This document shows positions 1-64,000 of a stretch of DNA of 64,000 nt, one piece after another. The DNA lies in contig NZ_JAHXBF010000010.1 of assembly GCF_020103695.1 (NCBI RefSeq), forward strand, positions 248,001 to 312,000. Direction: 5' to 3'. The notes below the pieces were generated by a model that saw only the letters and a program-made list of their open reading frames with translations, did not search any database and had not been told where the DNA came from. Source of the DNA: Hyalangium versicolor (GTDB lineage Bacteria; Myxococcota; Myxococcia; Myxococcales; Myxococcaceae). Position 1 is the stretch's first letter; every line of letters begins with the position of its first letter. The position numbers and the translations under genes are program-made.

Positions 1-101
1 TGAAAGATCGACAGGGCTACCTGAAACGGCTGGAGAGCGGACTGATCGACAAGCTGCGCGCGAAGTCACGCGTCTGCGAGGGGGTGGACTATGGCTACTG
101 A
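1..101 (+). CDS. CoA-transferase subunit A, C-terminal end (partial)
   Basis: An open frame whose codons begin at base 3 runs to a TGA at 99-101 and gives about 32 residues ending EGVDYGY. This tail resembles the C-terminus of the alpha subunit of GctA/IpdA-type CoA-transferases (recognised from memory). The ATG of the subunit B gene lies inside its last codons (11-base overlap), the usual arrangement for the two subunits of one heteromeric enzyme. The rest of the gene lies left of the window. Identity is inferred mainly from the neighbour. Confidence 0.7.
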   Translation, partial: KDRQGYLKRLESGLIDKLRAKSRVCEGVDYGY

Positions 102-861
102 GTCAGTGGGGCCCACCGCCTCGGAGAGGATGGCCTACCGCGCCTCCCTGGAACTGAGGGACGCGGACGTCGTCTTCGTGGGCATCGGCCTTCCCAACCT
201 CGCCTGCAACCTCGCGCGGGAGACTCACGCGCCGGACCTGTTCATGATCTACGAGTCCGGCGCCGTGGGAGCCATTCCCGAGCGACTGCCGGTGTCCATC
301 GGCGATCCGTCGCTGGTGACGGACTCGCTGGCGGTGGTGGGCCAGGCGGACATCTTCCAGTGCATGCTCCAGCGCGGGCTCATCGAGGTGGGCTTCCTCG
401 GCGGCGCGCAGGTGGATCGCTGGGGGAACATCAACACCACCGTCATCGGCGACTACGCCAACCCCAAGGTGCGGCTGCCCGGCAGCGGCGGCGCGTGCGA
501 GATCGCCGTCCACGCGCGGCGTCTGCTCATCGTCATGCGCATGAGCCGACGCACTTTCGTGGAGACGTGCGACTTCGTCACCAGCCCGGGACACCGAGTG
601 AATGGGAAGCGCCGCGAGGAGCTGGGCATGCCGGGCGGTGGCCCCGCGCGCATCATCACCGATCTGGGCGTGCTCGACTTCGACTCGACGGGGGAGGCGG
701 TGCTCACCGAGGTGTATCCCGGTGTCACTCCCGAACAGGTGCGCGCGGCGTGCGGCTGGCCCCTGCGGGTGGCCGAGACGGTGCGAACAGCGGCGGAACC
801 GGATGCCTCCGTGTTGAGCCTGCTGCGCGAGAAGCTCGATCCGAAGCGCCTCTACCTCTAG
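91..861 (+). CDS. CoA-transferase subunit B (GctB/IpdB-like)
   Basis: 256 residues, the usual size for the beta subunit of heteromeric family I CoA-transferases or hydrolases such as glutaconate CoA-transferase and IpdB. The conserved YESG segment carries the expected nucleophilic glutamate at residue 55, and the glycine-rich GGAQVDRWGNIN segment follows at about residue 104. The enzyme should move CoA between a dicarboxylic or ring-derived acid and a donor, or hydrolyse a cyclic CoA ester. The start overlaps the end of subunit A, and the PcaF-type thiolase begins 21 bases downstream, so the operon probably ends in thiolytic cleavage of a beta-keto acyl-CoA. Whether the substrate is 3-oxoadipate, glutaconate or a steroid-ring fragment cannot be read from the sequence. 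Confidence 0.85.
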   Translation: MATESVGPTASERMAYRASLELRDADVVFVGIGLPNLACNLARETHAPDLFMIYESGAVGAIPERLPVSIGDPSLVTDSLAVVGQADIFQCMLQRGLIEVGFLGGAQVDRWGNINTTVIGDYANPKVRLPGSGGACEIAVHARRLLIVMRMSRRTFVETCDFVTSPGHRVNGKRREELGMPGGGPARIITDLGVLDFDSTGEAVLTEVYPGVTPEQVRAACGWPLRVAETVRTAAEPDASVLSLLREKLDPKRLYL

Positions 862-882
862 CGAAACACTCACGGAGCCCCC

Positions 883-2081
<1,199 letters not shown>

Positions 2082-2085
<4 letters not shown>

Positions 2086-2420
2086 GAGAGCGTGCGCTCG
2101 GAGACGCGCTGCGCATCTTCCTCGACACGGAAACCTCCCCATCCGTCTGGAGCTACCGCCTCACGGGACGCACAGGACGTTCCAAGAAGGGCGTCATCAG
2201 CTCCCTGGATGAGCTGGCCGCGGTTCTGCGACACCATGGTGCCCTGCTCGCCGACCTGCCCTGGACGGAGCTTCCAACCTTCGGAGGGCCGGCGCCCTTG
2301 CACACCAGCGGAGTGTGGAGCTGGGACGAGCGGCGCTTGCTGGTGGGAGCGGAGCCCTCCTCACTCCAGCTCATCCCTCGCGACAGCCCCGACGTGGCCT
2401 GGACGCGAAGTCCCACTTAG
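2082..2420 (+). CDS. Hypothetical protein
   Basis: 112 residues starting at an ATG that overlaps the thiolase stop (ATGA), which argues for translational coupling and so for a real gene. An in-frame upstream start at 2034 would lie within the thiolase and is rejected. The protein is soluble, without signal peptide or membrane segment, and has a short aromatic patch ([10 protein letters not shown]) near residue 80. I do not recognise a family. Its position between a thiolase and a thioesterase suggests an accessory role in the same acyl-CoA pathway, which is inference only. Confidence 0.55.
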
Positions 2421-2797
2421 AAGACCGCACCCACGTGACCAACCACTACGGCACCCTGTTCGGAGGCCAGGCCCTGGCCCTCATAGACAAGGCCGCCTTC
2501 ATTGGAGCATCCCGCTACGCACGACGCACGGTCGTCACCGCGAGCAGTGAGCGCGTCGACTTCCACGTCCCCGTTCGCCAGGGACAACTCGTGGAGCTGG
2601 TGACCCGCATCGTCGCTACGGGACGCAGCTCGATGACCGTGGAGGTGGACCTCTTCGCGGAGGATCTGCTCACGGGGGACCGGCAGCTCGCGACGAGAGG
2701 GCGCTTCGTGCTCGTCGCGCTCGATGCACATGGCAAGCCCACCAACGTGCCCCCTCTTCCTGAGTCGCAGGCAGCAGCATCCGTTGGCGCCAGCTGA
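2315..2797 (+). CDS. Hot-dog fold acyl-CoA thioesterase
   Basis: The segment from about 2420 encodes a typical hot-dog thioesterase: TNHYGTLFGGQAL at the start of the long helix with IDKAAF after it, then a beta-sheet region including RSSMTVEVDLFAEDLLTGDR. The enzyme hydrolyses acyl-CoA to free acid and CoA in the cytoplasm. The start is unclear. The frame opens at GTG 2315, but residues before about 2400 (proline- and arginine-rich) look noncoding and overlap the upstream gene. GTG 2435 gives a protein lacking a few conserved residues, and the only codon near the conserved N-terminus is a CTG at 2399. A small indel near 2400 is possible. Confidence 0.72.
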   Translation: MELGRAALAGGSGALLTPAHPSRQPRRGLDAKSHLEDRTHVTNHYGTLFGGQALALIDKAAFIGASRYARRTVVTASSERVDFHVPVRQGQLVELVTRIVATGRSSMTVEVDLFAEDLLTGDRQLATRGRFVLVALDAHGKPTNVPPLPESQAAASVGAS

Positions 2798-2888
2798 TCG
2801 TCTTCCGGTCAGAGCCTGCCGGAGAGGCGCCTCGGAAGTCTGCTTGCCGAATCCTCGCCCGAGGGCTCGCTTACGAAGAAGGAGGTAC

Positions 2889-2972
2889 TCTCCGGGCGCG
2901 CTCTGAGCCAACCTGTATGCCTGCCATACCAGTTCGGTTCACGGCCGCCGCCCACGGGCTCTCATTCCAGCC
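2889..2972 (+). repeat. Dispersed intergenic hairpin repeat, copy 1
   Basis: First of five copies of a roughly 60-80 base element found only between genes in this window. It has a CCGGGCGCG block followed by an imperfect hairpin whose arms are AACCTGTATG and CATACCAGTT, then GGTTCACGGCCGCC. It matches copy 2 without gaps over about 80 bases at a 124-base offset with about 80% identity. The two arms belong to different stem types (AACCTGT as in copies 3 and 4, ACCAGTT as in copy 5), so this copy looks mixed. It lies between the convergent ends of the thioesterase gene and ddl. Confidence 0.8.
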
Positions 2973-3012
2973 CGGGCACCGGCATGCACCTTGACCTGCT
3001 TTGAGGAGCCAC

Positions 3013-3094
3013 CCTCCGGGCGCGGTCCAAGCCAAGTGGTATGCCTGTCATACCAGTTCGGTTCATGGCCGCCGCCCGCGGGCTCGCATGTCAG
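3013..3094 (+). repeat. Dispersed intergenic hairpin repeat, copy 2
   Basis: Second copy, 124 bases after copy 1 and in the same orientation. CTCCGGGCGCG is followed by hairpin arms AGTGGTATG and CATACCAGTT (seven uninterrupted pairs, TGGTATG with CATACCA) and then the shared GGTTCATGGCCGCCGCCC block. Copies 1 and 2 fill most of the 327-base gap 2798-3124, which otherwise holds no gene. The element sits just past the ddl stop codon and could act in transcript termination or 3'-end processing for the dcw operon. No T-run follows the stem on either strand. Confidence 0.8.
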
Positions 3095-3124
3095 TCAGGA
3101 CCTCGCCGTTGGAGGCGCACGCCC

Positions 3125-4069
3125 TCAGGCCTTGAGCGAAGCGCTCAACAGAATCCGCTCGCACAGGGCAGGAAAATCAATCCCTCGCCCAGCGGCGATC
3201 TTCGGCAGCAGGCTGGTCTCGGTCATACCCGGCAAAGTGTTGATCTCCAGCACAAACACCTCGCCAGACTCGATGGCGATGACGTCCGAGCGCGACGCCC
3301 CCGAGCACCCCAGCGCCTTGTGGACGGCGAGGCACACCTCGTTCACCCGGGCGTACTGGTCCGGAGGCAGCGGCGCGGGGAAGCGGTACTGGGTGCCGCT
3401 GCCGGCCTTGTACTTGGCCTCGGCATCGTAGAACTCGCGGGCGGGTACCACCTCGATGACGCCAAGCGCCTCGTTGTCCAGCACCGCACCCTGCACCTCG
3501 CGCCCCTTGATGAACTGCTCCACCAGGAGGAAGCCCGCATACTTGGACGCATCCTCCACGGCAGCCAGGTACGCCTCCTTCGTCTTGCAGACGTGCACGC
3601 CCACGCTGCTGCCCTCGCGGCTGGGCTTCACCACCACGGGGAACGGGAACGGCAGAGAGTCCACAGCCGCCCGAGCCGTCTGAGCATCGGAGAACACCTT
3701 ATAAGGAGGCGTGGGGATGCCGTGGTGGGTGAAGACCTGCTTGGCGTAGACCTTCTCCATGCCCAGCGCCGAGGCGAGCACGCCGCTGCCGGTGTAAGGG
3801 ATGAAGAGGGACTCGAGCAGACCCTGGATGGAGCCGTCCTCGCCGTAGCGGCCGTGGAGGGCGATCCACGCCACGTCCACCTTCTCCGCCACGAGACGCG
3901 CAGCGACGTCCTTGCCCACGTCAACGTCCACCACGTCATAGCCCAGGGAGCGCAGCGCCTTGGACACCGCGGCTCCGGTGCGCAGTGACACGTCGCGCTC
4001 CGCCGACAGGCCACCCATGAGCACGCCGATGCGCTTGTTCTTCAGATCGGACTTGGACAGGACGCTCAT
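3125..4069 (-). CDS. ddl: D-alanine--D-alanine ligase
   Basis: 314 residues, normal for Ddl. It joins two D-alanines with ATP to make the terminal dipeptide used by MurF. The N-terminal GVLMGGLSAERDVSL, the ATP-grasp KPSREGSSVGV and the C-terminal EINTLPGMTETSLLP are diagnostic. The active-site loop FYDAEAKY carries the tyrosine expected of D-Ala--D-Ala rather than D-Ala--D-Lac enzymes. The ATG at 4069 overlaps the murB stop (ATGA) and has AGGGGAG upstream, so I use it rather than the longer open frame. It is the last dcw gene here; the next genes are on the other strand. Confidence 0.96.
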   Translation of the reverse strand: MSVLSKSDLKNKRIGVLMGGLSAERDVSLRTGAAVSKALRSLGYDVVDVDVGKDVAARLVAEKVDVAWIALHGRYGEDGSIQGLLESLFIPYTGSGVLASALGMEKVYAKQVFTHHGIPTPPYKVFSDAQTARAAVDSLPFPFPVVVKPSREGSSVGVHVCKTKEAYLAAVEDASKYAGFLLVEQFIKGREVQGAVLDNEALGVIEVVPAREFYDAEAKYKAGSGTQYRFPAPLPPDQYARVNEVCLAVHKALGCSGASRSDVIAIESGEVFVLEINTLPGMTETSLLPKIAAGRGIDFPALCERILLSASLKA

Positions 4070-5004
4070 GAAAGGAACTCCCCTACGCGTTTGACTTCGG
4101 GTTTGAGTTCGACGCCCGTCTCGGCCTTCACCCGCTCCTGCATCAGCGTGATGAGCCCGAGGACGTCGCGGGCAGCAGCGCCGCCCAGGTTGACGATCCA
4201 GTTGGCGTGCAGCGTGGACACCTGCGCGCGGCCGAGGGTGTGGCCCTTGAGCTTCACCAATTCGATGAGCCGGCCAGCGAAGTCTCCCGGCGGGTTGGTG
4301 AAGACGCTGCCAAAGTTCGGCTGGCTGAGCGGCTGGGTGCTCTTGCGGTAGCCCAAGTCCTTGTCCATCGCCGCCTTGGAGGCCACGAGGTCTCCCTTGG
4401 GCAGCCGGAAGCGCACCCGTGTCACCACGGAGCCTGGAGGCAACTCCGAGTGCCGGTAGGCATGGGGAATCTGCGCCTTCGTGAGCCACCCCACCCCGTC
4501 CACGGTGGCGACCTCCACCGCCTCGACGACGCGGAAGCACTCGCCATTCTTGGTGCCGGCGTTCATGGACACTGCACCGCCGAGAGTGCCGGGGATGCCC
4601 GCGAGGAACTCCGCGCCCACGAGCCCATTGGAGCGCATCTGGTTGATGAGCCGGACGATGGCCGCACCCGCGCCCAGCGTGAGGAGCCCTTCCTCCGCGG
4701 TCACGTCAGCCACCTCGGGGAACAGGTCTCCCGGCAGCCGGAGGGTGACACCCTTCACGCCTCCATCGCCCACGAGCGTGTTGGCACCGCCTCCAATGAT
4801 GGTGACGGGAGCGCCCTCCTCCCGGGCCAGCCGCAGCAGCGCCACGAGCGCCTCCGGGCTGCGCGGACGCACGAGAGCCTCCGCCGGACCACCCACCCGG
4901 ACACTCGTGAGGGGCGCGAGCGGTTCGCCCGCCTTCACCTCACAACCTCCCAGGAGCGTCACCCGCTCCGGGAGAGAGGATGCGATACGCGCCGTCATGC
5001 TCAC
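4066..5004 (-). CDS. murB: UDP-N-acetylenolpyruvoylglucosamine reductase
   Basis: 312 residues from a GTG at 5004 that overlaps the murC stop as GTGA; an ATG two codons further in (4998) is an alternative. MurB is the FAD enzyme that reduces UDP-GlcNAc-enolpyruvate to UDP-MurNAc. FAD-binding segments [12 protein letters not shown] (residues about 72-83) and [16 protein letters not shown] are clear. The proton-donor serine lies in [10 protein letters not shown], and HANWIVN precedes the C-terminal helix. It is coupled to murC upstream and ddl downstream. Confidence 0.96.
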
Positions 5005-6428
5005 CCGCCCTTGGAGACCCCGGTCTTGCCCAGTTGCCCCAGCAGGTCCGGTCCCACCTGGGTGATGTCTCCGGCGCCGAGCGTGAGGACGATGTCCCCT
5101 TCGCGCAGGCGAGGCGCAATAGCGGCAGGCAGATCCACGCGCTTCTCCACGTACGTCACGTCACGGTGGCCGTGGGCGCGGATGGCCTCCACCAGCGCAT
5201 CCCCCGTGGCTCCAGGAATGGGCTCCTCGCCGGCCGCGTAGACACTGGAGACGAAGACCACGTCCGCGTCGTTGAAGGATGTCGCGAACTCCTTCATCAG
5301 ATCGTGCGTGCGCGTGTACCGGTGTGGCTGGAAGGCCACCACCAGGCGCCGGCCAAACGCCCGCCGAGCCCCCGCCAGCGTGGCCATGACTTCGGTGGGG
5401 TGATGCCCGTAGTCGTCCACCACGGTGATGCCGTGCGCCTCGCCGCGCACCGTGAAGCGCCGCTGCACGCCGCCGAACTCGGCCAGCGCCCCGCGCACGG
5501 TGTCGAGGGGAATCTCCATCTCCTCGGCCACGGCAATCACGGCCAGCGCGTTGAGCGCATTGTGCGCCCCCACCATGCGCACGCGGAACTCCCCGAGCGG
5601 CTCGTCGCGCCGGAAGGCGTTGAAGCGCGTGGTGAAGCCGTCCAGCGTCACGCCCTCCAGCCGATAGTCCGCCATGTGCGAGCTGCCGTAGGTGACAACG
5701 CGCTTCTCGATCCTCGGCAGCAGCGCCTGCACGTTGGGGTGGTCCAGGCACAGGACGTTCAGCCCGTAGAACGGCACGCGGTTGCAGAACTCCACGAAGG
5801 CCGTCTTCAGCGCATCGAGAGTCCCGTAGTGATCCATGTGCTCGGGATCGATGTTCGTCACCACGGTGATAGCCGGGTGCAGCTTGAGGAAGCTGCCGTC
5901 ACTCTCGTCGGCCTCGACCACCATGAGCTCGCTCTTGCCGAGCTTGGCGTTGGAGTCGAGCACGTTCACCTTGCCACCCACCACCGCCGTCGGATCCAAC
6001 CCCGCCGCCGAGAGCACCGTGGCCACCATGGAGGTGGTGGTCGTCTTCCCGTGGCTGCCGGCCACCGCCACCGCGTACTTCAACCGCATCAGCTCGGCGA
6101 GCATCTCCGCGCGGGGAATGACGGGGATCTTCCGCTGGCGCGCGGTGACGACCTCCGGGTTGTCCTTCTTCACCGCGGAGGAGATGACGACCACATCGGC
6201 CTGCACCAGGTTCTGCGCCTTGTGGCCCTCGTAGATGGTGGCGCCCATGCTGGCCAGGCGGCGGGTGATGTCACTGCCCTTCAAGTCCGAGCCCGACACC
6301 CGGTAGCCCAGGTTGAGGAGCACCTCGGCGATGCCGCTCATGCCGATGCCGCCGATGCCCACGAAGTGCACCTGCGCCGCATGCCGCGTCTTGAAGAGGC
6401 TCTGAGGCTTGCCGCCGGACTTCGTCAT
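5001..6428 (-). CDS. murC: UDP-N-acetylmuramate--L-alanine ligase
   Basis: 475 residues, typical length. MurC adds the first amino acid, L-alanine, to UDP-MurNAc with ATP in the cytoplasm. The N-terminal [14 protein letters not shown] is the MurC uridine-nucleotide signature; the ATP loop is [11 protein letters not shown], followed by [11 protein letters not shown] and the [10 protein letters not shown] segment. The C-terminal domain begins [10 protein letters not shown]. The start overlaps the murG stop as ATGA. GTGA overlap with murB follows. Confidence 0.97.
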
Positions 6429-7582
6429 GACTTGCTCGCTCCTGGAGGAGAGGCCTTGGGTGCCTCATCCTTGGCCGGACGCTCGCGGCCGTTGGGCCCG
6501 TACGCCGCCACCATCAGCTCCACGCACACGTCCGCCAGCTCCTTGGCGGCCTCGGGGCGGCCCAGCAGGCCCGCCTTCTTCTCCATCTGCTTGAGGCGCG
6601 CCGGATCCAGCTTCAGGGCGCGGATCTGCTCGGCGAGCTTCTGTCCGGTGAGCTCGGACTCACGGAACATGATCGCCGCGCCCGTCTCCACCATCGCGTT
6701 GGCGTTCACTTCCTGGTGGTTGTCCGTGGCGTATGGGAAGGGAATGAGGATGCTGGGCTTCTTGCACACCGTGAGCTCCGCCAGCGTGGTGGCGCCCGCC
6801 CGGCACACCACCAGATCCGCCCTGGCGTAGGCGCTGGACATGTCGTCGATGAACTCGCGCACATCGGCCTGGAAGCCCTTGTCCGCATAGGCCTTTCGCA
6901 CCATCTCCAGGTCGTTCTTCCCCGTCTGGTGCAGGAAGTGGATCTGGTCCTTCAGATCCCCCAGGTGGTCCAGCGCCTCCACCACCCGCTGGTTGATGCC
7001 CTTGGCGCCCAGGCTGCCGCCGAAGACGAAGACAGCGAAGAGCTCGTGCGCCACGTGCGAGCGCAGGTAGTTGTCCATCAGCTTGCGGCGGATGGGGTTG
7101 CCCACCAGGTGCACCTTGTCCTCGGGGAAGAAGCGCTTGGCTCCCTCGAAGGCGGTGAAGACCACCTTCACGAACTTCCCGAGCGTCTTGTTGGTGAAGC
7201 CCGGCAGCGCGTTCTGCTCCTGCACCGCGGTGGGAATGCCCATCAACCATGCGGCCATCACCACTGGCCCGCTGGCGTACCCTCCCACGCCCACCACCAC
7301 ATCTGGCTTGTGGCGCGCGAGGATGCGAAAGGACTCGATGAAAGCCAGCGGCAGCGCCAGCAGCCCCTTGAGGAACTGCCACAGGCCCTTGCCCTTGAGC
7401 CCCTGCGCGCGGATGAACTCCAGCGGAAAGCCGGCCTCGGGCACCTTGCGGGCCTCGAGCCCCTTCTCGGTGCCGACGAAGACCACCTCATTCTTGTGGT
7501 GGCGCGTGACCACCTCCTCCGCCAGGGCAATGCCCGGGAAGAGGTGACCGCCCGTTCCGCCACCCGCGATGAGGACCTTCAC
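6425..7582 (-). CDS. murG: Undecaprenyl-PP-MurNAc-pentapeptide GlcNAc transferase
   Basis: 385 residues from a GTG at 7582 that overlaps the ftsW stop as GTGA. MurG adds GlcNAc to lipid I to make lipid II on the inner face of the membrane. The N-terminal [15 protein letters not shown] loop and the C-terminal donor-sugar region around [11 protein letters not shown] and [14 protein letters not shown] are standard. The frame stays open upstream to 7759, but that stretch is out-of-frame ftsW sequence. The C-terminus carries a short charged tail (about 20 residues ending PPGASKS) beyond the usual fold. Confidence 0.96.
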
Positions 7583-8736
7583 GCCGTCACCTCCCGCATC
7601 TCCGCGCCCGCGCGCGCCGGCCGGCTCGCTCCTTGCGACGCTGTACTCAGCGACAGCAGCACCCCCGCCGCACCCATCAAGACCAGCAACGACGTACCTC
7701 CATAAGACACGAACGGTAGAGTCAGTCCCTTCGTCGGCAGCAGCCCCATGGCCACGCACATGTTCACCGCTGCCTGGAAGGCGACAATCGAGGTGATCCC
7801 CAATCCCAGGTACGTGCCGAACGGCTCCGGAGACGCCAACGCGATGCGGATGCCTCGCCAGATGACCACGGCATACAGCGCCACCAGCAGCGTCACGCCG
7901 ATGAGCCCCAATTCCTCGCCGATGATGGCGAAGATGAAGTCCGTGTGGGCCTCGGGGAGGAAGAAGAGCTTCTGCCGCCCGTCGCCCAGGCCCAGGCCTG
8001 TGAGCCCTCCCGAGCCGATGGACATGAGGGACTCGGCCACCTGGTAGCCCACGTCATGCCGGTGGGCCCAGGGATCCAGGAAGGCCAGCACGCGCTTCAT
8101 GCGGTAGGGGCTCGAGGCGATGGCCACGTACGCCAGGGGCAGCGCCAGCAGCACCGAGCCCACCAGGTAGCTCAGCTTCGTGCCAGCGGCGAACAGCAGG
8201 ACGAAGAGGAGGAAGACGAGCAACACCGAGCTGCCGAAGTCGGGCTGGCGCATACAAAGAAGCACCAGGACGCCGCACAGGATGAGGTGCGGGAGGAAGC
8301 CCACGGAGAAGGTGGCCACCTTCTCGCGCTTCTTGGCCAACGAGTAGGACAGGTAGACCACCCACGCGAACTTGGCGACCTCGGCCGGCTGCAGACCGAA
8401 TCCTGGGAAACGAATCCACCGCCGAGCGCCACCCGCCGTGGTGCCAATGCCCGGAATCAGCACGGCCACCAACAGCACCAGGGTGACGATGAGCAGCGGC
8501 CAGGCCAGGCGCGCCAGCCGGCGCCAACCCACCTTCATGGCCACGGCCATGGCCACCACGCCCATGCCGGCGGCCATGAGCTGGCGCTTGAGGAAGTACA
8601 GGCTGTCGCCCAGCTTGTCCTGCGCGAGGATGGCGCTGGCCGAGTAGACCATCACCAGCCCCAGCGACACGAGCGCCAGCACGGCACACAGAAGGATGGG
8701 ATCGAACCGCACAGCGGGCGCGGACGGTGTCTTCAT
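7579..8736 (-). CDS. ftsW: Lipid II polymerase FtsW (SEDS family)
   Basis: 385 residues with about ten hydrophobic segments, as in FtsW/RodA/SpoVE glycosyltransferases that polymerise septal peptidoglycan with their partner PBP. The first membrane helix contains LGLVMVYSAS; the long extracytoplasmic loop has RRWIRFPGFGLQPAE with the SEDS signature; PLPFVSYGG appears near the end as LTLPFVSYGGTSLL. It lies between murD and murG in the operon with its FtsI partner upstream, so I call it FtsW rather than RodA. Confidence 0.95.
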   Translation of the reverse strand: MKTPSAPAVRFDPILLCAVLALVSLGLVMVYSASAILAQDKLGDSLYFLKRQLMAAGMGVVAMAVAMKVGWRRLARLAWPLLIVTLVLLVAVLIPGIGTTAGGARRWIRFPGFGLQPAEVAKFAWVVYLSYSLAKKREKVATFSVGFLPHLILCGVLVLLCMRQPDFGSSVLLVFLLFVLLFAAGTKLSYLVGSVLLALPLAYVAIASSPYRMKRVLAFLDPWAHRHDVGYQVAESLMSIGSGGLTGLGLGDGRQKLFFLPEAHTDFIFAIIGEELGLIGVTLLVALYAVVIWRGIRIALASPEPFGTYLGLGITSIVAFQAAVNMCVAMGLLPTKGLTLPFVSYGGTSLLVLMGAAGVLLSLSTASQGASRPARAGAEMREVTA

Positions 8737-8746
8737 GGCCTGTACC

Positions 8747-10114
8747 TCAGAGCGCCTGCACGAGCCGCTTGAACGTGTCGCCGCGGTCCTCGAAGTTCTT
8801 GAACTGATCGTACGACGCGCAGGCGGGAGACAGCAGCACGGTGTCTCCAGCCTTCGCCAGCTCGCGTGCCTTCCTCACGGCCGCATCGAGCGTACCGCAC
8901 GGATGCACCGCCGCCTGCCCCTCGTACGCGGCGGCGAGCTTCTCCGCGTCCTGGCCGATGGTGAGCACGGCCTTCACCTTGCCTCGGCCCTCGTCCACCA
9001 TGGGCTGGTACGGCGCGCCCTTCCCCTTCCCGCCCGCGATGAGCAGAAGGTTGCCCGCGAAGGCCCTCAGCGCCACGAGCACCGAGTCCACGTTGGTGGC
9101 CTTGGAGTCGTTCACCCACTCCACTCCATCCAGCACTCGCACGCTCTCCAGGCGGTGGGGCAGGCCCGGGTAGCTGTCGAGCCCCGCCTGCACCGCCTCG
9201 CGAGACACGCCGCCCAGCCGCGCCAGCAGCGTGGCCGCCATGGCGTTCTGCGCATTGTGCGCCCCACGCAGCGCGCGGTTCGTCAGCGTGTAGTCCTCGT
9301 TGAGGAAGTCCAGGCGAAAACCGCCCGGCCGAGCCACCGCGAGCCCCTTCAACTGCGGCCCGCCCGGCGCCACCTGTCCCGAGACGCTGAAGCCATAGGC
9401 CGGCACGTTCGCGTGGTTGCCCAACCGCATCACGTGCGCGTCCTCCGCGTTCAGCACCGCGAAGTCCCCGAGGCCCTGGTTGAGGAAAATGCGCGCCTTG
9501 GCCTCACCGTAGGCATCGTGGGTCGGGTACCGGTCCAGGTGGTCCGGGGTGAGGTTGAGGATGACGGCGCCCTTGGCCTTCATCTGGAGGATGCCTTCGA
9601 GCTGGAAGCTGGAGAGTTCCACCACCAGCGAGTCCCAGTCCTGGGGCTTCAGTGCGGCCTCGGCCAGCGGCAGGCCCAGGTTGCCACCCACGAAGGTGCG
9701 GCCTCCGCCCCGCTTGAAGAGCTCGCCGGTGAGCGCCGTGGTGGTGCTCTTGCCGTTGGTGCCGGTAATGCCGAAGAGGGGCACGGAGGACAGCGAGCGC
9801 CAGGCCAGCTCGATCTCGCCCCAGATGGGCACGCCCACCTTGCGCGCCTCCTGCAGCTCCGGCAGCACCAGCGGCACGCCCGGGCTCACCACCACGAGCG
9901 CCTGCTCCTCGAACAGGCCCGGCGGCGCGGACCCCGTCACTAGCGTCACGCCCTGCGACTTCAGCTCGCGGGCCACATCGCCCAGCGCCGCCTCGTCGCG
10001 CGCATCGAGCGCCGTCACCTGGGCCCCCTGCGCGAGCAGCAGCCGGATGGCGGCCAGTCCACTCTTCGCCAACCCGAACACCAGTACCTTTTGACCGGAC
10101 AGCGCGGATGGCAT
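8747..10114 (-). CDS. murD: UDP-N-acetylmuramoyl-L-alanine--D-glutamate ligase
   Basis: 455 residues. MurD adds D-glutamate to UDP-MurNAc-L-Ala. The N-terminal Rossmann-like segment VLVFGLAKSGLAA, the P-loop FGITGTNGKSTTTALTGEL and the downstream NLTPDHLDRYPTHDAY are the expected Mur ligase landmarks; the C-terminal domain starts WVNDSKATNVDS. Ten bases separate it from ftsW and 12 from mraY upstream. These are the widest gaps in the middle of the operon, but still too short for a separate promoter to be likely. Confidence 0.96.
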   Translation of the reverse strand: MPSALSGQKVLVFGLAKSGLAAIRLLLAQGAQVTALDARDEAALGDVARELKSQGVTLVTGSAPPGLFEEQALVVVSPGVPLVLPELQEARKVGVPIWGEIELAWRSLSSVPLFGITGTNGKSTTTALTGELFKRGGGRTFVGGNLGLPLAEAALKPQDWDSLVVELSSFQLEGILQMKAKGAVILNLTPDHLDRYPTHDAYGEAKARIFLNQGLGDFAVLNAEDAHVMRLGNHANVPAYGFSVSGQVAPGGPQLKGLAVARPGGFRLDFLNEDYTLTNRALRGAHNAQNAMAATLLARLGGVSREAVQAGLDSYPGLPHRLESVRVLDGVEWVNDSKATNVDSVLVALRAFAGNLLLIAGGKGKGAPYQPMVDEGRGKVKAVLTIGQDAEKLAAAYEGQAAVHPCGTLDAAVRKARELAKAGDTVLLSPACASYDQFKNFEDRGDTFKRLVQAL

Positions 10115-10126
10115 GGGATGCGACTC

Positions 10127-11305
10127 CTAGCGCAGCTTCAGGGACAGCAGCGCCACGCCGCCACAGAGGATGGCGACGATCCAGAAGCGGACGATGATCT
10201 TCGGCTCGGCAAGCCCCTTGAGCTCGAAGTGGTGATGGACAGGGGCCATCTTGAAGACGCGCTTGCCCGTCGTCTTGAAGGAGATGACCTGGATCATCAC
10301 GCTGAGAATCTCGGCGAAGAAGACCCCGTGGATGATGGCGGAGACGACTTCGTTCTTGGACAGCACCGCCAGCCCGCCCAGCGCGCCGCCCAGCGCCAGC
10401 GAGCCCACGTCGCCCATGAACACGGACGCCGGGTAGGTGTTGAACCAGAGGAAGGCGATGCCCGCGCCCACGATGCTGGCGCAGAACACGGACAGCTCCG
10501 CGCCGCCCGGCACCTGGAGGATGCCCAGGTACTGGTAGAGCGGAGTGGCCACGGTGCGCGTCACCCCGTTCACCGTCGCCGAGTCCGCGATGTTCAGCGT
10601 GGTGCCCGCCACGTAGCAGAGGATGGCGAACGTGGTGGCCGCGACGATGGTGGGGACGATGGCCAGACCATCCAGGCCGTCCGTGAGGTTCACCGCGTTG
10701 GAGGTGCCCACGACGACGATCCAGCCGAAGAACACGTAGAACCAGCCCAGGTCAGGGCTGAACCAGTGCGACGGAATGAACGGCAGCGTCAGCTTGGAGC
10801 TGATGAGCAGCGTGGGCCCGAACGAGCCATCCGCCTTCGTCCACGTGCACATGAGCCCGAAGATGGCGACCAGATAGAAGAAGGTCTGCAGCACCATCTT
10901 CTTGCGCCCGGCCAGCCCCTTGGAGTTGCGCTTGGACAGCTTGAGCCAGTCATCCAGGAACCCGATGAAGCCATAGCCGAAGGTGAGCAGCAGCATCACC
11001 CACACCGCGCGGCTCTTGAGGTCAGCGAACAGCAGCGTGGCCGCGCCGATGCACAGGAGGATGAGCTGGCCGCCCATGGTGGGCGTGCCCTTCTTCTTCT
11101 GGTGGGAGTCTGGCGTGTCCTCGCGGACGTTGCTCTGGCCGTGCTGCTTCAGCCGCAGCCGGGCGATGAGCTTGGGGCCGACGAGCATCCCCAACAGCAG
11201 CGCGAACACCCCCGCCGCGATGATGCGGAACGTGGGGTAGCGCAGGAAGTTGAGGAACCGGCCTGCTCCCGTGTCCTTGAGCCACTCGTAAAGCAGGAAC
11301 AGCAC
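10127..11305 (-). CDS. mraY: Phospho-MurNAc-pentapeptide transferase
   Basis: 392 residues from a GTG at 11305 whose first base is the last base of the murF stop (TAGTG). MraY transfers phospho-MurNAc-pentapeptide to undecaprenyl phosphate, giving lipid I. It has about ten membrane helices, and the aspartate-rich motif FLDDWLKLSKRNSKGL, the NLTDGLDGLA loop, GDVGSLALGG and the HHHFELKG loop are all present. The open frame extends upstream to 11782, but that is antiframe murF sequence. The upstream stop/start overlap supports the GTG. Confidence 0.96.
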   Translation of the reverse strand: MLFLLYEWLKDTGAGRFLNFLRYPTFRIIAAGVFALLLGMLVGPKLIARLRLKQHGQSNVREDTPDSHQKKKGTPTMGGQLILLCIGAATLLFADLKSRAVWVMLLLTFGYGFIGFLDDWLKLSKRNSKGLAGRKKMVLQTFFYLVAIFGLMCTWTKADGSFGPTLLISSKLTLPFIPSHWFSPDLGWFYVFFGWIVVVGTSNAVNLTDGLDGLAIVPTIVAATTFAILCYVAGTTLNIADSATVNGVTRTVATPLYQYLGILQVPGGAELSVFCASIVGAGIAFLWFNTYPASVFMGDVGSLALGGALGGLAVLSKNEVVSAIIHGVFFAEILSVMIQVISFKTTGKRVFKMAPVHHHFELKGLAEPKIIVRFWIVAILCGGVALLSLKLR

Positions 11306-12708
11306 TAGTGCGCACCTCCGGGTGCCGCGGCGCCCGTGAGGGCCGCCACCACCCGTTCCAGCCGCATGCCGCGGCTGCCCTTCACCAGGACCACGTCTCC
11401 CGCCTTCAGCCGAGGCTTCAGCCAGGCCACCAGCGGGTCCACCTCGGAGAAGTGGGCCGTGGAATCCCCCAGGCTCGAAGCGGCCTTGAAGCCCTTCTCC
11501 GAGCGCGGGCCGAAGAAGGCCACCACCTGCGCCTTGCCCACCACGCGCGAGCCGAGGGCCTGGTGCTCCTCCATCTCGCCGGGGCCCAGCTCCAGCATGT
11601 CTCCCAGCACCGCCACTGCGCGCCCGCCCGAGGGCACCAGCGTGCGCAGCGTATCCAACGCCGCGTCCATGGAAGCCGGGTTGGCGTTGTAGCAGTCGTC
11701 GATCACCGTGATGCCGCCGAGCCCGTCCACCACGTTGAGGCGCCGCGCGTACGGCCGCGCCGACTCCAGGCCCCGCGTGCACTCCTCGGGCGAGTAGCCC
11801 AGCGCGAGCCCCACCGCGAAGGCGCCCGTGGCGTTCAGCGCGTTGTGCTCGCCGATGAAGTGCAGCCGCACGGGCCAGTCCTTGCCCTGGTAGCGCACCG
11901 TGGCCTCGAGCCCCTCGCGCCCCAGCGTCTTCACCTGGGCCAGCCGCACGTCCGCGGCCTCCGCCCGGCCAAACGTCAGCTTGCGCGCCTTGCCTCGCGC
12001 CGCCTGCGCGGGGATGAGCGCGTCGTCCAGGTTCACCACCGCCACGGACTCGGCGCCCATCTCGCGGAACAGCTCGCCCTCGGCCTCCGCCACGCCCTCG
12101 ATGCTGCCCAGGCCCTCGAGGTGCTCGGGCTGCACCACGGTGATGATCCCCGCGTCCGGCTGGACGATGCGCGCCAGGCGGGTGATCTCTCCCGGGTGGT
12201 TCATCCCCACCTCGATGACGGCCGCCACGTGCTCCGGCTCCAGACGGAACAACGTGAGCGGCACGCCGATCTCGTTGTTGAGGTTGCCCTCCGTCTTCAG
12301 CGCCGGGCCGCGCGTGGCGAGGATGGCACCCACCATCTCCTTGGTGGTCGTCTTCCCGTTGGAACCGCCCACCGCCGCCACGGGAATGCGGAAGCGCTTT
12401 CGGTGGAACCGGGCCAGCGCGCCCAGCGCCTCCAGCGTGTCGTTCACCGCGTAGAGCGGAAAACTCCCGGGCAGCGGAGGCAGGGTCCGGTCATCCCGGA
12501 CCACCGCCGCCGCCGCGCCACCCGCCCGAGCTTGAGCCAGGAAGGTGTGCGCGTCGAAGCGCTCGCCCTGGAGCGCCACGAAGAGACAGCCCGGCTTCAG
12601 TGCCCGGGTGTCGGTGCAGACGTCCGTGTACGTCGCCGGAGCGAACCCGGTGCGCCGCTGCGCTCCAGTCGCCTTAGCCACCTCTTCGTCGGTGAATCGA
12701 GCGGCCAT
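11305..12708 (-). CDS. murF: UDP-MurNAc-tripeptide--D-Ala-D-Ala ligase
   Basis: 467 residues. MurF adds the D-Ala-D-Ala dipeptide made by Ddl (same operon) to the UDP-MurNAc-tripeptide. Landmarks: DTRALKPGCLFVAL in the N-terminal domain, P-loop GGSNGKTTTKEMVG, NLNNEIGVPLTL, IEVGMNHPGEI, and DDCYNANPASM at the start of the C-terminal domain. It begins 24 bases after murE and ends overlapping mraY by one base. Confidence 0.96.
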   Translation of the reverse strand: MAARFTDEEVAKATGAQRRTGFAPATYTDVCTDTRALKPGCLFVALQGERFDAHTFLAQARAGGAAAAVVRDDRTLPPLPGSFPLYAVNDTLEALGALARFHRKRFRIPVAAVGGSNGKTTTKEMVGAILATRGPALKTEGNLNNEIGVPLTLFRLEPEHVAAVIEVGMNHPGEITRLARIVQPDAGIITVVQPEHLEGLGSIEGVAEAEGELFREMGAESVAVVNLDDALIPAQAARGKARKLTFGRAEAADVRLAQVKTLGREGLEATVRYQGKDWPVRLHFIGEHNALNATGAFAVGLALGYSPEECTRGLESARPYARRLNVVDGLGGITVIDDCYNANPASMDAALDTLRTLVPSGGRAVAVLGDMLELGPGEMEEHQALGSRVVGKAQVVAFFGPRSEKGFKAASSLGDSTAHFSEVDPLVAWLKPRLKAGDVVLVKGSRGMRLERVVAALTGAAAPGGAH

Positions 12709-12732
12709 GGGGGCTCCGGGTTCGCGGCGGAC

Positions 12733-14256
12733 TCAGCCTTGCGGACGGCTCGCGAGCGCCTTGGTGGACGCCTCGCGATCATCGAACGCCTTCTTCTCGC
12801 CGCCGATGATCTGGTACGCCTCGTGGCCCTTGCCAGCGACGAGCACCACGTCATCCGCCTGCGCCAGGCCGATGGCCGTCTCGATGGCGGCGCGGCGATC
12901 CGCGTCCACCAGGTAGCCCTTCTCGCCGCTCTTGGCCTTGCCGGCCGAGATGCGCCGCAGCCCGCCCTTCTCGAGGCCCGGCGTCACCTGGGAGATGATC
13001 TCGTCCGGATCCTCCGTGCGCGGGTTGTCGCTGGTGACGACGACCAGGTCCGCGCCCTCGGCGGCCGCGGTGCCCATCAGCGGGCGCTTGCCCTTGTCGC
13101 GGTCCCCGCCGCAGCCGAACACGACGATGACGCGGCCCTTGGCCAGCGTGCGCGTGGCCTCCAGCGCGCGCTTGAGCGCGTCGTCCGTGTGCGCGTAATC
13201 CACGAGCACCGCGGGCGCCGGCCCCGGCATGTAGTTCTCCACGCGCTCCATGCGGCCCGGCACCTTCGTCATGCGCTCGATGCCCGTCTGCACGTCGCGG
13301 CGAGCCATGCCCGCGCCCAGCGCCACACCGGCCGCCGCCAGGATGTTCTCCAGGTTGTGGGGCCCGAGCAGGCGGCTCTTCACGGGGATGTCGCCCGCGG
13401 GCGTCTTCAGCGTGGCCTTGATGCCCTGCAGCGAGTACGAGACGTCCGTGGCGGAGATCTCCCCGTTGCCCAGGCGGCTGAACTTCCACGCCATGCGCTT
13501 CTGGCCGCGCAGCTCGTTGTAGATGCGCGAGGCGTACGTGTCGTCCCCGTTCACCACGGCGACGCCGGTGGGCGACAGATGCTCACCGAACAGCTTCCGC
13601 TTGGCCTGGAAGTAGTCCTCGATGTCCTTGTGGTAGTCGAGGTGGTCGCGGCTCAGGTTGGTGAAGGCGGCGGCCTTGAACGTCAGCCCGTGCACGCGCT
13701 CCTGCACCAGGGCGTGGCTGGAGACCTCCATGACCACCGTCTCCACGCCCGAATCCACCATCTCCTTGAGGATGCGGTGCAACTCCAGCGCATCCGGAGT
13801 GGTGTTCGGCAGCTCCACCGTGCGGCCGGCGACCTTGTAGCCCAGCGTGCCGATGACACCCGTGGAGGAGTACGCCGCGGTGCTCATCGCCTCCAGCAGA
13901 TAGGTGGTGGTCGTCTTGCCATTGGTCCCGGTGACACCGAGCAGCGTGAGCTGCTGGGCGGGCCGCCCATAGAAATTGGCGGCAATGAGAGCCAGCGCCT
14001 TGCGAGCGCTGCTTACCTTGAAGAACGGCACCTGCGAGGAGCCCACAGGCTTCTCGGAGACGACCGCCACAGCCCCGCGAGACACCGCCTCGCCAATGTA
14101 CTGGGCTCCGTCTTCCTTCGTCCCGGGCACGGCCACAAAGAGGTCCCCCGCCTTGACCCGGCGCGAGTCCTGCGTCACCCCCGTCACATCGACCGAGGAC
14201 CGACCCCCCGAAATCTGCTCGGCTCCACACCCTGCGAGGACATCCGTCAGCTTCAT
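12733..14256 (-). CDS. murE: UDP-MurNAc-L-Ala-D-Glu--meso-diaminopimelate ligase
   Basis: 507 residues from the ATG at 14256, which has AAGGGG upstream; a TTG at 14307 overlapping the ftsI stop is possible but would add an unconserved leader. MurE adds the third stem-peptide residue. P-loop GVTGTNGKTTTTYLLEAM, the MEVSSHAL segment and LSRDHLDYH are present. The specificity motif is DNPR (in TSDNPRTEDP), which marks meso-diaminopimelate rather than lysine as the added residue, as expected for a Gram-negative wall. A 47-base gap separates it from ftsI. Confidence 0.96.
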   Translation of the reverse strand: MKLTDVLAGCGAEQISGGRSSVDVTGVTQDSRRVKAGDLFVAVPGTKEDGAQYIGEAVSRGAVAVVSEKPVGSSQVPFFKVSSARKALALIAANFYGRPAQQLTLLGVTGTNGKTTTTYLLEAMSTAAYSSTGVIGTLGYKVAGRTVELPNTTPDALELHRILKEMVDSGVETVVMEVSSHALVQERVHGLTFKAAAFTNLSRDHLDYHKDIEDYFQAKRKLFGEHLSPTGVAVVNGDDTYASRIYNELRGQKRMAWKFSRLGNGEISATDVSYSLQGIKATLKTPAGDIPVKSRLLGPHNLENILAAAGVALGAGMARRDVQTGIERMTKVPGRMERVENYMPGPAPAVLVDYAHTDDALKRALEATRTLAKGRVIVVFGCGGDRDKGKRPLMGTAAAEGADLVVVTSDNPRTEDPDEIISQVTPGLEKGGLRRISAGKAKSGEKGYLVDADRRAAIETAIGLAQADDVVLVAGKGHEAYQIIGGEKKAFDDREASTKALASRPQG

Positions 14257-14303
14257 CTTTTCCCCTTCAGCACTGCAATCGCGGGGCCTGGACTGGTGCG
14301 GCT

Positions 14304-16325
14304 TCAAGGCCGCGTCGCCAGCTCCAGCGTCACCCGTGCCCCCTTATCCACCAGCGCGCCGGCGGCGGGGCTCTGCGATACCACGCGTCCACTGCCCAAC
14401 AGTTGTGGCTCCAGCGCCGCGGCGAGCAGTTTCACCACGGCCTCGCGCCCGACCTGCCCCTGCACGTCCGGAACACGGACCGAACCCTCCCCTGCCTCCT
14501 GCTGCTCGGCGACAACGGGCCGGGCGGCGGAAGGCTTGGGAGTCAGAGGGGTTTTTGCCGCCACCGGGGGCGCGACCGGTGCTACCGCCACCTCGGGCGC
14601 AAGGGCGCGCGAAGGTGGCACGGCCAGATGGGCCATGGCGGCGGTAGCGATTTCCTTGAAGGCGGGGGCAGCCACAAGTCCCCCGTACACGTCCGTCTTG
14701 GGCTCGTCCACCACTACCAGTATGACGGCGCGCGGATTGTCGGCCGGTACCACGCCGACGAAGGAGGCGATCCGCTTGTCTGAGTACCCGCGTGCAACCG
14801 GATCCGCCTTCTGTGCGGTGCCTGTCTTTCCGGCCACACGGTATTCCTCCATGGCGGCCTTGGGAGCAGTGCCTTCCTTGGTGACCACGCTCTCGAGCAT
14901 GCCGACGACCTGGCGAGCGACCTTGGATGACACAACGCGGCGAACCTCGGTGGGGCGGTTCTCCAGGAGGACGACGCCGTCCGGATCCACCACCTTGGAG
15001 ATGAGATAGGGGCGCATGAGGACGCCGTCATTGGCCAGGGCGCCGTAGCCGGCGGCGACCTGCACGGCGGTGGCCGTCATGCCCTGGCCGAAGGCCTGGG
15101 TGGCCAGGGTGACTTCGGCCTTGGGGAAGGGAATGACGCCCTTGCCCTCGCCGGGCAGCGACAGGCCGGTGCGCTCGGCGAAACCGAACGCGTGGTAGTA
15201 GGACACCAGCTTCTCGCGCCCCAGCACCTGGGCCACCTTGGCCGAGCAGATGTTGGAGGAGAGCTGGAGGATGCCCTTGGCGGCCAGCCAGCCGTGCGGG
15301 TGGGTGTCGTTGATGGTGTAGCGGCCGATCGTCCACGCGCCGTTCTCGCAGAAGAAGACGTCCTCCGGCTTGATGGCCTTCTCCTCGAGCGCCGCGGCCA
15401 CCACGAAGGACTTCATCGTCGAGCCCGGCTCGAAGGTGTCCAGCGCCGCGCGGTTGCGCAAGGTGTCGTGCTGCAGCGACTCGGGCGTGTTGGGGTTGAA
15501 GCCCGGCGCGTTGGCCAGGGCGAGCAGCTCGCCCGTCTTCGGGTCCAGCACCACCACCGTGCCGGCCACGGCCTTGGACTCCTCCACGGCGCGGTAGAGC
15601 GCCTTCTCCGCCACGTACTGGAGGTGGCGATCCAGCGTCAGGGTGACGGCGGCGCCCTCGCGCTCGATGGGATCCAGCGTGCCCTGGACCAACAGCTTGC
15701 GGCCCTTGGCGTCGCGGAAGCCGGACAGGCGCGAGTTCTGCCCCGACAGCTCGTCATCGAAGGCGAGCTCCAGTCCCTCCAGGCCGCGCCTGTCCGTGCC
15801 CACCACGCCCACCACCTGCGCCGCCAGCTCGCGCTGCGGATAGAAGCGCTTGGGTTCCTTGGTGAAGCCCAACCCGGGCAGCCCCAGCGCCTTCACCGCC
15901 TCCACATCCTGAGGCTTCGCCTGGCGCTTCACCCACGCGAAGCGCTTGGCCCGCTGCAGGCGGTTCTGCAAGTCATCGGACTCCTCGGCATTGAGCTTCA
16001 GCGCCTTGGCCAGCGAGCGAGCGCCCTTCTTCAGCTCCGGGATCATGGAGGGATCGACCCAGATGGAGTCCACCTCCACGCTCTGCGCCAGCGGGGTGCC
16101 GCGCCGATCGAAGATGTCTCCGCGCCGCGCGGGGATCTCGATCTGCCGGACGTACTGATCCTGGGCGAGCCCGCGCAGCTTGTCCTGCTCGTAGACCTGG
16201 AGATAGACGGCGCGGCCAAACACGAGCGACAGCAGGCTCAAGAAGAGCCCCGCGAGCAGCATCACCCGAAGCCGCAGCCACCGGGTATTGCTCTCGGGAA
16301 CGCGCGAAGCCTTGAGGTCCCTCAC
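14304..16325 (-). CDS. ftsI: Septal peptidoglycan transpeptidase FtsI (PBP3 class) with a PASTA domain
   Basis: 673 residues from a GTG overlapping the ftsL stop (GTGA). One N-terminal membrane helix (about residues 19-43) precedes the PBP dimerisation domain (PARRGDIFDRRG) and the transpeptidase domain with all three motifs: S302-T-M-K305, S356-S-N358 and K500-T-G-T. After an alanine/proline linker rich in valine (about 560-607) comes one PASTA-like domain (VRVPDVQGQVGREAVVKLL through VTLELATRP). It cross-links septal peptidoglycan together with FtsW from the same operon. The PASTA tail is absent from E. coli FtsI and makes the protein about 85 residues longer. Confidence 0.95.
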   Translation of the reverse strand: MRDLKASRVPESNTRWLRLRVMLLAGLFLSLLSLVFGRAVYLQVYEQDKLRGLAQDQYVRQIEIPARRGDIFDRRGTPLAQSVEVDSIWVDPSMIPELKKGARSLAKALKLNAEESDDLQNRLQRAKRFAWVKRQAKPQDVEAVKALGLPGLGFTKEPKRFYPQRELAAQVVGVVGTDRRGLEGLELAFDDELSGQNSRLSGFRDAKGRKLLVQGTLDPIEREGAAVTLTLDRHLQYVAEKALYRAVEESKAVAGTVVVLDPKTGELLALANAPGFNPNTPESLQHDTLRNRAALDTFEPGSTMKSFVVAAALEEKAIKPEDVFFCENGAWTIGRYTINDTHPHGWLAAKGILQLSSNICSAKVAQVLGREKLVSYYHAFGFAERTGLSLPGEGKGVIPFPKAEVTLATQAFGQGMTATAVQVAAGYGALANDGVLMRPYLISKVVDPDGVVLLENRPTEVRRVVSSKVARQVVGMLESVVTKEGTAPKAAMEEYRVAGKTGTAQKADPVARGYSDKRIASFVGVVPADNPRAVILVVVDEPKTDVYGGLVAAPAFKEIATAAMAHLAVPPSRALAPEVAVAPVAPPVAAKTPLTPKPSAARPVVAEQQEAGEGSVRVPDVQGQVGREAVVKLLAAALEPQLLGSGRVVSQSPAAGALVDKGARVTLELATRP

Positions 16326-16717
16326 CGGGCGCTCTCCCGCTCGGCGACGCGCACGCCCGCGGGAGTCCGGGCCGCGGCCTTGCCATTGCGGCGCACGCCG
16401 GGCAGCTCCGGCTGCAGCGCCACCACCGCCGAGCCTGGAGGCATCATCATGCCCAGCTGCTCACGGGCCAGCTTCTCCAGCCGCGCCGGGGCCCTGAGCG
16501 TGGCCAGCTCCAACTTGAGCCGATCGTTCTCGCGCGTGAGGGTGCGGCCCTCGGCCTCGGCCTTGGAGAGCCGGTAGCCCATATCCACCACGAACACGCG
16601 GCTGGTGACGTGAAGGAGGCCCACCGCCACGAACAGGGCCGACAGCAGCACCGCGGGCAGCAGGTGCAGCAGCACTCGGCCCACCGACACTCCATTGCGC
16701 GAATTGACCGGGTTCAT
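16322..16717 (-). CDS. ftsL: Cell division protein FtsL
   Basis: 131 residues from an ATG overlapping the rsmH stop (ATGA). It is a small bitopic protein: a short cytoplasmic head, one membrane helix (about residues 13-36, [20 protein letters not shown]) and a heptad-rich periplasmic region (about 40-85) typical of the FtsL/FtsB coiled coil. A basic proline-containing tail follows. FtsL is poorly conserved, so the call rests on size, topology, coiled coil and the fixed place between rsmH and ftsI. Confidence 0.88.
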
Positions 16718-17625
16718 CGGATCTTCTCCACCACGCGCAGGTGCGCGCTGCGAGAGCGGGGGTTGGCCTCCACCTCTTCCTCCGAGGCGGAGACAGCCTT
16801 CTTCGTGAGCAGGGCGAAATTGCCCGGGCCGCCACAGACGCAGACCGGCAGGCCCGGCGGGCAGCGGCACTGGCCCACCAGCGCGCGGAACGCCTCCTTC
16901 ACCTTGCGGTCCTCGAGCGAGTGGAACGAGATGACGGCCGCTCGCCCACCGACTTTGAGCAACTGGGGCAGCGCGGAGAGCAGCGAGTCCAGGGCCTCCA
17001 GCTCGCCGTTGACAGCCATGCGCAGGGCCTGGAACGTCTTCGTCGCCACGTGGATCTTCTTCGGCCACGCCTTGCGAGGCACCGCGCGCTTCACCACCTC
17101 GGCGGCCTCCAGCGTGCGCGTGGGCAGGGCGCGCTTGAGCTCGCGGGCGATGGGCCGCGAGAAGGACTCCTCGCCCAGCTCATAGATGATGCGGGCCAGC
17201 TCGCGCTCGTCCTCCTCGGCAATCAGCTCCGCGGCGGTGCGGCCCTCGGCGCCCATGCGCATGTCCAGCGGCCCATCCTTCATGAAGGAGAAGCCACGCT
17301 CGGCCACGTCGAGCTGCGGAGAGGACACGCCCAGATCCACCAACACCCCATCCACCGGGAGCACGTCCACCGCCACCCGGGGCAGCTCGCCGAAGTTGCC
17401 GGCGCGTGCCTGGAAGCGCGGCTCGAACCGGGAACCCAGCCGCGCGGTGGCCGCCTCGAGCGCCACGGGATCGCGGTCCACGCCCACCACGGTCGCCCCC
17501 CGAGCCAGGAGCGCCTCCGTGTGGCCACCACCGCCCAGTGTGCCGTCGACGATCACCTTGCCTGCTCCGGGTTGCAGCAGCTCCACCGTCTCTTCCAGGA
17601 GGACGGTCTGATGGCTGAAGGCCAA
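16714..17625 (-). CDS. rsmH: 16S rRNA m4C1402 methyltransferase
   Basis: 303 residues. RsmH (MraW) N4-methylates C1402 of 16S rRNA using S-adenosylmethionine. The start of the conserved region is [15 protein letters not shown], and the SAM-binding segment is [29 protein letters not shown] and [13 protein letters not shown] are further landmarks. No ATG or GTG fits the conserved N-terminus. A TTG at 17625 directly before it, with AGGG upstream, is the best start. Extending further would run through the STAS gene. The call as RsmH is firm; the start is inferred. Confidence 0.94.
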
Positions 17626-17639
17626 AGCGAGCCCTGGCG

Positions 17640-18023
17640 CTAGACGAAGGGAGCCCGCATGAGGGCGAACGCCGCCCGGGCATCGTTCATATGCGGGTAC
17701 ACCTCGAACCGATCGTGTGCCCCCGCGGCCCGGAAGATGGCGGAGATATAAGGAGACAGGCCGGACAGCTTGATGTCCCCACCGGCGCGGCGGAACGCCT
17801 CGCTGCGCGCCATCAGCGGCCGAACACCGCGGTAGTCCAGGTGCCCCACCTCGGAGAAGTCCACCACCATCTGGCGCATGCCCCGCTGCAGCCGCTGCGT
17901 GAGCTCCTCGCACACCCGCGCCAGATCCTGCTCGCCCAGCTCCCCCTCGAGCATGAGCGTCTCCACCCGGTCGCCACTGGCGACCGCCGTGAATGCCCGC
18001 CTCGCCTCCGATACCTGATTCAT
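17640..18023 (-). CDS. STAS-domain protein (anti-sigma factor antagonist type)
   Basis: 127 residues from an ATG with AGGGAGA upstream. The sequence fits a single STAS domain: a beta-strand start ([19 protein letters not shown]), a central [20 protein letters not shown] corresponding to the loop that carries the phosphorylated Ser/Thr in SpoIIAA-like antagonists, and an alternating alpha/beta end. In SpoIIAA the motif is D-S-S; here the equivalent position is LDYRG, without an obvious serine, so phosphoregulation may be lost. It sits between mraZ and rsmH with 14-50 base gaps, in the place where a dcw operon normally has nothing. Role unknown; it may link division-gene expression to a regulatory partner. 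Confidence 0.8.
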
Positions 18024-18073
18024 ACATCTCCCTACAATCTTGGGTGTGTTTCCGGAATCCGTCGAGAAACTGG

Positions 18074-18523
18074 CTACTGCCGCAGCTCTGAGAGCACGCG
18101 GGCGACATCCGCCGAGTCGGCCGCGGCCCGGGCGTCTTCCTGGGCCTTGGCCCAACCGGCGCGGCTCCACAGTTCGATGACCTTCACCATCCCCACCCAC
18201 ACCACTTCCTTCTCCAGCCCCGCGTGCGCGCGCAGCGCGGGGGGCACCAGGACGCGGCCCATCTTGTCCAGCGGGCACTCCTGGGCACTGGCCACGTAGA
18301 GCCGCATCAACGTCTTCACCCCTGGCTCCATGGGGTTGCGCTTGCCCAGCGCCGTCTCGAGCGCCTCCCACTCGCGCACCGGGTACGCGTGGAGGCACGG
18401 ATCAAGCGCGGTAGTGAGGATGAGGCGCTCGTCATACGCGCCCGCCAGCGTCTCCCGCAGCCTCGCAGGGAGGCTGGTCCGCCCCTTCGCGTCGATCTGG
18501 TGCTCATAGACGCCACGGAACAC
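18074..18523 (-). CDS. mraZ: Transcriptional regulator MraZ
   Basis: 149 residues from a GTG with GAGGGGAAG upstream. MraZ is a ring-forming AbrB/SpoVT-type DNA-binding protein that represses its own dcw promoter. Two tandem half-domains are visible: [17 protein letters not shown] near the N-terminus and [15 protein letters not shown] in the second half, each with the DxxGR core. It is the first gene of the operon, and its expected operator lies just upstream (18575-18604). Confidence 0.95.
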
Positions 18524-18574
18524 GTGGAGCGCTTCCCCTCAGGAGCGTGCCACCGCCCCACCACGGCACGGGAT

Positions 18575-18604
18575 TTCCCGCCACTCCTTCCCACTCCTTG
18601 CCAC
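18575..18604 (-). promoter_or_regulatory. MraZ boxes (three direct repeats)
   Basis: Read on the minus strand: GTGGCAAGGA, GTGGGAAGGA and GTGGCGGGAA, three repeats spaced exactly 10 bases. MraZ is known to bind GTGGG-type repeats with 10-base spacing in front of mraZ. The repeats lie between the predicted -10 box and the mraZ start, where bound MraZ would block transcription. Confidence 0.85.
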
Positions 18605-18614
18605 CGCGGCGCGG

Positions 18615-18643
18615 AAAATACGCGCGGCTTCCCACCGGGTCAA
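18615..18643 (-). promoter_or_regulatory. dcw operon promoter, sigma-70 type
   Basis: On the minus strand TTGACC (18643-18638) and TATTTT (18620-18615) are separated by exactly 17 bases. Transcription would begin near 18608, directly in front of the MraZ boxes, about 85 bases before mraZ. The remaining part of the 316-base gap 18524-18839 (about 18650-18830) holds the promoter region of the divergent lipoprotein gene; I see no gene in it. Confidence 0.75.
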
Positions 18644-18839
18644 GAAATGCAACAGGCATGGATCGGCCCTGCCTGGCGGCCTGGGGCGCGCATCTAAGGG
18701 GGAGTGCGCATTGCTCGCCCGTTCAGGGCTCTGCTAAGTCCGCGAGGCCTTCCCCATGGGGGGAAGCCGCTCGTCCTCGCCGGGAGGACGGGCCGCATGG
18801 GAGGGCGCCTGGCGCCCGTCCCTTTTGGAGGCTCAGCAC

Positions 18840-19472
18840 ATGTTCCGCTTTGTTCGTTCCTCGCTCCTCGCTGCCGCGACCACCGCTCTCGTTGCCTGTG
18901 GAGGCGGCGACGGCGCCAAGCTCGGTGGTGGCAAGGAGGGCGCCGCCAAGGCCCTGTTCTCGGCCAGCCAGCCCGCGGGCATGGGAGGCCAGAAGAACGG
19001 CCAGTCCCTGATGCGGCAGATGGCCGCCGGCGCCGCCACGGGCGCCCTGGAGTTCAGCGTCGACTGCGCCAAGGGCGGCTCGGTCACGCTCAAGCTGGAC
19101 CTGACGACCACGGGCAACCAGGCCGGCTCGTTCAAGTACGACACCGAGTACAAGGACTGCACCCAGGACGGCGTCAACAGCTTCGACGGCAAGCTCACGC
19201 TGGAGTACAGCATCGAGGCCTCGCAGACCTCGGTCGATCTGGCCATGCGCCTGAAGGGGAAGCTCGAGATCAGCGGCGACATCGACGACTACCTCGACGC
19301 CGACATCACCGAGACCTTCTCCGCCACGGACACCGGCGCCACCTCGGGCACCGTGCGCCTCACGCTCGATGGCACCATCAAGACGTCCCAGGGCAGCTAC
19401 ACCTACGCCAACGAGTCGCTCTCCATCACCCTGGATGGCGGCCTCCCGGCGGACGACAGCGGCAAGTCGTGA
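18840..19472 (+). CDS. Hypothetical lipoprotein
   Basis: 210 residues from an ATG with TTTTGGAGG upstream. A lipoprotein signal peptide with lipobox LVAC (cysteine about residue 19) is followed by a glycine-rich linker (GGGDGAKLGGGKEG) and a beta-rich, Asp/Thr/Ser-rich domain that probably forms a small sandwich. I do not recognise a family. The gene is divergent from the dcw operon and is followed by a strong terminator, so it is probably a single transcription unit. Confidence 0.8.
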   Translation: MFRFVRSSLLAAATTALVACGGGDGAKLGGGKEGAAKALFSASQPAGMGGQKNGQSLMRQMAAGAATGALEFSVDCAKGGSVTLKLDLTTTGNQAGSFKYDTEYKDCTQDGVNSFDGKLTLEYSIEASQTSVDLAMRLKGKLEISGDIDDYLDADITETFSATDTGATSGTVRLTLDGTIKTSQGSYTYANESLSITLDGGLPADDSGKS

Positions 19473-19501
19473 TCACCCTGGCGTAACGGGTGAAACATGG
19501 A

Positions 19502-19545
19502 AAGGCCGGGCTACCCGTGAGGGAGGCCCGGCCTTGTCTTTTTCG
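19502..19545 (+). terminator. Rho-independent terminator
   Basis: A perfect 10-base stem (AAGGCCGGGC at 19502-19511, GCCCGGCCTT at 19526-19535) with a 14-base loop is followed by GTCTTTTTC. It lies 29 bases after the lipoprotein stop. Confidence 0.85.
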
Positions 19546-19578
19546 CTCCCCCGCCCGACCATAGGGGTGAGCCCGCGC

Positions 19579-20298
19579 ATGCAGATCTCTCCGCACGATT
19601 CCAGTGTTCGCCTGAAGGTGAGCTACAAGACTCCCGAGGCGCTCATCGACGAGTACACCCGGAGTGTCGGACAGGGGAGCGTCACCCTCGAGACGCGCCG
19701 CAGCCTGTCGCGCGGCACGCGCTTCGTCTTCGAGATGCAGGCCGAGGGTGTGGCGCAGCCTGTGGAAGTGGTGGGCGAGGTGGTGAACGTGTCGCCGCGG
19801 CCCGGTGGGCGCTACCACCTGACGGTGAAGTACGCGACGGACGTGGATCGCGCGGCGCTGGATGCGGTGCTGCAGCGCATCTTCGCGCAGGAGCAGGAGA
19901 AGATGCGGCGCTACCCGCGCGTGCCGCTGAACGTGCGGGCCATCGAGGCCACGCCCTTCTCTCCGGCGTTCTACGTGCGGGACATCTCTCGCGGTGGCGT
20001 CGGCATGGAGGTGGATGCGCAATCGCTGCCGGCCATCGTGAAGGTGGGCACGCCGTTCCTGCTGGAGATGGAGCTGGCGCCGGGTCCGCTGCTGCTGCCG
20101 GGCGAGGTGGTGTGGACGTCCACGGCCTTCCGGGCGCACTCTCCGGTGACGCCCATCTTCGGTGTCTCGTTCCGGGAGAACCTTCCCGCGGACACGGCCC
20201 AGCGGCTGGAAGCGCTGCTGGGACTGGACGCCCTGCCCCCCGGACCGTGGTGGGCGCGCGTCAGCTTCGGTCAGGAAGCGCTGACCCGCATTCCCTGA
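19579..20298 (+). CDS. Two-domain PilZ protein
   Basis: 239 residues from the ATG at 19579 (AGGGGTGAG upstream; a GTG at 19567 is possible). The N-terminal half resembles the Myxococcales PilZ-like paralogous domain (YKTPEALIDEYTRSVGQGSV, then RRSLSRGTRFVFEM). The C-terminal half is a canonical PilZ domain with the c-di-GMP signature RRYPRVPLNV at its start and RDISRGGVGMEV about 30 residues later, so the RxxxR and D/NxSxxG parts are both present. It should bind c-di-GMP and pass the signal to a partner, for example in motility or development. The target is not evident from the neighbours. Confidence 0.88.
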   Translation: MQISPHDSSVRLKVSYKTPEALIDEYTRSVGQGSVTLETRRSLSRGTRFVFEMQAEGVAQPVEVVGEVVNVSPRPGGRYHLTVKYATDVDRAALDAVLQRIFAQEQEKMRRYPRVPLNVRAIEATPFSPAFYVRDISRGGVGMEVDAQSLPAIVKVGTPFLLEMELAPGPLLLPGEVVWTSTAFRAHSPVTPIFGVSFRENLPADTAQRLEALLGLDALPPGPWWARVSFGQEALTRIP

Positions 20299-20502
20299 GC
20301 GCCGCGCTCTTCCTCTGAGCCACGCTGCGTACTCCCCGGGGGGACTGGGCGGAGTGCGTCTCGGCGCGAGATACCTCGCTGCCGTGAGGCCACGCGCATT
20401 GCAACGGTGTTGCCTATCGAGCGCCGGCATGAACTGGAGAAAAGAGGGGACTCGACTTTCCAGGGAATGCCAGTAATTTGCGCCGCCCGACGAGGACACA
20501 CC

Positions 20503-21123
20503 ATGAACGGCACGCATCGAGCGCACCTGTCCGCCATCACCGTCGCGGCGCTGTCCGCCTCGTCCGCCGTGGCGGGAACCGCCACCGTCTCGGACGGCTT
20601 CGAGGCCGTGGGCCGAATGGAGTACACGAACGAGCGCGCTCACCTCGGTTCCACGAGCCTCAAGTCGGATCCGGCCTCGGACGCTCGGAAGCGGGGCGCG
20701 GCGAACACCTTCTTCACGGGCGTCGCGGACGGAGAAGTCTCCCTCTGGTTCTACGACGACATGGGAGGCTGCTCGAACAACGTCTCCAAGAGCCAGGTGG
20801 CCTTCATCCAGACAGGAGCTGGGGGCGCGTCCACCGCGATGCTCGGCGTCATCACCAACAACTCGCCGTGCAACTACAGCCGCCGCGTCGGGACGACGTA
20901 CGCCACCACCAACATCGCCCGCAGCCTGGGCTGGCATGAGTACCGCTTCGCCTGGAGCGGCAGCTCGCTGACGCTCTCCATCGACGGGCAGGTGGCCTTC
21001 AATGGCGGCTACCCCTTCCTGCCCGACTCCATCAGCTACGGAGACGTGTGGGCGGAGACCGTGTGGACGGGCATCGGCGCTGGTTGGTACGACGACGTGA
21101 GCATCCGCCTTACCACGCCGTAA
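20503..21123 (+). CDS. Secreted hypothetical protein
   Basis: 206 residues from an ATG preceded by CGAGGACAC. A signal peptide (about residues 1-30, ending SSAVAG) leads into a beta-rich domain with aromatic, Gly/Ser/Asn-rich strands (SLWFYDDMGG, WHEYRFAWSGSSLTLSIDG, GAGWYDDVSI). The pattern, ending with a short strand describing a surface, resembles a concanavalin-like (LamG) sandwich found in secreted carbohydrate-binding proteins; this is a fold guess. Two cysteines (in GGCSNN and SPCNYS) may form a disulphide. The open frame reaches back to 20407 but that leader lacks a signal sequence. Confidence 0.75.
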   Translation: MNGTHRAHLSAITVAALSASSAVAGTATVSDGFEAVGRMEYTNERAHLGSTSLKSDPASDARKRGAANTFFTGVADGEVSLWFYDDMGGCSNNVSKSQVAFIQTGAGGASTAMLGVITNNSPCNYSRRVGTTYATTNIARSLGWHEYRFAWSGSSLTLSIDGQVAFNGGYPFLPDSISYGDVWAETVWTGIGAGWYDDVSIRLTTP

Positions 21124-21229
21124 GGCTTCGGACTGGCTCTAGCCACTGCGTTGCACATACAGTCCGCCCCCTCCGCTGGAGGCGCGATGCGTCACGGCGG
21201 GGTTTCAACGCAAGAGGGGGTACTACTTC

Positions 21230-22846
21230 ATGGATTCAACACCACACGCTCGCAGGCGATCCTCGCCTGCGCCCTGGATTCTCACCGCGGCCCTGACCGT
21301 CGGGGTGCTGGGCTGCAGTGACGACGAGCCCAAGTGCAAGGATGAGCCGGTCAAGACCTGCGTTCCGCCGGACGATGGCGGCACGGGCGACGCGGGCACG
21401 CCGGACTCCGGTACGCCGGACGCCAGCATTTTCGATCCCAACACGCAGGTGCTCCTGACGCAGATCGACGTCTACCACACGCGCAATGGCATCCAGTCCT
21501 CGCCCTACAACTTCAACACCGCCTCCACACAACTGGTCCCCAAGGACGGCGGGACCGCCATTACGGGCACCATCGTCGAACCCGGCCGTCTCCGCTTCGA
21601 TGCTCCGCCGGGCAGCTACCTGGTGAAGAACGTCGCCAACTACTACTCCATCTCGTGGCGCTCGGTGGACATCAGCGCTCGGCGCTACGGCGTGCCGGGC
21701 CGGGGCAGCGTGTTCTTCCAGACGCCCACCCCCACGAGCTTCAACCTCACCGGGCTCGAGCCGACCCCGGATCCGCTCTCGCCCACCGCATCCACGCTGC
21801 GCTTCCACTCACTGGACATCGAGGAGAGCGGCTCCTTCGACCTTCAGCAGCAACTGGGCGACGGGCAGACCTCGCTCGTGACGACGGATGCCCAGTACTG
21901 GTCGGACTACGGGAAAGTCCCTCGGTTCGATCCGGCCCGGGGAGACAGTGCCTGGGTGGTCCAGACCGTGGAGCGCGATGCGGGCGTCGAGGGGGACGGC
22001 GGCACCCCCTCGCTCTACACGTCGCTGACGCGCGCGGCAGACCTGAATCCCTTCGCGTTCGACGGCGGCACGCTCTCCGTCCAGGCCGCCCTGCAGCCGG
22101 CGCCCCAGCAGACCGTGCGCTTCGACTGGCGCCGCGATGAGTTCAACGCGCTGCGCATCGCGTCCGCGAGCTCGCCTTTCACCTCCGGGCAGGTCGAGGT
22201 GTATCCCGCGCTCAAGACAGCCCAGGACGGGTGGATCGACTACTCCCCCAGCCCCATGCTGTCCTATTCGGCTCAGCCCCGCGACGCGCAGACGCCGCGG
22301 GTGAAGGAGCTCGCCTATGGCAATCCCTACCCCGCTACCTGGGATGCGATCGCCATGTTCACCAGCACCTACGCCTTCGACGTCACGAACCCTGATGGGA
22401 GCAGGACCTACCGGGCCAGCGAGAGCTTCGCCTCGACCGAAGCCGTGAGCGATCTGGCAACCACGCCGGTCCGTCCCCGCATCTCGCTGCCGAGGAACTT
22501 CAAGGTGGACGGGATTGCCGCAACCACTCCGCAGCTCCTGGGCTCGGCCACGCCGCTGGTGACGTGGGATCCCCCCGAGCTGGGGACCCCGACGAGCTAC
22601 ACGCTGGCGATCTACAGTCTCGAACCGAGCAACGACTTCCTCAGGCCCGTGACCCGTTTCTACCTGGGCCCTGACGACCGCAGTGTGAGCGTGCCTCCCG
22701 GAATCCTCACACCGGGCAAGGACTATCACCTGCAGCTCACGGCTCAGACCTCGCCTGGAGGGCTGCGCCCGGAGCGGGTGTGGTTCACCCTCGTCGTGCC
22801 CCTCTCCGGCGCCACGACTTCCAGCGCGCTGTTCCGGGTGCAGTAA
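21230..22846 (+). CDS. Large lipoprotein with a C-terminal fibronectin-like domain
   Basis: 538 residues. The signal peptide ends in lipobox VLGC (cysteine about residue 29), followed by a Cys/Asp-rich spacer and the Gly-Asp-Ala-Gly-Thr-Pro low-complexity linker common in myxobacterial surface lipoproteins (TGDAGTPDSGTPDAS). The body is beta-rich with a carboxypeptidase-regulatory-like stretch near residue 80-140. The last 100 residues (TPLVTWDPPELGTPTSYTLA onward) look like a fibronectin type III domain. AGAGGGGG precedes the ATG. No enzyme motif was recognised; it is probably exposed on the outer membrane. Confidence 0.8.
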   Translation: MDSTPHARRRSSPAPWILTAALTVGVLGCSDDEPKCKDEPVKTCVPPDDGGTGDAGTPDSGTPDASIFDPNTQVLLTQIDVYHTRNGIQSSPYNFNTASTQLVPKDGGTAITGTIVEPGRLRFDAPPGSYLVKNVANYYSISWRSVDISARRYGVPGRGSVFFQTPTPTSFNLTGLEPTPDPLSPTASTLRFHSLDIEESGSFDLQQQLGDGQTSLVTTDAQYWSDYGKVPRFDPARGDSAWVVQTVERDAGVEGDGGTPSLYTSLTRAADLNPFAFDGGTLSVQAALQPAPQQTVRFDWRRDEFNALRIASASSPFTSGQVEVYPALKTAQDGWIDYSPSPMLSYSAQPRDAQTPRVKELAYGNPYPATWDAIAMFTSTYAFDVTNPDGSRTYRASESFASTEAVSDLATTPVRPRISLPRNFKVDGIAATTPQLLGSATPLVTWDPPELGTPTSYTLAIYSLEPSNDFLRPVTRFYLGPDDRSVSVPPGILTPGKDYHLQLTAQTSPGGLRPERVWFTLVVPLSGATTSSALFRVQ

Positions 22847-22858
22847 CGCGCGGAGCCA

Positions 22859-22879
22859 GCCCGGGGTTCACACCCGGGC
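22859..22879. terminator. Possible bidirectional terminator hairpin
   Basis: GCCCGGG (22859-22865) pairs with CCCGGGC (22873-22879) around a seven-base loop. It lies between convergent genes and includes the sigma factor stop codon. There is no T-run, so this is tentative. Confidence 0.3.
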
Positions 22880-23716
22880 GAGCTTCTCCGGATTGAGGAT
22901 CGAGCGGATGGCGTGGATGTGCTCGCCATCCGTCTCGAAGGTCATGACATCGAAGACCGCGCCGTTGACCCGGAACACCAGCGCGGGCCACCCGTTGAAC
23001 TCGGCGAACTCCGGCTTGAGATCGAAGGGGACCTTCTTCATCAACCCGAGGAACAGGCGGGCCACGGCGTCGGCTCCCCGGACGGGGTTGAGCGACGCCC
23101 CCCGGACCTTGCCGCCACCATCGGCCCAGCTCGTCACGTCATGCGCGAGCAGGCGCTTGAGCCCGTCCAGGTCCCCGCTGAGGCAGGCGGACATGAAGCC
23201 CGTCACCAACCGCTCATGGGACTCCTTGGAGGGAGCGAAACGCGGCCGCCGCGCCCGGATGTGCTCGCGGGCCCGGTGCAGGCTCTGGCGGCAGGCGGCC
23301 TCCTCCTTGCCGACCATCTCGGAGACCTCGGAGTGGCTGTAGCCGAACACCTCGTGCAGCAAGTACACGGCGCGCTCCACGGGCGACAGGCTCTCGAGCA
23401 GCACCAGGAACGCGAGCGAGATGGACTCGGGATCCACCGGTGTGTCCGCCGTACGCATGGGCTCGGGGAGCCACGGGCCGACATACTCCTCGCGAGTGGC
23501 CTGAGCGCTCTTGAGGCGATCGAGGCACAGCCGGGTCACCACGGTGGAGAGGAACGCCCGCTCCGAGCGCACCTCCTCGCGGGGTGTGTCCTGCCAACGC
23601 AGCCAGGCCTCCTGGACGATGTCCTCGGCCTCGGCGACCGAGCCGAGCATCCGGTAGGCGATGGCGATCATCGCGGGCCGATGGGCTTCGAACGATTCCA
23701 GGGCTCCGTCGTTCAT
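22868..23716 (-). CDS. ECF41-type RNA polymerase sigma factor
   Basis: 282 residues, longer than a usual ECF sigma factor (about 180). Region 2 (AIAYRMLGSVAEAEDIVQEAWLRW) and region 4 (SPVERAVYLLHEVFGYSHSEVSEMVG) are followed by a SnoaL-like C-terminal domain of about 115 residues. That domain holds the two marks of the ECF41 group: DGGGK at residues 199-203 and an NPDKL-like NPEKL at 276-280. ECF41 factors have no separate anti-sigma protein; the C-terminal domain itself tunes activity. The ATG overlaps the stop of the upstream oxidoreductase (ATGA), so both are cotranscribed from a promoter that fits the ECF41 consensus (24912-24938). Confidence 0.93.
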   Translation of the reverse strand: MNDGALESFEAHRPAMIAIAYRMLGSVAEAEDIVQEAWLRWQDTPREEVRSERAFLSTVVTRLCLDRLKSAQATREEYVGPWLPEPMRTADTPVDPESISLAFLVLLESLSPVERAVYLLHEVFGYSHSEVSEMVGKEEAACRQSLHRAREHIRARRPRFAPSKESHERLVTGFMSACLSGDLDGLKRLLAHDVTSWADGGGKVRGASLNPVRGADAVARLFLGLMKKVPFDLKPEFAEFNGWPALVFRVNGAVFDVMTFETDGEHIHAIRSILNPEKLARV

Positions 23717-24882
23717 GCCGCCAGTGTCCCCTGCTGCGAGGCGACAGGCGAGAGCTTCCGGCCCGTCTTCCGCCAGGCAACGATGTTCAGGCCCATGCGC
23801 TCGAACCGCAGGGACGTGACCACGAAACGGCAGACCTGCTCCTTGAGCCAGGCGCCCATGCGGCCGCGGAGCAACCAGGGCGTCGGCGAGCCATCCAGGC
23901 GGTAGGGCTGGAGCAGCCCGTCACGGCGGCCCAGGCTGATGCAGAAGGCCGTGTCCACATAGTCGAAGGGCAGCGGATCCTCTCCTCGCGAGAGCCGTGC
24001 GAGGTTCTCGGCGACCTGGACTCCCATGGGAATGGCGGTCTTGCAGCCCATGAGCATGTGGGAAGGCGGCTCGACGAGCGCAGCGGCGTCCCCAATGCCG
24101 TGGATGTTCTCGTGGCCGATGACGCGCAGGCACGGATCCACCAGGAGCTGTCCGCGTGAATTCACGGGCAGCCCGGACTGACGCACCAGTTCGGGGACGA
24201 CGAAGCCACCGGCCCACAGGCACGCATCGAAGGGCAGGCTGCGATCCGCGAGTTCGACGGAGCCGGCCTGGATCCGCCGCACCTGCCCCTTCTGAACGGT
24301 GACGCCGAGCCGGCGGAGGGCTTCGTACAGGTGCGTGCGTCCGGCCTCCGAGAGATTCTCTCCCAGCTCTCCGGAGGAGAGCAGCGTGACCTGGAGGCCC
24401 GGGTGGGCCTCGGCGAGCTCGGTTGCGCCTTCGATCCCCGTGAGCCCTCCGCCGATGACGAGCAGCCGTCCACCCCGCGCAGCGATGGACGGCAGGCGCG
24501 CGGCGAGCTCTCCCGCCGAAGCAGCATCCAGCGTGAAGGCGTGCTCACGGACTCCCGGCACACTGTCCACGTCCACCCGGGAGCCGATTGCCACCACCAA
24601 CTGCTCGAAGGCGAGCCGCTCGTCGCCCAGGTAGAGGGAGCCTCGAGGGTCGATGCGGGTGACCCGGCCGATCTTCAGCGTGACACCAGAGCCCGCGAGC
24701 AGCTCCGCGAGCCCATGCTTCCCCAGATCCTGCCCGGCCGCCTGCTGGTGCAACCGGATGCGATCCACGAGGGACGGGCTCGCGCTCACCAGCGTGATGG
24801 AATCCTGCCCGCGCGTGCGCCGCGCGAGCCGAAGTGCACAGATGACGCCTGCATAACCGCCGCCCAGGATGACGATGCGCAT
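23713..24882 (-). CDS. FAD-dependent NAD(P)H oxidoreductase (NDH-2-like), ECF41 partner
   Basis: 389 residues. It has a disulphide-reductase-type fold: N-terminal FAD loop VILGGGYAGVICALRLAR, a second dinucleotide loop LLVIGGGLTGIEGATELAE (about residues 143-161) and the FAD-closing GHENIHGIGDAA near residue 270. It most resembles type II NADH dehydrogenase/quinone reductase relatives, lacking a clear C-terminal membrane anchor. AAGGAGAGG precedes the ATG. ECF41 factors are known to sit beside and control one carboxymuconolactone decarboxylase, oxidoreductase or epimerase gene; this is the oxidoreductase version. Confidence 0.88.
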   Translation of the reverse strand: MRIVILGGGYAGVICALRLARRTRGQDSITLVSASPSLVDRIRLHQQAAGQDLGKHGLAELLAGSGVTLKIGRVTRIDPRGSLYLGDERLAFEQLVVAIGSRVDVDSVPGVREHAFTLDAASAGELAARLPSIAARGGRLLVIGGGLTGIEGATELAEAHPGLQVTLLSSGELGENLSEAGRTHLYEALRRLGVTVQKGQVRRIQAGSVELADRSLPFDACLWAGGFVVPELVRQSGLPVNSRGQLLVDPCLRVIGHENIHGIGDAAALVEPPSHMLMGCKTAIPMGVQVAENLARLSRGEDPLPFDYVDTAFCISLGRRDGLLQPYRLDGSPTPWLLRGRMGAWLKEQVCRFVVTSLRFERMGLNIVAWRKTGRKLSPVASQQGTLAA

Positions 24883-24911
24883 GATGACCTCTCCTTGTTT
24901 TTCGCCCGGGA

Positions 24912-24938
24912 GACGAGCCAGCGCGCGCAGGCGTGACA
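24912..24938 (-). promoter_or_regulatory. ECF41-type promoter
   Basis: On the minus strand TGTCACG (24938-24932) and CGTC (24915-24912) are 16 bases apart. The reported ECF41 promoter is TGTCACA-N16-CGTC, so six of seven and four of four bases agree with exact spacing. It lies 30 bases before the oxidoreductase ATG and would make the oxidoreductase-sigma operon autoregulated. Confidence 0.82.
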
Positions 24939-24978
24939 GGGGTAATCAGGAACCGGAAACCCCTTGGATTTCAGCCCC

Positions 24979-25788
24979 TTAGCCCCCGTCCAAACGCCGG
25001 GGAGGATTGGGATAGATGAGGCAGAGCGCATCGAAGAGGGGCTCGCCCGGCGCGGTGTAGATGCCACTGAGGGCCCGAGCCGCCTGCGCCACCTCCGTGC
25101 CGAACGAGGGCACCAGGCAGATGTCCTCCGCCGTCTTGAACCGGCCCTTCAGGCGCTCCAGCCCCCTGCGCAGCGTGGCGATGTCCTGCTTGCCCCCTCG
25201 CACGGGCACGGAGGGCCCATTGGGGTCTCCTCCCGGCAGCTTGCCCACACTCGTGGTCAACTCGAAGCCATCCGAGCGCTGGATGATGCGCAGCTTGCCC
25301 GGAGCCACCTCCGCCAGCCACGCGCGGAAGCCATCCTCGTCCCGCAGCACGAGCCGGTAGGCCACCTCCGCGTCCGGGTGCTTCAGCCACACCTCGCCCG
25401 CCGAGTCCCTCAGCGCCTCGAGCAGCTCCGACGACTGCGCGAAGAAGGTGTCCGCATCCGGCACCACGAGCACCGCCTTGCCCTGGATGCGCTCCACCAG
25501 CCGCGCGAGCTCTCCGGGATGGACCGGCGTGAAGCGCTCGCTCCCGAGTTGGACGGACTCTCCCGCCAGTTCCAGCCGCAGCGCCTTCGCGGGGACCTCC
25601 GAGCCGTACACCTCCGCGGCCTTGACGCGGAACACCGCGTCATCCGCCACGCCCGCATCCGTGGGCTCGGCCACGAGCGGAGCCAGCGGTGCGGGGGCCA
25701 GGGATGTAAGCGGTGGGGCCGGCTTCTCCTCCTTGCACCCTACCCCTCCCAACACCACCAGGAGCAGCCCCGGCCCGAGCCGCCTCAT
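24979..25788 (-). CDS. Hypothetical lipoprotein
   Basis: 269 residues from an ATG that overlaps the stop of the upstream phosphatase gene (ATGA); a longer in-frame leader starting at 25842 is rejected because it hides the signal peptide. The signal peptide ends at lipobox GGVGC (cysteine about residue 18), followed by a Pro/Ala linker and a soluble alpha/beta domain. Internal features include a repeated basic stretch near residue 205 (RRGLERLKGRF) and VPDADTFFAQ. I do not recognise the family. Coupling to the App1-type phosphatase suggests a shared envelope function. Confidence 0.75.
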   Translation of the reverse strand: MRRLGPGLLLVVLGGVGCKEEKPAPPLTSLAPAPLAPLVAEPTDAGVADDAVFRVKAAEVYGSEVPAKALRLELAGESVQLGSERFTPVHPGELARLVERIQGKAVLVVPDADTFFAQSSELLEALRDSAGEVWLKHPDAEVAYRLVLRDEDGFRAWLAEVAPGKLRIIQRSDGFELTTSVGKLPGGDPNGPSVPVRGGKQDIATLRRGLERLKGRFKTAEDICLVPSFGTEVAQAARALSGIYTAPGEPLFDALCLIYPNPPRRLDGG

Positions 25789-26807
25789 GGAACCGTCTGC
25801 TCCGCCGTGGGCATCTTCGACGGGAACGCCGCAGCCACACACTCCGCGTTGGCCAGCCCGCTCTTCGAGGCGTGCTCGGCGGCCTCGCTCGCATCGTGGA
25901 AGAGGACCATGTCTTGGAAGCGGCTGGCATTCTCCGTCCGGCCCGCGTCGCGGATGTAGATAGCCTTCACCCGCCCGGGGAACTCCTCACGGATCTGCGC
26001 ATACACCTCCGGATCCTTCTCCCCTGAGTCTCCTACCAGCACTACCGGCTGTGAAAATTGCTGCAGCAACCGTCGAATGACGGGCTGCTTGTAATTGGAG
26101 AGAGTTCCCGGTCCCAGGTCCCTCAAGTACAACCCGAGCGGGGGAAAGCCATGCCGACCCAGGAACGAGGAGATGCGCGGCACGAACTGCACCGGCGAGC
26201 CGCTCACCAGCGCGAAGGATGGAGATGTGGGCGCCTTCAGGCATCCATAGAAAGCGGCCATCCCTGGCACCACCGCCTGCGTGTCCGAGTCCTTGAGGAA
26301 GGCCGACTCCACCAGCTTCGCCTTGTTGACGACCTGCGTAACAGCGATCGTGTCGTCGAAGTCCGAGATGACGAGAAACGGTGTAGTGTCCGCGACGACC
26401 TCGACGCGGGCCTGAGCGCTGACGCCCGCCACCTTGGCCTCGGCCAGGGCGAATCCCGCCCGGAAGGTGGAGCCCGGGGCCGGTGGCAGGGTCACCTCGA
26501 AGTTCCCATCATGCCCGCTCGTCACGATGGCAGTGACGCCCTGAAAGGAGACCTCCACCTTGGCTCCCTCCCAGTTGGGAGCGGTGAGGCGGCGCAGGTT
26601 GCGCGAGAGCACGGAGCTGCCTTGGGAGGGCGCTTCCTTCAGCACACGGCCCTGCAGAATCACCCCGTCGCCCTTCCCGAGCGCCGGGAAAAGCAAGACG
26701 GCCGGCCCCGCCAGCGTACGGGAGGCCATGAGCAGGAGGGCAACTGCAAGAAAGCGGGCAGGCGAGTTCAACGATGATCTCTCAGGGCAGGTCAGACAGA
26801 TCTGCAT
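25785..26807 (-). CDS. Exported App1-type phosphatase domain protein
   Basis: About 340 residues. The C-terminal half matches the phosphatidate phosphatase App1 catalytic domain, a HAD relative: DxDxT-type motif in ISDFDDTIAVT, then LVSGSPVQF, and VVLVGDSGEKDPEVYAQI, then KAIYIRDA. The known eukaryotic member dephosphorylates phosphatidate; a lipid or other phosphomonoester substrate is likely here. The N-terminal half holds a signal-like hydrophobic stretch (FLAVALLLMASRTLAG) and an immunoglobulin-like region. The start is uncertain: ATG 26807 has a weak ribosome site, while TTG 26771 has GAGAGA upstream and gives a cleaner signal peptide. It is divergent from the kinase gene. Confidence 0.8.
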   Translation of the reverse strand: MQICLTCPERSSLNSPARFLAVALLLMASRTLAGPAVLLFPALGKGDGVILQGRVLKEAPSQGSSVLSRNLRRLTAPNWEGAKVEVSFQGVTAIVTSGHDGNFEVTLPPAPGSTFRAGFALAEAKVAGVSAQARVEVVADTTPFLVISDFDDTIAVTQVVNKAKLVESAFLKDSDTQAVVPGMAAFYGCLKAPTSPSFALVSGSPVQFVPRISSFLGRHGFPPLGLYLRDLGPGTLSNYKQPVIRRLLQQFSQPVVLVGDSGEKDPEVYAQIREEFPGRVKAIYIRDAGRTENASRFQDMVLFHDASEAAEHASKSGLANAECVAAAFPSKMPTAEQTVP

Positions 26808-26844
26808 GATAGCTTCTGGCGGCTCCTCATGAGGACATGCAGTG

Positions 26845-29094
26845 ATGCAAGCGCTGCAAGGGGCCTGCCCGAAAGGAGCCAAGACGAACGTGCAGCTGTC
26901 GGCCGAGGGCCATGAGTTCGGCAAGTACCTGCTGCTCGACCGCATCGCGGTGGGCGGGATGTCGGAGCTCTATCTCGCGCGCATGACGGCCGCGGCGGGT
27001 GTCACCAAGCAGGTGGTCATCAAGAAGATCCTACCGCACTACGCCGACAACGCCTCCTTCGTCTCCATGTTCATCAACGAGGCGCGCATCGCGGTGGGGC
27101 TGAACCACGGCAACATCGCCCACGTGTTCGACTTCGGCGAGGTGGACGGCGAGTTCTACCTGGCCATGGAGTGGGTGCACGGCCAGCCGCTGTCCACGGT
27201 GCTGCGCCGCGCGCGAGAGAAGGACCTGGAGGCGCTGCCGGTGCCGCTGGCGCTGCTGGCCGCCACGCAGATGCTCCAAGGCCTGGCGTACGCGCATAAC
27301 CGGCTGGATGACAGCGGGCGCCCGCTCAACATCGTCCACCGGGACGTCAGCCCGCAGAACGTGCTGCTGGGCTACGAGGGCCAGGTGAAGTTGGTGGACT
27401 TCGGCATCGCCCGGGCGCGGCTGGCCAGCCGGATGGATGCCGCGGCCACGGCGACCCAGGGCAAGTACCTCTACTTCGCGCCGGAGCAGGCCCAGGGCCG
27501 CGAGCTGGATGCGCGTGCGGACATCTTCGCCGCGGGCGTGGTGCTGTACGAGATGCTCTGTGGGAGGCTCCCCTGGCAGGGCGAGCGGATGGAGGTGCTC
27601 CAGCGCATCGCCCGGGGTGACTTCCCTTCCCCGCGCACCCTCAACCCGCGCGTGCCCCCGGAGCTGGAGCGCATCCTGCTCACCGCGATGGCGGTGGATC
27701 GCGATCGGCGCTACCCCTCGGCGGAGGCCTTTGGCGAGGCGCTCGGGACGTACCTGCACACGGCCCTGCCGGACTTTCCGCCCAGCGCCCTGGCCCACTT
27801 CATGGGCTACCTCTTCGAGTCCGAGCTGGTGGCCGAAGGGCGTCCGGTGCGGCTGCCGCCAGACTTCCTGAGCCAGCTGGACCTGTGGAGCAAGGAACTG
27901 CCGCAGGAGCCCGTGCGGCTGCGCGCGCCCTCGTATGTGCGACTCCCCGCGGCATCACCGCCCCCGGAGGAGCTGCCGGAGCCTCCGCGCAGGTGGCTGT
28001 CTCCCCTGTCCTGGGTGCTGTTCGGCGCACCGGTGCTGGCGGCGCTGCTGGCCGCCGTGCTGATCGTCTCGGACGAGACCGACAAGACGTTCTCTGTGGA
28101 GCTCACCTCCACGCCCCAGGGCGCCTCTGTCTGGGTGGACGGACAGCTGCTGATGGACCACACGCCCACGCTCATCCCCCTCTCGGTGGACCGCGAACAC
28201 CTGATCGAGGTGCACGCCATCGGCATGGAGTCCTGGAGCCAGCGTGTCCGGGCGGATGAGGGCGCCACCCTGGCCGTCCGCGCCGAGCTGCTCCCCGCCC
28301 GCCCGCGTACGGCCGCCCAGTCCCGTGCGGGCACCTCCGCCCAGGCTTCGGCTTCCCAGGTGCCCCTCGAGGGCCGCTTCCCACTGCAGGCCTTCGAGCT
28401 GAGGCCCTCGCAGCACACCATCCTGGTGCCACCCTCGGGCGCGGCGCGCCTGCGGCTGGATCCCTCGCGCACGTACTCGCTGAGCAGCGAGGACACAGTG
28501 GGAGCAAGTTCCAGCGCCGGTGGCGCCCTCGGCACGGTCGTCTACTTCCTGGAGGGAGGCCCAGGACTGCCGGCGCGGGCCTCCTTCGGCCTGCTGGGGC
28601 CCGAGGAACTGCAGGTCAGCAACGCGTTCGCGCTCTACCTCTTCGTGCCAGAACAGCCTCGGCAGGGCAGCTCGGGCAGCCTCCGGGTGCACGTGCGGGA
28701 GACGCGCAGCGGCACCGGCGCCACCGTCATGGTCGACGCACGGCAGCATGCGCTCACCCCGCGTCCCGATCAGAGCTTTACCCTGCACGGCCTGGATGCC
28801 GGCACCACCTACGAGGTCCGCCTCCGAGACACCGCCCGCCCCGCGCGGACCCGGGGCGTCCAGGGCGAGGCCGTGGGCCGGGTCCTCGTCCTTCAGGACG
28901 GAGGCTGCGGCGCCCAGGCCGGCGGGCCCTGGAAGCGCGGCGCGGCCCGGATCGTCGAAACCGGCCGCCCCACCCGCTTCGCCGGGGTGTCCTCGCTGCG
29001 CTTCACCTTCCCGGACGATGACCTGGAGGACAATGCGGGCGCACTCTCGGTGGAGGTGGTCCCGGTGGCCGGTACCCGGCCCTCGGGCTGCTGA
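26845..29094 (+). CDS. Membrane-anchored Ser/Thr protein kinase with PEGA-like domain
   Basis: 749 residues from ATG 26845 (GAGGA upstream). GTG 26842 and GTG 26890 (with AAAGGAGCC) are alternatives; the last starts just before the conserved FGKYLLLDRI. The kinase domain (about 25-310) has the glycine loop IAVGGMSELYLAR, lysine K60, HRDVSPQN with catalytic D167, DFG D185 and the APE motif, all intact, so it should be active. After a Pro-rich juxtamembrane stretch comes one membrane helix (about 388-409). The outside part begins with a PEGA-like repeat (VELTSTPQGASVWVDGQLL) and continues with a beta-rich sensor region of about 270 residues and a lone cysteine pair near the end. Targets are unknown. 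Confidence 0.9.
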   Translation: MQALQGACPKGAKTNVQLSAEGHEFGKYLLLDRIAVGGMSELYLARMTAAAGVTKQVVIKKILPHYADNASFVSMFINEARIAVGLNHGNIAHVFDFGEVDGEFYLAMEWVHGQPLSTVLRRAREKDLEALPVPLALLAATQMLQGLAYAHNRLDDSGRPLNIVHRDVSPQNVLLGYEGQVKLVDFGIARARLASRMDAAATATQGKYLYFAPEQAQGRELDARADIFAAGVVLYEMLCGRLPWQGERMEVLQRIARGDFPSPRTLNPRVPPELERILLTAMAVDRDRRYPSAEAFGEALGTYLHTALPDFPPSALAHFMGYLFESELVAEGRPVRLPPDFLSQLDLWSKELPQEPVRLRAPSYVRLPAASPPPEELPEPPRRWLSPLSWVLFGAPVLAALLAAVLIVSDETDKTFSVELTSTPQGASVWVDGQLLMDHTPTLIPLSVDREHLIEVHAIGMESWSQRVRADEGATLAVRAELLPARPRTAAQSRAGTSAQASASQVPLEGRFPLQAFELRPSQHTILVPPSGAARLRLDPSRTYSLSSEDTVGASSSAGGALGTVVYFLEGGPGLPARASFGLLGPEELQVSNAFALYLFVPEQPRQGSSGSLRVHVRETRSGTGATVMVDARQHALTPRPDQSFTLHGLDAGTTYEVRLRDTARPARTRGVQGEAVGRVLVLQDGGCGAQAGGPWKRGAARIVETGRPTRFAGVSSLRFTFPDDDLEDNAGALSVEVVPVAGTRPSGC

Positions 29095-29230
29095 GGGCGC
29101 CCCCGAGCCCGTGTGGCTCCCTGTAGCAATCTGGAGCATCTTGTAGCCGAAAAATTGATCAACCGAGCGTCTTCCCTACCCTGTGGCTCACAGGAAGCCC
29201 GCCCCGGCGGGCGAGACAGGGAGGACGCAC

Positions 29231-29437
29231 ATGAAGAAGTGGCTCACGCTCATGGTGTTCGGCGCGGCGGTGGTGGCGACGGTGGGGCTGTCTTCGCGGG
29301 TGTCGGCCCAGCCGGAGCACGAGCTGACGGACGCCGAGATCGACGCCCGGGTGGATGCGCGGCTGCAGGAAGTCATGCGCACCACGGTGCTGGCGGGCCA
29401 ACGTTCGGAAACGCGCACCGCGGCGCTCAGCCGGTAA
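29231..29437 (+). CDS. Small secreted protein
   Basis: 68 residues from an ATG with CAGGGAGG upstream; an upstream in-frame start at 29183 would hide the signal. The first 27 residues (MKKWLTLMVFGAAVVATVGL through VSAQ) form a clear Sec signal peptide, leaving a mature peptide of about 41 residues that is acidic in its first half (EHELTDAEIDARVDARLQE) and probably one amphipathic helix. No family recognised. It stands alone between the kinase and carD genes; a TTGATC/TACCCT pair with 16-base spacing near 29155-29182 is a weak promoter candidate. Confidence 0.65.
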   Translation: MKKWLTLMVFGAAVVATVGLSSRVSAQPEHELTDAEIDARVDARLQEVMRTTVLAGQRSETRTAALSR

Positions 29438-29511
29438 TCTCGTAGCGTCCGGCGCCGCTCGGTGCTACGACCGGCGCTTGCGCGCTTGCTGCTCTCGCTC
29501 ACGAGGGGGAC

Positions 29512-30468
29512 ATGCCAGAAGGACTCCAGCTCGCGGTCGGTGACCGGGTGGTGTACCCCAACCAGGGGGTCTGCCTCGTCTCGGCCATCGATGTGAAGGA
29601 GGTGGCCGGTCAGAAGCTGACCTTCGTCACCATGCGCCGTGAAGAAGATGGTGCCGTGGTGATGGTGCCGCAGGCCAAGGTGCAGACCATTGGCGTGCGC
29701 AAGGTGGCTACGCCCGAGGAGGTGGAACAGATCTACTCGTTCCTCCGCTCGGACAGTGACAAGGCCGACCTCGATTGGAAGCAGCGGGCCCGCACGAACC
29801 TGGACCGGATGACGCAGGGCGGAATCCTGGGTCTGGCCGAGGTGGTGAAGGGCCTGCAGGTGCTCAGTGAATTGCGGCCGCTGCCCACCAAGGAGCGCGA
29901 GCTGTACGACAACGCCCGGCACCTGCTGGTGTCCGAGGTGTCCGCCGCGCTGAACATCCCCGAGGTCAACGCCGAGGACTCGATCGACATCGTCCTCTTC
30001 CCGCCCGGCCGCGAGCGCCCCAAGCGCACGGTGGCCGAGTTCAAGCCGCGCGGGGAGGACGACGAGGATCTGGGGCTGGACGGCGGGTTGCTGGGGCTGG
30101 ACGGCGAGCTGGATCTGCCCCCGGATGAAGAGGAGGCACCGCCCGAGGAGGAGGAGTCCTCTGGCGAAGAGGCGGAGGCCTCCGGCGAGGACGAGGAGGA
30201 GGCGCCCAAGGCGGCTCGCAAGAAGACCGCGAAGGCGGAGGGCGAGCCGGACGAGGGCGCGGAGGGAGCGGAGGGCGAGCCTCCGAAGCGCAAGCGGGGC
30301 CGTCCGCCCAAGCCGAAGCCCGAGGGTGAGGCCGCGGCGGCGCCAGCGGTGCCGAAGAAGCGAGGCCGTCCGCCCAAGCCGAAGCCCGAGGGTGAGGCCG
30401 CGGCGCCGGCGGCTCCGAAGAAGCGGGGCCGTCCGCCGAAGAAGAAGCCCGAGGGAGAGACCGAGTAG
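29512..30468 (+). CDS. carD: CarD, global transcription regulator with AT-hooks
   Basis: 318 residues, close to the known Myxococcus CarD. The N-terminal domain (residues 1 to about 160, GDRVVYPNQGVCLVSAID onward) is the RNA polymerase beta-interacting module shared with CdnL and TRCF. It is followed by a very acidic stretch (about 180-250) and a C-terminal HMGA-like region with three AT-hooks (RGRPPK at 262, 284 and 305) inside repeated KPKPEGEAA units. CarD with CarG is needed for activation of several ECF-sigma-dependent promoters, carotenogenesis and development in Myxococcus. GAGGGGG precedes the ATG. Its combination of acidic region and AT-hooks is known only in myxobacteria. Confidence 0.96.
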   Translation: MPEGLQLAVGDRVVYPNQGVCLVSAIDVKEVAGQKLTFVTMRREEDGAVVMVPQAKVQTIGVRKVATPEEVEQIYSFLRSDSDKADLDWKQRARTNLDRMTQGGILGLAEVVKGLQVLSELRPLPTKERELYDNARHLLVSEVSAALNIPEVNAEDSIDIVLFPPGRERPKRTVAEFKPRGEDDEDLGLDGGLLGLDGELDLPPDEEEAPPEEEESSGEEAEASGEDEEEAPKAARKKTAKAEGEPDEGAEGAEGEPPKRKRGRPPKPKPEGEAAAAPAVPKKRGRPPKPKPEGEAAAPAAPKKRGRPPKKKPEGETE

Positions 30469-30483
30469 TCGAGCCGGCTCCGC

Positions 30484-30500
30484 GGCGGGCGAGTCCCGCC
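30484..30500 (+). other. Hairpin between carD and carG
   Basis: GGCGGG (30484-30489) pairs with CCCGCC (30495-30500) around GAGT plus one base, 16 bases after the carD stop. There is no T-run, so it is more likely a partial attenuator or RNA-stability element than a full terminator. Confidence 0.3.
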
Positions 30501-30531
30501 GGGCGAGGGCCCTGCGCCGAGGTGATGCTCC

Positions 30532-31044
30532 GTGATTCGCGTGGTGACGCTGGACTCGTACGATGAGAAGCAGTTGGCGAAGTTCAGCCGGACGCTCTAC
30601 ACGGCGTTCGGCGTGGGCAGCGAGCACTCGGGCCAGGTGGATTTGCCCTCGGGCCTGCCCGAGCCGCTGGACGCCGAGAAGGTGCTGGACGCGGTGAAGG
30701 GCGTGCGGGCGTACAAGGACGACAAGGTGCTGTACCTGACGACCCGGAAGCTGAAGGAGCGCGAGCTGCCGAGCGGCACGGCGCCGACGCAGGGCTTCTC
30801 GCGGTTCGGCAAGGACAAGGCGATCATCACCAGCGCCGGGTTCAAGGACCTGGAGGTGGGGTTCAAGCCGGTGGCGCGGCATGCTCTGCACCAGTTGGGG
30901 CACCTGTGGGAGCTGCACCACTGTCTGGATCCGCGCTGTTCGATGTACCCGCCCTGGACGCCGTCGTTCGGAGCGGGTGAGCCCAGCTTCTGCACCTTCT
31001 GCCGCGAGAAGAGCGAGCAGAAGATCCGCCTCGCGAAGTCCTAG
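30532..31044 (+). CDS. carG: CarG, zinc-binding partner of CarD
   Basis: 170 residues from a GTG, 63 bases after carD. The fold is archaemetzincin-like. The metal motif of that family, HExxHxxGxxHCx4CxM...CxxC, appears here as H120-Q121...H124...E127...H130-C131...C136-S-M138...C154-x-x-C157. The catalytic glutamate is glutamine and the glycine is glutamate, so it should bind zinc structurally without protease activity, which is what is known for CarG. It binds CarD and acts with it as one regulatory unit; the tandem arrangement fits. Confidence 0.95.
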   Translation: MIRVVTLDSYDEKQLAKFSRTLYTAFGVGSEHSGQVDLPSGLPEPLDAEKVLDAVKGVRAYKDDKVLYLTTRKLKERELPSGTAPTQGFSRFGKDKAIITSAGFKDLEVGFKPVARHALHQLGHLWELHHCLDPRCSMYPPWTPSFGAGEPSFCTFCREKSEQKIRLAKS

Positions 31045-31123
31045 TGTCCTGGTTCCCCGAGCTGCCCTGAGCCAGACGAATCATCGGACCGCAACGCCCA
31101 CGGACTGATGATCGCGAGCGGGG

Positions 31124-31180
31124 CGGCTCCGTCCCAACCTGTCATCCAAGCATACAGGTTCGTCCCGAGCGCGCCCCGAC
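31124..31180 (-). repeat. Dispersed intergenic hairpin repeat, copy 3
   Basis: Inverted orientation relative to copies 1 and 2. The stem is AACCTGT (31137-31143) with ACAGGTT (31155-31161), around an 11-base loop. On the minus strand the order GGGCGCGCTC, ACGAACCTGTATGC, then GACGGAGCCGCC matches copy 1. It lies 3' of carG, before the next gene. Confidence 0.8.
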
Positions 31181-31227
31181 AGAACCCGGCCCCCGAGCAT
31201 CGAGGGGCTGATAAGGTCCCGCGCGTC

Positions 31228-32184
31228 TTGAACGAGAACAGTGCCCACAGGCCGCTCCTGCGAGCGCTCCCTCTGGTCGAGTTGGGAGTGATGGTGCTCG
31301 TCGCGCTGCTGTGCCTCCTCTTCTACGCACGGCTGCCGGGACGGTTCGCCTCCGAGGCGGACTATCGCGCCGTGAGCGAGCGGCTCCGGGCGGAGCTGCG
31401 TCCGGGGGATGCGGTGCTGCTCTTCCCCTGGTGGACGGAGCGGGCGCGGCTGTACCTGCCGCCGGAGGCGCCGGTGTACGGCTACTTCGGCTCGGACCGG
31501 GCCGACCTGAACGCGCACCCGCGAATCTGGGTGCTGGGCGAGCCTCAGCTGCCAAACGCCGACGAGTCGGACTTCCTGAAGGCCTTCCAGCCCTACCGGG
31601 TCGCGGTGGGGCAGCCCTTCCACGCGGGGAACCTGACGCTGGCGCTGTACACGAATGGCCGCTACCGGCCGCACCGCTTCGTGGCCTCCGAGTCATATGC
31701 CAGCGCCCGCGTCTACTTGGAGTCTCCCGACGGCACGCGGCGGCCGTGCCCCTTCGATGGGCGGGTGCACCGCTGCCCCGGGCCGCCCCACCTCTACGTG
31801 GCTCCCGAGTGGCATGAGATCTACTACGAGCCACGCCACTGCCTGTGGATGCACCCGCCCGGCGGCAAGGACCGGCTGGTGGCCGAGTTCGACAACGTCC
31901 CGGGCGGCACGGGGCTGCGAATCGAGGGCGGCATCATCTTCGAGTACCCCTACGGACGCCCCCACCTGAGCACCATCCACATGGGCGTGGACGATGCGCG
32001 CAGCGGCGAGCGGCTGCTGGACGTGGTGGTTCCTCAAGGGGTACCGGGTGTGCAGATCGCGGAGCACGCACTGCCTCCGGGCGAGCCCCGCACGGTGAAG
32101 ATCTGGTCCCAGGCGGACAACGCCGAGCTGCGCCAGCTGTGCCTGGACGTGTTCGCGCTCGGCCCCGCGGGAGGGAATCCGTGA
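31228..32184 (+). CDS. Membrane-anchored hypothetical protein linked to a glycosyltransferase
   Basis: 318 residues from a TTG at 31228. The open frame extends to 31108, but that part reads through hairpin copy 3, so the start must be downstream; no ATG or GTG is available before the membrane helix. One N-terminal helix (about residues 13-37, ELGVMVLVALLCLLFYA) anchors a periplasmic domain of about 280 residues containing a PWWTERARLYLP segment, a CPFDGRVHRCPG cysteine pair and a C-terminal beta-sandwich-like region. The domain is unknown. The gene overlaps the next by one base (TGATG), so it is probably a partner of the PMT-family transferase. Confidence 0.72.
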   Translation: MNENSAHRPLLRALPLVELGVMVLVALLCLLFYARLPGRFASEADYRAVSERLRAELRPGDAVLLFPWWTERARLYLPPEAPVYGYFGSDRADLNAHPRIWVLGEPQLPNADESDFLKAFQPYRVAVGQPFHAGNLTLALYTNGRYRPHRFVASESYASARVYLESPDGTRRPCPFDGRVHRCPGPPHLYVAPEWHEIYYEPRHCLWMHPPGGKDRLVAEFDNVPGGTGLRIEGGIIFEYPYGRPHLSTIHMGVDDARSGERLLDVVVPQGVPGVQIAEHALPPGEPRTVKIWSQADNAELRQLCLDVFALGPAGGNP

Positions 32185-34016
32185 TGCTGGGGCGGGCACC
32201 CACGAGGGACGAGCGGCGCATCGCCTGGGGCCTATGGGTGCTGGCCTTCGTGGCGCTCTTCCTCACCGAGCGGGCCGTGGGCTTCGTGCGAGACGAGGGC
32301 ATCTACTTCGCCTCCTCCGAGAGCTACGCGAACTGGTTCCGGCTGCTCTTCCACTCGCCCTCGGTGGCGATGACGGACTCGGCCATCGTCCGAGCGTGGG
32401 ACGTCAACCACGAGCACCCGGTGCTGATGAAGGAGCTGTACGGGCTGTCGCACCTGCTGTTCCACCGGGCACTGGGATGGCTCCGTCCCGCCACGGCGCT
32501 CCGGCTGCCAGCGCTGGGGATGGCCGCTCTGGTGCCAGCGCTGACGTTCCTGCTGGGCAGCGCCGTCTACGGCCGGGCCGTGGGGCTCTTCGCCGCGCTC
32601 TCCTTCCTGCTCGTGCCGCGCCACTTCTTCAACGCCGAGCTGGCGGCCTTCGACATGCCGGTGGCGGCGATGTGGCTGCTGGTCATCTACTCCTTCTGGC
32701 GAGCCATGGAGGATCGCCGCTGGGGAGTGTGGTGCGGGGTGGCGTTCGGACTGGCCATCGCCACCAAGCACAACGCGCTCTTCATGCCCTTCGTGCTCGT
32801 GCCGTTCGCCCTGTGGCGCGCGTGGAAGGAGAGCAAGGCCTCAACCGAGGCGCGCGAGTGGGCCTGGCGCTTCGTGGGCCTCTTCGCGGCGGTGACGGTT
32901 CTGTACGTGCTGCTCTTCGTGGCGCTCGGACAGGCGGGTTTCCAGAAACGGTTCATCCCCCTGAGCCCGCACACGCTGCTCTTCGTGGGACTGGCCGGGT
33001 GCGCCTTCTGGGTGCTGCGGGAGCTGTACCGTGTGAGCGAGCCGACGGCGCGGGCGCTGATCCCCATCGCCACCATGGCCCTCTTCGGGCCGGTCATCTT
33101 CTACCTGCACTGGCCCTACCTCTGGCACCACCCGGTGGACCGCGTGGCGTGGTACCTGAACTTCCACGCCACGCACGAGCACTACGCCTGGTTCTACCTG
33201 GGCGACGTCATGCGAGCCCCGCCTTTCCCGCTGTCCTACGTGGTGGTGAAGACAGCGCTCACGGTGCCCACGAGCCTCTTCGTCCCCATGGCGCTGGGCT
33301 GGCTCATCGTGGTGGGCCGAGGGCTGCTGAGCCTCTCGGAGCGCACGCGCGCCTGGGTGAGCCGCCCCACCACCACCGAGGCGCTGGTGGCGGCGAACGC
33401 GGCGTTCTCCATCCTCATCATCAGCCACCCGCAGGTGCCGCACTTCGGCGGGGTGAAGCACTGGCTGCCGTCGATGCCCTTCCTGGGCCTGCTCGCGGGC
33501 ACGGAGGTGGTGCGCGGCTGCACGGCCCTGGCCGAGCGCCTGCGAGTCCGCCGCCCCACCCTGCCCTCCGCGGCGGTGGCGGCGCCGGTGTTCGCGCTGC
33601 TCATGGCGCCAGCGCTCATCGGCCTGGTGCGCGTGTTCCCCTATGGGACGGCGTTCTACTCGGAGCTGGCGGGAGGCATCTCCGGTGCGGCGTCGCTGGG
33701 CATGCAGCGCCAGTTCTGGTCCAGCCACGTGACGAGCGTGCTGCCGTGGATCAACGAGCACGCCAGGCCCGGCGCGCGCGTCTACCTGCACGAGGTGACG
33801 GGCTACTCGTTCCAGCACTACCAACAGAACGGGATGCTGCGGCCGGACCTGCAACTGGTGTGGAGCCCCTTCGACGCGGACATCGTCGCGTACCAGTACC
33901 ACCAGGAGTTCCGCGAGCAGGAGTTCAACATCTGGCAGGCGTTCGGCACGCGGACTCCGGTGACGGGGCTCTACCTGGACGAGACGCCTCAAATCGTCGT
34001 CTATCAGCGCCCATGA
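32184..34016 (+). CDS. PMT/ArnT-family (GT39-like) glycosyltransferase
   Basis: 610 residues from an ATG overlapping the upstream stop. It is an integral membrane protein with about 12 helices. The first periplasmic loop holds the catalytic-type acidic residues (VRDEGIYFASSESYANW, then VNHEHPVLMKELYGLSHLLF), as in GT-C enzymes that use polyprenyl-phosphate sugars. GRAVGLFAALSFLLVPRHFF and ATKHNALFMPF are typical of the PMT_2 family. It probably moves a sugar from a lipid carrier to a protein or glycan at the periplasmic face. A periplasmic C-terminal domain of about 130 residues follows. The acceptor is unknown. Confidence 0.85.
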   Translation: MLGRAPTRDERRIAWGLWVLAFVALFLTERAVGFVRDEGIYFASSESYANWFRLLFHSPSVAMTDSAIVRAWDVNHEHPVLMKELYGLSHLLFHRALGWLRPATALRLPALGMAALVPALTFLLGSAVYGRAVGLFAALSFLLVPRHFFNAELAAFDMPVAAMWLLVIYSFWRAMEDRRWGVWCGVAFGLAIATKHNALFMPFVLVPFALWRAWKESKASTEAREWAWRFVGLFAAVTVLYVLLFVALGQAGFQKRFIPLSPHTLLFVGLAGCAFWVLRELYRVSEPTARALIPIATMALFGPVIFYLHWPYLWHHPVDRVAWYLNFHATHEHYAWFYLGDVMRAPPFPLSYVVVKTALTVPTSLFVPMALGWLIVVGRGLLSLSERTRAWVSRPTTTEALVAANAAFSILIISHPQVPHFGGVKHWLPSMPFLGLLAGTEVVRGCTALAERLRVRRPTLPSAAVAAPVFALLMAPALIGLVRVFPYGTAFYSELAGGISGAASLGMQRQFWSSHVTSVLPWINEHARPGARVYLHEVTGYSFQHYQQNGMLRPDLQLVWSPFDADIVAYQYHQEFREQEFNIWQAFGTRTPVTGLYLDETPQIVVYQRP

Positions 34017-34130
34017 GCGACGCGCGCACTGCGTCAAAGTCCTCCAGCGGACGAACCTTCCTCCCTGGAGCGCAACGGGCAAGCTAGGCTGGCCGGGCAG
34101 AAGGAAGTTCCACGCCACAGGGAGGGACAT

Positions 34131-34730
34131 ATGACGCGGTGGCCATGGGCCGTGGCAGCGTTGGCGCTGGGAGCTGGATGTAACAAGGGCAACGAGGGAG
34201 CGCCCACGCGTGCGCAGGTCCGCAAGGTGAGCGGCGCCACGATGGAGGTCGTCCCCAGCGACGGGCAACTGCCCTACTGCCTGCTCTACACGGTGTCGCA
34301 GAAGGGCATCATCCGGCAGCTCACGATGACGCGGGAGAACCGCTCCATCAAATGCGATGCGGGCAAGCCCATCGCGAACTCGAGCTTCCGTGTGCCGCTC
34401 CAGGAAGGGCCGGTCAAGGTCTACGTCTTCTTCTCGGATCAGCGCATCCAAGCGGGCTCGGTGGCACAGCAGCTCTTCGAGCTCCAGGGCCGCGACCGCG
34501 TGACGGGCATGGACTTCCGGCTGCCGGGCCAGGCCTTCGTGGAGATGCTGGAGTTCACCCCCGAGGAGGGAGGCGCCCCCGTCACCGGAGGCGTGGTGAG
34601 CTCCGGAGGCGAGGTGGCTCCCGGCTCTCCCGAGGCCACCCCGCCCGAGGACGGCCAGACCGAGGTGATGATGGGCGGCGCTCCCACGGACACCGATGGC
34701 GGCACTCCCGCTGGGGACGCGGGGCCCTGA
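34131..34730 (+). CDS. Hypothetical lipoprotein
   Basis: 199 residues; CAGGGAGGGAC precedes the ATG. The signal peptide ends at lipobox GAGC (cysteine about residue 17). The mature part has a compact domain (about 28-145) with two cysteines (LPYCLLYT, SIKCDAG) that could form a disulphide, then a flexible Gly/Pro/Asp/Thr tail (about 148-199). No family was recognised. Hairpin copy 4 lies just downstream and may end this transcript. Confidence 0.78.
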   Translation: MTRWPWAVAALALGAGCNKGNEGAPTRAQVRKVSGATMEVVPSDGQLPYCLLYTVSQKGIIRQLTMTRENRSIKCDAGKPIANSSFRVPLQEGPVKVYVFFSDQRIQAGSVAQQLFELQGRDRVTGMDFRLPGQAFVEMLEFTPEEGGAPVTGGVVSSGGEVAPGSPEATPPEDGQTEVMMGGAPTDTDGGTPAGDAGP

Positions 34731-34739
34731 CCCTGTCCC

Positions 34740-34797
34740 AAGGACCGGTTGCGAACCTGTCCAACAAGCATACAGGTTCGCAACGGTCGCGCCCGGA
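34740..34797 (-). repeat. Dispersed intergenic hairpin repeat, copy 4
   Basis: The strongest copy: GTTGCGAACCTGT (34748-34760) pairs perfectly with ACAGGTTCGCAAC (34772-34784) around an 11-base loop. One bulged G lets four more pairs form (GACC with GGTC). The family's GGGCGCG block is present on the minus strand at 34794-34788. The element is ten bases past the lipoprotein stop and 50 bases before the P450 gene. Confidence 0.85.
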
Positions 34798-34846
34798 GGG
34801 GGCTCGGGGAACCAAGTGTTGTCGGCATGACACTGCTTGAAGTCTG

Positions 34847-36055
34847 ATGAGCGTCATGGACGCTCCTTCCTCGCTCACACCCGACGTGCTCGGCGCCCCT
34901 GAGGGGATTGCCAACCCCTACCCTGCGTACCGAGCCTTTCGGGGTCCCAACCCCGTGCGCTACCTGCGCCTGCCGGCCGGCCCGCTCACGGGAAGGACCG
35001 AGCCCTTGTACGCCTGGGCGCTGATGCGCCACGCGGACGTGCTCGCCGCCATCCGAGATCCGGCGACCTTCTCCTCGCAGACGCCTCAGGTGCTCAAGAC
35101 GATCCCCAAGCTGGCACTGCTCCACGATGACCCGCCCCACCACACCCACCTGCGGCGGCTCGTGAGCAAGGTGTTCAGCCCGCAGCGGATCGCCTCTCTC
35201 TCCGACTGGATCAGCCGCATTGCGTTCGAGCTGCTCGACTCCATGGGCAAGGGCTCGGCGGAGTTCATGTCCGCCTATGCCGTTCCCCTCCCCATGCGCG
35301 TCATCGCCACGATGCTGGGCGTGCCGGACCAGGACTACCCCTCCTTCAAGCTCTGGTCGGAGGCCGTGGTCTCCTACGCCGGAATGCCGGCGGAGGAGCG
35401 CGCGCGGAAGACCCAGGAGATGATGGCCTACCTGGGCCAGGCGATCGCCGAGCGCCGCAAGCAGCCGAGGGAGGACCTCATCTCCGCCCTCACGGTGGCC
35501 GATGTCGAAGGGGCCGCCCTGTCGGATGCCGAGATTCGCAGCTTCGTCGCCGTGCTGCTCATCGCCGGCAACGAAACGACCACCAACCTCATCGGCAACA
35601 TGATGGCCATCCTCGCCGACCGCCCGGAGCTCTGGCGCCAGGCCCGCGAGGACCGCTCGCGCGTGGAGCCCATCATCGAAGAGGTGCTGCGCTACGAGAG
35701 CCCCGTGCAGCGCCTGCCCCGGGTGACGACACGGCCCGTGCGCATCGGAGACGTGGACATCCGCGAGGGCGAACTCGTGGACATCGTCTACGGCGCCGCG
35801 AACCGGGACCCAGCCGTCTTCGAGGATCCCGACACGTTCCGGCCCGAGCGCCCCACCAACCACCAGCACCTGGGCTTCGGGCTCGGCACCCATTACTGCC
35901 TGGGCGCGCCGCTGGCCCGGCTCGAGGCGCGCATCACTCTGAGTGCGTTTCTCGATCGATTCGCCACGCTGGAGCGAGGCGTGGAGCCTGGGGTGAGACA
36001 GCGCGCCGCGCAGGTGAGCTTCGGCTATAAGGCGCTGCCCCTCGTGCTGGGCTGA
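34847..36055 (+). CDS. Cytochrome P450
   Basis: 402 residues, a soluble bacterial class I P450. The I-helix motif is AGNETTTN (oxygen activation), the K-helix ExxR lies in EEVLRYESPV, and the heme loop is GFGLGTHYCLGAPLARLEAR with the cysteine ligand; DDPPHHTHLRRLV is the C-helix region. It should hydroxylate or epoxidise a small lipophilic molecule, with redox partners supplied elsewhere. The TesB thioesterase starts 13 bases downstream, so an acyl-CoA or fatty acid substrate is plausible. No biosynthetic cluster surrounds it. Confidence 0.93.
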   Translation: MSVMDAPSSLTPDVLGAPEGIANPYPAYRAFRGPNPVRYLRLPAGPLTGRTEPLYAWALMRHADVLAAIRDPATFSSQTPQVLKTIPKLALLHDDPPHHTHLRRLVSKVFSPQRIASLSDWISRIAFELLDSMGKGSAEFMSAYAVPLPMRVIATMLGVPDQDYPSFKLWSEAVVSYAGMPAEERARKTQEMMAYLGQAIAERRKQPREDLISALTVADVEGAALSDAEIRSFVAVLLIAGNETTTNLIGNMMAILADRPELWRQAREDRSRVEPIIEEVLRYESPVQRLPRVTTRPVRIGDVDIREGELVDIVYGAANRDPAVFEDPDTFRPERPTNHQHLGFGLGTHYCLGAPLARLEARITLSAFLDRFATLERGVEPGVRQRAAQVSFGYKALPLVLG

Positions 36056-36068
36056 AGGTGATACATCG

Positions 36069-36935
36069 ATGAGTCGTGTGTTGAATGATCTGCTGGCGCT
36101 CCTCGAGTTGGAACCCATCGAGGAGAACCTGTTCCGCGGCCGCAGCCAGGATCTCGGCTACCGGCAGTTGTTCGGAGGCCAGGTGCTAGGCCAGGCGCTG
36201 TCCGCGGCCAGCAAGACGGTCGAGCCCTCGCGCCACGTGCACTCGCTGCACGGCTACTTCCTGCGTCCCGGCGATGCCGGCATGCCCGTGGTCTACACCG
36301 TGGACCGCGTGCGCGACGGAGGCAGCTTCAGCACCCGGCGCGTGGTGGCCATCCAAAAGGGCCAGCCCATCTTCACCGGGATGGCCTCCTTCCACGGCGA
36401 GGAGCCGGGGTTCACCCACCAGGCCACCATGCCCCAGGTGGCCGGCCCCGAGGGGCTCCCCTCGGACATCGAGCTGCTGAGCCGCAATGCCCACCGGCTC
36501 GCTGAGCGGGTGCGCGAGAAGCTCCTGGGCGAGAAGCCCATCGAGATGCGTCCGGTCAACTACATGGACCCGTTCGCACGTCAGCCGGCCGAGCCCGTCA
36601 AGCACATCTGGTTCCGTGCCAACGGCGACCTCCCGGAGGATCCGCAGGTCCACCGCTACCTGCTGGCCTACGCCTCGGACTTCAGCCTCATCTCCACCGC
36701 CGTGCTGCCACACGGCCACAGCATCCTGCAGCCCGAGTTGCAGATCGCCAGCCTGGACCACGCGCTCTGGATCCACGGGGACCTGCGCATGAGCGACTGG
36801 CACCTGTACTCCATGGAGAGCCCCTGGTCCGGCAATGCGCGAGGGCTGGCGAACGGGCGCATCTTCACGCGCGACGGCCGGCTGGTGGCCTCCGTCACGC
36901 AAGAGGGGCTGACCCGCATCCGGCAGCCGAAGTGA
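36069..36935 (+). CDS. tesB: Acyl-CoA thioesterase II
   Basis: 288 residues, standard TesB length, with two hot-dog repeats. Landmarks: FRGRSQDLGYRQLFGGQVLGQAL in the first repeat; the catalytic triad region as YASDFSLISTA (aspartate), DHALWIHGDLR (threonine position region) and SVTQEGLTR (glutamine). It hydrolyses medium to long acyl-CoA. It follows the P450 by 13 bases with AAGGTG upstream, which suggests one operon. Confidence 0.93.
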   Translation: MSRVLNDLLALLELEPIEENLFRGRSQDLGYRQLFGGQVLGQALSAASKTVEPSRHVHSLHGYFLRPGDAGMPVVYTVDRVRDGGSFSTRRVVAIQKGQPIFTGMASFHGEEPGFTHQATMPQVAGPEGLPSDIELLSRNAHRLAERVREKLLGEKPIEMRPVNYMDPFARQPAEPVKHIWFRANGDLPEDPQVHRYLLAYASDFSLISTAVLPHGHSILQPELQIASLDHALWIHGDLRMSDWHLYSMESPWSGNARGLANGRIFTRDGRLVASVTQEGLTRIRQPK

Positions 36936-36956
36936 GCCCCAGCCTCCCGCACGGGC

Positions 36957-38804
36957 TCAGGTGATCCGCAGGGGCTCTTCGATGAGCGCGGGCTCGGTGG
37001 CCTTCGAGTCATCGGGCTCGAAGGCCGGTGCGTAGGGACCCGCGTGCGTCTGCTTCCACTTGCGGGGCACACGCTCGACGCCCACGGGGAAGATGGTCAG
37101 GCTGCCATCCGGATCGATGCGCAGGCGCAGGAAGTTCTTCCAGTCCGGCGAGGCCAGTCCTCCAAAGGCCTCGTTGGAGTGGGCCATGAAGCCGTTGACG
37201 CTCACCAGCATGTAGATGCCCACCACGAGAGGCCCGACCAGGTAGCCTCCCAGGAAGGTGAACAGCACGTTCAGCAGGAACCGGCCGGCCAGATGGAACC
37301 AGCCTCCCGTGCACGTCAGCCCATCCGCCGCCAGTTCCGGACAGACTCCCAGCACGCTGACCACGAAGTAGCTGGCGCCCCAGGCACACAAGAACGCGCC
37401 CACGATGTGGCCCAATCCGTGGAGAGCACCGGCCAGCAGCCTCCACCGACCGAAGGCTGCATCCGCGGAGACCGCGAGCCCGCCCATGGTGGCCACCCCC
37501 ATCACCATCGTCAGCGGCCGGAGCACCATGGCCTGCCCCACGGCGCCCAACACATCGAGGATCCGTGACAGCCCCATGTGGCCGACCTCCGCGTAGGCCG
37601 CCAGTGCCAGCAGCAGGTACAGCGTCCCTGTCATCAGCCCGAACAGCGGGCTGTAGCGCAGGATCCACAGGTTGTTCCACGCCAACCGCCGGGACGTCTT
37701 CTCGTCCGGAAAGCTCTTCTTCAGCACGTAGCCGTCCAGCAATTCCTTTGCCGGAGGCGCGTGGGTGGGGTGCAGGAAGGCGCCTCCTCCTCCGGCGGTG
37801 ATCTTCTGCTTCCCCTCGGAATCCTCGTGCCTGCGGTAGTGGTGAAGATCCCCCGCGATGAAGACGCTGATGCGCTTGCCCAGCACCTTCTCCTGCAGGT
37901 ACTCGAGGTTGCTCTCCAGGTAGCCGCGGCGGCGCTTCGTCGCGGTGGCACTGATCCACGCGGGCTCGGCGTTGCACAGGATGACGCGATCCTTCGGACC
38001 CATCAGCGCCGCCACCGCACGGAAGTACTCCACCTGCGGCACGTCGATGTCGCTGTTGAGCTGCACGTCCGTGCCCAGCAGCCACCAGCCCTGCGGCAGC
38101 TTCAGCGCGAAGTAGCTGCGGCTCTGCCGCGTGCGCCGGCCCGCCACCCAGCGGTGGGCGCAGAACAGGCGCATGAATGAGGCCAGCCCGTCATACCAGT
38201 CATGGTTGCCCGGGATGACGAACAGGTCCGGGCTCGGAGGGTGCGAGCGGCGCATGGCCGACTCGTAGGGATAGATGAGCCGCTCCTCGTACGTCTCGCG
38301 GCTGGCTCCCGGGTACACCTCGTCTCCACCGAAGATGAGCACGCGGCCTCGCGGGGTGACGTATCGGGTGCCACCCTTCGTGCCCACCTCCAGCGTCGGC
38401 AGCGCCAGCAACCGGGCGATGCAGTAGGTGGAATCCCAGCCGTCTCCGGTGTCGGCCACGTAGTCCATCCAGAAGCTGCCCTCTCCGTCCTCCACCTGCG
38501 AGTAGTCGAAGTAGGGCTCCTGGGGCCGCACCACGGACTCGACCAGCCGCTGATCGGCGCGCACGCCGAACACGGCCGAGACGATCGCATCCAGGCTGGT
38601 GCGCATGAGTTGCGCGGGGTGGAACCACCGCACCATGCCCAGATGGCGCTGGGGTTTCGTGGCGGTACCGCTCTCCGGAGTCGTCACAGGAGCTTCAACG
38701 TCACCCAGCCTTGCCCCCGGGTCAACTCCCTGGCAGGTCGGCTGACCTCCGTCCACCCGGCCCTCCTGGAGCTCCCAGCGGGTAGGCATTGACGGGGGCG
38801 TCAT
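36957..38804 (-). CDS. Metallophosphoesterase fused to a membrane domain
   Basis: 615 residues. The N-terminal half has calcineurin-like phosphoesterase motifs: LIFGGDEVYPGA, FVIPGNHDWYDGL (GNHD, metal ligands) and FIAGDLHHYRRH (GDxH-like). The first GDxH motif is altered to GGDEVYP. The C-terminal part has about six hydrophobic helices (roughly residues 385-560), then a cytoplasmic-looking tail. This links a phosphoesterase to a membrane protein; the substrate is unknown. The ATG at 38804 has a poor ribosome site, and ATG 38789 or a later start (before MVRWFHPAQL) is possible. It is divergent from the TetR gene at 38846, and a TetR operator overlaps its promoter region. Confidence 0.82.
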   Translation of the reverse strand: MTPPSMPTRWELQEGRVDGGQPTCQGVDPGARLGDVEAPVTTPESGTATKPQRHLGMVRWFHPAQLMRTSLDAIVSAVFGVRADQRLVESVVRPQEPYFDYSQVEDGEGSFWMDYVADTGDGWDSTYCIARLLALPTLEVGTKGGTRYVTPRGRVLIFGGDEVYPGASRETYEERLIYPYESAMRRSHPPSPDLFVIPGNHDWYDGLASFMRLFCAHRWVAGRRTRQSRSYFALKLPQGWWLLGTDVQLNSDIDVPQVEYFRAVAALMGPKDRVILCNAEPAWISATATKRRRGYLESNLEYLQEKVLGKRISVFIAGDLHHYRRHEDSEGKQKITAGGGGAFLHPTHAPPAKELLDGYVLKKSFPDEKTSRRLAWNNLWILRYSPLFGLMTGTLYLLLALAAYAEVGHMGLSRILDVLGAVGQAMVLRPLTMVMGVATMGGLAVSADAAFGRWRLLAGALHGLGHIVGAFLCAWGASYFVVSVLGVCPELAADGLTCTGGWFHLAGRFLLNVLFTFLGGYLVGPLVVGIYMLVSVNGFMAHSNEAFGGLASPDWKNFLRLRIDPDGSLTIFPVGVERVPRKWKQTHAGPYAPAFEPDDSKATEPALIEEPLRIT

Positions 38805-38809
38805 CCTGC

Positions 38810-38823
38810 ATGACGATCGTCAT
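38810..38823. promoter_or_regulatory. Palindromic operator, probably for the adjacent TetR protein
   Basis: ATGACGATCGTCAT is a perfect 14-base palindrome, 22 bases before the TetR start and six bases before the metallophosphoesterase start. A related palindrome (arms GGATGATGA and TCATCATCC) lies at 39928-39948 on the other side of the TetR-tautomerase pair, so one regulator probably binds both. Confidence 0.7.
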
Positions 38824-38845
38824 CCACGTCAGGAGCGATTCACGG

Positions 38846-39418
38846 ATGGGCCATTCCAAGGCAGAGAAGGACGAGAGCCACGAGCGCATCGTGCGGGTGG
38901 CTGCATCCCGGTTCCGCGAGGCTGGTGTCGATGGCATCGGCGTGGCCGACCTCATGAAGGAAGCCGGGCTGACCCACGGCGGCTTCTACCGGCACTTCGA
39001 TTCTCGCGACCAGTTGGTGGCCGAAGCGATCGAGCGCGCGCTGAAGGACGGGGGACGGGCCGTGGAGGCCGTGGAGCAGATCAAGCAGGCCCCGCTGGCC
39101 AGGCTGGTGGATGGCTACCTGAGCACTGCCCACCGCGATGGGCTGGCGACGAGCTGTGCCGTCACGACCCTGGCGGGCGACGTGGCCCGCAGCAACGACC
39201 GGGCACGGTCCGCCTACACTCGGCAGGTCGGCACGTACCTGGATCTGCTCACCCGGTTGATCGCAGGCGAGTCGCAGAAAGAGAAGAGGACGAAGGCCAT
39301 CGCCGCGCTGTCCGCGTTGGTCGGCGCGGTGTCGCTGGCCCGGGCGGTGAACGACGAAAAGCTCTCCCGGGAGATCCTCAAGTCCGCCGCTGAGGAGTTG
39401 AAGGCCCAGTTGGAATGA
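38846..39418 (+). CDS. TetR-family transcriptional regulator
   Basis: 190 residues from the ATG at 38846 with AGGAG upstream; a longer frame from 38789 would translate through the operator. The N-terminal helix-turn-helix (IVRVAASRFREAGVDGIGVADLMKEAGLTHGGFYRHF) is typical, and the C-terminal ligand domain contains TSCAVTTLAGDVAR, as in the group of TetR proteins found beside detoxifying enzymes. It likely represses itself and the genes at 39428-40848 through the shared palindromes. Confidence 0.9.
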   Translation: MGHSKAEKDESHERIVRVAASRFREAGVDGIGVADLMKEAGLTHGGFYRHFDSRDQLVAEAIERALKDGGRAVEAVEQIKQAPLARLVDGYLSTAHRDGLATSCAVTTLAGDVARSNDRARSAYTRQVGTYLDLLTRLIAGESQKEKRTKAIAALSALVGAVSLARAVNDEKLSREILKSAAEELKAQLE

Positions 39419-39427
39419 GCCGGCCGA

Positions 39428-39862
39428 CTACTTCGCGGCCCGAGCCTTGGCGGCCAGCTCAGCGAACTCCTCCCGCCCAAAGGCGGTACCGGAAATTCCC
39501 CAGCCCCCTTCGGCGGCCTCGGTCAGCAGCACCCACGTGCGGCTGGCCTGGGTCGAATCACCGGAGAGCTTCGTGACGATCTCCGTGGCTTCCTTGACGA
39601 GCTGCTTCTGGCCCTGACGGGACAACGATGCCGGAGGAGTCACCACCTGAATGCGCACGGTGCGAGCCGCGGCGGTAGCTGCTGTCTGCACCGCCGAGGA
39701 CGGCAGGCGGTGGATGTACACGGCGGTGTTGTGAAGGTGGAAGGGCCCGGGAGCTGCCACTCCTTCCGCGCGAAGAACGGCCAGGGTGAGCTCCTCGCCG
39801 AGCTGCCGATCGGCGCCAGCGGGGAAGAGGTCAGCTGCTGCGTACACGTCGATCATCGGCAT
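39428..39862 (-). CDS. Tautomerase-superfamily protein
   Basis: 144 residues. The N-terminus MPMIDVYAA would expose the N-terminal proline used as the catalytic base in 4-oxalocrotonate tautomerase relatives. The length and two-part layout (strand-helix-strand units at about 1-60 and 68-130) fit a fused tandem tautomerase such as the MSAD group. The ATG is at 39862 with the operators 40-85 bases upstream, and its stop is nine bases from the convergent TetR stop. The likely function is isomerisation of keto-enol compounds or dehalogenation. Substrate unknown. Confidence 0.75.
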   Translation of the reverse strand: MPMIDVYAAADLFPAGADRQLGEELTLAVLRAEGVAAPGPFHLHNTAVYIHRLPSSAVQTAATAAARTVRIQVVTPPASLSRQGQKQLVKEATEIVTKLSGDSTQASRTWVLLTEAAEGGWGISGTAFGREEFAELAAKARAAK

Positions 39863-39901
39863 GGCGAGGCTCCTTGGAGCAGAAGAGAAGGCGGATCATC
39901 T

Positions 39902-39948
39902 GGATGACAATCATCATCCAGACCGAAGGATGATGACGATCATCATCC
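39902..39948. promoter_or_regulatory. Two palindromic operators in a divergent promoter
   Basis: Site A, 39902-39919, has half-sites GGATGA and TCATCC. Site B, 39928-39948, has arms GGATGATGA and TCATCATCC around a three-base centre (CGA). Both share the ATGACGAT core with the palindrome at 38810-38823. They lie between the tautomerase and hydrolase genes, the expected place for control of both by the TetR protein. Confidence 0.7.
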
Positions 39949-40035
39949 TCCCTGTCAAGCACACGGCTCCCGGTGCGAGGCGCAGGAGCCCTCGTCAGCT
40001 GGACCTCTATCGGGTTGGGTGCTAACGGCTCCCGG

Positions 40036-40848
40036 ATGGCCAATGAATCGACTCCGATGACATCGACGCGCACCGCGCAACTGCGTCCCGAGCTGTCGAT
40101 CCTGCTGACAGAGGCCGGTACCGGCCGCACCGCACTCGTCCTGCACGGGGGAGGTGGACCCATCACCGTGCAGAGCCTCAGCGAGCACCTTGCCCGAACC
40201 TTCCACGTGCTCAGCCCAACCCATCCGGGGTGGAACGGCACCTTGAGGCCCGAGTCTCTCACCCGCATCGGAGACCTCGCGGACGCCTACCTTCAGCTCC
40301 TCGAAGCCGAGGGCCTTCGGGATGTCCTCGTCGTCGGCTCCTCGATCGGCGGATGGCTCGCCTCCGAGATGGCGCTCCGCGACAGTAAAGGCCTCATCAG
40401 CGGGCTCGTGCTGATCAACTCGGTGGGTGTCGCGATCGAAGGGCAGCCGATCCGCAACCTCTTCACCCTGACCCCTCGCGCTATCGCCGAGCACGCCTAC
40501 CACGATGCGGACCGCTTCTACGTCGATCCCGCCACGGTCCCTCCGGAGCAGAAGGCCCGGCAGCAGGCGAACATGGCGACCTTGAGAGTCATCGCGGGCG
40601 ACCCCTACATGCACGACCCGGCGCTCCTGGAGCGGCTCGGGCAGGTCCGCGTCCCCGTCCTCGTGCTCTGGGGCGAAAGCGACCGCATCGTCACTCCGGA
40701 TTATGGACGCGCACTCGCACGGGCCTTTCCGAATGCCCGCTTCGAGCTCATCCCGCGCGCCGGCCACCTGCCGCAGCTCGAACAGCCCCAGAGCACGTTC
40801 GCGGCGATCGATGGCTACGTCGCATCCCTCCCCTCACCGCGGACCTGA
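40036..40848 (+). CDS. Alpha/beta-hydrolase
   Basis: About 270 residues. The nucleophile elbow is GSSIGGW, the oxyanion segment LHGGGGP, the acid WGESDRIV and the histidine AGHLPQLEQP, so a complete Ser-Asp-His triad is present. The family includes esterases and C-C hydrolases of meta-cleavage pathways. ATG 40036 is used; ATG 40057 is also possible. It is divergent from the tautomerase and shares its operators, so the two probably act on the same inducing compound. The 3' end overlaps the convergent esterase gene by 15 bases. Confidence 0.85.
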   Translation: MANESTPMTSTRTAQLRPELSILLTEAGTGRTALVLHGGGGPITVQSLSEHLARTFHVLSPTHPGWNGTLRPESLTRIGDLADAYLQLLEAEGLRDVLVVGSSIGGWLASEMALRDSKGLISGLVLINSVGVAIEGQPIRNLFTLTPRAIAEHAYHDADRFYVDPATVPPEQKARQQANMATLRVIAGDPYMHDPALLERLGQVRVPVLVLWGESDRIVTPDYGRALARAFPNARFELIPRAGHLPQLEQPQSTFAAIDGYVASLPSPRT

Positions 40849-41622
40849 CCTGCCTGGGCGAGGCCCGCGCCGGAACATGAAGCGCAACGCACGGGGCAGC
40901 CGCCTTCGCCACGCCTGTGCGTTGTGGTCCGCCGGAGGATCCGGCCGCCACCACAACTGGCTTCGCGAGTAGCCGCGAGAGCGAAGTTCCTCGGCAAGGG
41001 CTGCGGCGGGTGGAAGCATCCGGCCCTCGGCTTCTCGGCCCCCGCAGTCGATGTAGATGCGGCTGAACGAGGGGCGCGCACGGCGGCGCAGTGACTCGAA
41101 GATGGCGAAATGGGCCACCCAGCAACTGGGCGACAGAGAGAGCGCTCCGCCAAAGAGGTGCGGGAACGCGAAGTGAGCATGGAGGGCAAGCAGTCCTCCC
41201 CAGGAGCTTCCGCCCACCACGGCCCCAAGCGCTCCCTCCGGAAGCAGGAAGCGCTGGCGCGTGCGAGGCACCACTTCCTGGGTCACCCAGTCGAGGAAGG
41301 CGTCGGCACGTCCGCCACGGCCATCGGTGGGCCAGGGCGTCAGCTCGTCTTCGCGTTCGGACCAGGACGCGCCGCTGGGGATGGCCACCACCAACGGCGC
41401 CACGTTCCAGCGCCGGTCGAGCCCGTCCACGGCCCGGTGAACGAACCAGCCCTCATCCTGCCCCGGAGGCCCGTCGAAGACGTTCTGGCCGTCGAAGAGG
41501 AAGAGGGCCGGGGTGGGCACCTGCGGCTCGAAGCCGGGGGGCACGAAGACGCGCACCTCCCGGCCCGCGAAGCCCGGTGGCTCCATCCAGCCCAGCGATT
41601 CGAAGTGACCGGTGTCTGGCAC
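40834..41622 (-). CDS. Putative esterase (Fes/IroE-like family)
   Basis: 262 residues. Landmarks of the esterase family related to enterochelin esterase: the N-terminal strand region with LFLFDGQNVFDGP, then LVVAIPSGASWSERE, and the nucleophile elbow VVGGSSWGGLLALHAHF with the catalytic serine. The C-terminal region carries an aspartate in YIDCGGREAEG and a histidine in PPADHNAQAWRRR. No signal peptide is evident, so it is probably cytoplasmic. It ends in a 15-base overlap with the convergent hydrolase gene. Confidence 0.82.
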   Translation of the reverse strand: MPDTGHFESLGWMEPPGFAGREVRVFVPPGFEPQVPTPALFLFDGQNVFDGPPGQDEGWFVHRAVDGLDRRWNVAPLVVAIPSGASWSEREDELTPWPTDGRGGRADAFLDWVTQEVVPRTRQRFLLPEGALGAVVGGSSWGGLLALHAHFAFPHLFGGALSLSPSCWVAHFAIFESLRRRARPSFSRIYIDCGGREAEGRMLPPAAALAEELRSRGYSRSQLWWRPDPPADHNAQAWRRRLPRALRFMFRRGPRPGRSGPR

Positions 41623-41654
41623 GGAACCCTCTGACGAACAGTGAAGGAGGCCTG

Positions 41655-41700
41655 CCGGGCGCGGCCTGGCCCAACTGGTCCACTTGTCATACCAGTTGGC
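41655..41700 (+). repeat. Dispersed intergenic hairpin repeat, copy 5
   Basis: CCGGGCGCGG precedes a perfect nine-base stem, CCAACTGGT (41671-41679) with ACCAGTTGG (41691-41699), around an 11-base loop, then GCTCACG. The stem sequence differs from copies 3 and 4 on both arms in a complementary way (CTGGT/ACCAG versus CCTGT/ACAGG). It lies 3' of the DUF1428 gene. Confidence 0.82.
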
Positions 41701-41754
41701 TCACGTTCCGCCGACAGGGCACCCGTTCAACGAGGGCCCCACGCCGTCAGCCGG

Positions 41755-42111
41755 TCAGAGCTCCACCATCGTCTTGAAGCCGCCGTAGACCATTCTCTTG
41801 GCGTCGAAGGGCATGCCCTTCGGGTCCATGGCCTTCAGCCGCGGGTCCGCCATCACCTTCTTGTTGATGCGGTCGCGCTGCGCGCGCGACTTGTAGATGA
41901 TCCACGAGAACACCACGACCTCGTCCGACTTGAGCTTGACGCCCTGTGGGAAGGACGTGACCTTGCCCGGCTTCACGTCGTCCGCGACGCACTCGATGTA
42001 CTCGAGCGCTCCGTACTCCTTCCAGACCTTGCCCGCCTTCTGGGCCAGGCGGCGATAGTCCTTCAGGTTCTTCTTGGGTACTGGCACAACGAAGCCGTCC
42101 ACGTATCTCAT
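41755..42111 (-). CDS. DUF1428 protein (YbaA-like)
   Basis: 118 residues from the ATG at 42111, with GGGGGG upstream; an upstream frame to 42390 is rejected. It is close in length and sequence to E. coli YbaA: MRYVDGFVVPVP at the start, FSWIIYKSRAQRD in the middle, and MPFDAKRMVYGGF near the end. The fold is a ferredoxin-like alpha/beta barrel dimer; the biological role of the family is unknown. It lies alone with its own promoter region. Hairpin copy 5 follows its stop. Confidence 0.9.
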   Translation of the reverse strand: MRYVDGFVVPVPKKNLKDYRRLAQKAGKVWKEYGALEYIECVADDVKPGKVTSFPQGVKLKSDEVVVFSWIIYKSRAQRDRINKKVMADPRLKAMDPKGMPFDAKRMVYGGFKTMVEL

Positions 42112-42217
42112 GATGCCCCCCGGTGTGAGGTGAAGGCCTGGAACGTGCTTCAGACCGCAATGCGGCTCAAGCGTGCTCTCACGCTTTATCGGCTTGCGAA
42201 CGAAGTGCCCCCGAACC

Positions 42218-43216
42218 TCAGCCTGCCTCCGGCACGAGCACGATGCGCCCGCTGACCTCATGCCGCTCCAGCATGGCGTGGGCACGCGAGGCTTCTCGGA
42301 TGGGCACGAGGGTCCGCGCGGGGACTCGCAACCTGCGGGCCCGCAGGCCATCGACGAGCACTCGGGTCGCCTCGCGCAGCGCAGCGCCATCGAGGTCCTC
42401 GGTGGAGTACCCCGTCAGGGTGATGCCGAGCAGGAGATCCCAGACATCGAACACGGCATCGTTACCCGCCATGGCGCCCACGACGCTGAGTCGTCCCGAG
42501 TGACGCAGCGCCTTGACGAGCACTGGGAACAGCGGCCCGGCGACGGTGTCGAACACCGCGTCGACACTCCGCTCTGGCAGCGCGGCTCGAAGCGGCTCGG
42601 CGGCTCGCGCTACCACCACCTCATCCGCACCGAGCTCCGCGAGATAGGCCTGCTGCTCCGGGCGAGACGCCACCGCCAGAACCCACGCGCCCTGCATCTT
42701 CGCGAGCGCCACGGCGGCGGAGCCCACTCCCCCACCCGCGCCCGTCACCACGAGCCGCCGCTGGTCCAGCGGCCCGATCTGCGCCAACCCCTGATAGGCC
42801 GTCACGCCCGCCAGCCCTACCGCGGCGAACTCCACTGGATCGAGCTCGTCCGGCAAAGGAGCCAGAGCGCTGGCCGCGACGGTGACGTGCTCGGCGTAAC
42901 CCCCAGGCCGCTCCGCACGGACACCCCCGAGCCCTTGCATCATGGTCCACGCCCGCTGCCCCACGACCAGCCCCGAGACGTCGCTGCCGATGCCGACGAT
43001 CTCCCCGACAGCCTCCAGGCCCGGCACATAGGGGAACGGAGACTCGGGCAACAAAGGCCAGGTCCCCGCGCGGATCTCCAGGTCCGAGTGGTTCACTGCC
43101 GCGGCGAGCGTGCGCAGCCGCACCTCATCCGGGCGCAGTGGGGGAAGCTCCACGGACCGCCACGTCAACACCTCCGGCGGCCCGGCCCTGTCCATCATGA
43201 TGGCATGCGACTTCAT
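42218..43216 (-). CDS. Zinc-free MDR-family NADPH:quinone oxidoreductase-like protein
   Basis: 332 residues. GroES-like N-terminus (AAAVNHSDLEIRAGTWP), NAD(P) loop VTGAGGGVGSAAVALAKM and a closing C-terminal segment (SGRIVLVPEAG). It lacks the zinc-ligand cysteines of alcohol dehydrogenase, so it belongs to the quinone-reductase or enone-reductase branch. It follows the TetR gene at 43261 by 44 bases in the same direction and is probably in its operon, with the divergent NmrA gene at 44021. Confidence 0.88.
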   Translation of the reverse strand: MKSHAIMMDRAGPPEVLTWRSVELPPLRPDEVRLRTLAAAVNHSDLEIRAGTWPLLPESPFPYVPGLEAVGEIVGIGSDVSGLVVGQRAWTMMQGLGGVRAERPGGYAEHVTVAASALAPLPDELDPVEFAAVGLAGVTAYQGLAQIGPLDQRRLVVTGAGGGVGSAAVALAKMQGAWVLAVASRPEQQAYLAELGADEVVVARAAEPLRAALPERSVDAVFDTVAGPLFPVLVKALRHSGRLSVVGAMAGNDAVFDVWDLLLGITLTGYSTEDLDGAALREATRVLVDGLRARRLRVPARTLVPIREASRAHAMLERHEVSGRIVLVPEAG

Positions 43217-43260
43217 CCGGTGGATCCTCCCCGCTGGCTCACGGAGTCACGCTGCGTCAT

Positions 43261-43881
43261 CTATCGTTGGCCTGAACGAAGGCGCCGGGCTTTGGGAGTG
43301 CGCCCTCCGCTCACCGCGCCATAGAGCATGATCTCCACGAGCCGTTGGAGCCTCTCGTCCGTGCACTGTTCCTGACGGAAGAGGATGAGGTGCTGCGCAC
43401 TTCCAAGCACCAGATCGCGTATCAACTCCGTATCCGTATCGCTCGGGAGTTCCCCGCGCTCGACAGCCCGCTGGAACATCACGAGCGTGTCGCAGTCACT
43501 CTTCTCCGTCAGCTCTCGAATCAGCGCGTCGATCTTGCCACTCCCGCCGCCGCCCAGATGCATCCGCATCAGGGACAACATCGCGGGTGAACGGCACACC
43601 TCTCGATAGCGTCGGAGGTAATCCATCAGATCGCCCTGCAGCGACCCCGTGTTGGAGAAGGGATCCTGGTCGGAGACTCGCTCGAAGGCGCTGATGGCGA
43701 GGGCCTCGGGTGTCGGCCACCGGCGATAGATCGTGGTCTTGTTGACCCCAGCGCGCTCGGCGACCTCTTCGATGGACAGGTTCTCGTAGCCCACGCGCGC
43801 GATCTCGCTGAGCGTCGTCTCGAGGATCTTCGCGACCAGCGGCTCGCCGCGCAGTTGCTTGGCTCGAGGGGGGCTCGTCAT
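43261..43881 (-). CDS. TetR-family transcriptional regulator
   Basis: 206 residues from the ATG at 43881; the open frame reaches 44007, but that stretch contains the operators and the N-terminus is not conserved. HTH region: KILETTLSEIARVGYENLSIEEVAERAGVNKTTIYRRW. The C-terminal domain is helical (SLMRMHLGGGGSG). It should control itself, the downstream quinone-reductase-like gene and the divergent NmrA gene through the palindromes at 43936-43991. Confidence 0.92.
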   Translation of the reverse strand: MTSPPRAKQLRGEPLVAKILETTLSEIARVGYENLSIEEVAERAGVNKTTIYRRWPTPEALAISAFERVSDQDPFSNTGSLQGDLMDYLRRYREVCRSPAMLSLMRMHLGGGGSGKIDALIRELTEKSDCDTLVMFQRAVERGELPSDTDTELIRDLVLGSAQHLILFRQEQCTDERLQRLVEIMLYGAVSGGRTPKARRLRSGQR

Positions 43882-43935
43882 GCCTCGACATCTTAAGGCG
43901 CACCTGACGCCCGGCAACGCCCCCGTTGCCCCCAT

Positions 43936-43991
43936 CGCAACGAAGAAGTTGCGTTCCGCGCACCCGCTCATTAAAGCAACGAAGCAGTTGC
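43936..43991. promoter_or_regulatory. Two palindromic TetR operators
   Basis: CGCAAC-GAAGAA-GTTGCG (43936-43953) and GCAAC-GAAGCA-GTTGC (43976-43991) are inverted repeats with nearly the same spacer. They sit in the 139-base divergent gap 43882-44020. A weak TTGCGT/TTAAAG promoter pair for the plus strand (43949-43976, 16-base spacer) overlaps the first site and abuts the second. Confidence 0.78.
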
Positions 43992-44020
43992 GATGCTGAC
44001 GACCCACTCAGGAGACTTCC

Positions 44021-44950
44021 ATGACCGCTGAGCAGAACCGTCGTTCCGTCCTGGTGACGGGTGGCACCGGCAGGCAGGGCGGTGCGGCGGCGCGAGCCCT
44101 TCTCGCGCAGGGGACACCCGTACGAGCGCTGGTGCGAGACCTTCACTCACAGGGCGCCGAGGCCTTGAAAGCACTCGGTGCCACCCTCGTGCTCGGCGAC
44201 CTGGATGACAGAGAATCGCTGCTGGCGGCTTGCACCGGAGCGTACGCGGTCTTCTCGGTGCAGACTCCCAACCTGAAGGATCTGGCATCGGACTCCGAGC
44301 GGGTTCACGGAAGGAACCTGGTGGAGGTCGCGAAAGCCGCCCACGTCACGCACTTCATCCACACCTCGGTCTCGGGCACGGGTGACCACCATCGCAGCGC
44401 ACCGGGTTGGAAGGAGGGGCGCTGGAAGGGCTGGAACGAACGCTACTGGGAGACCAAGGCCGCCACGGAAGAGCTCGTGCGAAGCGCCGGCTTCCCCTTC
44501 TGGACCCTCCTCAAGCCGTCCTTCTTCATGGAGAACTTCGTCCGCCCCTCCTTTCTGTTCGCGAACTTCGTCGACGACCGGTTGCTGACGGCCCTCGCGC
44601 CAGACAAGAAGGTCGCTTGCGTCACGGTGCAGGATGTCGGCACGGCTTGCGCCGCGGCCATCAACGCTCCAGAGAAGTTCAACAAGGTCGAGCTCGAACT
44701 CGCCGGCGAGCTGCTGACGATGCGCGAAGCCGCTGCCATTCTCTCGGAAGTCTGGGGCAAGCGGATCGAGGCACCGGATCTGTCCCCCACAGAGGCGATT
44801 GCTCAGGGGCTCATGCCCGAGTTCGTGCGCGGACAAGAATGGATGAACGAAGTGGGGAGCCCGGCCACTCCCGAGCAAGCACAGGCCCTGGGCGTGCCCA
44901 CCACCGATTTCAAGACGTGGGCCCGTCAGAAGTGGCCAGCGCCGGCCTGA
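44021..44950 (+). CDS. NmrA-family NAD(P)-binding protein
   Basis: 309 residues. The atypical short-chain fold starts with VLVTGGTGRQGGAAARALL (nucleotide loop), continues with LVLGDLDDRESLLAAC, and ends with a C-terminal substrate/partner region (FVRGQEWMNEVG). Members of this family act as NADPH/NADP sensors or as quinone and isoflavone reductases. Divergent from the TetR gene with shared operators, so probably induced by the same compound. Confidence 0.88.
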   Translation: MTAEQNRRSVLVTGGTGRQGGAAARALLAQGTPVRALVRDLHSQGAEALKALGATLVLGDLDDRESLLAACTGAYAVFSVQTPNLKDLASDSERVHGRNLVEVAKAAHVTHFIHTSVSGTGDHHRSAPGWKEGRWKGWNERYWETKAATEELVRSAGFPFWTLLKPSFFMENFVRPSFLFANFVDDRLLTALAPDKKVACVTVQDVGTACAAAINAPEKFNKVELELAGELLTMREAAAILSEVWGKRIEAPDLSPTEAIAQGLMPEFVRGQEWMNEVGSPATPEQAQALGVPTTDFKTWARQKWPAPA

Positions 44951-44994
44951 CTCACAGTAGCCTGGACGCCCCTTTCAGCGGAGGCGTCCCACCC

Positions 44995-45810
44995 ATGTTC
45001 AAGGCTGTGTTCCAGAAGAAGGTCCCGGCGAATCACCTGCTCCTGGTGGCGTGCATCCTGGGAGCAACGGCCGCGCACGCCGACGGACCCACTCTGGCCG
45101 AGGCCTACAAGGTCCTCTCCACCCGCAAGTTCGTCGATCTCACCCACAGCTTCAGCCCCAGCACCCCGGTGTGGCAGGGCTTTGGCCAGGCCAGCTTCAC
45201 CGCGGCGGCGGACCCGAGCACCTACCGGCCCTACACCCTGAAGGAGGACGGCTTCCGGACCACGTTCTATTCCTTCGTGGGCCAGTATGGGACGCATGTG
45301 GATCCGCCCGCTCACTTCCACAAGGACGGGATCACCATGGATCGCATCCCGCTCCAGGACATGATCCTGCCGCTGGTGGTCTTCGACATCACCCCACTGC
45401 TCGGCAAGGATCCCAACCACGCGCTCACGGTCCAGGACATCCAGGAGTGGGAGAAGAAGAACGGCCGGGTTCCGGCGGGAGCCTTCGCGGCACTGCGCAC
45501 GGACCTGTCCAAGGACTGGAGCAACCCCGAGCGCTTCAAGCGCTCACCGTTCCCCGCCTGGTCGTTGGCCGCCGTCAAATTCCTCTTCGAGCAGCGCCAG
45601 ATCAAGGCCATCGGACACGAGTCGCTCGACACTGACACCACCCAGACGATGGAGTCGGAGACGTGGGTGCTGACCCAGGGGCACTATCAGATCGAGGTCA
45701 TGGCCCACCTGGACCAGGTGCCTCCGGCAGGCGCGCTCATCGTGGTGACGTGGCCCAAGGTGGAGAAGGGGCTGGGCTTCCCGGCGCGCGCCTTCGCCAT
45801 CCTCCCTTGA
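44995..45810 (+). CDS. Exported cyclase-family hydrolase (kynurenine formamidase-like)
   Basis: 271 residues from an ATG with GGAGG upstream; a longer frame back to 44407 is antiframe NmrA sequence. A signal peptide (LLLVACILGATAAHADG) precedes a domain with the metal-binding motif of cyclase/formamidase proteins, GQYGTHVDPPAHFHKDG. DLTHSFSPSTPVWQG and the catalytic GHESLDTDTT follow. It should hydrolyse an amide or ester in the periplasm. It starts 44 bases after the NmrA gene in the same direction and may share its transcript. Confidence 0.87.
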   Translation: MFKAVFQKKVPANHLLLVACILGATAAHADGPTLAEAYKVLSTRKFVDLTHSFSPSTPVWQGFGQASFTAAADPSTYRPYTLKEDGFRTTFYSFVGQYGTHVDPPAHFHKDGITMDRIPLQDMILPLVVFDITPLLGKDPNHALTVQDIQEWEKKNGRVPAGAFAALRTDLSKDWSNPERFKRSPFPAWSLAAVKFLFEQRQIKAIGHESLDTDTTQTMESETWVLTQGHYQIEVMAHLDQVPPAGALIVVTWPKVEKGLGFPARAFAILP

Positions 45811-45932
45811 GACGTGATGAAGGTATGAGCGAGGACATACAACCCGAGCGGTATCGCCGTGATGTCTTGTTGTGAGAGCTGGCCAGGCGAGCTCGCCGCC
45901 TGGCGCTTCGACCTCTGGTAAGACCGGGGCCC

Positions 45933-46349
45933 ATGGCCACGACCCTCGTCCAGTGTCTCTGCGGCGCAGTTCAACTGGAGCTTACCGGTGAACCGATCGC
46001 GCAGCTCTACTGCCACTGCGACGACTGCCAGGCGGTGCACGGCGCTGCCTATGTGCCTGCCGTGATGTACCGCATTCCCGCCACCCGGCTCGTCCGCGGC
46101 GAGCTCGGCATGTGCAAGCGGAAGGTCACCCCACGCACCTCTTGCCGGGAGTGTGGCACCCGAATGTTCGCCGAGCCTCCCGGCCTGGGAATTCGTGGCG
46201 TCACCGCGCTCCTGCTCCCTCCGGGCATGTTCAAGCCCACGTTCCACATGCAGTGCCAACATGCACTGCTACCCATCAAGGATGGCCTGCCTCATTTCAA
46301 GGGCTTCCCAGCCGCGTTTGGGGGCTCCGACGAGCAGGTGGACTGGTAG
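45933..46349 (+). CDS. GFA-family (formaldehyde-activating-like) zinc protein
   Basis: 138 residues. Zinc-binding cysteines as in glutathione-dependent formaldehyde-activating enzyme (Gfa): C8 and C10 in QCLCGA, C27, C29 and C32 in YCHCDDC, and C71 and C74 in CRECG, so both zinc sites are possible. Gfa relatives are found in many bacteria, often with functions other than formaldehyde detoxification. The gene stands alone, convergent with the EamA gene. Confidence 0.85.
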   Translation: MATTLVQCLCGAVQLELTGEPIAQLYCHCDDCQAVHGAAYVPAVMYRIPATRLVRGELGMCKRKVTPRTSCRECGTRMFAEPPGLGIRGVTALLLPPGMFKPTFHMQCQHALLPIKDGLPHFKGFPAAFGGSDEQVDW

Positions 46350-46393
46350 CACCATGGGATAGGCAAGCTGCTCCCTGCCGTGCCCATCGCCCG

Positions 46394-46810
46394 TTAATTC
46401 AAGGTCAGCAGGGCTCCCACCACCATGAGGCCCACGCCGAGCACCAGCTTCCACGTCCAGGGCTCCCCCAACACCCCCACCGCGAGCACCAGCGTCATCG
46501 CCAGGCTCAGCTTGTCGATCGGCGCCACCCGCGAGGCAGGCCCCAGTTGTAGCGCTCGGAAGTAGGCCAGCCACGACAGCCCCGTAGCGATGCCCGACAG
46601 CACCAGGAACAGCACCGTCTTCCGGCTGAGCGACGCCAGAGCCTGATGCTCGCCTCGCGCCAGGACGATGCCCCACGCGAACACCAGGATCACTCCGGTC
46701 CGGATGGCCGTCGCCAGGTTCGACGGCACTCCCGCCACACCGATCTTCGCCAGGATCGCCGTCGCCGCCGCGAAAGCGGCCGACAGCAGGGCATACGGCA
46801 GCCACGTCAT
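46394..46810 (-). CDS. EamA-family single-domain transporter
   Basis: 138 residues with five membrane helices, i.e. one EamA domain, half the size of a classic DMT transporter. The helices begin at about residues 5, 34, 64, 92 and 118, and GIATGLSWLAYFRALQLGPAS is the typical EamA motif. AGAGG lies before the ATG. Such single-domain proteins work as dimers to export or import small metabolites. The substrate is unknown. Confidence 0.85.
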   Translation of the reverse strand: MTWLPYALLSAAFAAATAILAKIGVAGVPSNLATAIRTGVILVFAWGIVLARGEHQALASLSRKTVLFLVLSGIATGLSWLAYFRALQLGPASRVAPIDKLSLAMTLVLAVGVLGEPWTWKLVLGVGLMVVGALLTLN

Positions 46811-46953
46811 CGCAACCTCTTGGGAGGGTTCCGCGCGGAACTCTGGCGCGGGAACTCGGCCGGTTGCCGCAGAAATAATGACGCGAGAAGAAACCTACAA
46901 AATCCCACCTGCGATAACTCAGGCACACACAGCCGCACATCAGGAACCCCGTC

Positions 46954-48720
46954 ATGGCCACGCGAATCAACGAGAAAATTCAAGGAGTTAGCTCACAGCG
47001 AGAGCCCGTCCAGGCTCTCAACAACCGCGTGGCAGGGTCCGCGCCGGGGCGCGCAGGCCCGGACGCACGGCTCCTCCTGAAGTCCGCAGATGGTTTCGAG
47101 GGCGCCTCGTCCACTCCGCAGACCGCGCGTCCTCGCGTGGCGCTCGATGGCGCTCCCCCCGCCGCTCCGCTTCCCCGCGCCGCGACGCCCACCGCCGGAG
47201 CCCCCATCTCCCAGAGCGTCACGCCCCGCGCCCCCATCGAGGACAACAAGACGGTCACCTCCACCCTGGCGCTCACCGGGGACGCGACGGTGGACTCGCT
47301 CAAGCTCAACCTGGACATCACCCATCCGTATCGCGGGGATCTCGTCGTCTCGCTGACGAGCCCCTCCGGCAAGAGCGCCGTCATCTCCAATAAGGAGGGA
47401 GGCAGCGCCGACAACATCCAGGGCACCTTCGATCTGTCCGCGTTCGCGGGCGAGAAGGCCGCCGGCACGTGGACGCTCAAGGTGCAGGACACCTCGGCCC
47501 AGGACACCGGCACACTCAACAGCTGGGGCCTCACCGTCACCCCCAAGGGCGAGCAGCCGCCGCCTCCGCAGCCCGCCGGGGATGACTCGGATCCGATGAA
47601 GCACATCACCTATCTGGCCTCGGACGAGTTGAAGGGCCGCGACAGCCCCTCGGAGGGCCTGAGCGCCGCCTCCGCCTATGCGGAGCAGCTGGCCAAGAAG
47701 TACGGCCTGGTCGGTCCCAACACGCAGAACCCCGCGGACCCCTACCAGCAGAAGTTCCAGGTCTTCTCCTTCGCAGGCGCGCCGAGCGAGGGCTCCCATG
47801 GCGCCGCCGCAGCAGCCGGACACGAGCACAAGAACTTCGGCAACGAGGTGTTCGACGAGGGCTTCTACCTGGACAAGGACATGCCTGCGGAGACCCGCGA
47901 GCTGCTCACCCAGCGCTATGAGGAGACGATGAAGGCCACTGGCAGGCCGCTGGCGCCGCGCTCCGGACCGATGAGCGTGGACCAACTGCGCGAGGTGGCC
48001 CAGGTGGACGGCATGGCGCAGAACACCATGGCCATGCTGCCGGGCACCGGGCCCCACAAGGACGAGGTCATCGTCGTCATGGCCCACCTGGACCACATCG
48101 GCACGGGCCGGGGAGGCGTCGTCAACAACGGAGCAGACGACAACGCCTCGGGCAGCGCGGTGCTCATGTCCTCGATCCCCGAGCTGGCCGAGGCGCAGAA
48201 GCGCGGCGAGCTGGATCGCTCGGTGCTCTTCCTGTGGACCGGCGCCGAGGAGAAGGGCCTGGTCGGCTCCCAGTACTTCGTGGACCACCCCATCCCGGGC
48301 CTCGGGCTGAAGAACATCGCCGGCGTGGTGAACATGGACATGGTGGGCCGGTGGGATGATCAGCGGCTGTCCGTCATCGACACCAACTCCAAGGGCCAGG
48401 CCACCTACTTCCGGGAGGTCGTCAACAAGGCCAACGAGCAGCTGGCTGATCCGTTCGACCGTCTCAACCAGGACATCAACCAGTACCGGGACCGGCAGGA
48501 CGGCGCCGTCTTCACGCGCAAGGGCGAGGACGTGCTCTTCCTCTTCGAGGGCCTCTCCAACCCCAACGGCGGAGGCGATCTCATCCCCGAGTACCACTCG
48601 CCCACCGACGACATCGACAAGATCGTCCGCGACAACGGGGGCAACAAGCCGCGCCGGGTGAAGGACCTGATGGTCAACGTCATCAAGCTGGCCTCCAACC
48701 GCCAGACTGTTGGCGCCTGA
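46954..48720 (+). CDS. M28-type metallopeptidase with an N-terminal P domain
   Basis: 588 residues. After a low-complexity head (about 1-90) comes a P/Homo B domain (about 92-198: LALTGDATVDSLKLNLDITHPYRGDL through GTLNSWGLTVTP), usually found in proprotein convertases. The C-terminal half (about 210-588) is an M28 aminopeptidase: zinc ligands H378 (AHLDHIG), D395 (GADDNASG), E432/E433 (GAEEKG), D462 (NMDMVGR) and H548 (EYHSPTDD) are all present. No Sec signal peptide is visible. It is probably a secreted or envelope protease that uses the P domain for folding or substrate binding. Confidence 0.9.
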   Translation: MATRINEKIQGVSSQREPVQALNNRVAGSAPGRAGPDARLLLKSADGFEGASSTPQTARPRVALDGAPPAAPLPRAATPTAGAPISQSVTPRAPIEDNKTVTSTLALTGDATVDSLKLNLDITHPYRGDLVVSLTSPSGKSAVISNKEGGSADNIQGTFDLSAFAGEKAAGTWTLKVQDTSAQDTGTLNSWGLTVTPKGEQPPPPQPAGDDSDPMKHITYLASDELKGRDSPSEGLSAASAYAEQLAKKYGLVGPNTQNPADPYQQKFQVFSFAGAPSEGSHGAAAAAGHEHKNFGNEVFDEGFYLDKDMPAETRELLTQRYEETMKATGRPLAPRSGPMSVDQLREVAQVDGMAQNTMAMLPGTGPHKDEVIVVMAHLDHIGTGRGGVVNNGADDNASGSAVLMSSIPELAEAQKRGELDRSVLFLWTGAEEKGLVGSQYFVDHPIPGLGLKNIAGVVNMDMVGRWDDQRLSVIDTNSKGQATYFREVVNKANEQLADPFDRLNQDINQYRDRQDGAVFTRKGEDVLFLFEGLSNPNGGGDLIPEYHSPTDDIDKIVRDNGGNKPRRVKDLMVNVIKLASNRQTVGA

Positions 48721-48872
48721 CCTCTGCACTCCCAGAGCGTGTCTCTCGAACAGATCGAGTGATCGCGCCGAGACAGAGAATCAGGCAAAAGCCGAAAGGC
48801 CTTCGACTTCTCAACACACAGTGTCGGAGCGAGGTTGCGGTACTACCCCTCCGACTCAACGTTCCCCACACC

Positions 48873-48905
48873 CCCCGACGGGAAGCCACCTTCTGGCTGT
48901 CGGGG
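48873..48905 (+). promoter_or_regulatory. Stable hairpin in the 5' leader of the 48982 gene
   Basis: CCCCGAC (48873-48879) pairs with GTCGGGG (48899-48905), and AGCCA (48884-48888) pairs with TGGCT (48894-48898) inside it, with a four-base bulge and a five-base loop. It lies 76 bases before the ATG and 150 bases after the peptidase stop in a 261-base gap. It could be a leader structure or a terminator of the upstream gene (no T-run). Confidence 0.4.
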
Positions 48906-48981
48906 AACCGCCCGGAAGTCCAGGGCGGGGGTGGTTTCAAAACGGACCCTTGAGGTCCTGCGCATTCGTGGGGGATGCCAG

Positions 48982-51585
48982 ATGAAGCTGAGTGCCGTGG
49001 GGAGTGTTTTCTTGTCGGTTGTCGCCTGGACGCTCATCTCCTGTGGACAAGCCGGAGATGGTGGGTCGGCGACGGTGAACGCGACACACCAGCAGGTCAA
49101 CAGCACCAACAAGGTGCTGATCCTGGGCAGCAGCGTGAGTGGGGGGCTCACCAGTCGCGAGGCGCTGGCCGTGGCGGCCGTGGCTCCCACCGCGCAGATC
49201 GACGTGGTGACGCCGGCGCAGTGGAAGGCGATGACGGCGCAGCAGTTCATGTCCTACCGCGCCCTCATCATCGGCGATTCGGAGTGCCGCAGCAGCGAGG
49301 CCTCCTTCCAGGCGGCATTGGAGACGCGCAACGTCTGGGGAGAGATCGTCGACGGCGACGTGGCCCTCCTCAGCACGGATCCGACGCACAACCACACGCC
49401 GCTGCTGGTGGAGAACGCCATCCAATTCGTCCTCAACTCGGTGCAGAAGCGCACCGGCATGTACATCGCGCTGGGCTGCGCGTACCAGAACACGCGTACC
49501 CCTACCCCGGTGGCGCTGCTGGAGCCGTTTGGCCTCTTCACCGTGCAGGGCGTGCCGGACTGCGCCGACCGCGCGCACATGCTGGAGATGAACAACAATC
49601 TGATCTCCGCAGATGTCACCGACACGGGCCTGCGCGGTGACGGGTGCGCGGCGCGCTCGGTATTCACCCGCTTCCCGGAGCACAACTTCTCCTTCGCGGC
49701 GCTGGCGATGAGCGCCTCCGGCAAGCCCATCCCCGGCCAGCGTCCCTACTCGGACTACCTGGTGAACGCTCCGGACGAGACGCACTACGTGAGCACGCCG
49801 TACATCCTCGTGCGCGGCGCGTCGGCCCTGGGCGCGGGCTGCGGGCTCGCCAGCTGCACGGCCGCCCGGCAGTGCGACCTGGGAGACCTGCTCAATGGCC
49901 AGCCCGCGGTAGCGAACCAGGCGCCCGATGAGACCTGCTCGTACTCGTGCCACCTCAACTGGTGCGGCGACGGCCACGTGGACGCAGAGCTGGGCGAGGA
50001 GTGCGACCTGGGTGTCGCCAACGGCCGCACCAATGACCCCGCCGGCAACGTCGGCGCGTGCACCTCGTTCTGCAAGCTGCCCCACTCCAACGAGCCTCCC
50101 GTCAGCCAGGCACCGGTGGCGCTCTGCCAGAACGTGACGAAGGTGGCGGATGCTACCTGTGGGGCCGCGGCCAGCATCGACAACGGCTCCTATGATCCAG
50201 ACGGGGATCTCGTGAGCTGCACGCAGAGCCTGGCCGGCCCGTTCAACGTTGGCAGCACCTCCGTGACACTGACCTGCACGGACCAGGCGGGCCACTCCTC
50301 CTCGTGCACCGGCGTTGTAACGGTGACTGACACCGCGCCGCCCTACATGACCCTCAAGGGCTCGGAGACCGACACGGTGGAGTGCACCGTGGGCGGCACC
50401 TATGCCGACCCGGGCGCCACCGCGACCGATACGTGCGATGCCAACCCGACCCTCACCAGGACCGGCTCGGTGGACATGGGCACCCCGGGCTCCTACCCGC
50501 TGAGCTACAGCGCGACGGACTCCTCCGGCAACACGGCCCTGCCCGTGCAGCGCAAGGTAACCGTCCACGACACCTTGGCGCCCCAGATCGTGGTGAAGCC
50601 CGGGCCGGACTTCCTCCAGTGCAATGGCCCGGCGTACCAGGATCCCGGCGCCACCGCCTCGGACCGCTGCGATGGAGACCTGACGTCGCGCATCACCACC
50701 ACCAGCAACCTCAACCAGTCCCAGCAGGGCCAGTACACCGTCACCTACCGCGTACAGGACGACTCCGGGTACGCGGCCACCGCTACCCGTCAGCTCACCG
50801 TGGGCCCCTGCTCCACCAACACCTGCGTGGACCTGCACCTGAGCGACTACAACCTGTTCCTCCTCGAGAACTACGAGGGCGGCCATGACGTCGTGGGCAA
50901 GGTGGCGGCCGGCGGCAACATCTCGCTCACCCACTTCGCGGTGGGCGCGGGGCTGGACAACGGGAGCACCGCCAACACGCTGGTGGCCGGCGGCAACCTG
51001 ACGCTCAAGCACGGCGCCGTCTGGGGCGATGCGCGCTACGGCGGCACCTACAGCGCGGACGGGACCGTCGTCTATCCGCGGGGCTCCGTGGCCCGGGGCA
51101 CGCCCATCAACTTCGCCGCCCGGTTCGCCGAGCTGAACCAGCTCGCAGTGCAGCTGGCCGGCATGACGGTCAACGGGTCCACTACGCGCACCTCGTGGGG
51201 CGGCATCCTGCTGCGCGGCACGAGCACCGGCGTGAACGTCTTCGACCTGGACGGCAACGCCTTCAACGGGGCCCGGCTGCTGTCCATCGAGGCTCCGGCC
51301 GGCTCGCTCGTGGTGGTGAACATCCGCGGCTCCGCGATCAACATCGTCGGCGGCGGCACCTCGTTCAGCGGCGGCATCGACCAGCACGGCGTGGTCTACA
51401 ACTTCTTCGAGGCCACGAGCATCAGCGCCACCGGCTTCGGCATCTTCGGCACGGTGCTGGCGCCCTCCGCGGACATCTCCTTCAACAACGGGAGCTGGGA
51501 TGGCGGCATCTACGCGAAGTCCCTGTCGGGCAACGCCGAGGGCCACATCAACCCGCTGAACGATCGCAACATCTGCCAGCCGTAA
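48982..51585 (+). CDS. Surface lipoprotein with HYR/Ig-like domains and a choice-of-anchor A domain
   Basis: 867 residues from the ATG at 48982; the frame extends to 48835, but that part covers the leader hairpin. Signal peptide with lipobox LISC (cysteine about residue 22). A roughly 290-residue N-terminal domain (VLILGSSVSGGLTSREA) is followed by a Cys-rich calcium-binding-like stretch (CGDGHVDAELGEECDLG), an HYR-like segment, two DUF5011-like immunoglobulin domains (GGTYADPGATATDTCD and GPAYQDPGATASDRCD) and a C-terminal choice-of-anchor A domain (YEGGHDVVGKVAAGGNISL, VAGGNLTLKHGAVWGDARYGG). Probably an adhesion or surface-structure protein. Confidence 0.87.
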   Translation: MKLSAVGSVFLSVVAWTLISCGQAGDGGSATVNATHQQVNSTNKVLILGSSVSGGLTSREALAVAAVAPTAQIDVVTPAQWKAMTAQQFMSYRALIIGDSECRSSEASFQAALETRNVWGEIVDGDVALLSTDPTHNHTPLLVENAIQFVLNSVQKRTGMYIALGCAYQNTRTPTPVALLEPFGLFTVQGVPDCADRAHMLEMNNNLISADVTDTGLRGDGCAARSVFTRFPEHNFSFAALAMSASGKPIPGQRPYSDYLVNAPDETHYVSTPYILVRGASALGAGCGLASCTAARQCDLGDLLNGQPAVANQAPDETCSYSCHLNWCGDGHVDAELGEECDLGVANGRTNDPAGNVGACTSFCKLPHSNEPPVSQAPVALCQNVTKVADATCGAAASIDNGSYDPDGDLVSCTQSLAGPFNVGSTSVTLTCTDQAGHSSSCTGVVTVTDTAPPYMTLKGSETDTVECTVGGTYADPGATATDTCDANPTLTRTGSVDMGTPGSYPLSYSATDSSGNTALPVQRKVTVHDTLAPQIVVKPGPDFLQCNGPAYQDPGATASDRCDGDLTSRITTTSNLNQSQQGQYTVTYRVQDDSGYAATATRQLTVGPCSTNTCVDLHLSDYNLFLLENYEGGHDVVGKVAAGGNISLTHFAVGAGLDNGSTANTLVAGGNLTLKHGAVWGDARYGGTYSADGTVVYPRGSVARGTPINFAARFAELNQLAVQLAGMTVNGSTTRTSWGGILLRGTSTGVNVFDLDGNAFNGARLLSIEAPAGSLVVVNIRGSAINIVGGGTSFSGGIDQHGVVYNFFEATSISATGFGIFGTVLAPSADISFNNGSWDGGIYAKSLSGNAEGHINPLNDRNICQP

Positions 51586-51650
51586 CGCGGCCGGAGCACG
51601 GCCCCGGCGCTCGGAAGGCAACGAACGCTGGGGCCCTCACGCCGCGCAAA

Positions 51651-52814
51651 TCACGGACTGGAAGCGAGCCCCTCGCGGGATTGATCCGCCGGAGTGGCTG
51701 ACCGGGGCGCGGGCTTGGACATGCCCACGCTCCAGTGGAACCAGGACTGGCCCTTGAAGAGCAGGTACAGCAGCCACGGGCCCACGCACCCCGCCAGGGT
51801 GCCGAGCACCAGGTGCACCCCGACCATCGTCTCCGGGTGCACGCGCTCCAGCGCGATGCGCATCCCCGACACGAAGTAGAGGTGGAACAGGAAGAGGATC
51901 ATGCTGATGGAGCCGGTGTACACGAGCCGGCGCCAGGCCCCCTTCCACGCCGTGCCCCACTCCACGCTGCGGTTGCGCAGGAAGGCGGACAGGCTGAACA
52001 GCATGCAGAAGCCCAGCGTCCCGTTGATGGCGGCGACCAGCGCGTACCGCTCCGCTGGGAGCACCGCGTACACGGCGATGATGGCCGCCATGAAGCCCGC
52101 CGGCACCAGCGCCTGCATGGGAATCGAGGAGCCCGTGAGCCACTGGCGCACCGACGCCAGCCACGGGAAGACGACAATGCCCAGGGCGAAGAAGCGGTTC
52201 CAATAGAGGATCAGCTCGACGTACTCGTTGAGCACGCCGGTGCCGCCCTCCGTCCAGGGGCTGGCCACCAGGTGCATCACCATCGTGATGCCGAAGTAGG
52301 CCGGCCACAGCCAGCGGCCCAGCGCCTCGCCCGCCACCTTGCGGAACGCCCAGGTCAGCAGCGTGCAGCCCACCAGCGCATGCACGAACCAGAAGATGGA
52401 GTACGGCGGGAACCACGTGGTGGGCATGCGCAGCAGCAGCTTCGTCCACGCCTCGAACCCGTGCGGCAGGCCCCACGTCAGCTCCTGCATCAGGAACAGC
52501 ACCGGCGCCCAGACGAGCATCGGCACGAAGAGCTTGTTCAGCTTCTTGCGGATGAAGTCGAGCAGCGGCGGAGACTCCCGCCCGAAGGCCGCCGCCGCCA
52601 CGCCCGAGCCCATCAACATGACGGCCATGTTGAAGCTGTGGATGACCTCCACCAGGAGCCGAAGGTCCATCCGGTTGGGCGGGAAGAGCTTGCGGATGCC
52701 GTGCTGCGCGTCGACGCCGAGCACGTGCACGAGCACCACCAGCAGGATGCCGATGCCTCGCATGCAGAACAACTCACTGGAGAGCGTCTGGCTGTCTTCT
52801 CGGCGGTTTTGCAT
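51651..52814 (-). CDS. Membrane acyltransferase 3 family protein
   Basis: 387 residues with about ten membrane helices. The N-terminal LFCMRGIGILLVVLVHVLG places a histidine after the arginine-containing first helix, as in the Acyl_transf_3 (OafA/WecH) family. These enzymes move acetyl or other acyl groups from the cytoplasm onto a surface sugar or peptidoglycan. GAGGAT lies upstream of the ATG. It is convergent with the surface lipoprotein, and the acceptor is unknown. Confidence 0.88.
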   Translation of the reverse strand: MQNRREDSQTLSSELFCMRGIGILLVVLVHVLGVDAQHGIRKLFPPNRMDLRLLVEVIHSFNMAVMLMGSGVAAAAFGRESPPLLDFIRKKLNKLFVPMLVWAPVLFLMQELTWGLPHGFEAWTKLLLRMPTTWFPPYSIFWFVHALVGCTLLTWAFRKVAGEALGRWLWPAYFGITMVMHLVASPWTEGGTGVLNEYVELILYWNRFFALGIVVFPWLASVRQWLTGSSIPMQALVPAGFMAAIIAVYAVLPAERYALVAAINGTLGFCMLFSLSAFLRNRSVEWGTAWKGAWRRLVYTGSISMILFLFHLYFVSGMRIALERVHPETMVGVHLVLGTLAGCVGPWLLYLLFKGQSWFHWSVGMSKPAPRSATPADQSREGLASSP

Positions 52815-52943
52815 GGTGATCCTCGATATCTGAAACTGTACTGAAAAGCGGGAAGCGGCGCAAAACCTCCATCTCTGATTTCTCTGGAGAAGATCTCTCC
52901 AGTTGGAGCGGATCCGCGAGGCGGGAAATCGGGCTCGAAGCGC

Positions 52944-53309
52944 CTATGTGCCTACTTGTGGAGGACGGTGGTAGCCAGCCTCGCCGTAGGGTTGGAGCCG
53001 CTCGAGCCAGAGCGCTTCGAGCACGCGCAGCTCCTCTTTCGGATCAGCGCCAGGATCCTCCGGGGGTCGCAGCTCGTCGAGCACCTCGAAGGAGAAGCTG
53101 TCGGATCCATGACGCCGCCAGTCCTCCTGGAGTTCGACACAGGGATGAGAGCCCATGTCGAGTTGGAAGCGGACGCGGTTGAGCGCTCCGGGGAGGTTCA
53201 GGCTGGACCCCACCAGCACCTTGCCATGGACCTGGCAGCGGACGGCGAACACGCCCATGGGAGGAGGCTTCTCTTTATAGGCGCGCTTCAGCTCGGCGCG
53301 GCTGGACAT
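52944..53309 (-). CDS. GIY-YIG nuclease-like protein
   Basis: 121 residues with AAGGA before the ATG. The fold pattern is a GIY-YIG domain: a first strand GVFAVRCQVHGKVLVGSSLNL in which the GIY and YIG positions appear as GVF and VGS, and a helix with NRVRFQLDMGSHPC followed by WRRHGSDSFSFEVLDEL. The canonical motif residues are changed, so nuclease activity is uncertain. It follows the 53347 gene by 37 bases and probably shares its transcript. Confidence 0.75.
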   Translation of the reverse strand: MSSRAELKRAYKEKPPPMGVFAVRCQVHGKVLVGSSLNLPGALNRVRFQLDMGSHPCVELQEDWRRHGSDSFSFEVLDELRPPEDPGADPKEELRVLEALWLERLQPYGEAGYHRPPQVGT

Positions 53310-53346
53310 GCGGGTGATCCTTTCGTGGGTGAGGCGTGAGAACGGC

Positions 53347-53913
53347 TCAGTTCGTGAAGCCGAGGGCGATGAGCTTCTGCTCGAGGCGCGCGTGGGCGGC
53401 CATGTCGAGCGGCTCCACCCAGTTGCGGCCCATCCGCTCCCAGTCGGGATCGGCGGGATCCACGCCCAGTGCTCGCAGGAAGCCCGCCTCGCAGACGAAG
53501 AACTGTTGGCGGAAGGGGAAGAGAAAGCCCCCTGCCTTCCGCAGCGCGGCGAGCGCCTCCGGGTACGAGGAGAACCAATGGTTGAGGAAGGAGCTCACCG
53601 CCGAGGTGAAGAAGGACTCGGGGTCGAACCGGGGTGAGGTCTCCTCGCCGAGCGCCTGCTTCAGCTCGACCCAGGAGTCATAGCCCTGCTCGCGGGCGAT
53701 CACGGCCAGTGCGTGCTTGCGGCGCACCGAGTCCTTCCGGGCGATCAGCTGCGCGGGAGACAGCCCGGAGAAGGCGGGGAGCGTGCCCAACCGCTCGGCG
53801 GCCCGGGTGGCGCGCGCGAGCTCGGCCGAGTCCAGCCCCTTGAGCAGGAGCGACGCGCGGATCTTGCACTCGTGGAGGTTGAGGCGCGGCGCGGCGCGAG
53901 AGTCGGTTCCCAT
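53347..53913 (-). CDS. Conserved hypothetical protein
   Basis: 188 residues from the ATG at 53913 with GAGGG upstream; an upstream frame to 54042 has no conserved start. The N-terminal part (HECKIRASLLLKGL, then a helical segment RKDSVRRKHALAVIAREQGYDSW) resembles the helical leader seen in front of ankyrin-like proteins in some bacteria, though no ankyrin repeats follow. The C-terminal half has FPFRQQFFVCEAGFLRALG and PADPDWERMGRNWVEP. I cannot name the family. It is likely cotranscribed with the GIY-YIG protein. Confidence 0.7.
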   Translation of the reverse strand: MGTDSRAAPRLNLHECKIRASLLLKGLDSAELARATRAAERLGTLPAFSGLSPAQLIARKDSVRRKHALAVIAREQGYDSWVELKQALGEETSPRFDPESFFTSAVSSFLNHWFSSYPEALAALRKAGGFLFPFRQQFFVCEAGFLRALGVDPADPDWERMGRNWVEPLDMAAHARLEQKLIALGFTN

Positions 53914-54154
53914 GACAAGTCCCTCGTAACCGGCCCTCACCCGAGTCATGGGCCGTGGAAGGAACTCACAGAGAACAACGTGTCGGGCTGCACTGAAGCG
54001 AGGGTGACGTCGTCTTTTTCGGGTCCAGGCGCCCCTCGGCACCTGGGGGTAGAGCTAATGGAAGGCTGGGGAGCACCGCAAGGGCTTTTTCGCGCCTGTG
54101 CCCGCCCGCTCGAAGGCTTCGCCATCTTGGGACACTCATTCGTGGCCGTGGCCC

Positions 54155-54162
54155 TATAGAAT
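54155..54162 (+). promoter_or_regulatory. Candidate -10 box for the DAHP synthase gene
   Basis: TATAGAAT lies 13 bases before the ATG, which has no Shine-Dalgarno-like sequence (CCTCCGCCCC). This would make the transcript leaderless or nearly so. The -35 region is not clear; TTGGGA lies at a spacing of 21-22 bases. Nothing else was seen in the 261-base gap 53914-54174. Confidence 0.35.
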
Positions 54163-54174
54163 GGCCTCCGCCCC

Positions 54175-55248
54175 ATGACCGCGCGCACCGAAAACCTGAA
54201 TGTTGTTGGCGTTGACCACATGCCCTCGCCGGTGGAAATCAAGGCGCGGGTCCCGATGACCGAGCGGGCCGCCGAGGCCGTGCTCGCTGGCCGCCGGGCA
54301 CTGATGGACATCCTGGACCGCAAGGATCCGCGCATGTTCGTCATCGTGGGCCCCTGCTCCATCCACGATCCGGTGGCGGGCCTGGACTATGCGCGCCGGC
54401 TGCGCAAGCTGGCGGACGAGGTCCGTGACTCCCTCCACGTGGTGATGCGCGTGTACTTCGAGAAGCCGCGCACCTCGACGGGTTGGAAGGGGTTCATCAA
54501 CGATCCGCGGATGGACGACTCCTTCCACATCGAGGAAGGCATGGAGCGAGGGCGTCGCTTCCTGCGAGACGTGGCGGAGCTGGGCCTGCCGGCGGCGACG
54601 GAGGCGCTCGATCCGATCGCGCCGCAGTACTACGGGGACCTGGTGTCGTGGACGGCGATCGGCGCGCGCACGGCGGAGTCCCAGACGCACCGCGAGATGG
54701 CGTCCGGGCTGTCCACTCCGGTGGGCTTCAAGAACGGGACGGACGGCTCGCTGGAGGCGGCGGTCAACGGCATCCTCTCCGCGTCGCGGAAGCACAGCTT
54801 CCTGGGACTGAATGACAGCGGTGCGTCGGCGATCATCCGCACCGCGGGCAACGCGTACGGCCACCTGGTGCTGCGCGGCGGAGGCGGACGGCCCAACTAC
54901 GACACCGTATCCATCGCGCTCGCGGAGCAGGGGCTGTCGAAGGCGAAGCTGCCGCGCAACATCGTGGTGGACTGCTCGCACTCCAACTCGTGGAAGAAGC
55001 CGGAGCTGCAGCCGCTGGTGATGCGGGACGTGGTCCACCAGATCCGCGAGGGCAACCGCTCCGTGGTGGGCCTCATGGTGGAGAGCTTCATCGAGGCGGG
55101 CAGTCAGCCCATCCCGGCGGACCTCTCGCAGCTGCGCTATGGCTGCTCGGTGACGGATGCCTGCGTGGACTGGGACACCACGGTGACGATGCTGCGCAGC
55201 GCCCACGAGGTGCTGCGCGAGGTGCTGCGGACTCGCGGCAAGCCGTGA
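54175..55248 (+). CDS. aroG: 3-deoxy-7-phosphoheptulonate synthase (DAHP synthase, class I)
   Basis: 357 residues, the AroF/G/H type. It condenses phosphoenolpyruvate with erythrose-4-phosphate in the first step of aromatic amino acid synthesis. VIVGPCSIHDPVAGLDYARRL, RVYFEKPRTSTGWKGFINDP, ESQTHREMASGLSTPVGFKNGTDG and VDCSHSNSWKKPELQ hold the metal and substrate residues. The symbol could equally be aroF or aroH; the feedback specificity is not visible. There is no other aromatic pathway gene nearby. Confidence 0.95.
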   Translation: MTARTENLNVVGVDHMPSPVEIKARVPMTERAAEAVLAGRRALMDILDRKDPRMFVIVGPCSIHDPVAGLDYARRLRKLADEVRDSLHVVMRVYFEKPRTSTGWKGFINDPRMDDSFHIEEGMERGRRFLRDVAELGLPAATEALDPIAPQYYGDLVSWTAIGARTAESQTHREMASGLSTPVGFKNGTDGSLEAAVNGILSASRKHSFLGLNDSGASAIIRTAGNAYGHLVLRGGGGRPNYDTVSIALAEQGLSKAKLPRNIVVDCSHSNSWKKPELQPLVMRDVVHQIREGNRSVVGLMVESFIEAGSQPIPADLSQLRYGCSVTDACVDWDTTVTMLRSAHEVLREVLRTRGKP

Positions 55249-55250
55249 GT

Positions 55251-55272
55251 CCGGGCTCAGCCTGAGGCCCGG
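55251..55272. terminator. Hairpin between convergent genes
   Basis: CCGGGC (55251-55256) pairs with GCCCGG (55267-55272), and TCAG with CTGA inside it. It lies two bases after the DAHP synthase stop and overlaps the end of the gene on the minus strand. No T-run; a candidate bidirectional terminator. Confidence 0.35.
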
Positions 55273-56018
55273 GAGCGCCGGAGCCTGCGGGCCACCGTCC
55301 GCGTCACCGAGAGCAGGTTGGCGGGCGTGAAGCGGAACCACATGCCCACGTAGGAGCCATTCGTGCGGTAGTCCGGGTTGACGGAGGCGTAGCGCCGGGC
55401 GCCGGGCTTCTCGAAGAAGGCGGGCGGGTAGCGGCTCAGCGTCTCGGGCGTCATATAGATGTCGACGAAGAACAGGCCGGTCTCCGGATCCATGCGGAAG
55501 TGGCTCTGCTCGGCCAGCATCTGGAACGCATCCCGGATGGCCTGGCCTTCTTCACCCAAGGCCTTCGGATCGAACAGCTCGTAGTGCGCCAGGGCCTCGG
55601 TGATGGACACGAACCCGAAGATGCTGGGGATCGAGAGCCGGTAGTGGCGCGTCAACGGGTGGAGCAGCGCGTTCACGAGGAAGAAGTCCAGCCCGGCGAG
55701 CAGGTGCAGCCCATGGCGCCGGAACTCGGGGAGGATCCGCAGCTTGCCCCCGAGGATGATGCGACTCCGAGGCAACTTCATGGGCGCGGTGCGCCAGAAC
55801 TGGAAGCCGACGATGGCGCCCGTGTCGGTGCGGCGGAACACGTAGACGAGATCGTTGGCCTGGGCATGCACTCGGAAGTGCTCCAGGTCCTCGGCCATCA
55901 GCCGGTTGGACAGAGCATGCAGCTCACCCAGGAGCCCCTCGGTGAAGTGCTCCCGGAGGATGCGCTCCATGCGGATGGGCGGGCGGATCGACGAGAAGTG
56001 GAGCAGGAATTCGAGCAT
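55257..56018 (-). CDS. Putative GNAT-like acyltransferase
   Basis: 253 residues. The central part (VYVFRRTDTGAIVGFQFWRTAP, then ILGGKLRILPEFRRHGLHLLAG) suggests a GNAT fold with a recognisable acetyl-CoA-type RxxGxxL loop. The flanking parts are unlike known acetyltransferases, so the substrate cannot be guessed. A start at MERILREHF (16 residues in) is possible. It follows the short-chain dehydrogenase by 13 bases, and may be in a transcript with it and thioredoxin. Confidence 0.62.
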   Translation of the reverse strand: MLEFLLHFSSIRPPIRMERILREHFTEGLLGELHALSNRLMAEDLEHFRVHAQANDLVYVFRRTDTGAIVGFQFWRTAPMKLPRSRIILGGKLRILPEFRRHGLHLLAGLDFFLVNALLHPLTRHYRLSIPSIFGFVSITEALAHYELFDPKALGEEGQAIRDAFQMLAEQSHFRMDPETGLFFVDIYMTPETLSRYPPAFFEKPGARRYASVNPDYRTNGSYVGMWFRFTPANLLSVTRTVARRLRRSRASG

Positions 56019-56031
56019 GGCGCTGAGGGCT

Positions 56032-56793
56032 CTACCGGCGCTTGACGAGGGTGGGCCCGAAGCCCTGGTCCGCGGGCATGACCTCGACCACGTTCAGGTT
56101 CACGTGCGCGGGGCGTGTCACGCAGAACAGGATGATGTCCGCGATGTCCGCGGCCACGAGCGGCTCCATGCCCTCATACACCTTGTTCGCGCGTTCGGCG
56201 TCACCTCGGAAGCGCACGATCGAGAACTCCGTCTCCACCATGCCGGGCTCCACATCCGTGACCCGGACGCGCGTGCCCACCAGGTCCGACTTCAGGTTCT
56301 GCGAGAACTGGTGCACGAAGGCCTTGGTCGCGCCGTAGACGTTGCCACCGGGGTACGGGAACGTGCCAGCGATCGAGCCCATGTTCACGATGTGCCCGCG
56401 GTTGCGCTGCACCATGCCGGGCAGCAGCGCCCGCGTCACGTAGACGAGCCCCTTGCAGTTGGTGTCGATCATGGTCTCCCAGTCATCCATCGACGCGCTC
56501 TGGGCGGGCTCGAGGCCCAGTCCCAGACCGGCGTTGTTGACCAGGATGTCCACCTCGGCGAACGGGGCGGGCAGCGCGGCAAGCGCGGACTCGACACCGC
56601 TGCGCGAGCGCACATCCAGCTCGACGATGTGCGAGGGAACCCCCACCTTCGCCGCCAGCGCCTCGAGCCGATCACGCCGGCGGCCCGTCAAGACGAGCCG
56701 GGCGCCCTCCTTCGCGAACAAGAGGGCGCAAGCCTCACCGATCCCCGCGCCTGCGCCCGTGATGAGGGCTGTCCTTCCTTGGAGAGATTGCAT
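56032..56793 (-). CDS. Short-chain dehydrogenase (YdfG-like)
   Basis: 253 residues, classic SDR. Nucleotide motif TGAGAGIGEA, NNAG at about residue 92, catalytic serine in NMGSIAG, and YxxxK as YGATKAF. The N-terminal pattern and length are close to the YdfG group (3-hydroxy acid/serine dehydrogenases). It starts 40 bases downstream of the thioredoxin gene, in the same direction. Confidence 0.9.
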   Translation of the reverse strand: MQSLQGRTALITGAGAGIGEACALLFAKEGARLVLTGRRRDRLEALAAKVGVPSHIVELDVRSRSGVESALAALPAPFAEVDILVNNAGLGLGLEPAQSASMDDWETMIDTNCKGLVYVTRALLPGMVQRNRGHIVNMGSIAGTFPYPGGNVYGATKAFVHQFSQNLKSDLVGTRVRVTDVEPGMVETEFSIVRFRGDAERANKVYEGMEPLVAADIADIILFCVTRPAHVNLNVVEVMPADQGFGPTLVKRR

Positions 56794-56833
56794 GGGGCGC
56801 GGACTCTAACAAGGCCCGGCCGCCCTTGCCTTC

Positions 56834-57160
56834 CTAGACCAACGGACGAATCGCCTCTTCCAGCTTCGCGCGCGGCACGGCACCGACGATCTGCTTCACC
56901 ACCTTGCCCTCCTTGAACACGAGCAGGGTCGGCATCGCGCGGATGCCGTACTCCTCCGTCGTCCGCTGGTGGTTGTCCACGTTGAGCTTGGTGAACTTCA
57001 TGCGGCCCTTGTACTCGGAGGCCAGGGTGTCGAGGACCGGAGCAATGACGCGGCACGGAGGGCACCACGTCGCCGTGAAGTCCACCAGCACCGGCTCCTT
57101 CGACTCGAGCACCTCCCGCTGGAACTCCGCATCCCCGATCTCGATGACTTCCCCTGCCAT
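56834..57160 (-). CDS. trxA: Thioredoxin with a CPPC active site
   Basis: 108 residues, normal thioredoxin size, GAGGAGG before the ATG. The active site is W32-C33-P-P-C36 rather than WCGPC (codons TGG TGC CCT CCG TGC). The rest is standard: PVLVDFTATW, then the cis-proline in RAMPTLLVFKEGK. The protein reduces disulphides in the cytoplasm. CPPC motifs occur in some plant thioredoxin h proteins and a few bacteria and alter the redox potential of the dithiol, so the role may differ from the main thioredoxin. Confidence 0.93.
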   Translation of the reverse strand: MAGEVIEIGDAEFQREVLESKEPVLVDFTATWCPPCRVIAPVLDTLASEYKGRMKFTKLNVDNHQRTTEEYGIRAMPTLLVFKEGKVVKQIVGAVPRAKLEEAIRPLV

Positions 57161-57281
57161 GACGTGTCCTCCTCGATGGGCGACGGCCTCGAGGACCGTG
57201 CCTGGGTACGCGGCAGATGTAGCGGCGGGGGGTGTCAGGGACGAGAGGCCCGGGAAGAACGCACCGTTGCGCGAAGGCCCC

Positions 57282-58232
57282 TCAACCGCGGGACCGTGGG
57301 GGCCGTGACGGTGCCGGAGAGGCGTCTCCCTCCCAGGGGACTGCGGCGCTGCGCTCCGAGAGATGGCTCAGGAAGGCGCGAACCTTGGGGGCGAGCTGGC
57401 GGCTGCTCGGATAGACGGCGAAGACGGGGATCCCTGGGGGCGTCTCGGCCACCAGGATGGGGACGAGCATTCCGGCGCGCACATCCTCGGTGACCAGGGA
57501 CGCGGGCAGCCGCACCACGCCCAGCCCTGCCCGCGCTGCGGCCTGGCCGGCACGGACACTCGGCACGCGCAGGCGTCCGCTCACCGGCACCGTCCGTGCG
57601 CCCTTCCCTCCTCCAAAGAACCAGATTTCATCGGTGCCTGGCTCGGCCAGCAGGACGCACTCGTGTCCCTGAAGTTCCTCGGGAGACCGGGGCGTGCCGT
57701 GGCCGCTGAGATAGGCAGGGCTGGCGTAGTAGCCGGTGCGTACATGCCCGAGCCGGCGTGCGATCAATGTGGAGTCCGCCAGTGGCCCGGTGCGCAGGGC
57801 CAGATCGTACTCCTCTGCGATGAGATCCACGTGCGCCTGAGCGAGGGAGACCTCCACGCTCATCCGAGGCTGGCGCAGGAGGAACTCGGCGATGACCGGG
57901 GTGAGCAATTCGCCGAGAAGCGAGAGGGTCGCGATGCGCAGCGTGCCCTGGGGCGTGTCGCGCGACTCGCTCAGCGCCCGGTTGACCTCGCGGGCCTCGG
58001 CGACGAGGCGCGCACAGTCCGCGTGGTACTGCCGGCCCGCCTCGGTAAGCCGCAGCCGGCGCGAGTTGCGCTCAAGCAGACGGACTCCCAGCCGGTCCTC
58101 GAGCGCCGCGAGCCGGCGGCTCACCGTCGACTTGCGCAGGCTCAGGCGCTCGGCCGCGGCGGTGATGCCTCCCGTCGCCACCACCTCGGCGAAGAGCAGC
58201 ATGTCATCCAGCAACGGGGGGCTCGGGGACAC
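57282..58232 (-). CDS. LysR-family transcriptional regulator
   Basis: 316 residues from a GTG. N-terminal winged helix-turn-helix (LLFAEVVATGGITAAAERLSLRKSTVSRRLAALEDRLGVRLL, about residues 11-53), followed by the effector-binding domain (about 90-300) with the GRLRVPSVRAGQAAARAGLGVV turn. The family usually controls a divergent gene; here the neighbours are a decayed gene (58309-58540) and the repeat-rich gene. No LysR box (T-N11-A) was identified with confidence. Confidence 0.93.
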   Translation of the reverse strand: MSPSPPLLDDMLLFAEVVATGGITAAAERLSLRKSTVSRRLAALEDRLGVRLLERNSRRLRLTEAGRQYHADCARLVAEAREVNRALSESRDTPQGTLRIATLSLLGELLTPVIAEFLLRQPRMSVEVSLAQAHVDLIAEEYDLALRTGPLADSTLIARRLGHVRTGYYASPAYLSGHGTPRSPEELQGHECVLLAEPGTDEIWFFGGGKGARTVPVSGRLRVPSVRAGQAAARAGLGVVRLPASLVTEDVRAGMLVPILVAETPPGIPVFAVYPSSRQLAPKVRAFLSHLSERSAAVPWEGDASPAPSRPPRSRG

Positions 58233-58308
58233 GGCGGCAGCCTACGCGCCATGCGAGGATGCTGCCCAGCGAAACCCCAAGCCCCGACCTTCCTATAGGA
58301 ACCCTTCG

Positions 58309-58540
58309 TCAGAAGTGCCCAGCGCGCGCCTCGTCGAAGAGAACCCAGTGCTTGAGGTAGGCGCCTGCTAGCAGGCAGGTGGGCCTTCCCGAACTCGAAG
58401 GTACCGCCCTCGAAGAAGTGGTGCACCACCGCGCCGCGCCCTGGGTGCGTCAGCGCATACGAGCGAGACGACCTTGTCGGCGGCCTTGCCAAACGCGAAT
58501 GAGCGGCTCCAACTGGTCGCTCGAAAGGCCGGCTCCTGAC
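58309..58540 (-). pseudogene. Decayed protein-coding remnant
   Basis: This part of the 373-base gap 58233-58605 holds coding-like sequence broken over three frames on the minus strand: about 58500-58440 reads FAFGKAADKVVSLVCA; 58462-58373 reads YALTHPGRGAVVHHFFEGG and continues TFEFGKAHL; 58380-58309 reads CLLAGAYLKHWVLFDEARA and ends GHF, stop. The pieces join in order with one-base shifts. A perfect 14-base palindrome (GCCTGCTAGCAGGC, 58363-58376) lies at the last junction. I read it as the end of a frameshifted gene. The family is unknown. Confidence 0.4.
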
Positions 58541-58605
58541 CTGATGCGACGCTCGCGATACGATGGCGGGCGAAGCCCCCACTGTGGTTCCCGAGGTGTC
58601 GTTTC

Positions 58606-60009
58606 ATGGGACAGGACAACTCGCCCCCCCGAGGAAAGCCTCCCGGCTCCCGCCCGGCTCCCCCAGGTCGAGCCGAGGATCGGGAGTCCACGGCCCCAAC
58701 CGTCCCTATGAAGCCCATCCCCATCCCGGGGACGGAGAAGAGCTCCAGTGCGCCCACCGTGCCGATGCGGCCGGTCCGTGTGCCCGAGGCAGACAGGAGC
58801 TCCACGGCTCCGACTGTCCCCATGAAGCCCATCCCCGTGCCGGGTGCGGACAGGGGCTCTACGGCTCCGACCATCCCGATGAAGGCGGTGCCACTCCCCT
58901 CCTCCTCCGTGGAGAGCCCGGGCCCGGTCGCTGCGCCCATGGCGGAACGGCCCGCCGAGCCAACTCCCCGCTCTCCGCAACTCACGGCTTCTCGCCCGGT
59001 GGCTCAGCCCTCGCGCGCGGAGAAACCGGGCCCACTTCCCGAAGCTCCCCAGCGTGCCGCACCTCGCGCTGCTCCCGTGACAGGAGTCGCAGTCAGCCAG
59101 AAGCCCCCCGCCGCCGAGAACCGGGAGACCACCGGCAGCCGCTCCACGGTTCCGCAGCCACAGCCCGCGACGAAGCCCGGCCCCCCGGCTGCCGAGCCAC
59201 GAGCCGCTGTCGCTCCCATGATCGAGGTCTTCCGCCCCAGCCCGCCTGCTCCCCCGAGCCCGCAGACTGCCACTCCCGAAGCTCCTGTCCCCCAGAAGGC
59301 CAAGATCCCTGAGGCGGATGCGCCCCGCCGACCAGGCCAATCCACCTCGGTGATGCTGAGAGCCAACAAGCTCCACAAGCTGCTCGATCAGTCCGGGCAG
59401 GGCCTCAAGAACGCGCTCCCGCGCAGACCCAGTTCTCGCTCGAAGCGCTCCCCCTTCGCCCCCGCTCAGCCCGGAACCTCCGCCGTGGGCGCCTCCACAC
59501 CCCCTGCGAAGCTCGTCCTGGCCCCCATCGAGAGCCATCCCGGCGAGCGCACGCCCCAACAAACCCAGAACGTCATCCACCAGTTCGCCGTGGCGACCAA
59601 CCCCCGCTACGCACAACGAACCCAGGAGTTGGGCGAGGCGGGACACCTCTTCGTCTTCGACGTGATGAACGCGCTGCACACCACGCTGGGCACGGCCTTC
59701 CCCACGGGCCCGAGCTCCTTCCGACCTGGCACGCTCGCGGAGATCTGGAAGTGGCTGCACCAGACCGCGCTCTCGCAAGGCTGGCGCGAGGTGGCAGGCC
59801 CTGCCCTGCTCGATGCGGCGGCACGAGGCCTGCCCATCATCGCCATGGCGAAGACCTCCGCCGGCCCGAAGCTCGCCGTGGTGGAACCGGGGCCGCCAGG
59901 TCCCGACGGCAAGCCCCGCCTGGCCAGCGCGCACGAGCCGCGAGGCCAGCAGCAGTCACCCGCCACGCTCTTCGGCTCGAGCCCCGTGCGCTACCTGGCC
60001 CACGACTGA
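58606..60009 (+). CDS. Proline-rich repeat protein with a C-terminal domain
   Basis: 467 residues; GAGGTG lies before the ATG. Residues 28-98 hold four tandem 19-residue repeats with the core S-T-A-P-T-V-P-M-K-P, followed by a long Pro/Ala/Thr-rich linker to about residue 240 and a basic, helix-like stretch (VMLRANKLHKLLDQSGQGLKNAL). A globular C-terminal domain (about 325-467) contains GHLFVFDVMNALHTTLG, then EIWKWL, and RGLPIIAMAK with AVVEPG. The spacing recalls CHAP/NlpC-type hydrolases, but the expected cysteine is absent (GHLFV in its place). No signal peptide. Function unknown. Confidence 0.72.
   Translation: MGQDNSPPRGKPPGSRPAPPGRAEDRESTAPTVPMKPIPIPGTEKSSSAPTVPMRPVRVPEADRSSTAPTVPMKPIPVPGADRGSTAPTIPMKAVPLPSSSVESPGPVAAPMAERPAEPTPRSPQLTASRPVAQPSRAEKPGPLPEAPQRAAPRAAPVTGVAVSQKPPAAENRETTGSRSTVPQPQPATKPGPPAAEPRAAVAPMIEVFRPSPPAPPSPQTATPEAPVPQKAKIPEADAPRRPGQSTSVMLRANKLHKLLDQSGQGLKNALPRRPSSRSKRSPFAPAQPGTSAVGASTPPAKLVLAPIESHPGERTPQQTQNVIHQFAVATNPRYAQRTQELGEAGHLFVFDVMNALHTTLGTAFPTGPSSFRPGTLAEIWKWLHQTALSQGWREVAGPALLDAAARGLPIIAMAKTSAGPKLAVVEPGPPGPDGKPRLASAHEPRGQQQSPATLFGSSPVRYLAHD
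58687..58899 (+). repeat. Four in-frame 57-base tandem repeats
   Basis: The segment encodes repeats beginning at residues 28, 47, 66 and 85 of the 58606 protein, exactly 19 residues (57 bases) apart, each with APT(V/I)PM(K/R). It is a coding repeat, not a CRISPR or intergenic array. Confidence 0.85.
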
Positions 60010-60195
60010 CACGGCCCTGCTTCGACCTCAAACGAGCCGCCCCACCGCGACCCCAGGGGCAATTTCCTGAGTCAAGTCGGGCACTTCAGCCCTGCCAGGG
60101 AACGGTTCCCAGCAAGGAGCGGCAGGCAGGGAGGCGACCTCGGAATCGGGCAGCAGCATGAGCGCAAGCGGCCGCGTGTTACCTTCGCCGCAAAT

Positions 60196-61404
60196 ATGCA
60201 ATCCGACTTTCGACGCGTCTTCAACCAGCGGTTCTCCCCTGAGTTCTACGAGCAGTACCGCAATCGGCTGCAGTCCGTAGTGGGTCCGGTTCCGTATCGC
60301 CTCGCGGAGTCACCGCTCTTCATTCCTCTCGCGGTCCGCGACCGCATCTTCCAATACACGCGAGAGATCATCGCCCAACTGGCGGAGCCGGATCGCATCG
60401 CGCGCGCGCGCCGAGCTGTCCCCCCCGAGTTCGACGTACCGAACCAGGACGCGGCGCCGGACGTGATGACGGTGGACTTCGCCGTCGTCCGAGGCGCTGA
60501 CGGTGAGCTGGACGGGCGCGTGGTGGAGTTGCAGGCCTTCCCGTCGCTGTTCGCCTTCACCATGATCCAGGCGCGCATCTTCAACGAGATGATGCAGATG
60601 CCGGATGCCGCGAAGGGCTTCCACTGCTTCGCCCCCGGCTACGACTACGACAGCGCCCAGGCCTTCTTCCGCCGTGCGCTGCTGGCCGGCCACTCTCCGG
60701 AAGAGGTGATCCTGCTGGAGATCGAACCACAGCGGCAGAAGACGCTCCCGGACTTCATCGCGACGCAGCTGATGACGGGCGTGGATGCCGTCTGCGTGAC
60801 GGACGTCCAGCGCGAGGGCCGGCAGCTCTTCCGCGTGAAGGACGGCCGCCGCATCCGCATCAAGCGCATCTACAACCGGGTGGTCTTCGACGAGCTCCAG
60901 CAGAAGAAGCCGCCCATGGCGTTCAAGTTCACGGATGACCTGGACGTGAGCTGGTTCCCGCATCCCAACTGGTATTGGATGTGGTCGAAGTTCTCGCTGC
61001 CGCTGCTCGACCACCCGGCGGTCCCCAAGGCCACACCCCTGGCGCAGTTGAAGGAAGTGCCAGCGGACCTCGAAAACTACGTGCTCAAGCCGCTGTTCTC
61101 GTACGCAGGCGCGGGTGTGAAGGTGGATCCGACGCCCGAGGACATCGCGAAGGTCCCCTCAGAGCAGCGTGAGGGTTGGATCCTCCAGCGGAAGATCACC
61201 TACGCGCGCGAGATGTGGACGCCCGATGGCCAGGGTGTGGCCGCGGAGATCCGCGTGCTCTGCCTGCGGGACCAGGGTCAGCGCCTGCCCGAGCCCTTGA
61301 TGAACCTCGCCCGGCTGTCCCGGGGAAAGATGCTCGGGGTCGACTTCAACAAGGGGCTCGACTGGGTGGGCTCCTCCGTGGCCCTCTGGCCGAGGGCGGA
61401 GTAG
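60196..61404 (+). CDS. ATP-grasp-like conserved protein
   Basis: 402 residues, no recognised family from memory, but with ATP-grasp-like signatures. KRIYNRVVFDEL near residue 225 and YVLKPLFSYAGAGVKV near 296 resemble the nucleotide-binding lysine and glycine loop. GWILQRKITYA and AAEIRVLCL follow, where ATP-grasp enzymes have metal-binding acidic residues. The N-terminal 200 residues (DFRRVFNQRFSPEFYEQY onward) form a separate helical domain. It is convergent with, and 78 bases from, a YbdK-type ligase. Together with the next three genes it may form an amide-bond-forming pathway. Confidence 0.62.
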   Translation: MQSDFRRVFNQRFSPEFYEQYRNRLQSVVGPVPYRLAESPLFIPLAVRDRIFQYTREIIAQLAEPDRIARARRAVPPEFDVPNQDAAPDVMTVDFAVVRGADGELDGRVVELQAFPSLFAFTMIQARIFNEMMQMPDAAKGFHCFAPGYDYDSAQAFFRRALLAGHSPEEVILLEIEPQRQKTLPDFIATQLMTGVDAVCVTDVQREGRQLFRVKDGRRIRIKRIYNRVVFDELQQKKPPMAFKFTDDLDVSWFPHPNWYWMWSKFSLPLLDHPAVPKATPLAQLKEVPADLENYVLKPLFSYAGAGVKVDPTPEDIAKVPSEQREGWILQRKITYAREMWTPDGQGVAAEIRVLCLRDQGQRLPEPLMNLARLSRGKMLGVDFNKGLDWVGSSVALWPRAE

Positions 61405-61482
61405 CCCCCAGCCACGAGCGCGAAGGAGGTCCCCTCCGGGCCGCCTTTTCAGGCGAGGCCTCGCCGTTCGAGTCCTGCGCCG

Positions 61483-62637
61483 TCAGCCGGTCTGGCTGGC
61501 GGACGAGGACGAGGAGCTCACACCGCGCATCGTCTCTTCGATGAGCCAGCGGGTGACGGCGCGCGTGTCGTTGTTGCTGTTCTTGTAGACCTCCAGCTGC
61601 CGCTCCGCGGAGGTGCCTTCCGTGACGATCTTGCGCACGTTGGCGACCTCGTGCGAGGTGCCCAGGATGTCCGAAGCCTCGGAGACGAACTCGATCATCT
61701 CCTCGAGCAACTCCGTGTACGGGCGCTCCTTCTGCTGGCCGAAGTCGATGAGCTTGCCGCGGATGCCGTAGCGGCTGGCCCGCCACTTGTTCTCCTCGAC
61801 GAGCGGCGACATGTAGTGGCGCCAGGACATGTTGCGCCGCAGCAGCAGGTACAGCTTGGCCACCAGCGCCTGGATCAGCGAGACGATCGCGATCTCCTGG
61901 TGCAGGTTGGTGGGCATGTCGCAGATGCGGATCTCCACCGTGTCGAAGACGTGGTGGACGCGCACGTCCCACCAGATCTTCTTCCCGTTGTCGATGCAGT
62001 TGGTCCGGATGAGCAGGTCCACATACTCCATGAACTGGGAGTAGCTCTCGAACGTGGGCGGGATGCCGGTGCGCGGGAAGCGCTTGAAGATGAGCGTGCG
62101 CTGCGACTGCTGGCCCGTGGCGCGCCCCAGCCAGAACGGCGACGAGGTGGAGAGCGCCAGCAGGTGCGGCAGGAAGTACCGGATCTGGTTGGCCAGGGCG
62201 ATGGCCGTCTCGCGGTCCTTGATGCCCACGTGGACATGGAGCCCGAAGATCAGGTTGCCGCGCGCGATGTCCTGCAGGTCCTCCACGATGACGTGGTAGC
62301 GCGGGTTGGGGGTGATCTCCTGGTTCTTCCAGTCGCTGAACGGGTGCGTGCCCGCGGCGACGATGTTCATCCCACCCTTCCGCGCCAGCCGGTCCAGCTC
62401 GATCCGCATCTCGGTGAGCTCGTTGCGGACCTCGTGGATGCTCTTGCAGATACCCGTGCCGACCTCGACGACGGACTGGTGCATCTCCGCGCGAACCCGC
62501 TCGCGGAGCACCGTCTTGCCGTCATCCATCATCTTGGAGATGTACGAGCGCAGCTCGTGCGTCTGCCCGTCGACGATCTGGAACTCTTCCTCGACACCCA
62601 GCGTGAACTGCCCATCCAGCGGAGATGGCGCGCCCAT
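61483..62637 (-). CDS. YbdK-type carboxylate-amine ligase (GCS2 family)
   Basis: 384 residues from the ATG at 62637; the frame reaches 62748, but that part lies within the ATP-grasp gene. The N-terminus LGVEEEFQIVD is the glutamate-cysteine ligase 2 signature; GLHVHVGI in the middle and VEIRICDMPTN are the other conserved segments. Family members join an amine to a gamma-carboxyl with ATP; E. coli YbdK has weak gamma-glutamylcysteine synthetase activity. The next gene upstream is an ATP-grasp ligase, five bases away. A Ser-rich tail (GVSSSSSSASQTG) ends the protein. Confidence 0.88.
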   Translation of the reverse strand: MGAPSPLDGQFTLGVEEEFQIVDGQTHELRSYISKMMDDGKTVLRERVRAEMHQSVVEVGTGICKSIHEVRNELTEMRIELDRLARKGGMNIVAAGTHPFSDWKNQEITPNPRYHVIVEDLQDIARGNLIFGLHVHVGIKDRETAIALANQIRYFLPHLLALSTSSPFWLGRATGQQSQRTLIFKRFPRTGIPPTFESYSQFMEYVDLLIRTNCIDNGKKIWWDVRVHHVFDTVEIRICDMPTNLHQEIAIVSLIQALVAKLYLLLRRNMSWRHYMSPLVEENKWRASRYGIRGKLIDFGQQKERPYTELLEEMIEFVSEASDILGTSHEVANVRKIVTEGTSAERQLEVYKNSNNDTRAVTRWLIEETMRGVSSSSSSASQTG

Positions 62638-62642
62638 GTTCG

Positions 62643-63650
62643 TTACCTCGCCTTCGCGACGGCAGGAATCGCAGCAGCAGCAGTGGCCCGGGGGCTGGCC
62701 GGAGTGGCCGCCTGTCGGGGTGCCTTCTTCTCCAGGTAGCGCTGCCACGCGTGGTTCGTGTCGTTCTTGCGGCCCTCACGCGCGGCGCTGATACACAGCT
62801 CGGACATCTTCTCCAGGCACCACTCGTAGTTGTCCGGGAGGATGTGGTGCGGATACATGTCCGGCGCCGGGTTGGTGAAGTCGATCGCGTACGGAACGCC
62901 GTCCTTGATCGCAAACTCCACCGAGTTCATGTCGTAGCCCAGCGCCCGGTTCAGCTCGCGCGCGTTGTCGATGATGCGGGCCTCGAGCGCGGCGGGCAGG
63001 AAGTTCTTGTCCGGCAGGTAGCTGCGAGTCTTCACGTCGTAGCGGATCATCCGCACGTGCTCGCGGCCGATGACCAGGCAGCGCACGTAGTCATCGAACT
63101 CGATGAACTGCTGCATCGTCAGCACCAGCTGGCCCGAGTCATTGTAGACGCGCATCAGCTCGTCCATGTTGTTGACGCGGTTGACGTTGCGCCAGCCACC
63201 GCCGTCCGCTGGCTTGCAGATGGCCGGGAAGCCCACGTACCGGGCGATGGCCTGCCAGTCGAGCGGGTAGACGAGGTTGTTCAGCGAACGCTGCGGATCG
63301 ATGGCGGGGATGTACTCGCGCTGCGGGAGCATCACCGTCCGGGGAACGGTGACGCCGATGCGCGCGGCCAGCGAGAAGCCGAAGAACTTGTCATCCGCCG
63401 AGAACCAGAACGGATCGTTGATGACGTAGGTGCCGGCCAGCATCGCCGCCTTGAGGTGGAACCGGTAGAACGGCACCTCGTGGCTGATACGGTCGACGAG
63501 CACGTCATACTTCGCGGTGAAGTTCTCCGGGGTGGCGTCGATCTTCGCCAGCTCCGCTTCGAAGCCGGGGACCTTGTTGATGCGCTCGATGAGCGCCATC
63601 GGGAAATGGTCCCACTCCATCCCTGCAATGATTCCAATCTTCTTGTTCAC
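62643..63650 (-). CDS. ATP-grasp (RimK/GshB-like) ligase
   Basis: 335 residues. ATP-grasp landmarks in order: DVLVDRISHEVPFYR, KFFGFSLAARIGVTVPRTVMLP, the lysine of GFPAICKPADGGGW, MQQFIEFDDYVRCLVIG and the metal site YAIDFTNPAPDM (N-x-x-P in place of the usual DxN/E pattern). The C-terminus carries an Ala/Pro tail. The ATG overlaps the stop of the amidotransferase gene (ATGA), and the YbdK ligase follows by five bases, so these form one operon. It likely makes an amide or peptide bond on a small molecule or protein tail. Confidence 0.86.
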   Translation of the reverse strand: MNKKIGIIAGMEWDHFPMALIERINKVPGFEAELAKIDATPENFTAKYDVLVDRISHEVPFYRFHLKAAMLAGTYVINDPFWFSADDKFFGFSLAARIGVTVPRTVMLPQREYIPAIDPQRSLNNLVYPLDWQAIARYVGFPAICKPADGGGWRNVNRVNNMDELMRVYNDSGQLVLTMQQFIEFDDYVRCLVIGREHVRMIRYDVKTRSYLPDKNFLPAALEARIIDNARELNRALGYDMNSVEFAIKDGVPYAIDFTNPAPDMYPHHILPDNYEWCLEKMSELCISAAREGRKNDTNHAWQRYLEKKAPRQAATPASPRATAAAAIPAVAKAR

Positions 63651-64000
63651 GTATTGCTCTCCGCTGAAACCGCGGTTTCCGTAGGACGTCCGAAGGCATC
63701 CAGGCCCACGGCCGCGTCGTATGTCGGCATGTCCACCGGCGCCCAGTCACGATCCAGTGCCAGCGCGTTGAAGCTCCGAGCCATCCACCCCGGCAGCAGC
63801 AGCGCATAGGTGCGTGCCAGCCGCGTCGGATCGTCGATGGTCTTGCACATGCGGCGGTAGATGAGTTCGCCGTAGGTCTCGATGACGGCCTTGGCCTGCT
63901 CCGGGCGCTCGAGCCAGTTGAGCACCCCGGGCCGGTCCGCCTCGGGGTGGAAGATGGTGCCCTCGACACCCGAGGAGAAGCGGAAGGCCATCAGCCCTCG
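63647..64000 (-). CDS. Class I glutamine amidotransferase-like protein (partial)
   Basis: The frame runs from the right edge to a stop overlapping the ATP-grasp start. The 118 visible residues are a C-terminal part: the end of a class I amidotransferase domain with the catalytic His-x-Glu in GTIFHPEADRPG, then a helical tail (about 90 residues) ending TETAVSAESNT. The nucleophile cysteine would be outside the window. An in-frame ATG at 63991 is not the start, since the conserved domain is incomplete. It is the first of the three coupled genes seen here. Confidence 0.75.
   Translation of the reverse strand, partial: RGLMAFRFSSGVEGTIFHPEADRPGVLNWLERPEQAKAVIETYGELIYRRMCKTIDDPTRLARTYALLLPGWMARSFNALALDRDWAPVDMPTYDAAVGLDAFGRPTETAVSAESNT

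Follow-up and report, generated by a model that had tools for sequence, protein, structure and literature searches.

A two-gene module of an ECF41-type sigma factor and an NDH-2-fold flavoenzyme behind a conserved predicted promoter in Hyalangium versicolor

Introduction

What switches on an ECF41 sigma factor, and what does the enzyme encoded beside it do? ECF41 is a widespread group, and for some of its members promoter recognition, target genes, and both the inhibitory and the required parts of a C-terminal tail have been shown (Wecke et al., 2012, PMC3426412). No phenotype was found for the ECF41 systems examined there, and the literature consulted names no inducer for any member. A first-pass annotation of the locus described here had likewise stated that no natural ECF41 signal is known, in agreement with these sources. 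According to the reviews, the ECF41 tail probably binds a ligand, and only some members have been linked to oxidative stress (PMC8999054, PMC8103513).

We analysed a 64,000-nt stretch (the window) of the genome of the myxobacterium Hyalangium versicolor (13.6 Mb; 13.56 Mb was searched), in which an ECF41-type gene directly follows a gene for a flavoenzyme. An operon with one enzyme and a letter-conserved promoter would be a clean test bed for finding the inducer of this widespread group: in vitro screening would show which substrates the enzyme accepts, and every hit could then be tried as an inducer of a reporter.

Results

An overlapping gene pair with an ECF41-type sigma factor

The coordinates that the first-pass annotation had given for the two genes and their promoter are correct, as judged from the open reading frames and a re-reading of the sequence (Table 1). 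The partner COE gene, encoding the oxidoreductase, lies directly upstream of the sigma factor gene and overlaps it. The overlapping ATGA, which is common to all seven orthologous pairs described below, agrees at the sequence level with the translational coupling proposed earlier. ECF41 genes are characterised by the lack of an adjacent anti-sigma factor gene; here, the gene downstream of the sigma factor gene is convergent. The upstream neighbour (24979-25842), on the same strand as the pair, ends 40 nt 5´ of the -35 element and gave no match in a scan with Pfam and NCBIfam profiles. Elsewhere in the window, we noted genes for a Ser/Thr protein kinase (26842-29094, forward strand; a weak PEGA match falls below the cut-off) and for a CarD protein (29512-30468, forward strand) with CarD_TRCF_RID and CarD_C domains, a long acidic stretch, and repeated, AT-hook-like KKRGRPPK motifs. 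The latter presumably resembles the myxobacterial CarD type.

Table 1. Positions of genes and sequence elements at the locus, in window coordinates.
Feature	Position	Strand	Basis or detail
ECF41-group sigma factor gene, SigJ/SigX4 type	22868-23716	-	282 aa; family models, fold
C-terminal tail, residues 164-282, NTF2/SnoaL-like	22871-23227	-	model; SnoaL_2 below threshold
NPEKL motif, residues 275-279	22880-22894	-	sequence
DGGGK motif, residues 199-203	23108-23122	-	sequence
WLPEP motif, sigma2-sigma4 linker, residues 82-86	23459-23473	-	sequence
ATGA overlap, 4 nt (oxidoreductase stop, sigma factor start)	23713-23716	-	sequence
FAD/NAD(P)H-dependent oxidoreductase gene (Pyr_redox_2), NDH-2 fold	23713-24882	-	389 aa
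Codon of Cys280, aligned with the first Ala of AQxAxQ	24043-24045	-	alignment
AAGGAG, likely ribosome-binding site, 8 nt 5´ of the oxidoreductase ATG	24891-24896	-	sequence
CGTC, predicted -10 element	24912-24915	-	sequence, 7/7 orthologues
TGTCACG, predicted -35 element	24932-24938	-	sequence, 7/7 orthologues
Conserved block TAAGGGGCTGAAATCCAAGGGGTTTCCGGTTCC, 10-43 nt 5´ of the -35 element	24949-24981	-	conservation, profiles

The assignment of the sigma factor to ECF41 was borne out. The protein scored 344.9 bits against TIGR02957 (SigX4; cut-off 323.25) and 325.5 bits against PRK09636 (SigJ; cut-off 271), two NCBIfam models that we take as stand-ins for ECF41. It also carries DGGGK and NPEKL, which we assume to be conserved motifs of the ECF41 tail. 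Sigma70_r2 (58.3 bits) and Sigma70_r4_2 (50.5 bits) both exceed their Pfam cut-offs, and the linker between these regions contains WLPEP, the defining motif of the group (Wecke et al., 2012, PMC3426412).

Behind the sigma domains is an extension of about 119 residues. Pfam SnoaL_2 reached only 20.2 bits on this tail, below its cut-off of 27, and the fold was therefore tested with a structure model. In the AlphaFold2 model (mean pLDDT 85.8) the tail is NTF2-like, with helices at residues 164-180, 183-189, and 215-228, and strands at 190-199, 233-240, 243-250, 253-262, and 267-273. The SnoaL-like tail proposed earlier is thus upheld by its motifs and by the model, with the Pfam match remaining below threshold. 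The best fold matches of the whole chain are SigJ (5xe7) and then SigG1 (7qh5); those of the tail alone are ketosteroid isomerases and limonene epoxide hydrolases. In two other ECF41 members the tail acts as a fused inhibitor whose first part is required for activity: truncation at 204 and 206 made the proteins about 20- and 120-fold more active, and truncation at 167 and 169 left them dead (Wecke et al., 2012, PMC3426412).

The pair and its predicted promoter recur together

The predicted promoter TGTCACG-N16-CGTC (24938-24912, reverse strand) ends 29 nt 5´ of the oxidoreductase ATG. As the first-pass annotation held, it is nearly the published ECF41 consensus, TGTCACA-n16-CGTC, from which it departs only in the last letter of the -35 element (G for A); TGTCACG sites are also present in Table 5 of the same study (Wecke et al., 2012, PMC3426412). 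Across both strands of the 13.56-Mb genome, TGTCACG and CGTC separated by 15-17 nt gave 13 matches, compared with 15 in a reversed control, and a looser TGTCACN form with the same spacers gave 55 in each. From the 13 matches, the expected frequency is about 5e-7 for each position on each strand, and the chance of a match in the roughly 120 nt before the oxidoreductase gene is below 1e-4. The motif by itself is therefore uninformative genome-wide, and the search for further copies, which had been suggested as a check, allowed no further targets to be named. One looser match lies about 0.6 kb behind a paralogous ECF41 gene (at C10) and does not front a CMD gene.

The evidence for the promoter is positional and comparative. 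We surveyed 145 genomes of the order and found a close oxidoreductase (E <= 1e-40) in seven, the window's own included, with a sigma factor gene directly behind it every time; ECF41-like sigma factors are commoner, being present in 86 of the 145 at E <= 1e-30. At all seven pairs the heptamer, the 16-nt spacer, and CGTC are invariant and located 24-29 nt before the ATG, and the non-coding sequence further upstream mostly differs. The absence of the motif from orthologous loci, which had been raised as grounds against the module, is not seen. When nine flanking proteins of the window were sought in 18-kb stretches of the six other loci, five had matches at one locus (sister genome G081) and none had a match at the remaining five. 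Thus, the pair and its predicted promoter persist in changing surroundings, by transfer or by rearrangement, and it is in this sense that the description "self-contained" holds. Because the same elements front every pair, five of the six others in unrelated surroundings, the promoter match is, on comparative grounds, very unlikely to be an accident. In G081 (locus L108), about 4 kb separates the pair from a shared upstream gene, compared with 96 nt in the window, owing either to an insertion there or to a deletion in the window.

The association extends beyond the order. A scan of named genomes gave nine oxidoreductase loci, one of which repeats an orthologue (Archangium lansinium) and one of which is on a contig that ends too early. 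An ECF41 gene directly follows the oxidoreductase gene in all eight sufficiently long loci, counting the repeat, and the taxa comprise Myxococcota, Chloroflexi, a cyanobacterium (Pleurocapsa), and Actinobacteria. Six of the eight have the strict promoter motif, L099 has it with one mismatch, and L105 has no strict motif. We then counted 51 distinct family loci, drawn from the matches examined (20 of 21, 30 of those listed, and 4 of 4) and leaving out eight repeats (with the window copy counted once), one partial gene, and seven ordinary NDH-2-like genes. ECF41 is found within the examined flank in 45 of these loci, with the oxidoreductase first in 31, ECF41 first in 11, and the genes on opposite strands in three. 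The examined flank of the other six has no ECF41, so the link is not absolute. The oxidoreductase is a member of a cross-phylum family linked to ECF41.

A second element is conserved upstream of the predicted promoter, overlapping, in this genome, the stop codon of the upstream gene. The block is recognisable at all seven pairs (the window and L070-L075). Windowed conservation within it is 0.61-0.68, for a null with a 95% point of 0.55 and a maximum of 0.595, and falls to 0.54-0.57 between the block and the -35 element; more distal single windows, at -128 and -80, also score 0.60 and 0.57. Leave-one-out profiles placed the block at the right position and strand in 7/7 loci, with E-values per 4-kb locus from 0.0005 to 0.49 that are weak singly for L073 (0.49) and L074 (0.12). 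Elsewhere in the genome no site is within two mismatches, and two are at three. A possible inverted repeat in the block (GAAATCC-AAG-GGGTTTC in the window) is not conserved in L074 or L075, and we therefore make no claim of an operator. The block may be a second promoter or an operator, and it suggests a further regulatory input beyond a simple feedback loop.

The partner enzyme has the NDH-2 fold and an altered acceptor motif

By both sequence and fold, the nearest solved relatives of the oxidoreductase are NDH-2 chains. Its model (mean pLDDT 88.3) matches NDH-2 over residues 1-360 with Z scores of 42-44 and an rmsd of 2.0-2.3 A. Two dinucleotide-binding domains are present with their glycine motifs kept, and, towards the C-terminus, where NDH-2 enzymes have two amphipathic membrane helices, a helix spans residues 340-362, with nothing confident after 370. 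Typical NDH-2 enzymes carry the quinone motif AQxAxQ or one of its forms AQxAxR and APxAxQ. The flavin ring is bound by the main chain of the first two motif residues (PMC5299459), and the quinone head is in packing contact with the first Gln of the motif (PMC6167311). The aligned letters in the window protein are CKTAIP, and Cys280 would, from this alignment, lie at the flavin. A Cys at this first position is found in 48 of the 51 family loci and in none of the seven ordinary NDH-2-like genes recovered by the same search in the same genomes, and neither AQxAxQ nor its variants stand at the aligned place in any of the 51. Two other residues, Cys221 and Cys314, are invariant in 14 closer sequences and present in 19/51 and 35/51 of the wider set, respectively. 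With the quinone motif replaced throughout the family, "NDH-2-like", the term used by the first-pass annotation, describes the fold correctly and is doubtful as a statement of function. For an inducer screen based on the enzyme, the Cys280 signature could confine the candidates to thiol-reactive or oxidising molecules. A search of the open literature, covering titles and the openings of abstracts, returned no description of a Cys-type ECF41 oxidoreductase, which is no proof of absence; as far as such searches tell, neither the Cys-for-Ala exchange across the partner family nor the upstream block is described in the open papers covered.

We also asked how partner types are distributed over the sigma factors. 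On a tree of 124 ECF41-like proteins (without L098, a repeat of L107, and short sigma matches), partner type, labelled as oxidoreductase, CMD, amine-oxidase-like, NmrA-like, DoxX-like, or none, needs 18 changes, compared with 47.8 when shuffled. On a tree of a wider, thinned set of 93, from which rows below 40% identity and one CMD row in two were also removed, and in which 27 added rows were chosen for having an oxidoreductase and so carry that label by construction, the oxidoreductase label needs 5 changes versus 30.7. Partner types were called with profiles, a procedure that breaks down when the sigma reading frame extends further upstream; Pfam confirmed the families CMD, DoxX_2, Amino_oxidase, and NAD_binding_10/NmrA on single examples. 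The clustering fits co-inheritance of matched pairs and is no proof of a shared ligand.

Several neighbourhoods are of interest in their own right. Amine-oxidase-like flavoproteins are encoded beside the ECF41-like genes at L219, L221, and L225, and DoxX_2 membrane proteins at L191, L201, and L216. The one other whole-length ECF41 family-model match in the H. versicolor genome (G000:C10:161370-162206, L010), below the family cut-off, is transcribed divergently from a gene of the CMD/AhpD type whose product has a CxxC motif, and the 93-nt gap between the two contains no strict ECF41 motif. Seven myxobacterial ECF41 factors (L115-L121) form a clade close to those linked to oxidoreductases, and the profiles applied here detect no CMD, oxidoreductase, or epimerase partner for them. 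The gene that follows at L116, L118, L119, and L121 codes for a related protein that looks like a membrane protein, of which the L119 example, the sole one scanned, has no Pfam match; at L115, L118, L119, and L120, the motif stands before the sigma factor gene itself.

Discussion

Considering the two genes and their overlap, the conservation of the promoter, the folds of tail and oxidoreductase, and the altered acceptor motif, all of which we observed, we think it very probable that the pair is a two-gene ECF41 operon with a promoter for its own sigma factor, positive feedback, a ligand-gated tail, and an enzyme acting on the inducer. RNA polymerase carrying this sigma factor would recognise TGTCACG-N16-CGTC and transcribe the oxidoreductase gene and then the sigma factor gene, giving positive feedback; autoregulation is suggested here by the promoter fronting what looks like an operon that includes the sigma factor gene. 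The NTF2/SnoaL-like tail would keep the sigma factor at low activity until the tail is repositioned by a small molecule, which is probably hydrophobic and would sit in the tail pocket; the first part of the tail, to about DGGGK, would be needed for activity and the remainder inhibitory. The induced flavoenzyme would oxidise NAD(P)H, and its electron acceptor is probably something other than the usual respiratory quinone. Most likely, it would act on the inducing molecule or a relative, such that the loop shuts itself off. We infer both the ligand gating of the tail and the removal of the signal by the enzyme.

The first-pass annotation had suggested that the oxidoreductase may be the part that senses the signal, in which case it would bind or reduce the molecule and inform the sigma factor by protein contact. 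The pairing of these genes across phyla and the way partner types group on the sigma tree are what such a sensor would lead one to expect, but the shared ancestry of a co-inherited operon accounts for the grouping equally well, and this one sigma group has partner enzymes whose folds are unrelated. Moreover, when the CMD partner YdfG was expressed together with Ecf41Bli, activity at the promoter did not change (Wecke et al., 2012, PMC3426412). In a heterologous host that has no other ECF41 parts, regulation is explained by the tail by itself, and the authors favour the tail. We consider an oxidoreductase sensor very unlikely, and this part of the suggestion is unsupported.

The enzyme might instead be an ordinary respiratory NDH-2 that is under ECF41 control by happenstance. 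Both the nearest solved relatives and the C-terminal helix in the model are in keeping with this, but the quinone motif differs at all 51 family loci, and the Cys at its first position separates 48 of them from the seven ordinary NDH-2-like genes, making this explanation distinctly unlikely. It is more improbable still that the promoter motif is a chance match and that the pair is transcribed from another promoter: genome-wide, the pattern does not exceed its reversed controls, yet heptamer, spacer, and CGTC are invariant before seven of seven pairs amid mostly differing non-coding sequence, and we give this reading hardly any credence.

Beyond the operon model, the observations allow a broader and more speculative reading, which, taken whole, we regard as rather unlikely. 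The ECF41-linked oxidoreductases could be a separate family in which the acceptor site has been rebuilt around a Cys next to the flavin, yielding a thiol-flavin reductase for an oxidant, a disulfide, or an electrophile and not for a respiratory quinone. If the paired sigma tail bound the same molecule, the class of ECF41 signal could be read from the reaction type of the partner enzyme (Cys-flavin reductase, AhpD-like CMD with CxxC, or NmrA-type reductase), and the second upstream element would feed another regulator into the loop.

How does the locus compare with known systems? The arrangement of a COE gene followed by the ECF gene (>COE> >ECF>) was reported for 107 of 373 ECF41 loci, and in 97 the promoter precedes the COE gene (Wecke et al., 2012, PMC3426412). 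The gene order and promoter of this module were already described in 2012, and the locus is a well-supported further example. It shares with those loci the sigma2 and sigma4 regions with WLPEP and a regulatory tail of about 100 residues, as well as an oxidoreductase partner upstream in the same orientation with a promoter before the partner only. It differs in the -35 element, which ends in G where the consensus has A, in its partner, an NDH-2-fold flavoenzyme whereas the two experimentally studied systems have CMD partners, and in the further conserved block upstream. Among sigma factors of known structure, SigJ of M. tuberculosis (5xe7) is the best whole-length match by sequence and fold, with 35% identity in the Foldseek alignment. 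SigG1 of Streptomyces tsukubaensis (7qh5), the second-best fold, likewise has a SnoaL_2 tail, but belongs to another group, ECF56, and is only 25-26% identical. Finally, the oxidoreductase has its fold in common with the NDH-2 enzymes of Caldalkalibacillus thermarum (4nwz) and S. aureus (5na1) and with B. subtilis YjlD, whereas their AQxAxQ is replaced by C-K-T-A-I-P.

Follow-up and report, generated by a model that had tools for sequence, protein, structure and literature searches.

We found that three to four amide-bond-forming enzymes, the predicted amidotransferase-fold protein GAT1 and several peptidases form a conserved, co-inherited module in myxobacteria and Bacteroidota. On balance, and with a probability of roughly 55%, this module serves the cytosolic synthesis and breakdown of a small peptide or amide conjugate that is assembled without ribosomes and is probably of gamma-glutamyl type. 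What the analysis shows is the set of genes, their predicted folds and intact catalytic residues, the layout of the operon, and the co-occurrence and correlated evolution of the families; every substrate and product in this reading is inferred.

Gene layout of the locus

The window, that is, the whole 64,000-nucleotide stretch that was analyzed, ends within the module. The earlier note had described a four-gene amidoligase-type cluster here, and this description was borne out, as the set is conserved and all four reading frames are intact and lie at or near the positions it gave, with the amidotransferase frame extending past the window edge. The genes are as follows:

60196-61404, plus strand: A402, ATP-grasp-like ligase (402 aa)
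61483-62637, minus strand: GCS2/YbdK-type carboxylate-amine ligase (384 aa; ATG at 62637)
62643-63650, minus strand: RimK-like ATP-grasp ligase (335 aa; GTG start)
63647-64000, minus strand: C-terminal part of GAT1, predicted class I amidotransferase-fold protein (last 117 codons within the window)
C3:311647-312597, equal to L003:9648-10598, minus strand: GAT1, whole gene (316 aa)
L003:10661-12241, minus strand: S8 subtilase, beyond the window, in the same operon as GAT1
L003:11889-13532, plus strand: M17 aminopeptidase, beyond the window
L003:14018-15238, minus strand: L-amino-acid-ligase-like ATP-grasp protein (406 aa), beyond the window

The RimK-like and GCS2 genes are separated by a five-base gap (CGAAC), and the GTG start of the RimK-like gene overlaps the GAT1 stop by four bases. 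The coupling proposed for these genes thus stands, including the gap, but the overlap is GTGA and not the ATGA that had been reported. The A402 gene does face the ligases, since it converges on the GCS2 gene with 78 bases between them. No precursor peptide would fit between the operon genes, which are spaced at 62, -4 and 5 bases; the 62-base gap separates GAT1 from the S8 subtilase upstream on the same strand. The sequence to the right of position 64000, where the earlier note had suggested looking for a precursor, transporter or regulator, did yield the S8, M17 and 406-aa ATP-grasp genes, together with a PF00756 esterase near the locus. The peptidase half of the module lay outside the window and was thus missed in the first reading.

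A scan of the locus for promoters and terminators gave no signal above shuffled sequences. When PADLOC defense models were run across the cluster, only subtilase-type models matched, on the S8 protein, and we therefore rejected a defense island. A graspetide or RiPP cluster was likewise rejected, because the operon has no room for a precursor and no graspetide ligase model was among the NCBIfam matches.

Predicted folds and catalytic residues

The protein encoded at 61483-62637 was assigned by its sequence to the YbdK/GCS2 carboxylate-amine ligases, as it passed both curated cut-offs (PF04107, 214.2 bits vs 21; NCBIfam PRK13515, 521.9 vs 371), and it matched PDB 1r8g, YbdK, with an E-value of 1.7e-49. 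Profile scores placed the RimK-like protein as an ATP-grasp relative outside the RimK alpha-L-glutamate ligase family, its match to TIGR00768 (E 3.5e-10, 39.7 bits) falling below the curated cut-off of 143.4. It also gave a profile match to the D-Ala-D-Ala ligase 3r23 (E 1.2e-7), and residues K146, E245, D257 and N260 were invariant in 57/57 relatives. The 406-aa ATP-grasp protein beyond the window appeared L-amino-acid-ligase-like (4wd3, E 1.4e-26).

The sequence of A402 had no significant match, with Pfam GSP_synth appearing only below threshold, and sequence-only searches of the PDB were weak, so that its fold class came from structure prediction. A Foldseek search with the predicted structure (pLDDT 85.8) gave 3n6x (E 1.8e-13) and yeast glutathione synthase (E 2.5e-13), and on this prediction A402 belongs to the circularly permuted ATP-grasp enzymes of the glutathione synthetase/glutathionylspermidine synthetase (YgiC/YjfC) class. 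Membership in the ATP-grasp superfamily, as the earlier note had proposed, is supported by this fold together with conserved ATP/Mg residues; K298, E111, Q113, E351 and R353 were invariant in 48/48 relatives, their placement on glutathione synthetase being an assignment by motif. A402 shares the permuted fold with eukaryotic-type glutathione synthetase and glutathionylspermidine synthetase (3n6x, 1m0w, YjfC 7uk6, YgiC 7uk8), and its motif YVLKPLFSxAGAGV aligns locally with YgiC, but it differs from these enzymes in having only 12-15% identity to them, in falling under the Pfam cut-off and in being surrounded by other ligases. In one locus (L149), a sodium-solute-symporter-like region was apparently fused to A402; the fusion did not recur in L151 and L152, two loci that have a similar frame upstream.

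Full-length GAT1 matched no Pfam family at E 0.1 and only weakly matched the PDB by sequence, and structure prediction was again needed. In Foldseek, the fold predicted from an 88% identical orthologue (pLDDT 80) matched DnfC (TM 0.67, by target), TM1158 (0.68), a GMP synthase subunit, MetA and GGP1, although fold likenesses in this module are at 12-22% identity and substrate specificity is not readable from them. The Cys-His-Glu triad C116/H217/E219 was invariant in 56/56 relatives. GAT1 is thus predicted to have a class I amidotransferase (GATase I) fold with an intact triad, in agreement with the original assignment. This fold and triad are also common to gamma-glutamyl peptidases and MetA.

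Conservation and co-occurrence of the module

The same gene neighbors were found in Bacteroidota as well as in 13 Myxococcota genomes, at protein identities of 29-50%, and this recurrence across two phyla indicates an association beyond chance. The expectation that the genes would be conserved as a set across Myxococcota held, and they were not scattered in related genomes. The recurrent partners are S8, M17 and M29 peptidases and the L-amino-acid-ligase-like enzyme.

Among 395 sampled Bacteroidota genomes, GAT1 was present in 86 and the RimK-like gene in 134. The RimK-like gene accompanied GAT1 in 84/86 genomes (p 1.8e-47) and A402 in 110/114 (p 7e-68), and A402 accompanied GAT1 in 69/86 (p 2.5e-30). 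These p-values come from Fisher tests, which assume independent genomes, an assumption that does not hold here. Linkage was incomplete, with 54 of the 84 GAT1-RimK pairs lying within 6 kb and GAT1 unlinked in 21/86 genomes; in many Bacteroidota the module genes co-occur though unlinked. Distance matrices of the four families correlated with r of 0.73-0.88.

GAT1 itself is an optional member. Operons without GAT1 exist, which led us to reject it as an obligatory component, and in five operons (L133-L137) an M29 peptidase occupies its slot. A strict tie between GAT1 and GCS2 was also rejected, as six Bacteroidota loci have the order RimK-c18-GAT1 without GCS2.

Candidate functions of the module

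We read the module as a peptide pathway because ligases of three kinds and an L-amino-acid-ligase-like enzyme adjoin S8, M17 and M29 peptidases. In such a pathway, the GCS2 enzyme would link an amine or amino acid to the gamma-carboxyl of glutamate, further residues or an amine would be added by the RimK-like protein and A402, and, in many genomes, the L-amino-acid-ligase-like enzyme may add or supply a dipeptide. Trimming or recycling of the product would fall to PF00756 hydrolases and to the peptidases, which are S8 and M17 at this locus and M17 or M29 in others, and GAT1 would act on the product of the ligases.

What GAT1 does there can be weighed from its fold and distribution. Its nearest folds include gamma-glutamyl peptidases and homoserine acyltransferases besides glutaminases. 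We give an even chance to hydrolysis of a gamma-glutamyl or isopeptide bond in the product. Somewhat less probable is that GAT1 supplies a ligase of the module with ammonia from glutamine, a role consistent with the GGPxxP motif of GAT1, which is typical of glutaminases, and with its near confinement to genomes that have the RimK-like gene; the proximity of non-glutaminase folds speaks against it. Moreover, the optional nature of GAT1 and its replacement by M29 favor a make-and-break peptide pathway and render glutamine-ammonia amidation less certain. The use of ammonia from glutamine, as first suggested, was therefore not established. A MetA-like acyl transfer is highly doubtful.

Three other functions were considered for the whole module. 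RimK relatives glutamylate ribosomal protein S6, and the RimK-like enzyme could similarly modify a protein with glutamates or a different amino acid, with the other ligases extending or capping the tag and peptidases removing it. The joint presence of several ligases and peptidases would be in keeping with a cycle of tagging and de-tagging, and the S8 subtilase belongs to the operon itself. Nevertheless, the RimK-like score lies far under the RimK family cut-off (39.7 vs 143.4), the conserved neighbors include no recurrent small substrate protein, and the annotated neighbors contain no proteasome, AAA or alpha-E partner. We consider this quite unlikely, and the protein-tail modification proposed earlier found no direct support. 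GCS2 family members can also ligate glutamate and cysteine, which, with the glutathione synthetase/GSP synthetase fold of A402 and the gamma-glutamyl peptidase GGP1 among the GAT1 likenesses, is compatible with a glutathione-like thiol in which A402 and the RimK-like enzyme add groups to gamma-glutamylcysteine, as in glutathionylspermidine. This route is highly improbable, as the cluster GCS2 protein falls in PRK13515/YbdK rather than the GshA models, no thiol-redox partner genes occur among the conserved neighbors, and the genome encodes, away from the cluster, another GCS2 protein (C8:243415) as well as a protein strongly matching GshB (C15:38546; GSH-S_ATP, 222.9 bits). Both of the latter are also found in genus members without the cluster, in line with the original view that these enzymes do not serve glutathione synthesis, and we rejected the cluster as the main glutathione route (GshA plus GshB) of the organism.

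The module might instead serve storage, with the ligases assembling and the hydrolases mobilizing a cyanophycin-like oligomer or polymer of amino acids, or else a peptide that is bound to glycogen or primes it. Four Bacteroidota loci (L115, L116, L124, L125) have the complete set flanked by glgA-glgB on one side and cphA-cphB-isoaspartyl peptidase on the other, in L096 glgA-glgC directly precedes c3-RimK-c18-GAT1, and in five Myxococcota loci glgA adjoins clusters of ATP-grasp, esterase and RimK-like paralogues. Like cyanophycin metabolism (CphA, CphB, isoaspartyl peptidase), the module combines ATP-grasp ligation with a GATase-fold-related hydrolase. However, the four cyanophycin loci are closely related (cphA 92% identical) and probably go back to a single event, no glg or cph neighbor (CphA included) adjoins the window locus or most of those in Bacteroidota, the set contains no polymerase-type repeat-addition enzyme, and GAT1 carries Cys as its nucleophile and does not match S51. 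We regard this storage function as unlikely. Very unlikely is its broader form, a further kind of reserve or priming system in bacteria that two phyla would have linked to the metabolism of glycogen and cyanophycin, with a non-ribosomal amide oligomer made by GCS2, RimK-like and circularly permuted ATP-grasp enzymes and mobilized by GATase-fold, M29, M17 or S8 hydrolases.

The peptide pathway that we favor has partial parallels. In the cluster for the osmolyte N-acetylglutaminylglutamine amide (NAGGN), too, an amidotransferase and a peptidase accompany ATP-grasp ligation, but its amidotransferase is of class II (AsnB-type) and its ATP-grasp is joined to an acetyltransferase, neither of which occurs in the module. 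MurT-GatD and other pairs likewise place a class I GATase beside an ATP-dependent ligase; unlike MurT-GatD, the module has no Mur ligase and GAT1 is optional. A survey of amidoligase neighborhoods reportedly described non-ribosomal amide ligases of several folds near unrelated peptidases, with ATP-grasp and GCS2 in one neighborhood, and its tagging system is said to combine an NTN-hydrolase peptidase with an alpha-helical domain. By that description, the module resembles its mixed-fold amide ligases beside unrelated peptidases and differs from its tagging system, as the annotated neighbors here include neither an NTN-hydrolase peptidase nor an alpha-helical domain. The survey (Iyer, Abhiman, Burroughs and Aravind 2009, Mol Biosyst 5:1636) is cited in PMC4431377. 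Amidoligase-peptidase neighborhoods are thus already a known type, and priority for this exact set is uncertain; full-text literature searches, whose scope did not extend to that survey, found no title or abstract describing it.

The module is common, with GAT1 in about one fifth and the RimK-like gene in a third of the sampled Bacteroidota, in addition to scattered myxobacteria. Two families are defined by it, a divergent one with an amidotransferase fold and a bacterial one of glutathione-synthetase-like ATP-grasp proteins, and Pfam offers no usable match to either. The partners that recur with the module (M17, M29, S8 and the L-amino-acid-ligase-like enzyme, with glycogen and cyanophycin genes in some lineages) offer concrete hypotheses toward a new peptide metabolite. 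If GAT1 is a hydrolase, it would caution against taking every ligase-adjacent GATase fold as an ammonia donor.

Layout of the locus

The earlier note had placed a four-gene amidoligase cluster at the right end of the window (C3:248001-312000 of the source contig C3, in a genome of 13.56 Mb), and we found all four genes. L003 denotes the part of the contig to the right, with L003 coordinate = window coordinate - 53999.

Window 58606-60009, +, 467-aa protein
Window 60196-61404, +, A402, 402-aa ATP-grasp-like protein
Window 61483-62637, -, GCS2, YbdK-type carboxylate-amine ligase
Window 62643-63650, -, RimK-like ATP-grasp ligase, 335 aa
C3:311647-312597, -, GAT1, class I amidotransferase-fold protein, 316 aa
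L003:10661-12241, -, S8 subtilase, frame as listed
L003:11889-13532, +, M17 aminopeptidase, frame as listed

The GAT1 gene runs past the window end to C3:312597. The coupling proposed earlier stood for the five-base gap between the RimK-like and GCS2 genes but not for the ATGA overlap, as the amidotransferase/RimK-like overlap reads GTGA; the A402 gene, described as facing the others, indeed converges on GCS2. S8 lies 62 bases upstream of GAT1 on the same strand, so that S8-GAT1-RimK-GCS2 is a likely operon. Past S8, the M17 gene lies on the opposite strand. Further genes there encode a small lipoprotein-like product, a 406-aa ATP-grasp with kinship to L-amino acid ligases (4wd3, E 1.4e-26), a glyoxalase-family protein and a PF00756 esterase. 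As listed, the S8 and M17 frames overlap in head-to-head orientation; S8 conservation begins only near residue 133, and its true start is therefore probably downstream of the listed one. The 467-aa protein just upstream of A402 carries repeated APTVPMKPIPIPG-like segments, has no Pfam match and neighbors the cluster in one close relative only (L023).

Identities of the enzymes

GCS2 is a clear YbdK-type member, and the RimK-like protein, an ATP-grasp superfamily member, scores below the RimK cut-off. In Pfam, A402 matched only below the threshold. The structure predicted for it (pLDDT 85.8) matches 3n6x (a putative glutathionylspermidine synthase), yeast glutathione synthase and YjfC; therefore, the ATP-grasp fold previously suggested for this protein is right by prediction and, more precisely, of the circularly permuted glutathione synthetase class. 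No Pfam family matched GAT1, and the fold predicted for an orthologue of 88% identity (pLDDT 80) resembles the glutamine amidotransferases DnfC and TM1158, GMP synthase subunits, MetA and gamma-glutamyl peptidase 1. Judged by alignment and known motifs, the invariant positions C116/H217/E219 of GAT1 (56/56), K146/E245/D257/N260 of the RimK-like protein (57/57) and K298/E111/E351/R353 of A402 (48/48) are predicted to be catalytic.

Distribution and variants

GAT1 is present in 15 of 195 sampled Myxococcota, and an orthologous RimK-like gene (matches > 500 bits) in 14 of 147 genomes of the class. In nearly all of these carriers the cluster's genes are adjacent, with S8 beside GAT1. Presence within the source genus is patchy (3/7 genomes), which suggests loss or transfer. 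A divergent GAT1 (161 bits) in genome G110 of the same family (L059:9261-10076) has no RimK-like, GCS2 or A402 neighbor, and these different surroundings suggest separate acquisition or function.

The usual Bacteroidota operon is c3 (a PF00756 hydrolase)-RimK-GCS2-GAT1-A402, in several cases accompanied by M17, an L-amino-acid-ligase-like ATP-grasp and a second PF00756 hydrolase (c5). Among 395 Bacteroidota genomes, 86 carry GAT1, 114 A402 and 134 the RimK-like gene; with shared ancestry ignored, Fisher tests gave p 2e-47 for GAT1 with RimK-like (84 shared genomes), 2e-30 for GAT1 with A402 (69) and 7e-68 for A402 with RimK-like (110). The distance correlation between families (0.73-0.88) is expected for any vertically inherited set and shows only the absence of independent gene exchange. 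GAT1 is linked to neither A402 nor RimK-like in 21 of its 86 genomes, and in 14 of these 21 the latter two are linked elsewhere. Together, this linkage without GAT1 and the genome-level co-occurrence support that the set acts as a functional unit even when it is not a single operon.

Several loci vary this arrangement. RimK-GCS2-A402 occurs without GAT1 (L130, L131, L148), an M29 metallopeptidase takes the GAT1 slot in five Bacteroidota loci (L133-L137; L133:10284-11303), and c18, a protein with weak circularly-permuted-ATP-grasp matches, replaces GCS2 and A402 in six. Most members of a related Myxococcota cluster (L045-L047, L051, L053, L055; L045:5355-17773) hold glycogen synthase (glgA) with several ATP-grasps, an S51-like protein, a pair of PF00756 hydrolases, a RimK-like paralogue and a protein that joins a GCS2 domain to CBS domains. 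The set described for L045-L047, L053 and L055 includes three ATP-grasps, and some members lack some of its genes. Ligases plus a hydrolase is the recurring rule, and for this reason we consider GAT1 at least as likely to hydrolyze as to donate ammonia. An 867-aa frame (L149:4636-7239), sodium-solute symporter-like in its N-terminal part and A402 in its C-terminal part, is possibly a fusion or a frame artefact.

A proposed pathway of ligases and hydrolases

A rival reading is a reserve material tied to glycogen and cyanophycin: in four Bacteroidota loci (L115, L116, L124, L125) the whole amidoligase set lies between glgA, glgB and cyanophycin synthetase, cyanophycinase and isoaspartyl peptidase, possibly a storage-polymer island. 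Tagging of protein tails is another rival. A glutathione-like thiol is weakened as a product because separate glutathione-type genes exist in the genome, as they do in members of the genus that lack the cluster.

The grouping of amide ligases and peptidases is an established type, reportedly described by Iyer and co-workers in 2009, a study that PMC4431377 cites. Among the papers listed in the literature searched, with most subscription journals outside its scope, none describes this particular set. Our best reading is a small-peptide or amide-conjugate pathway, with all substrates inferred: GCS2, the RimK-like protein, A402 and the L-amino-acid-ligase-like enzyme would build a small non-ribosomal peptide or amide conjugate, which S8, M17, M29 and GAT1 would trim or recycle.
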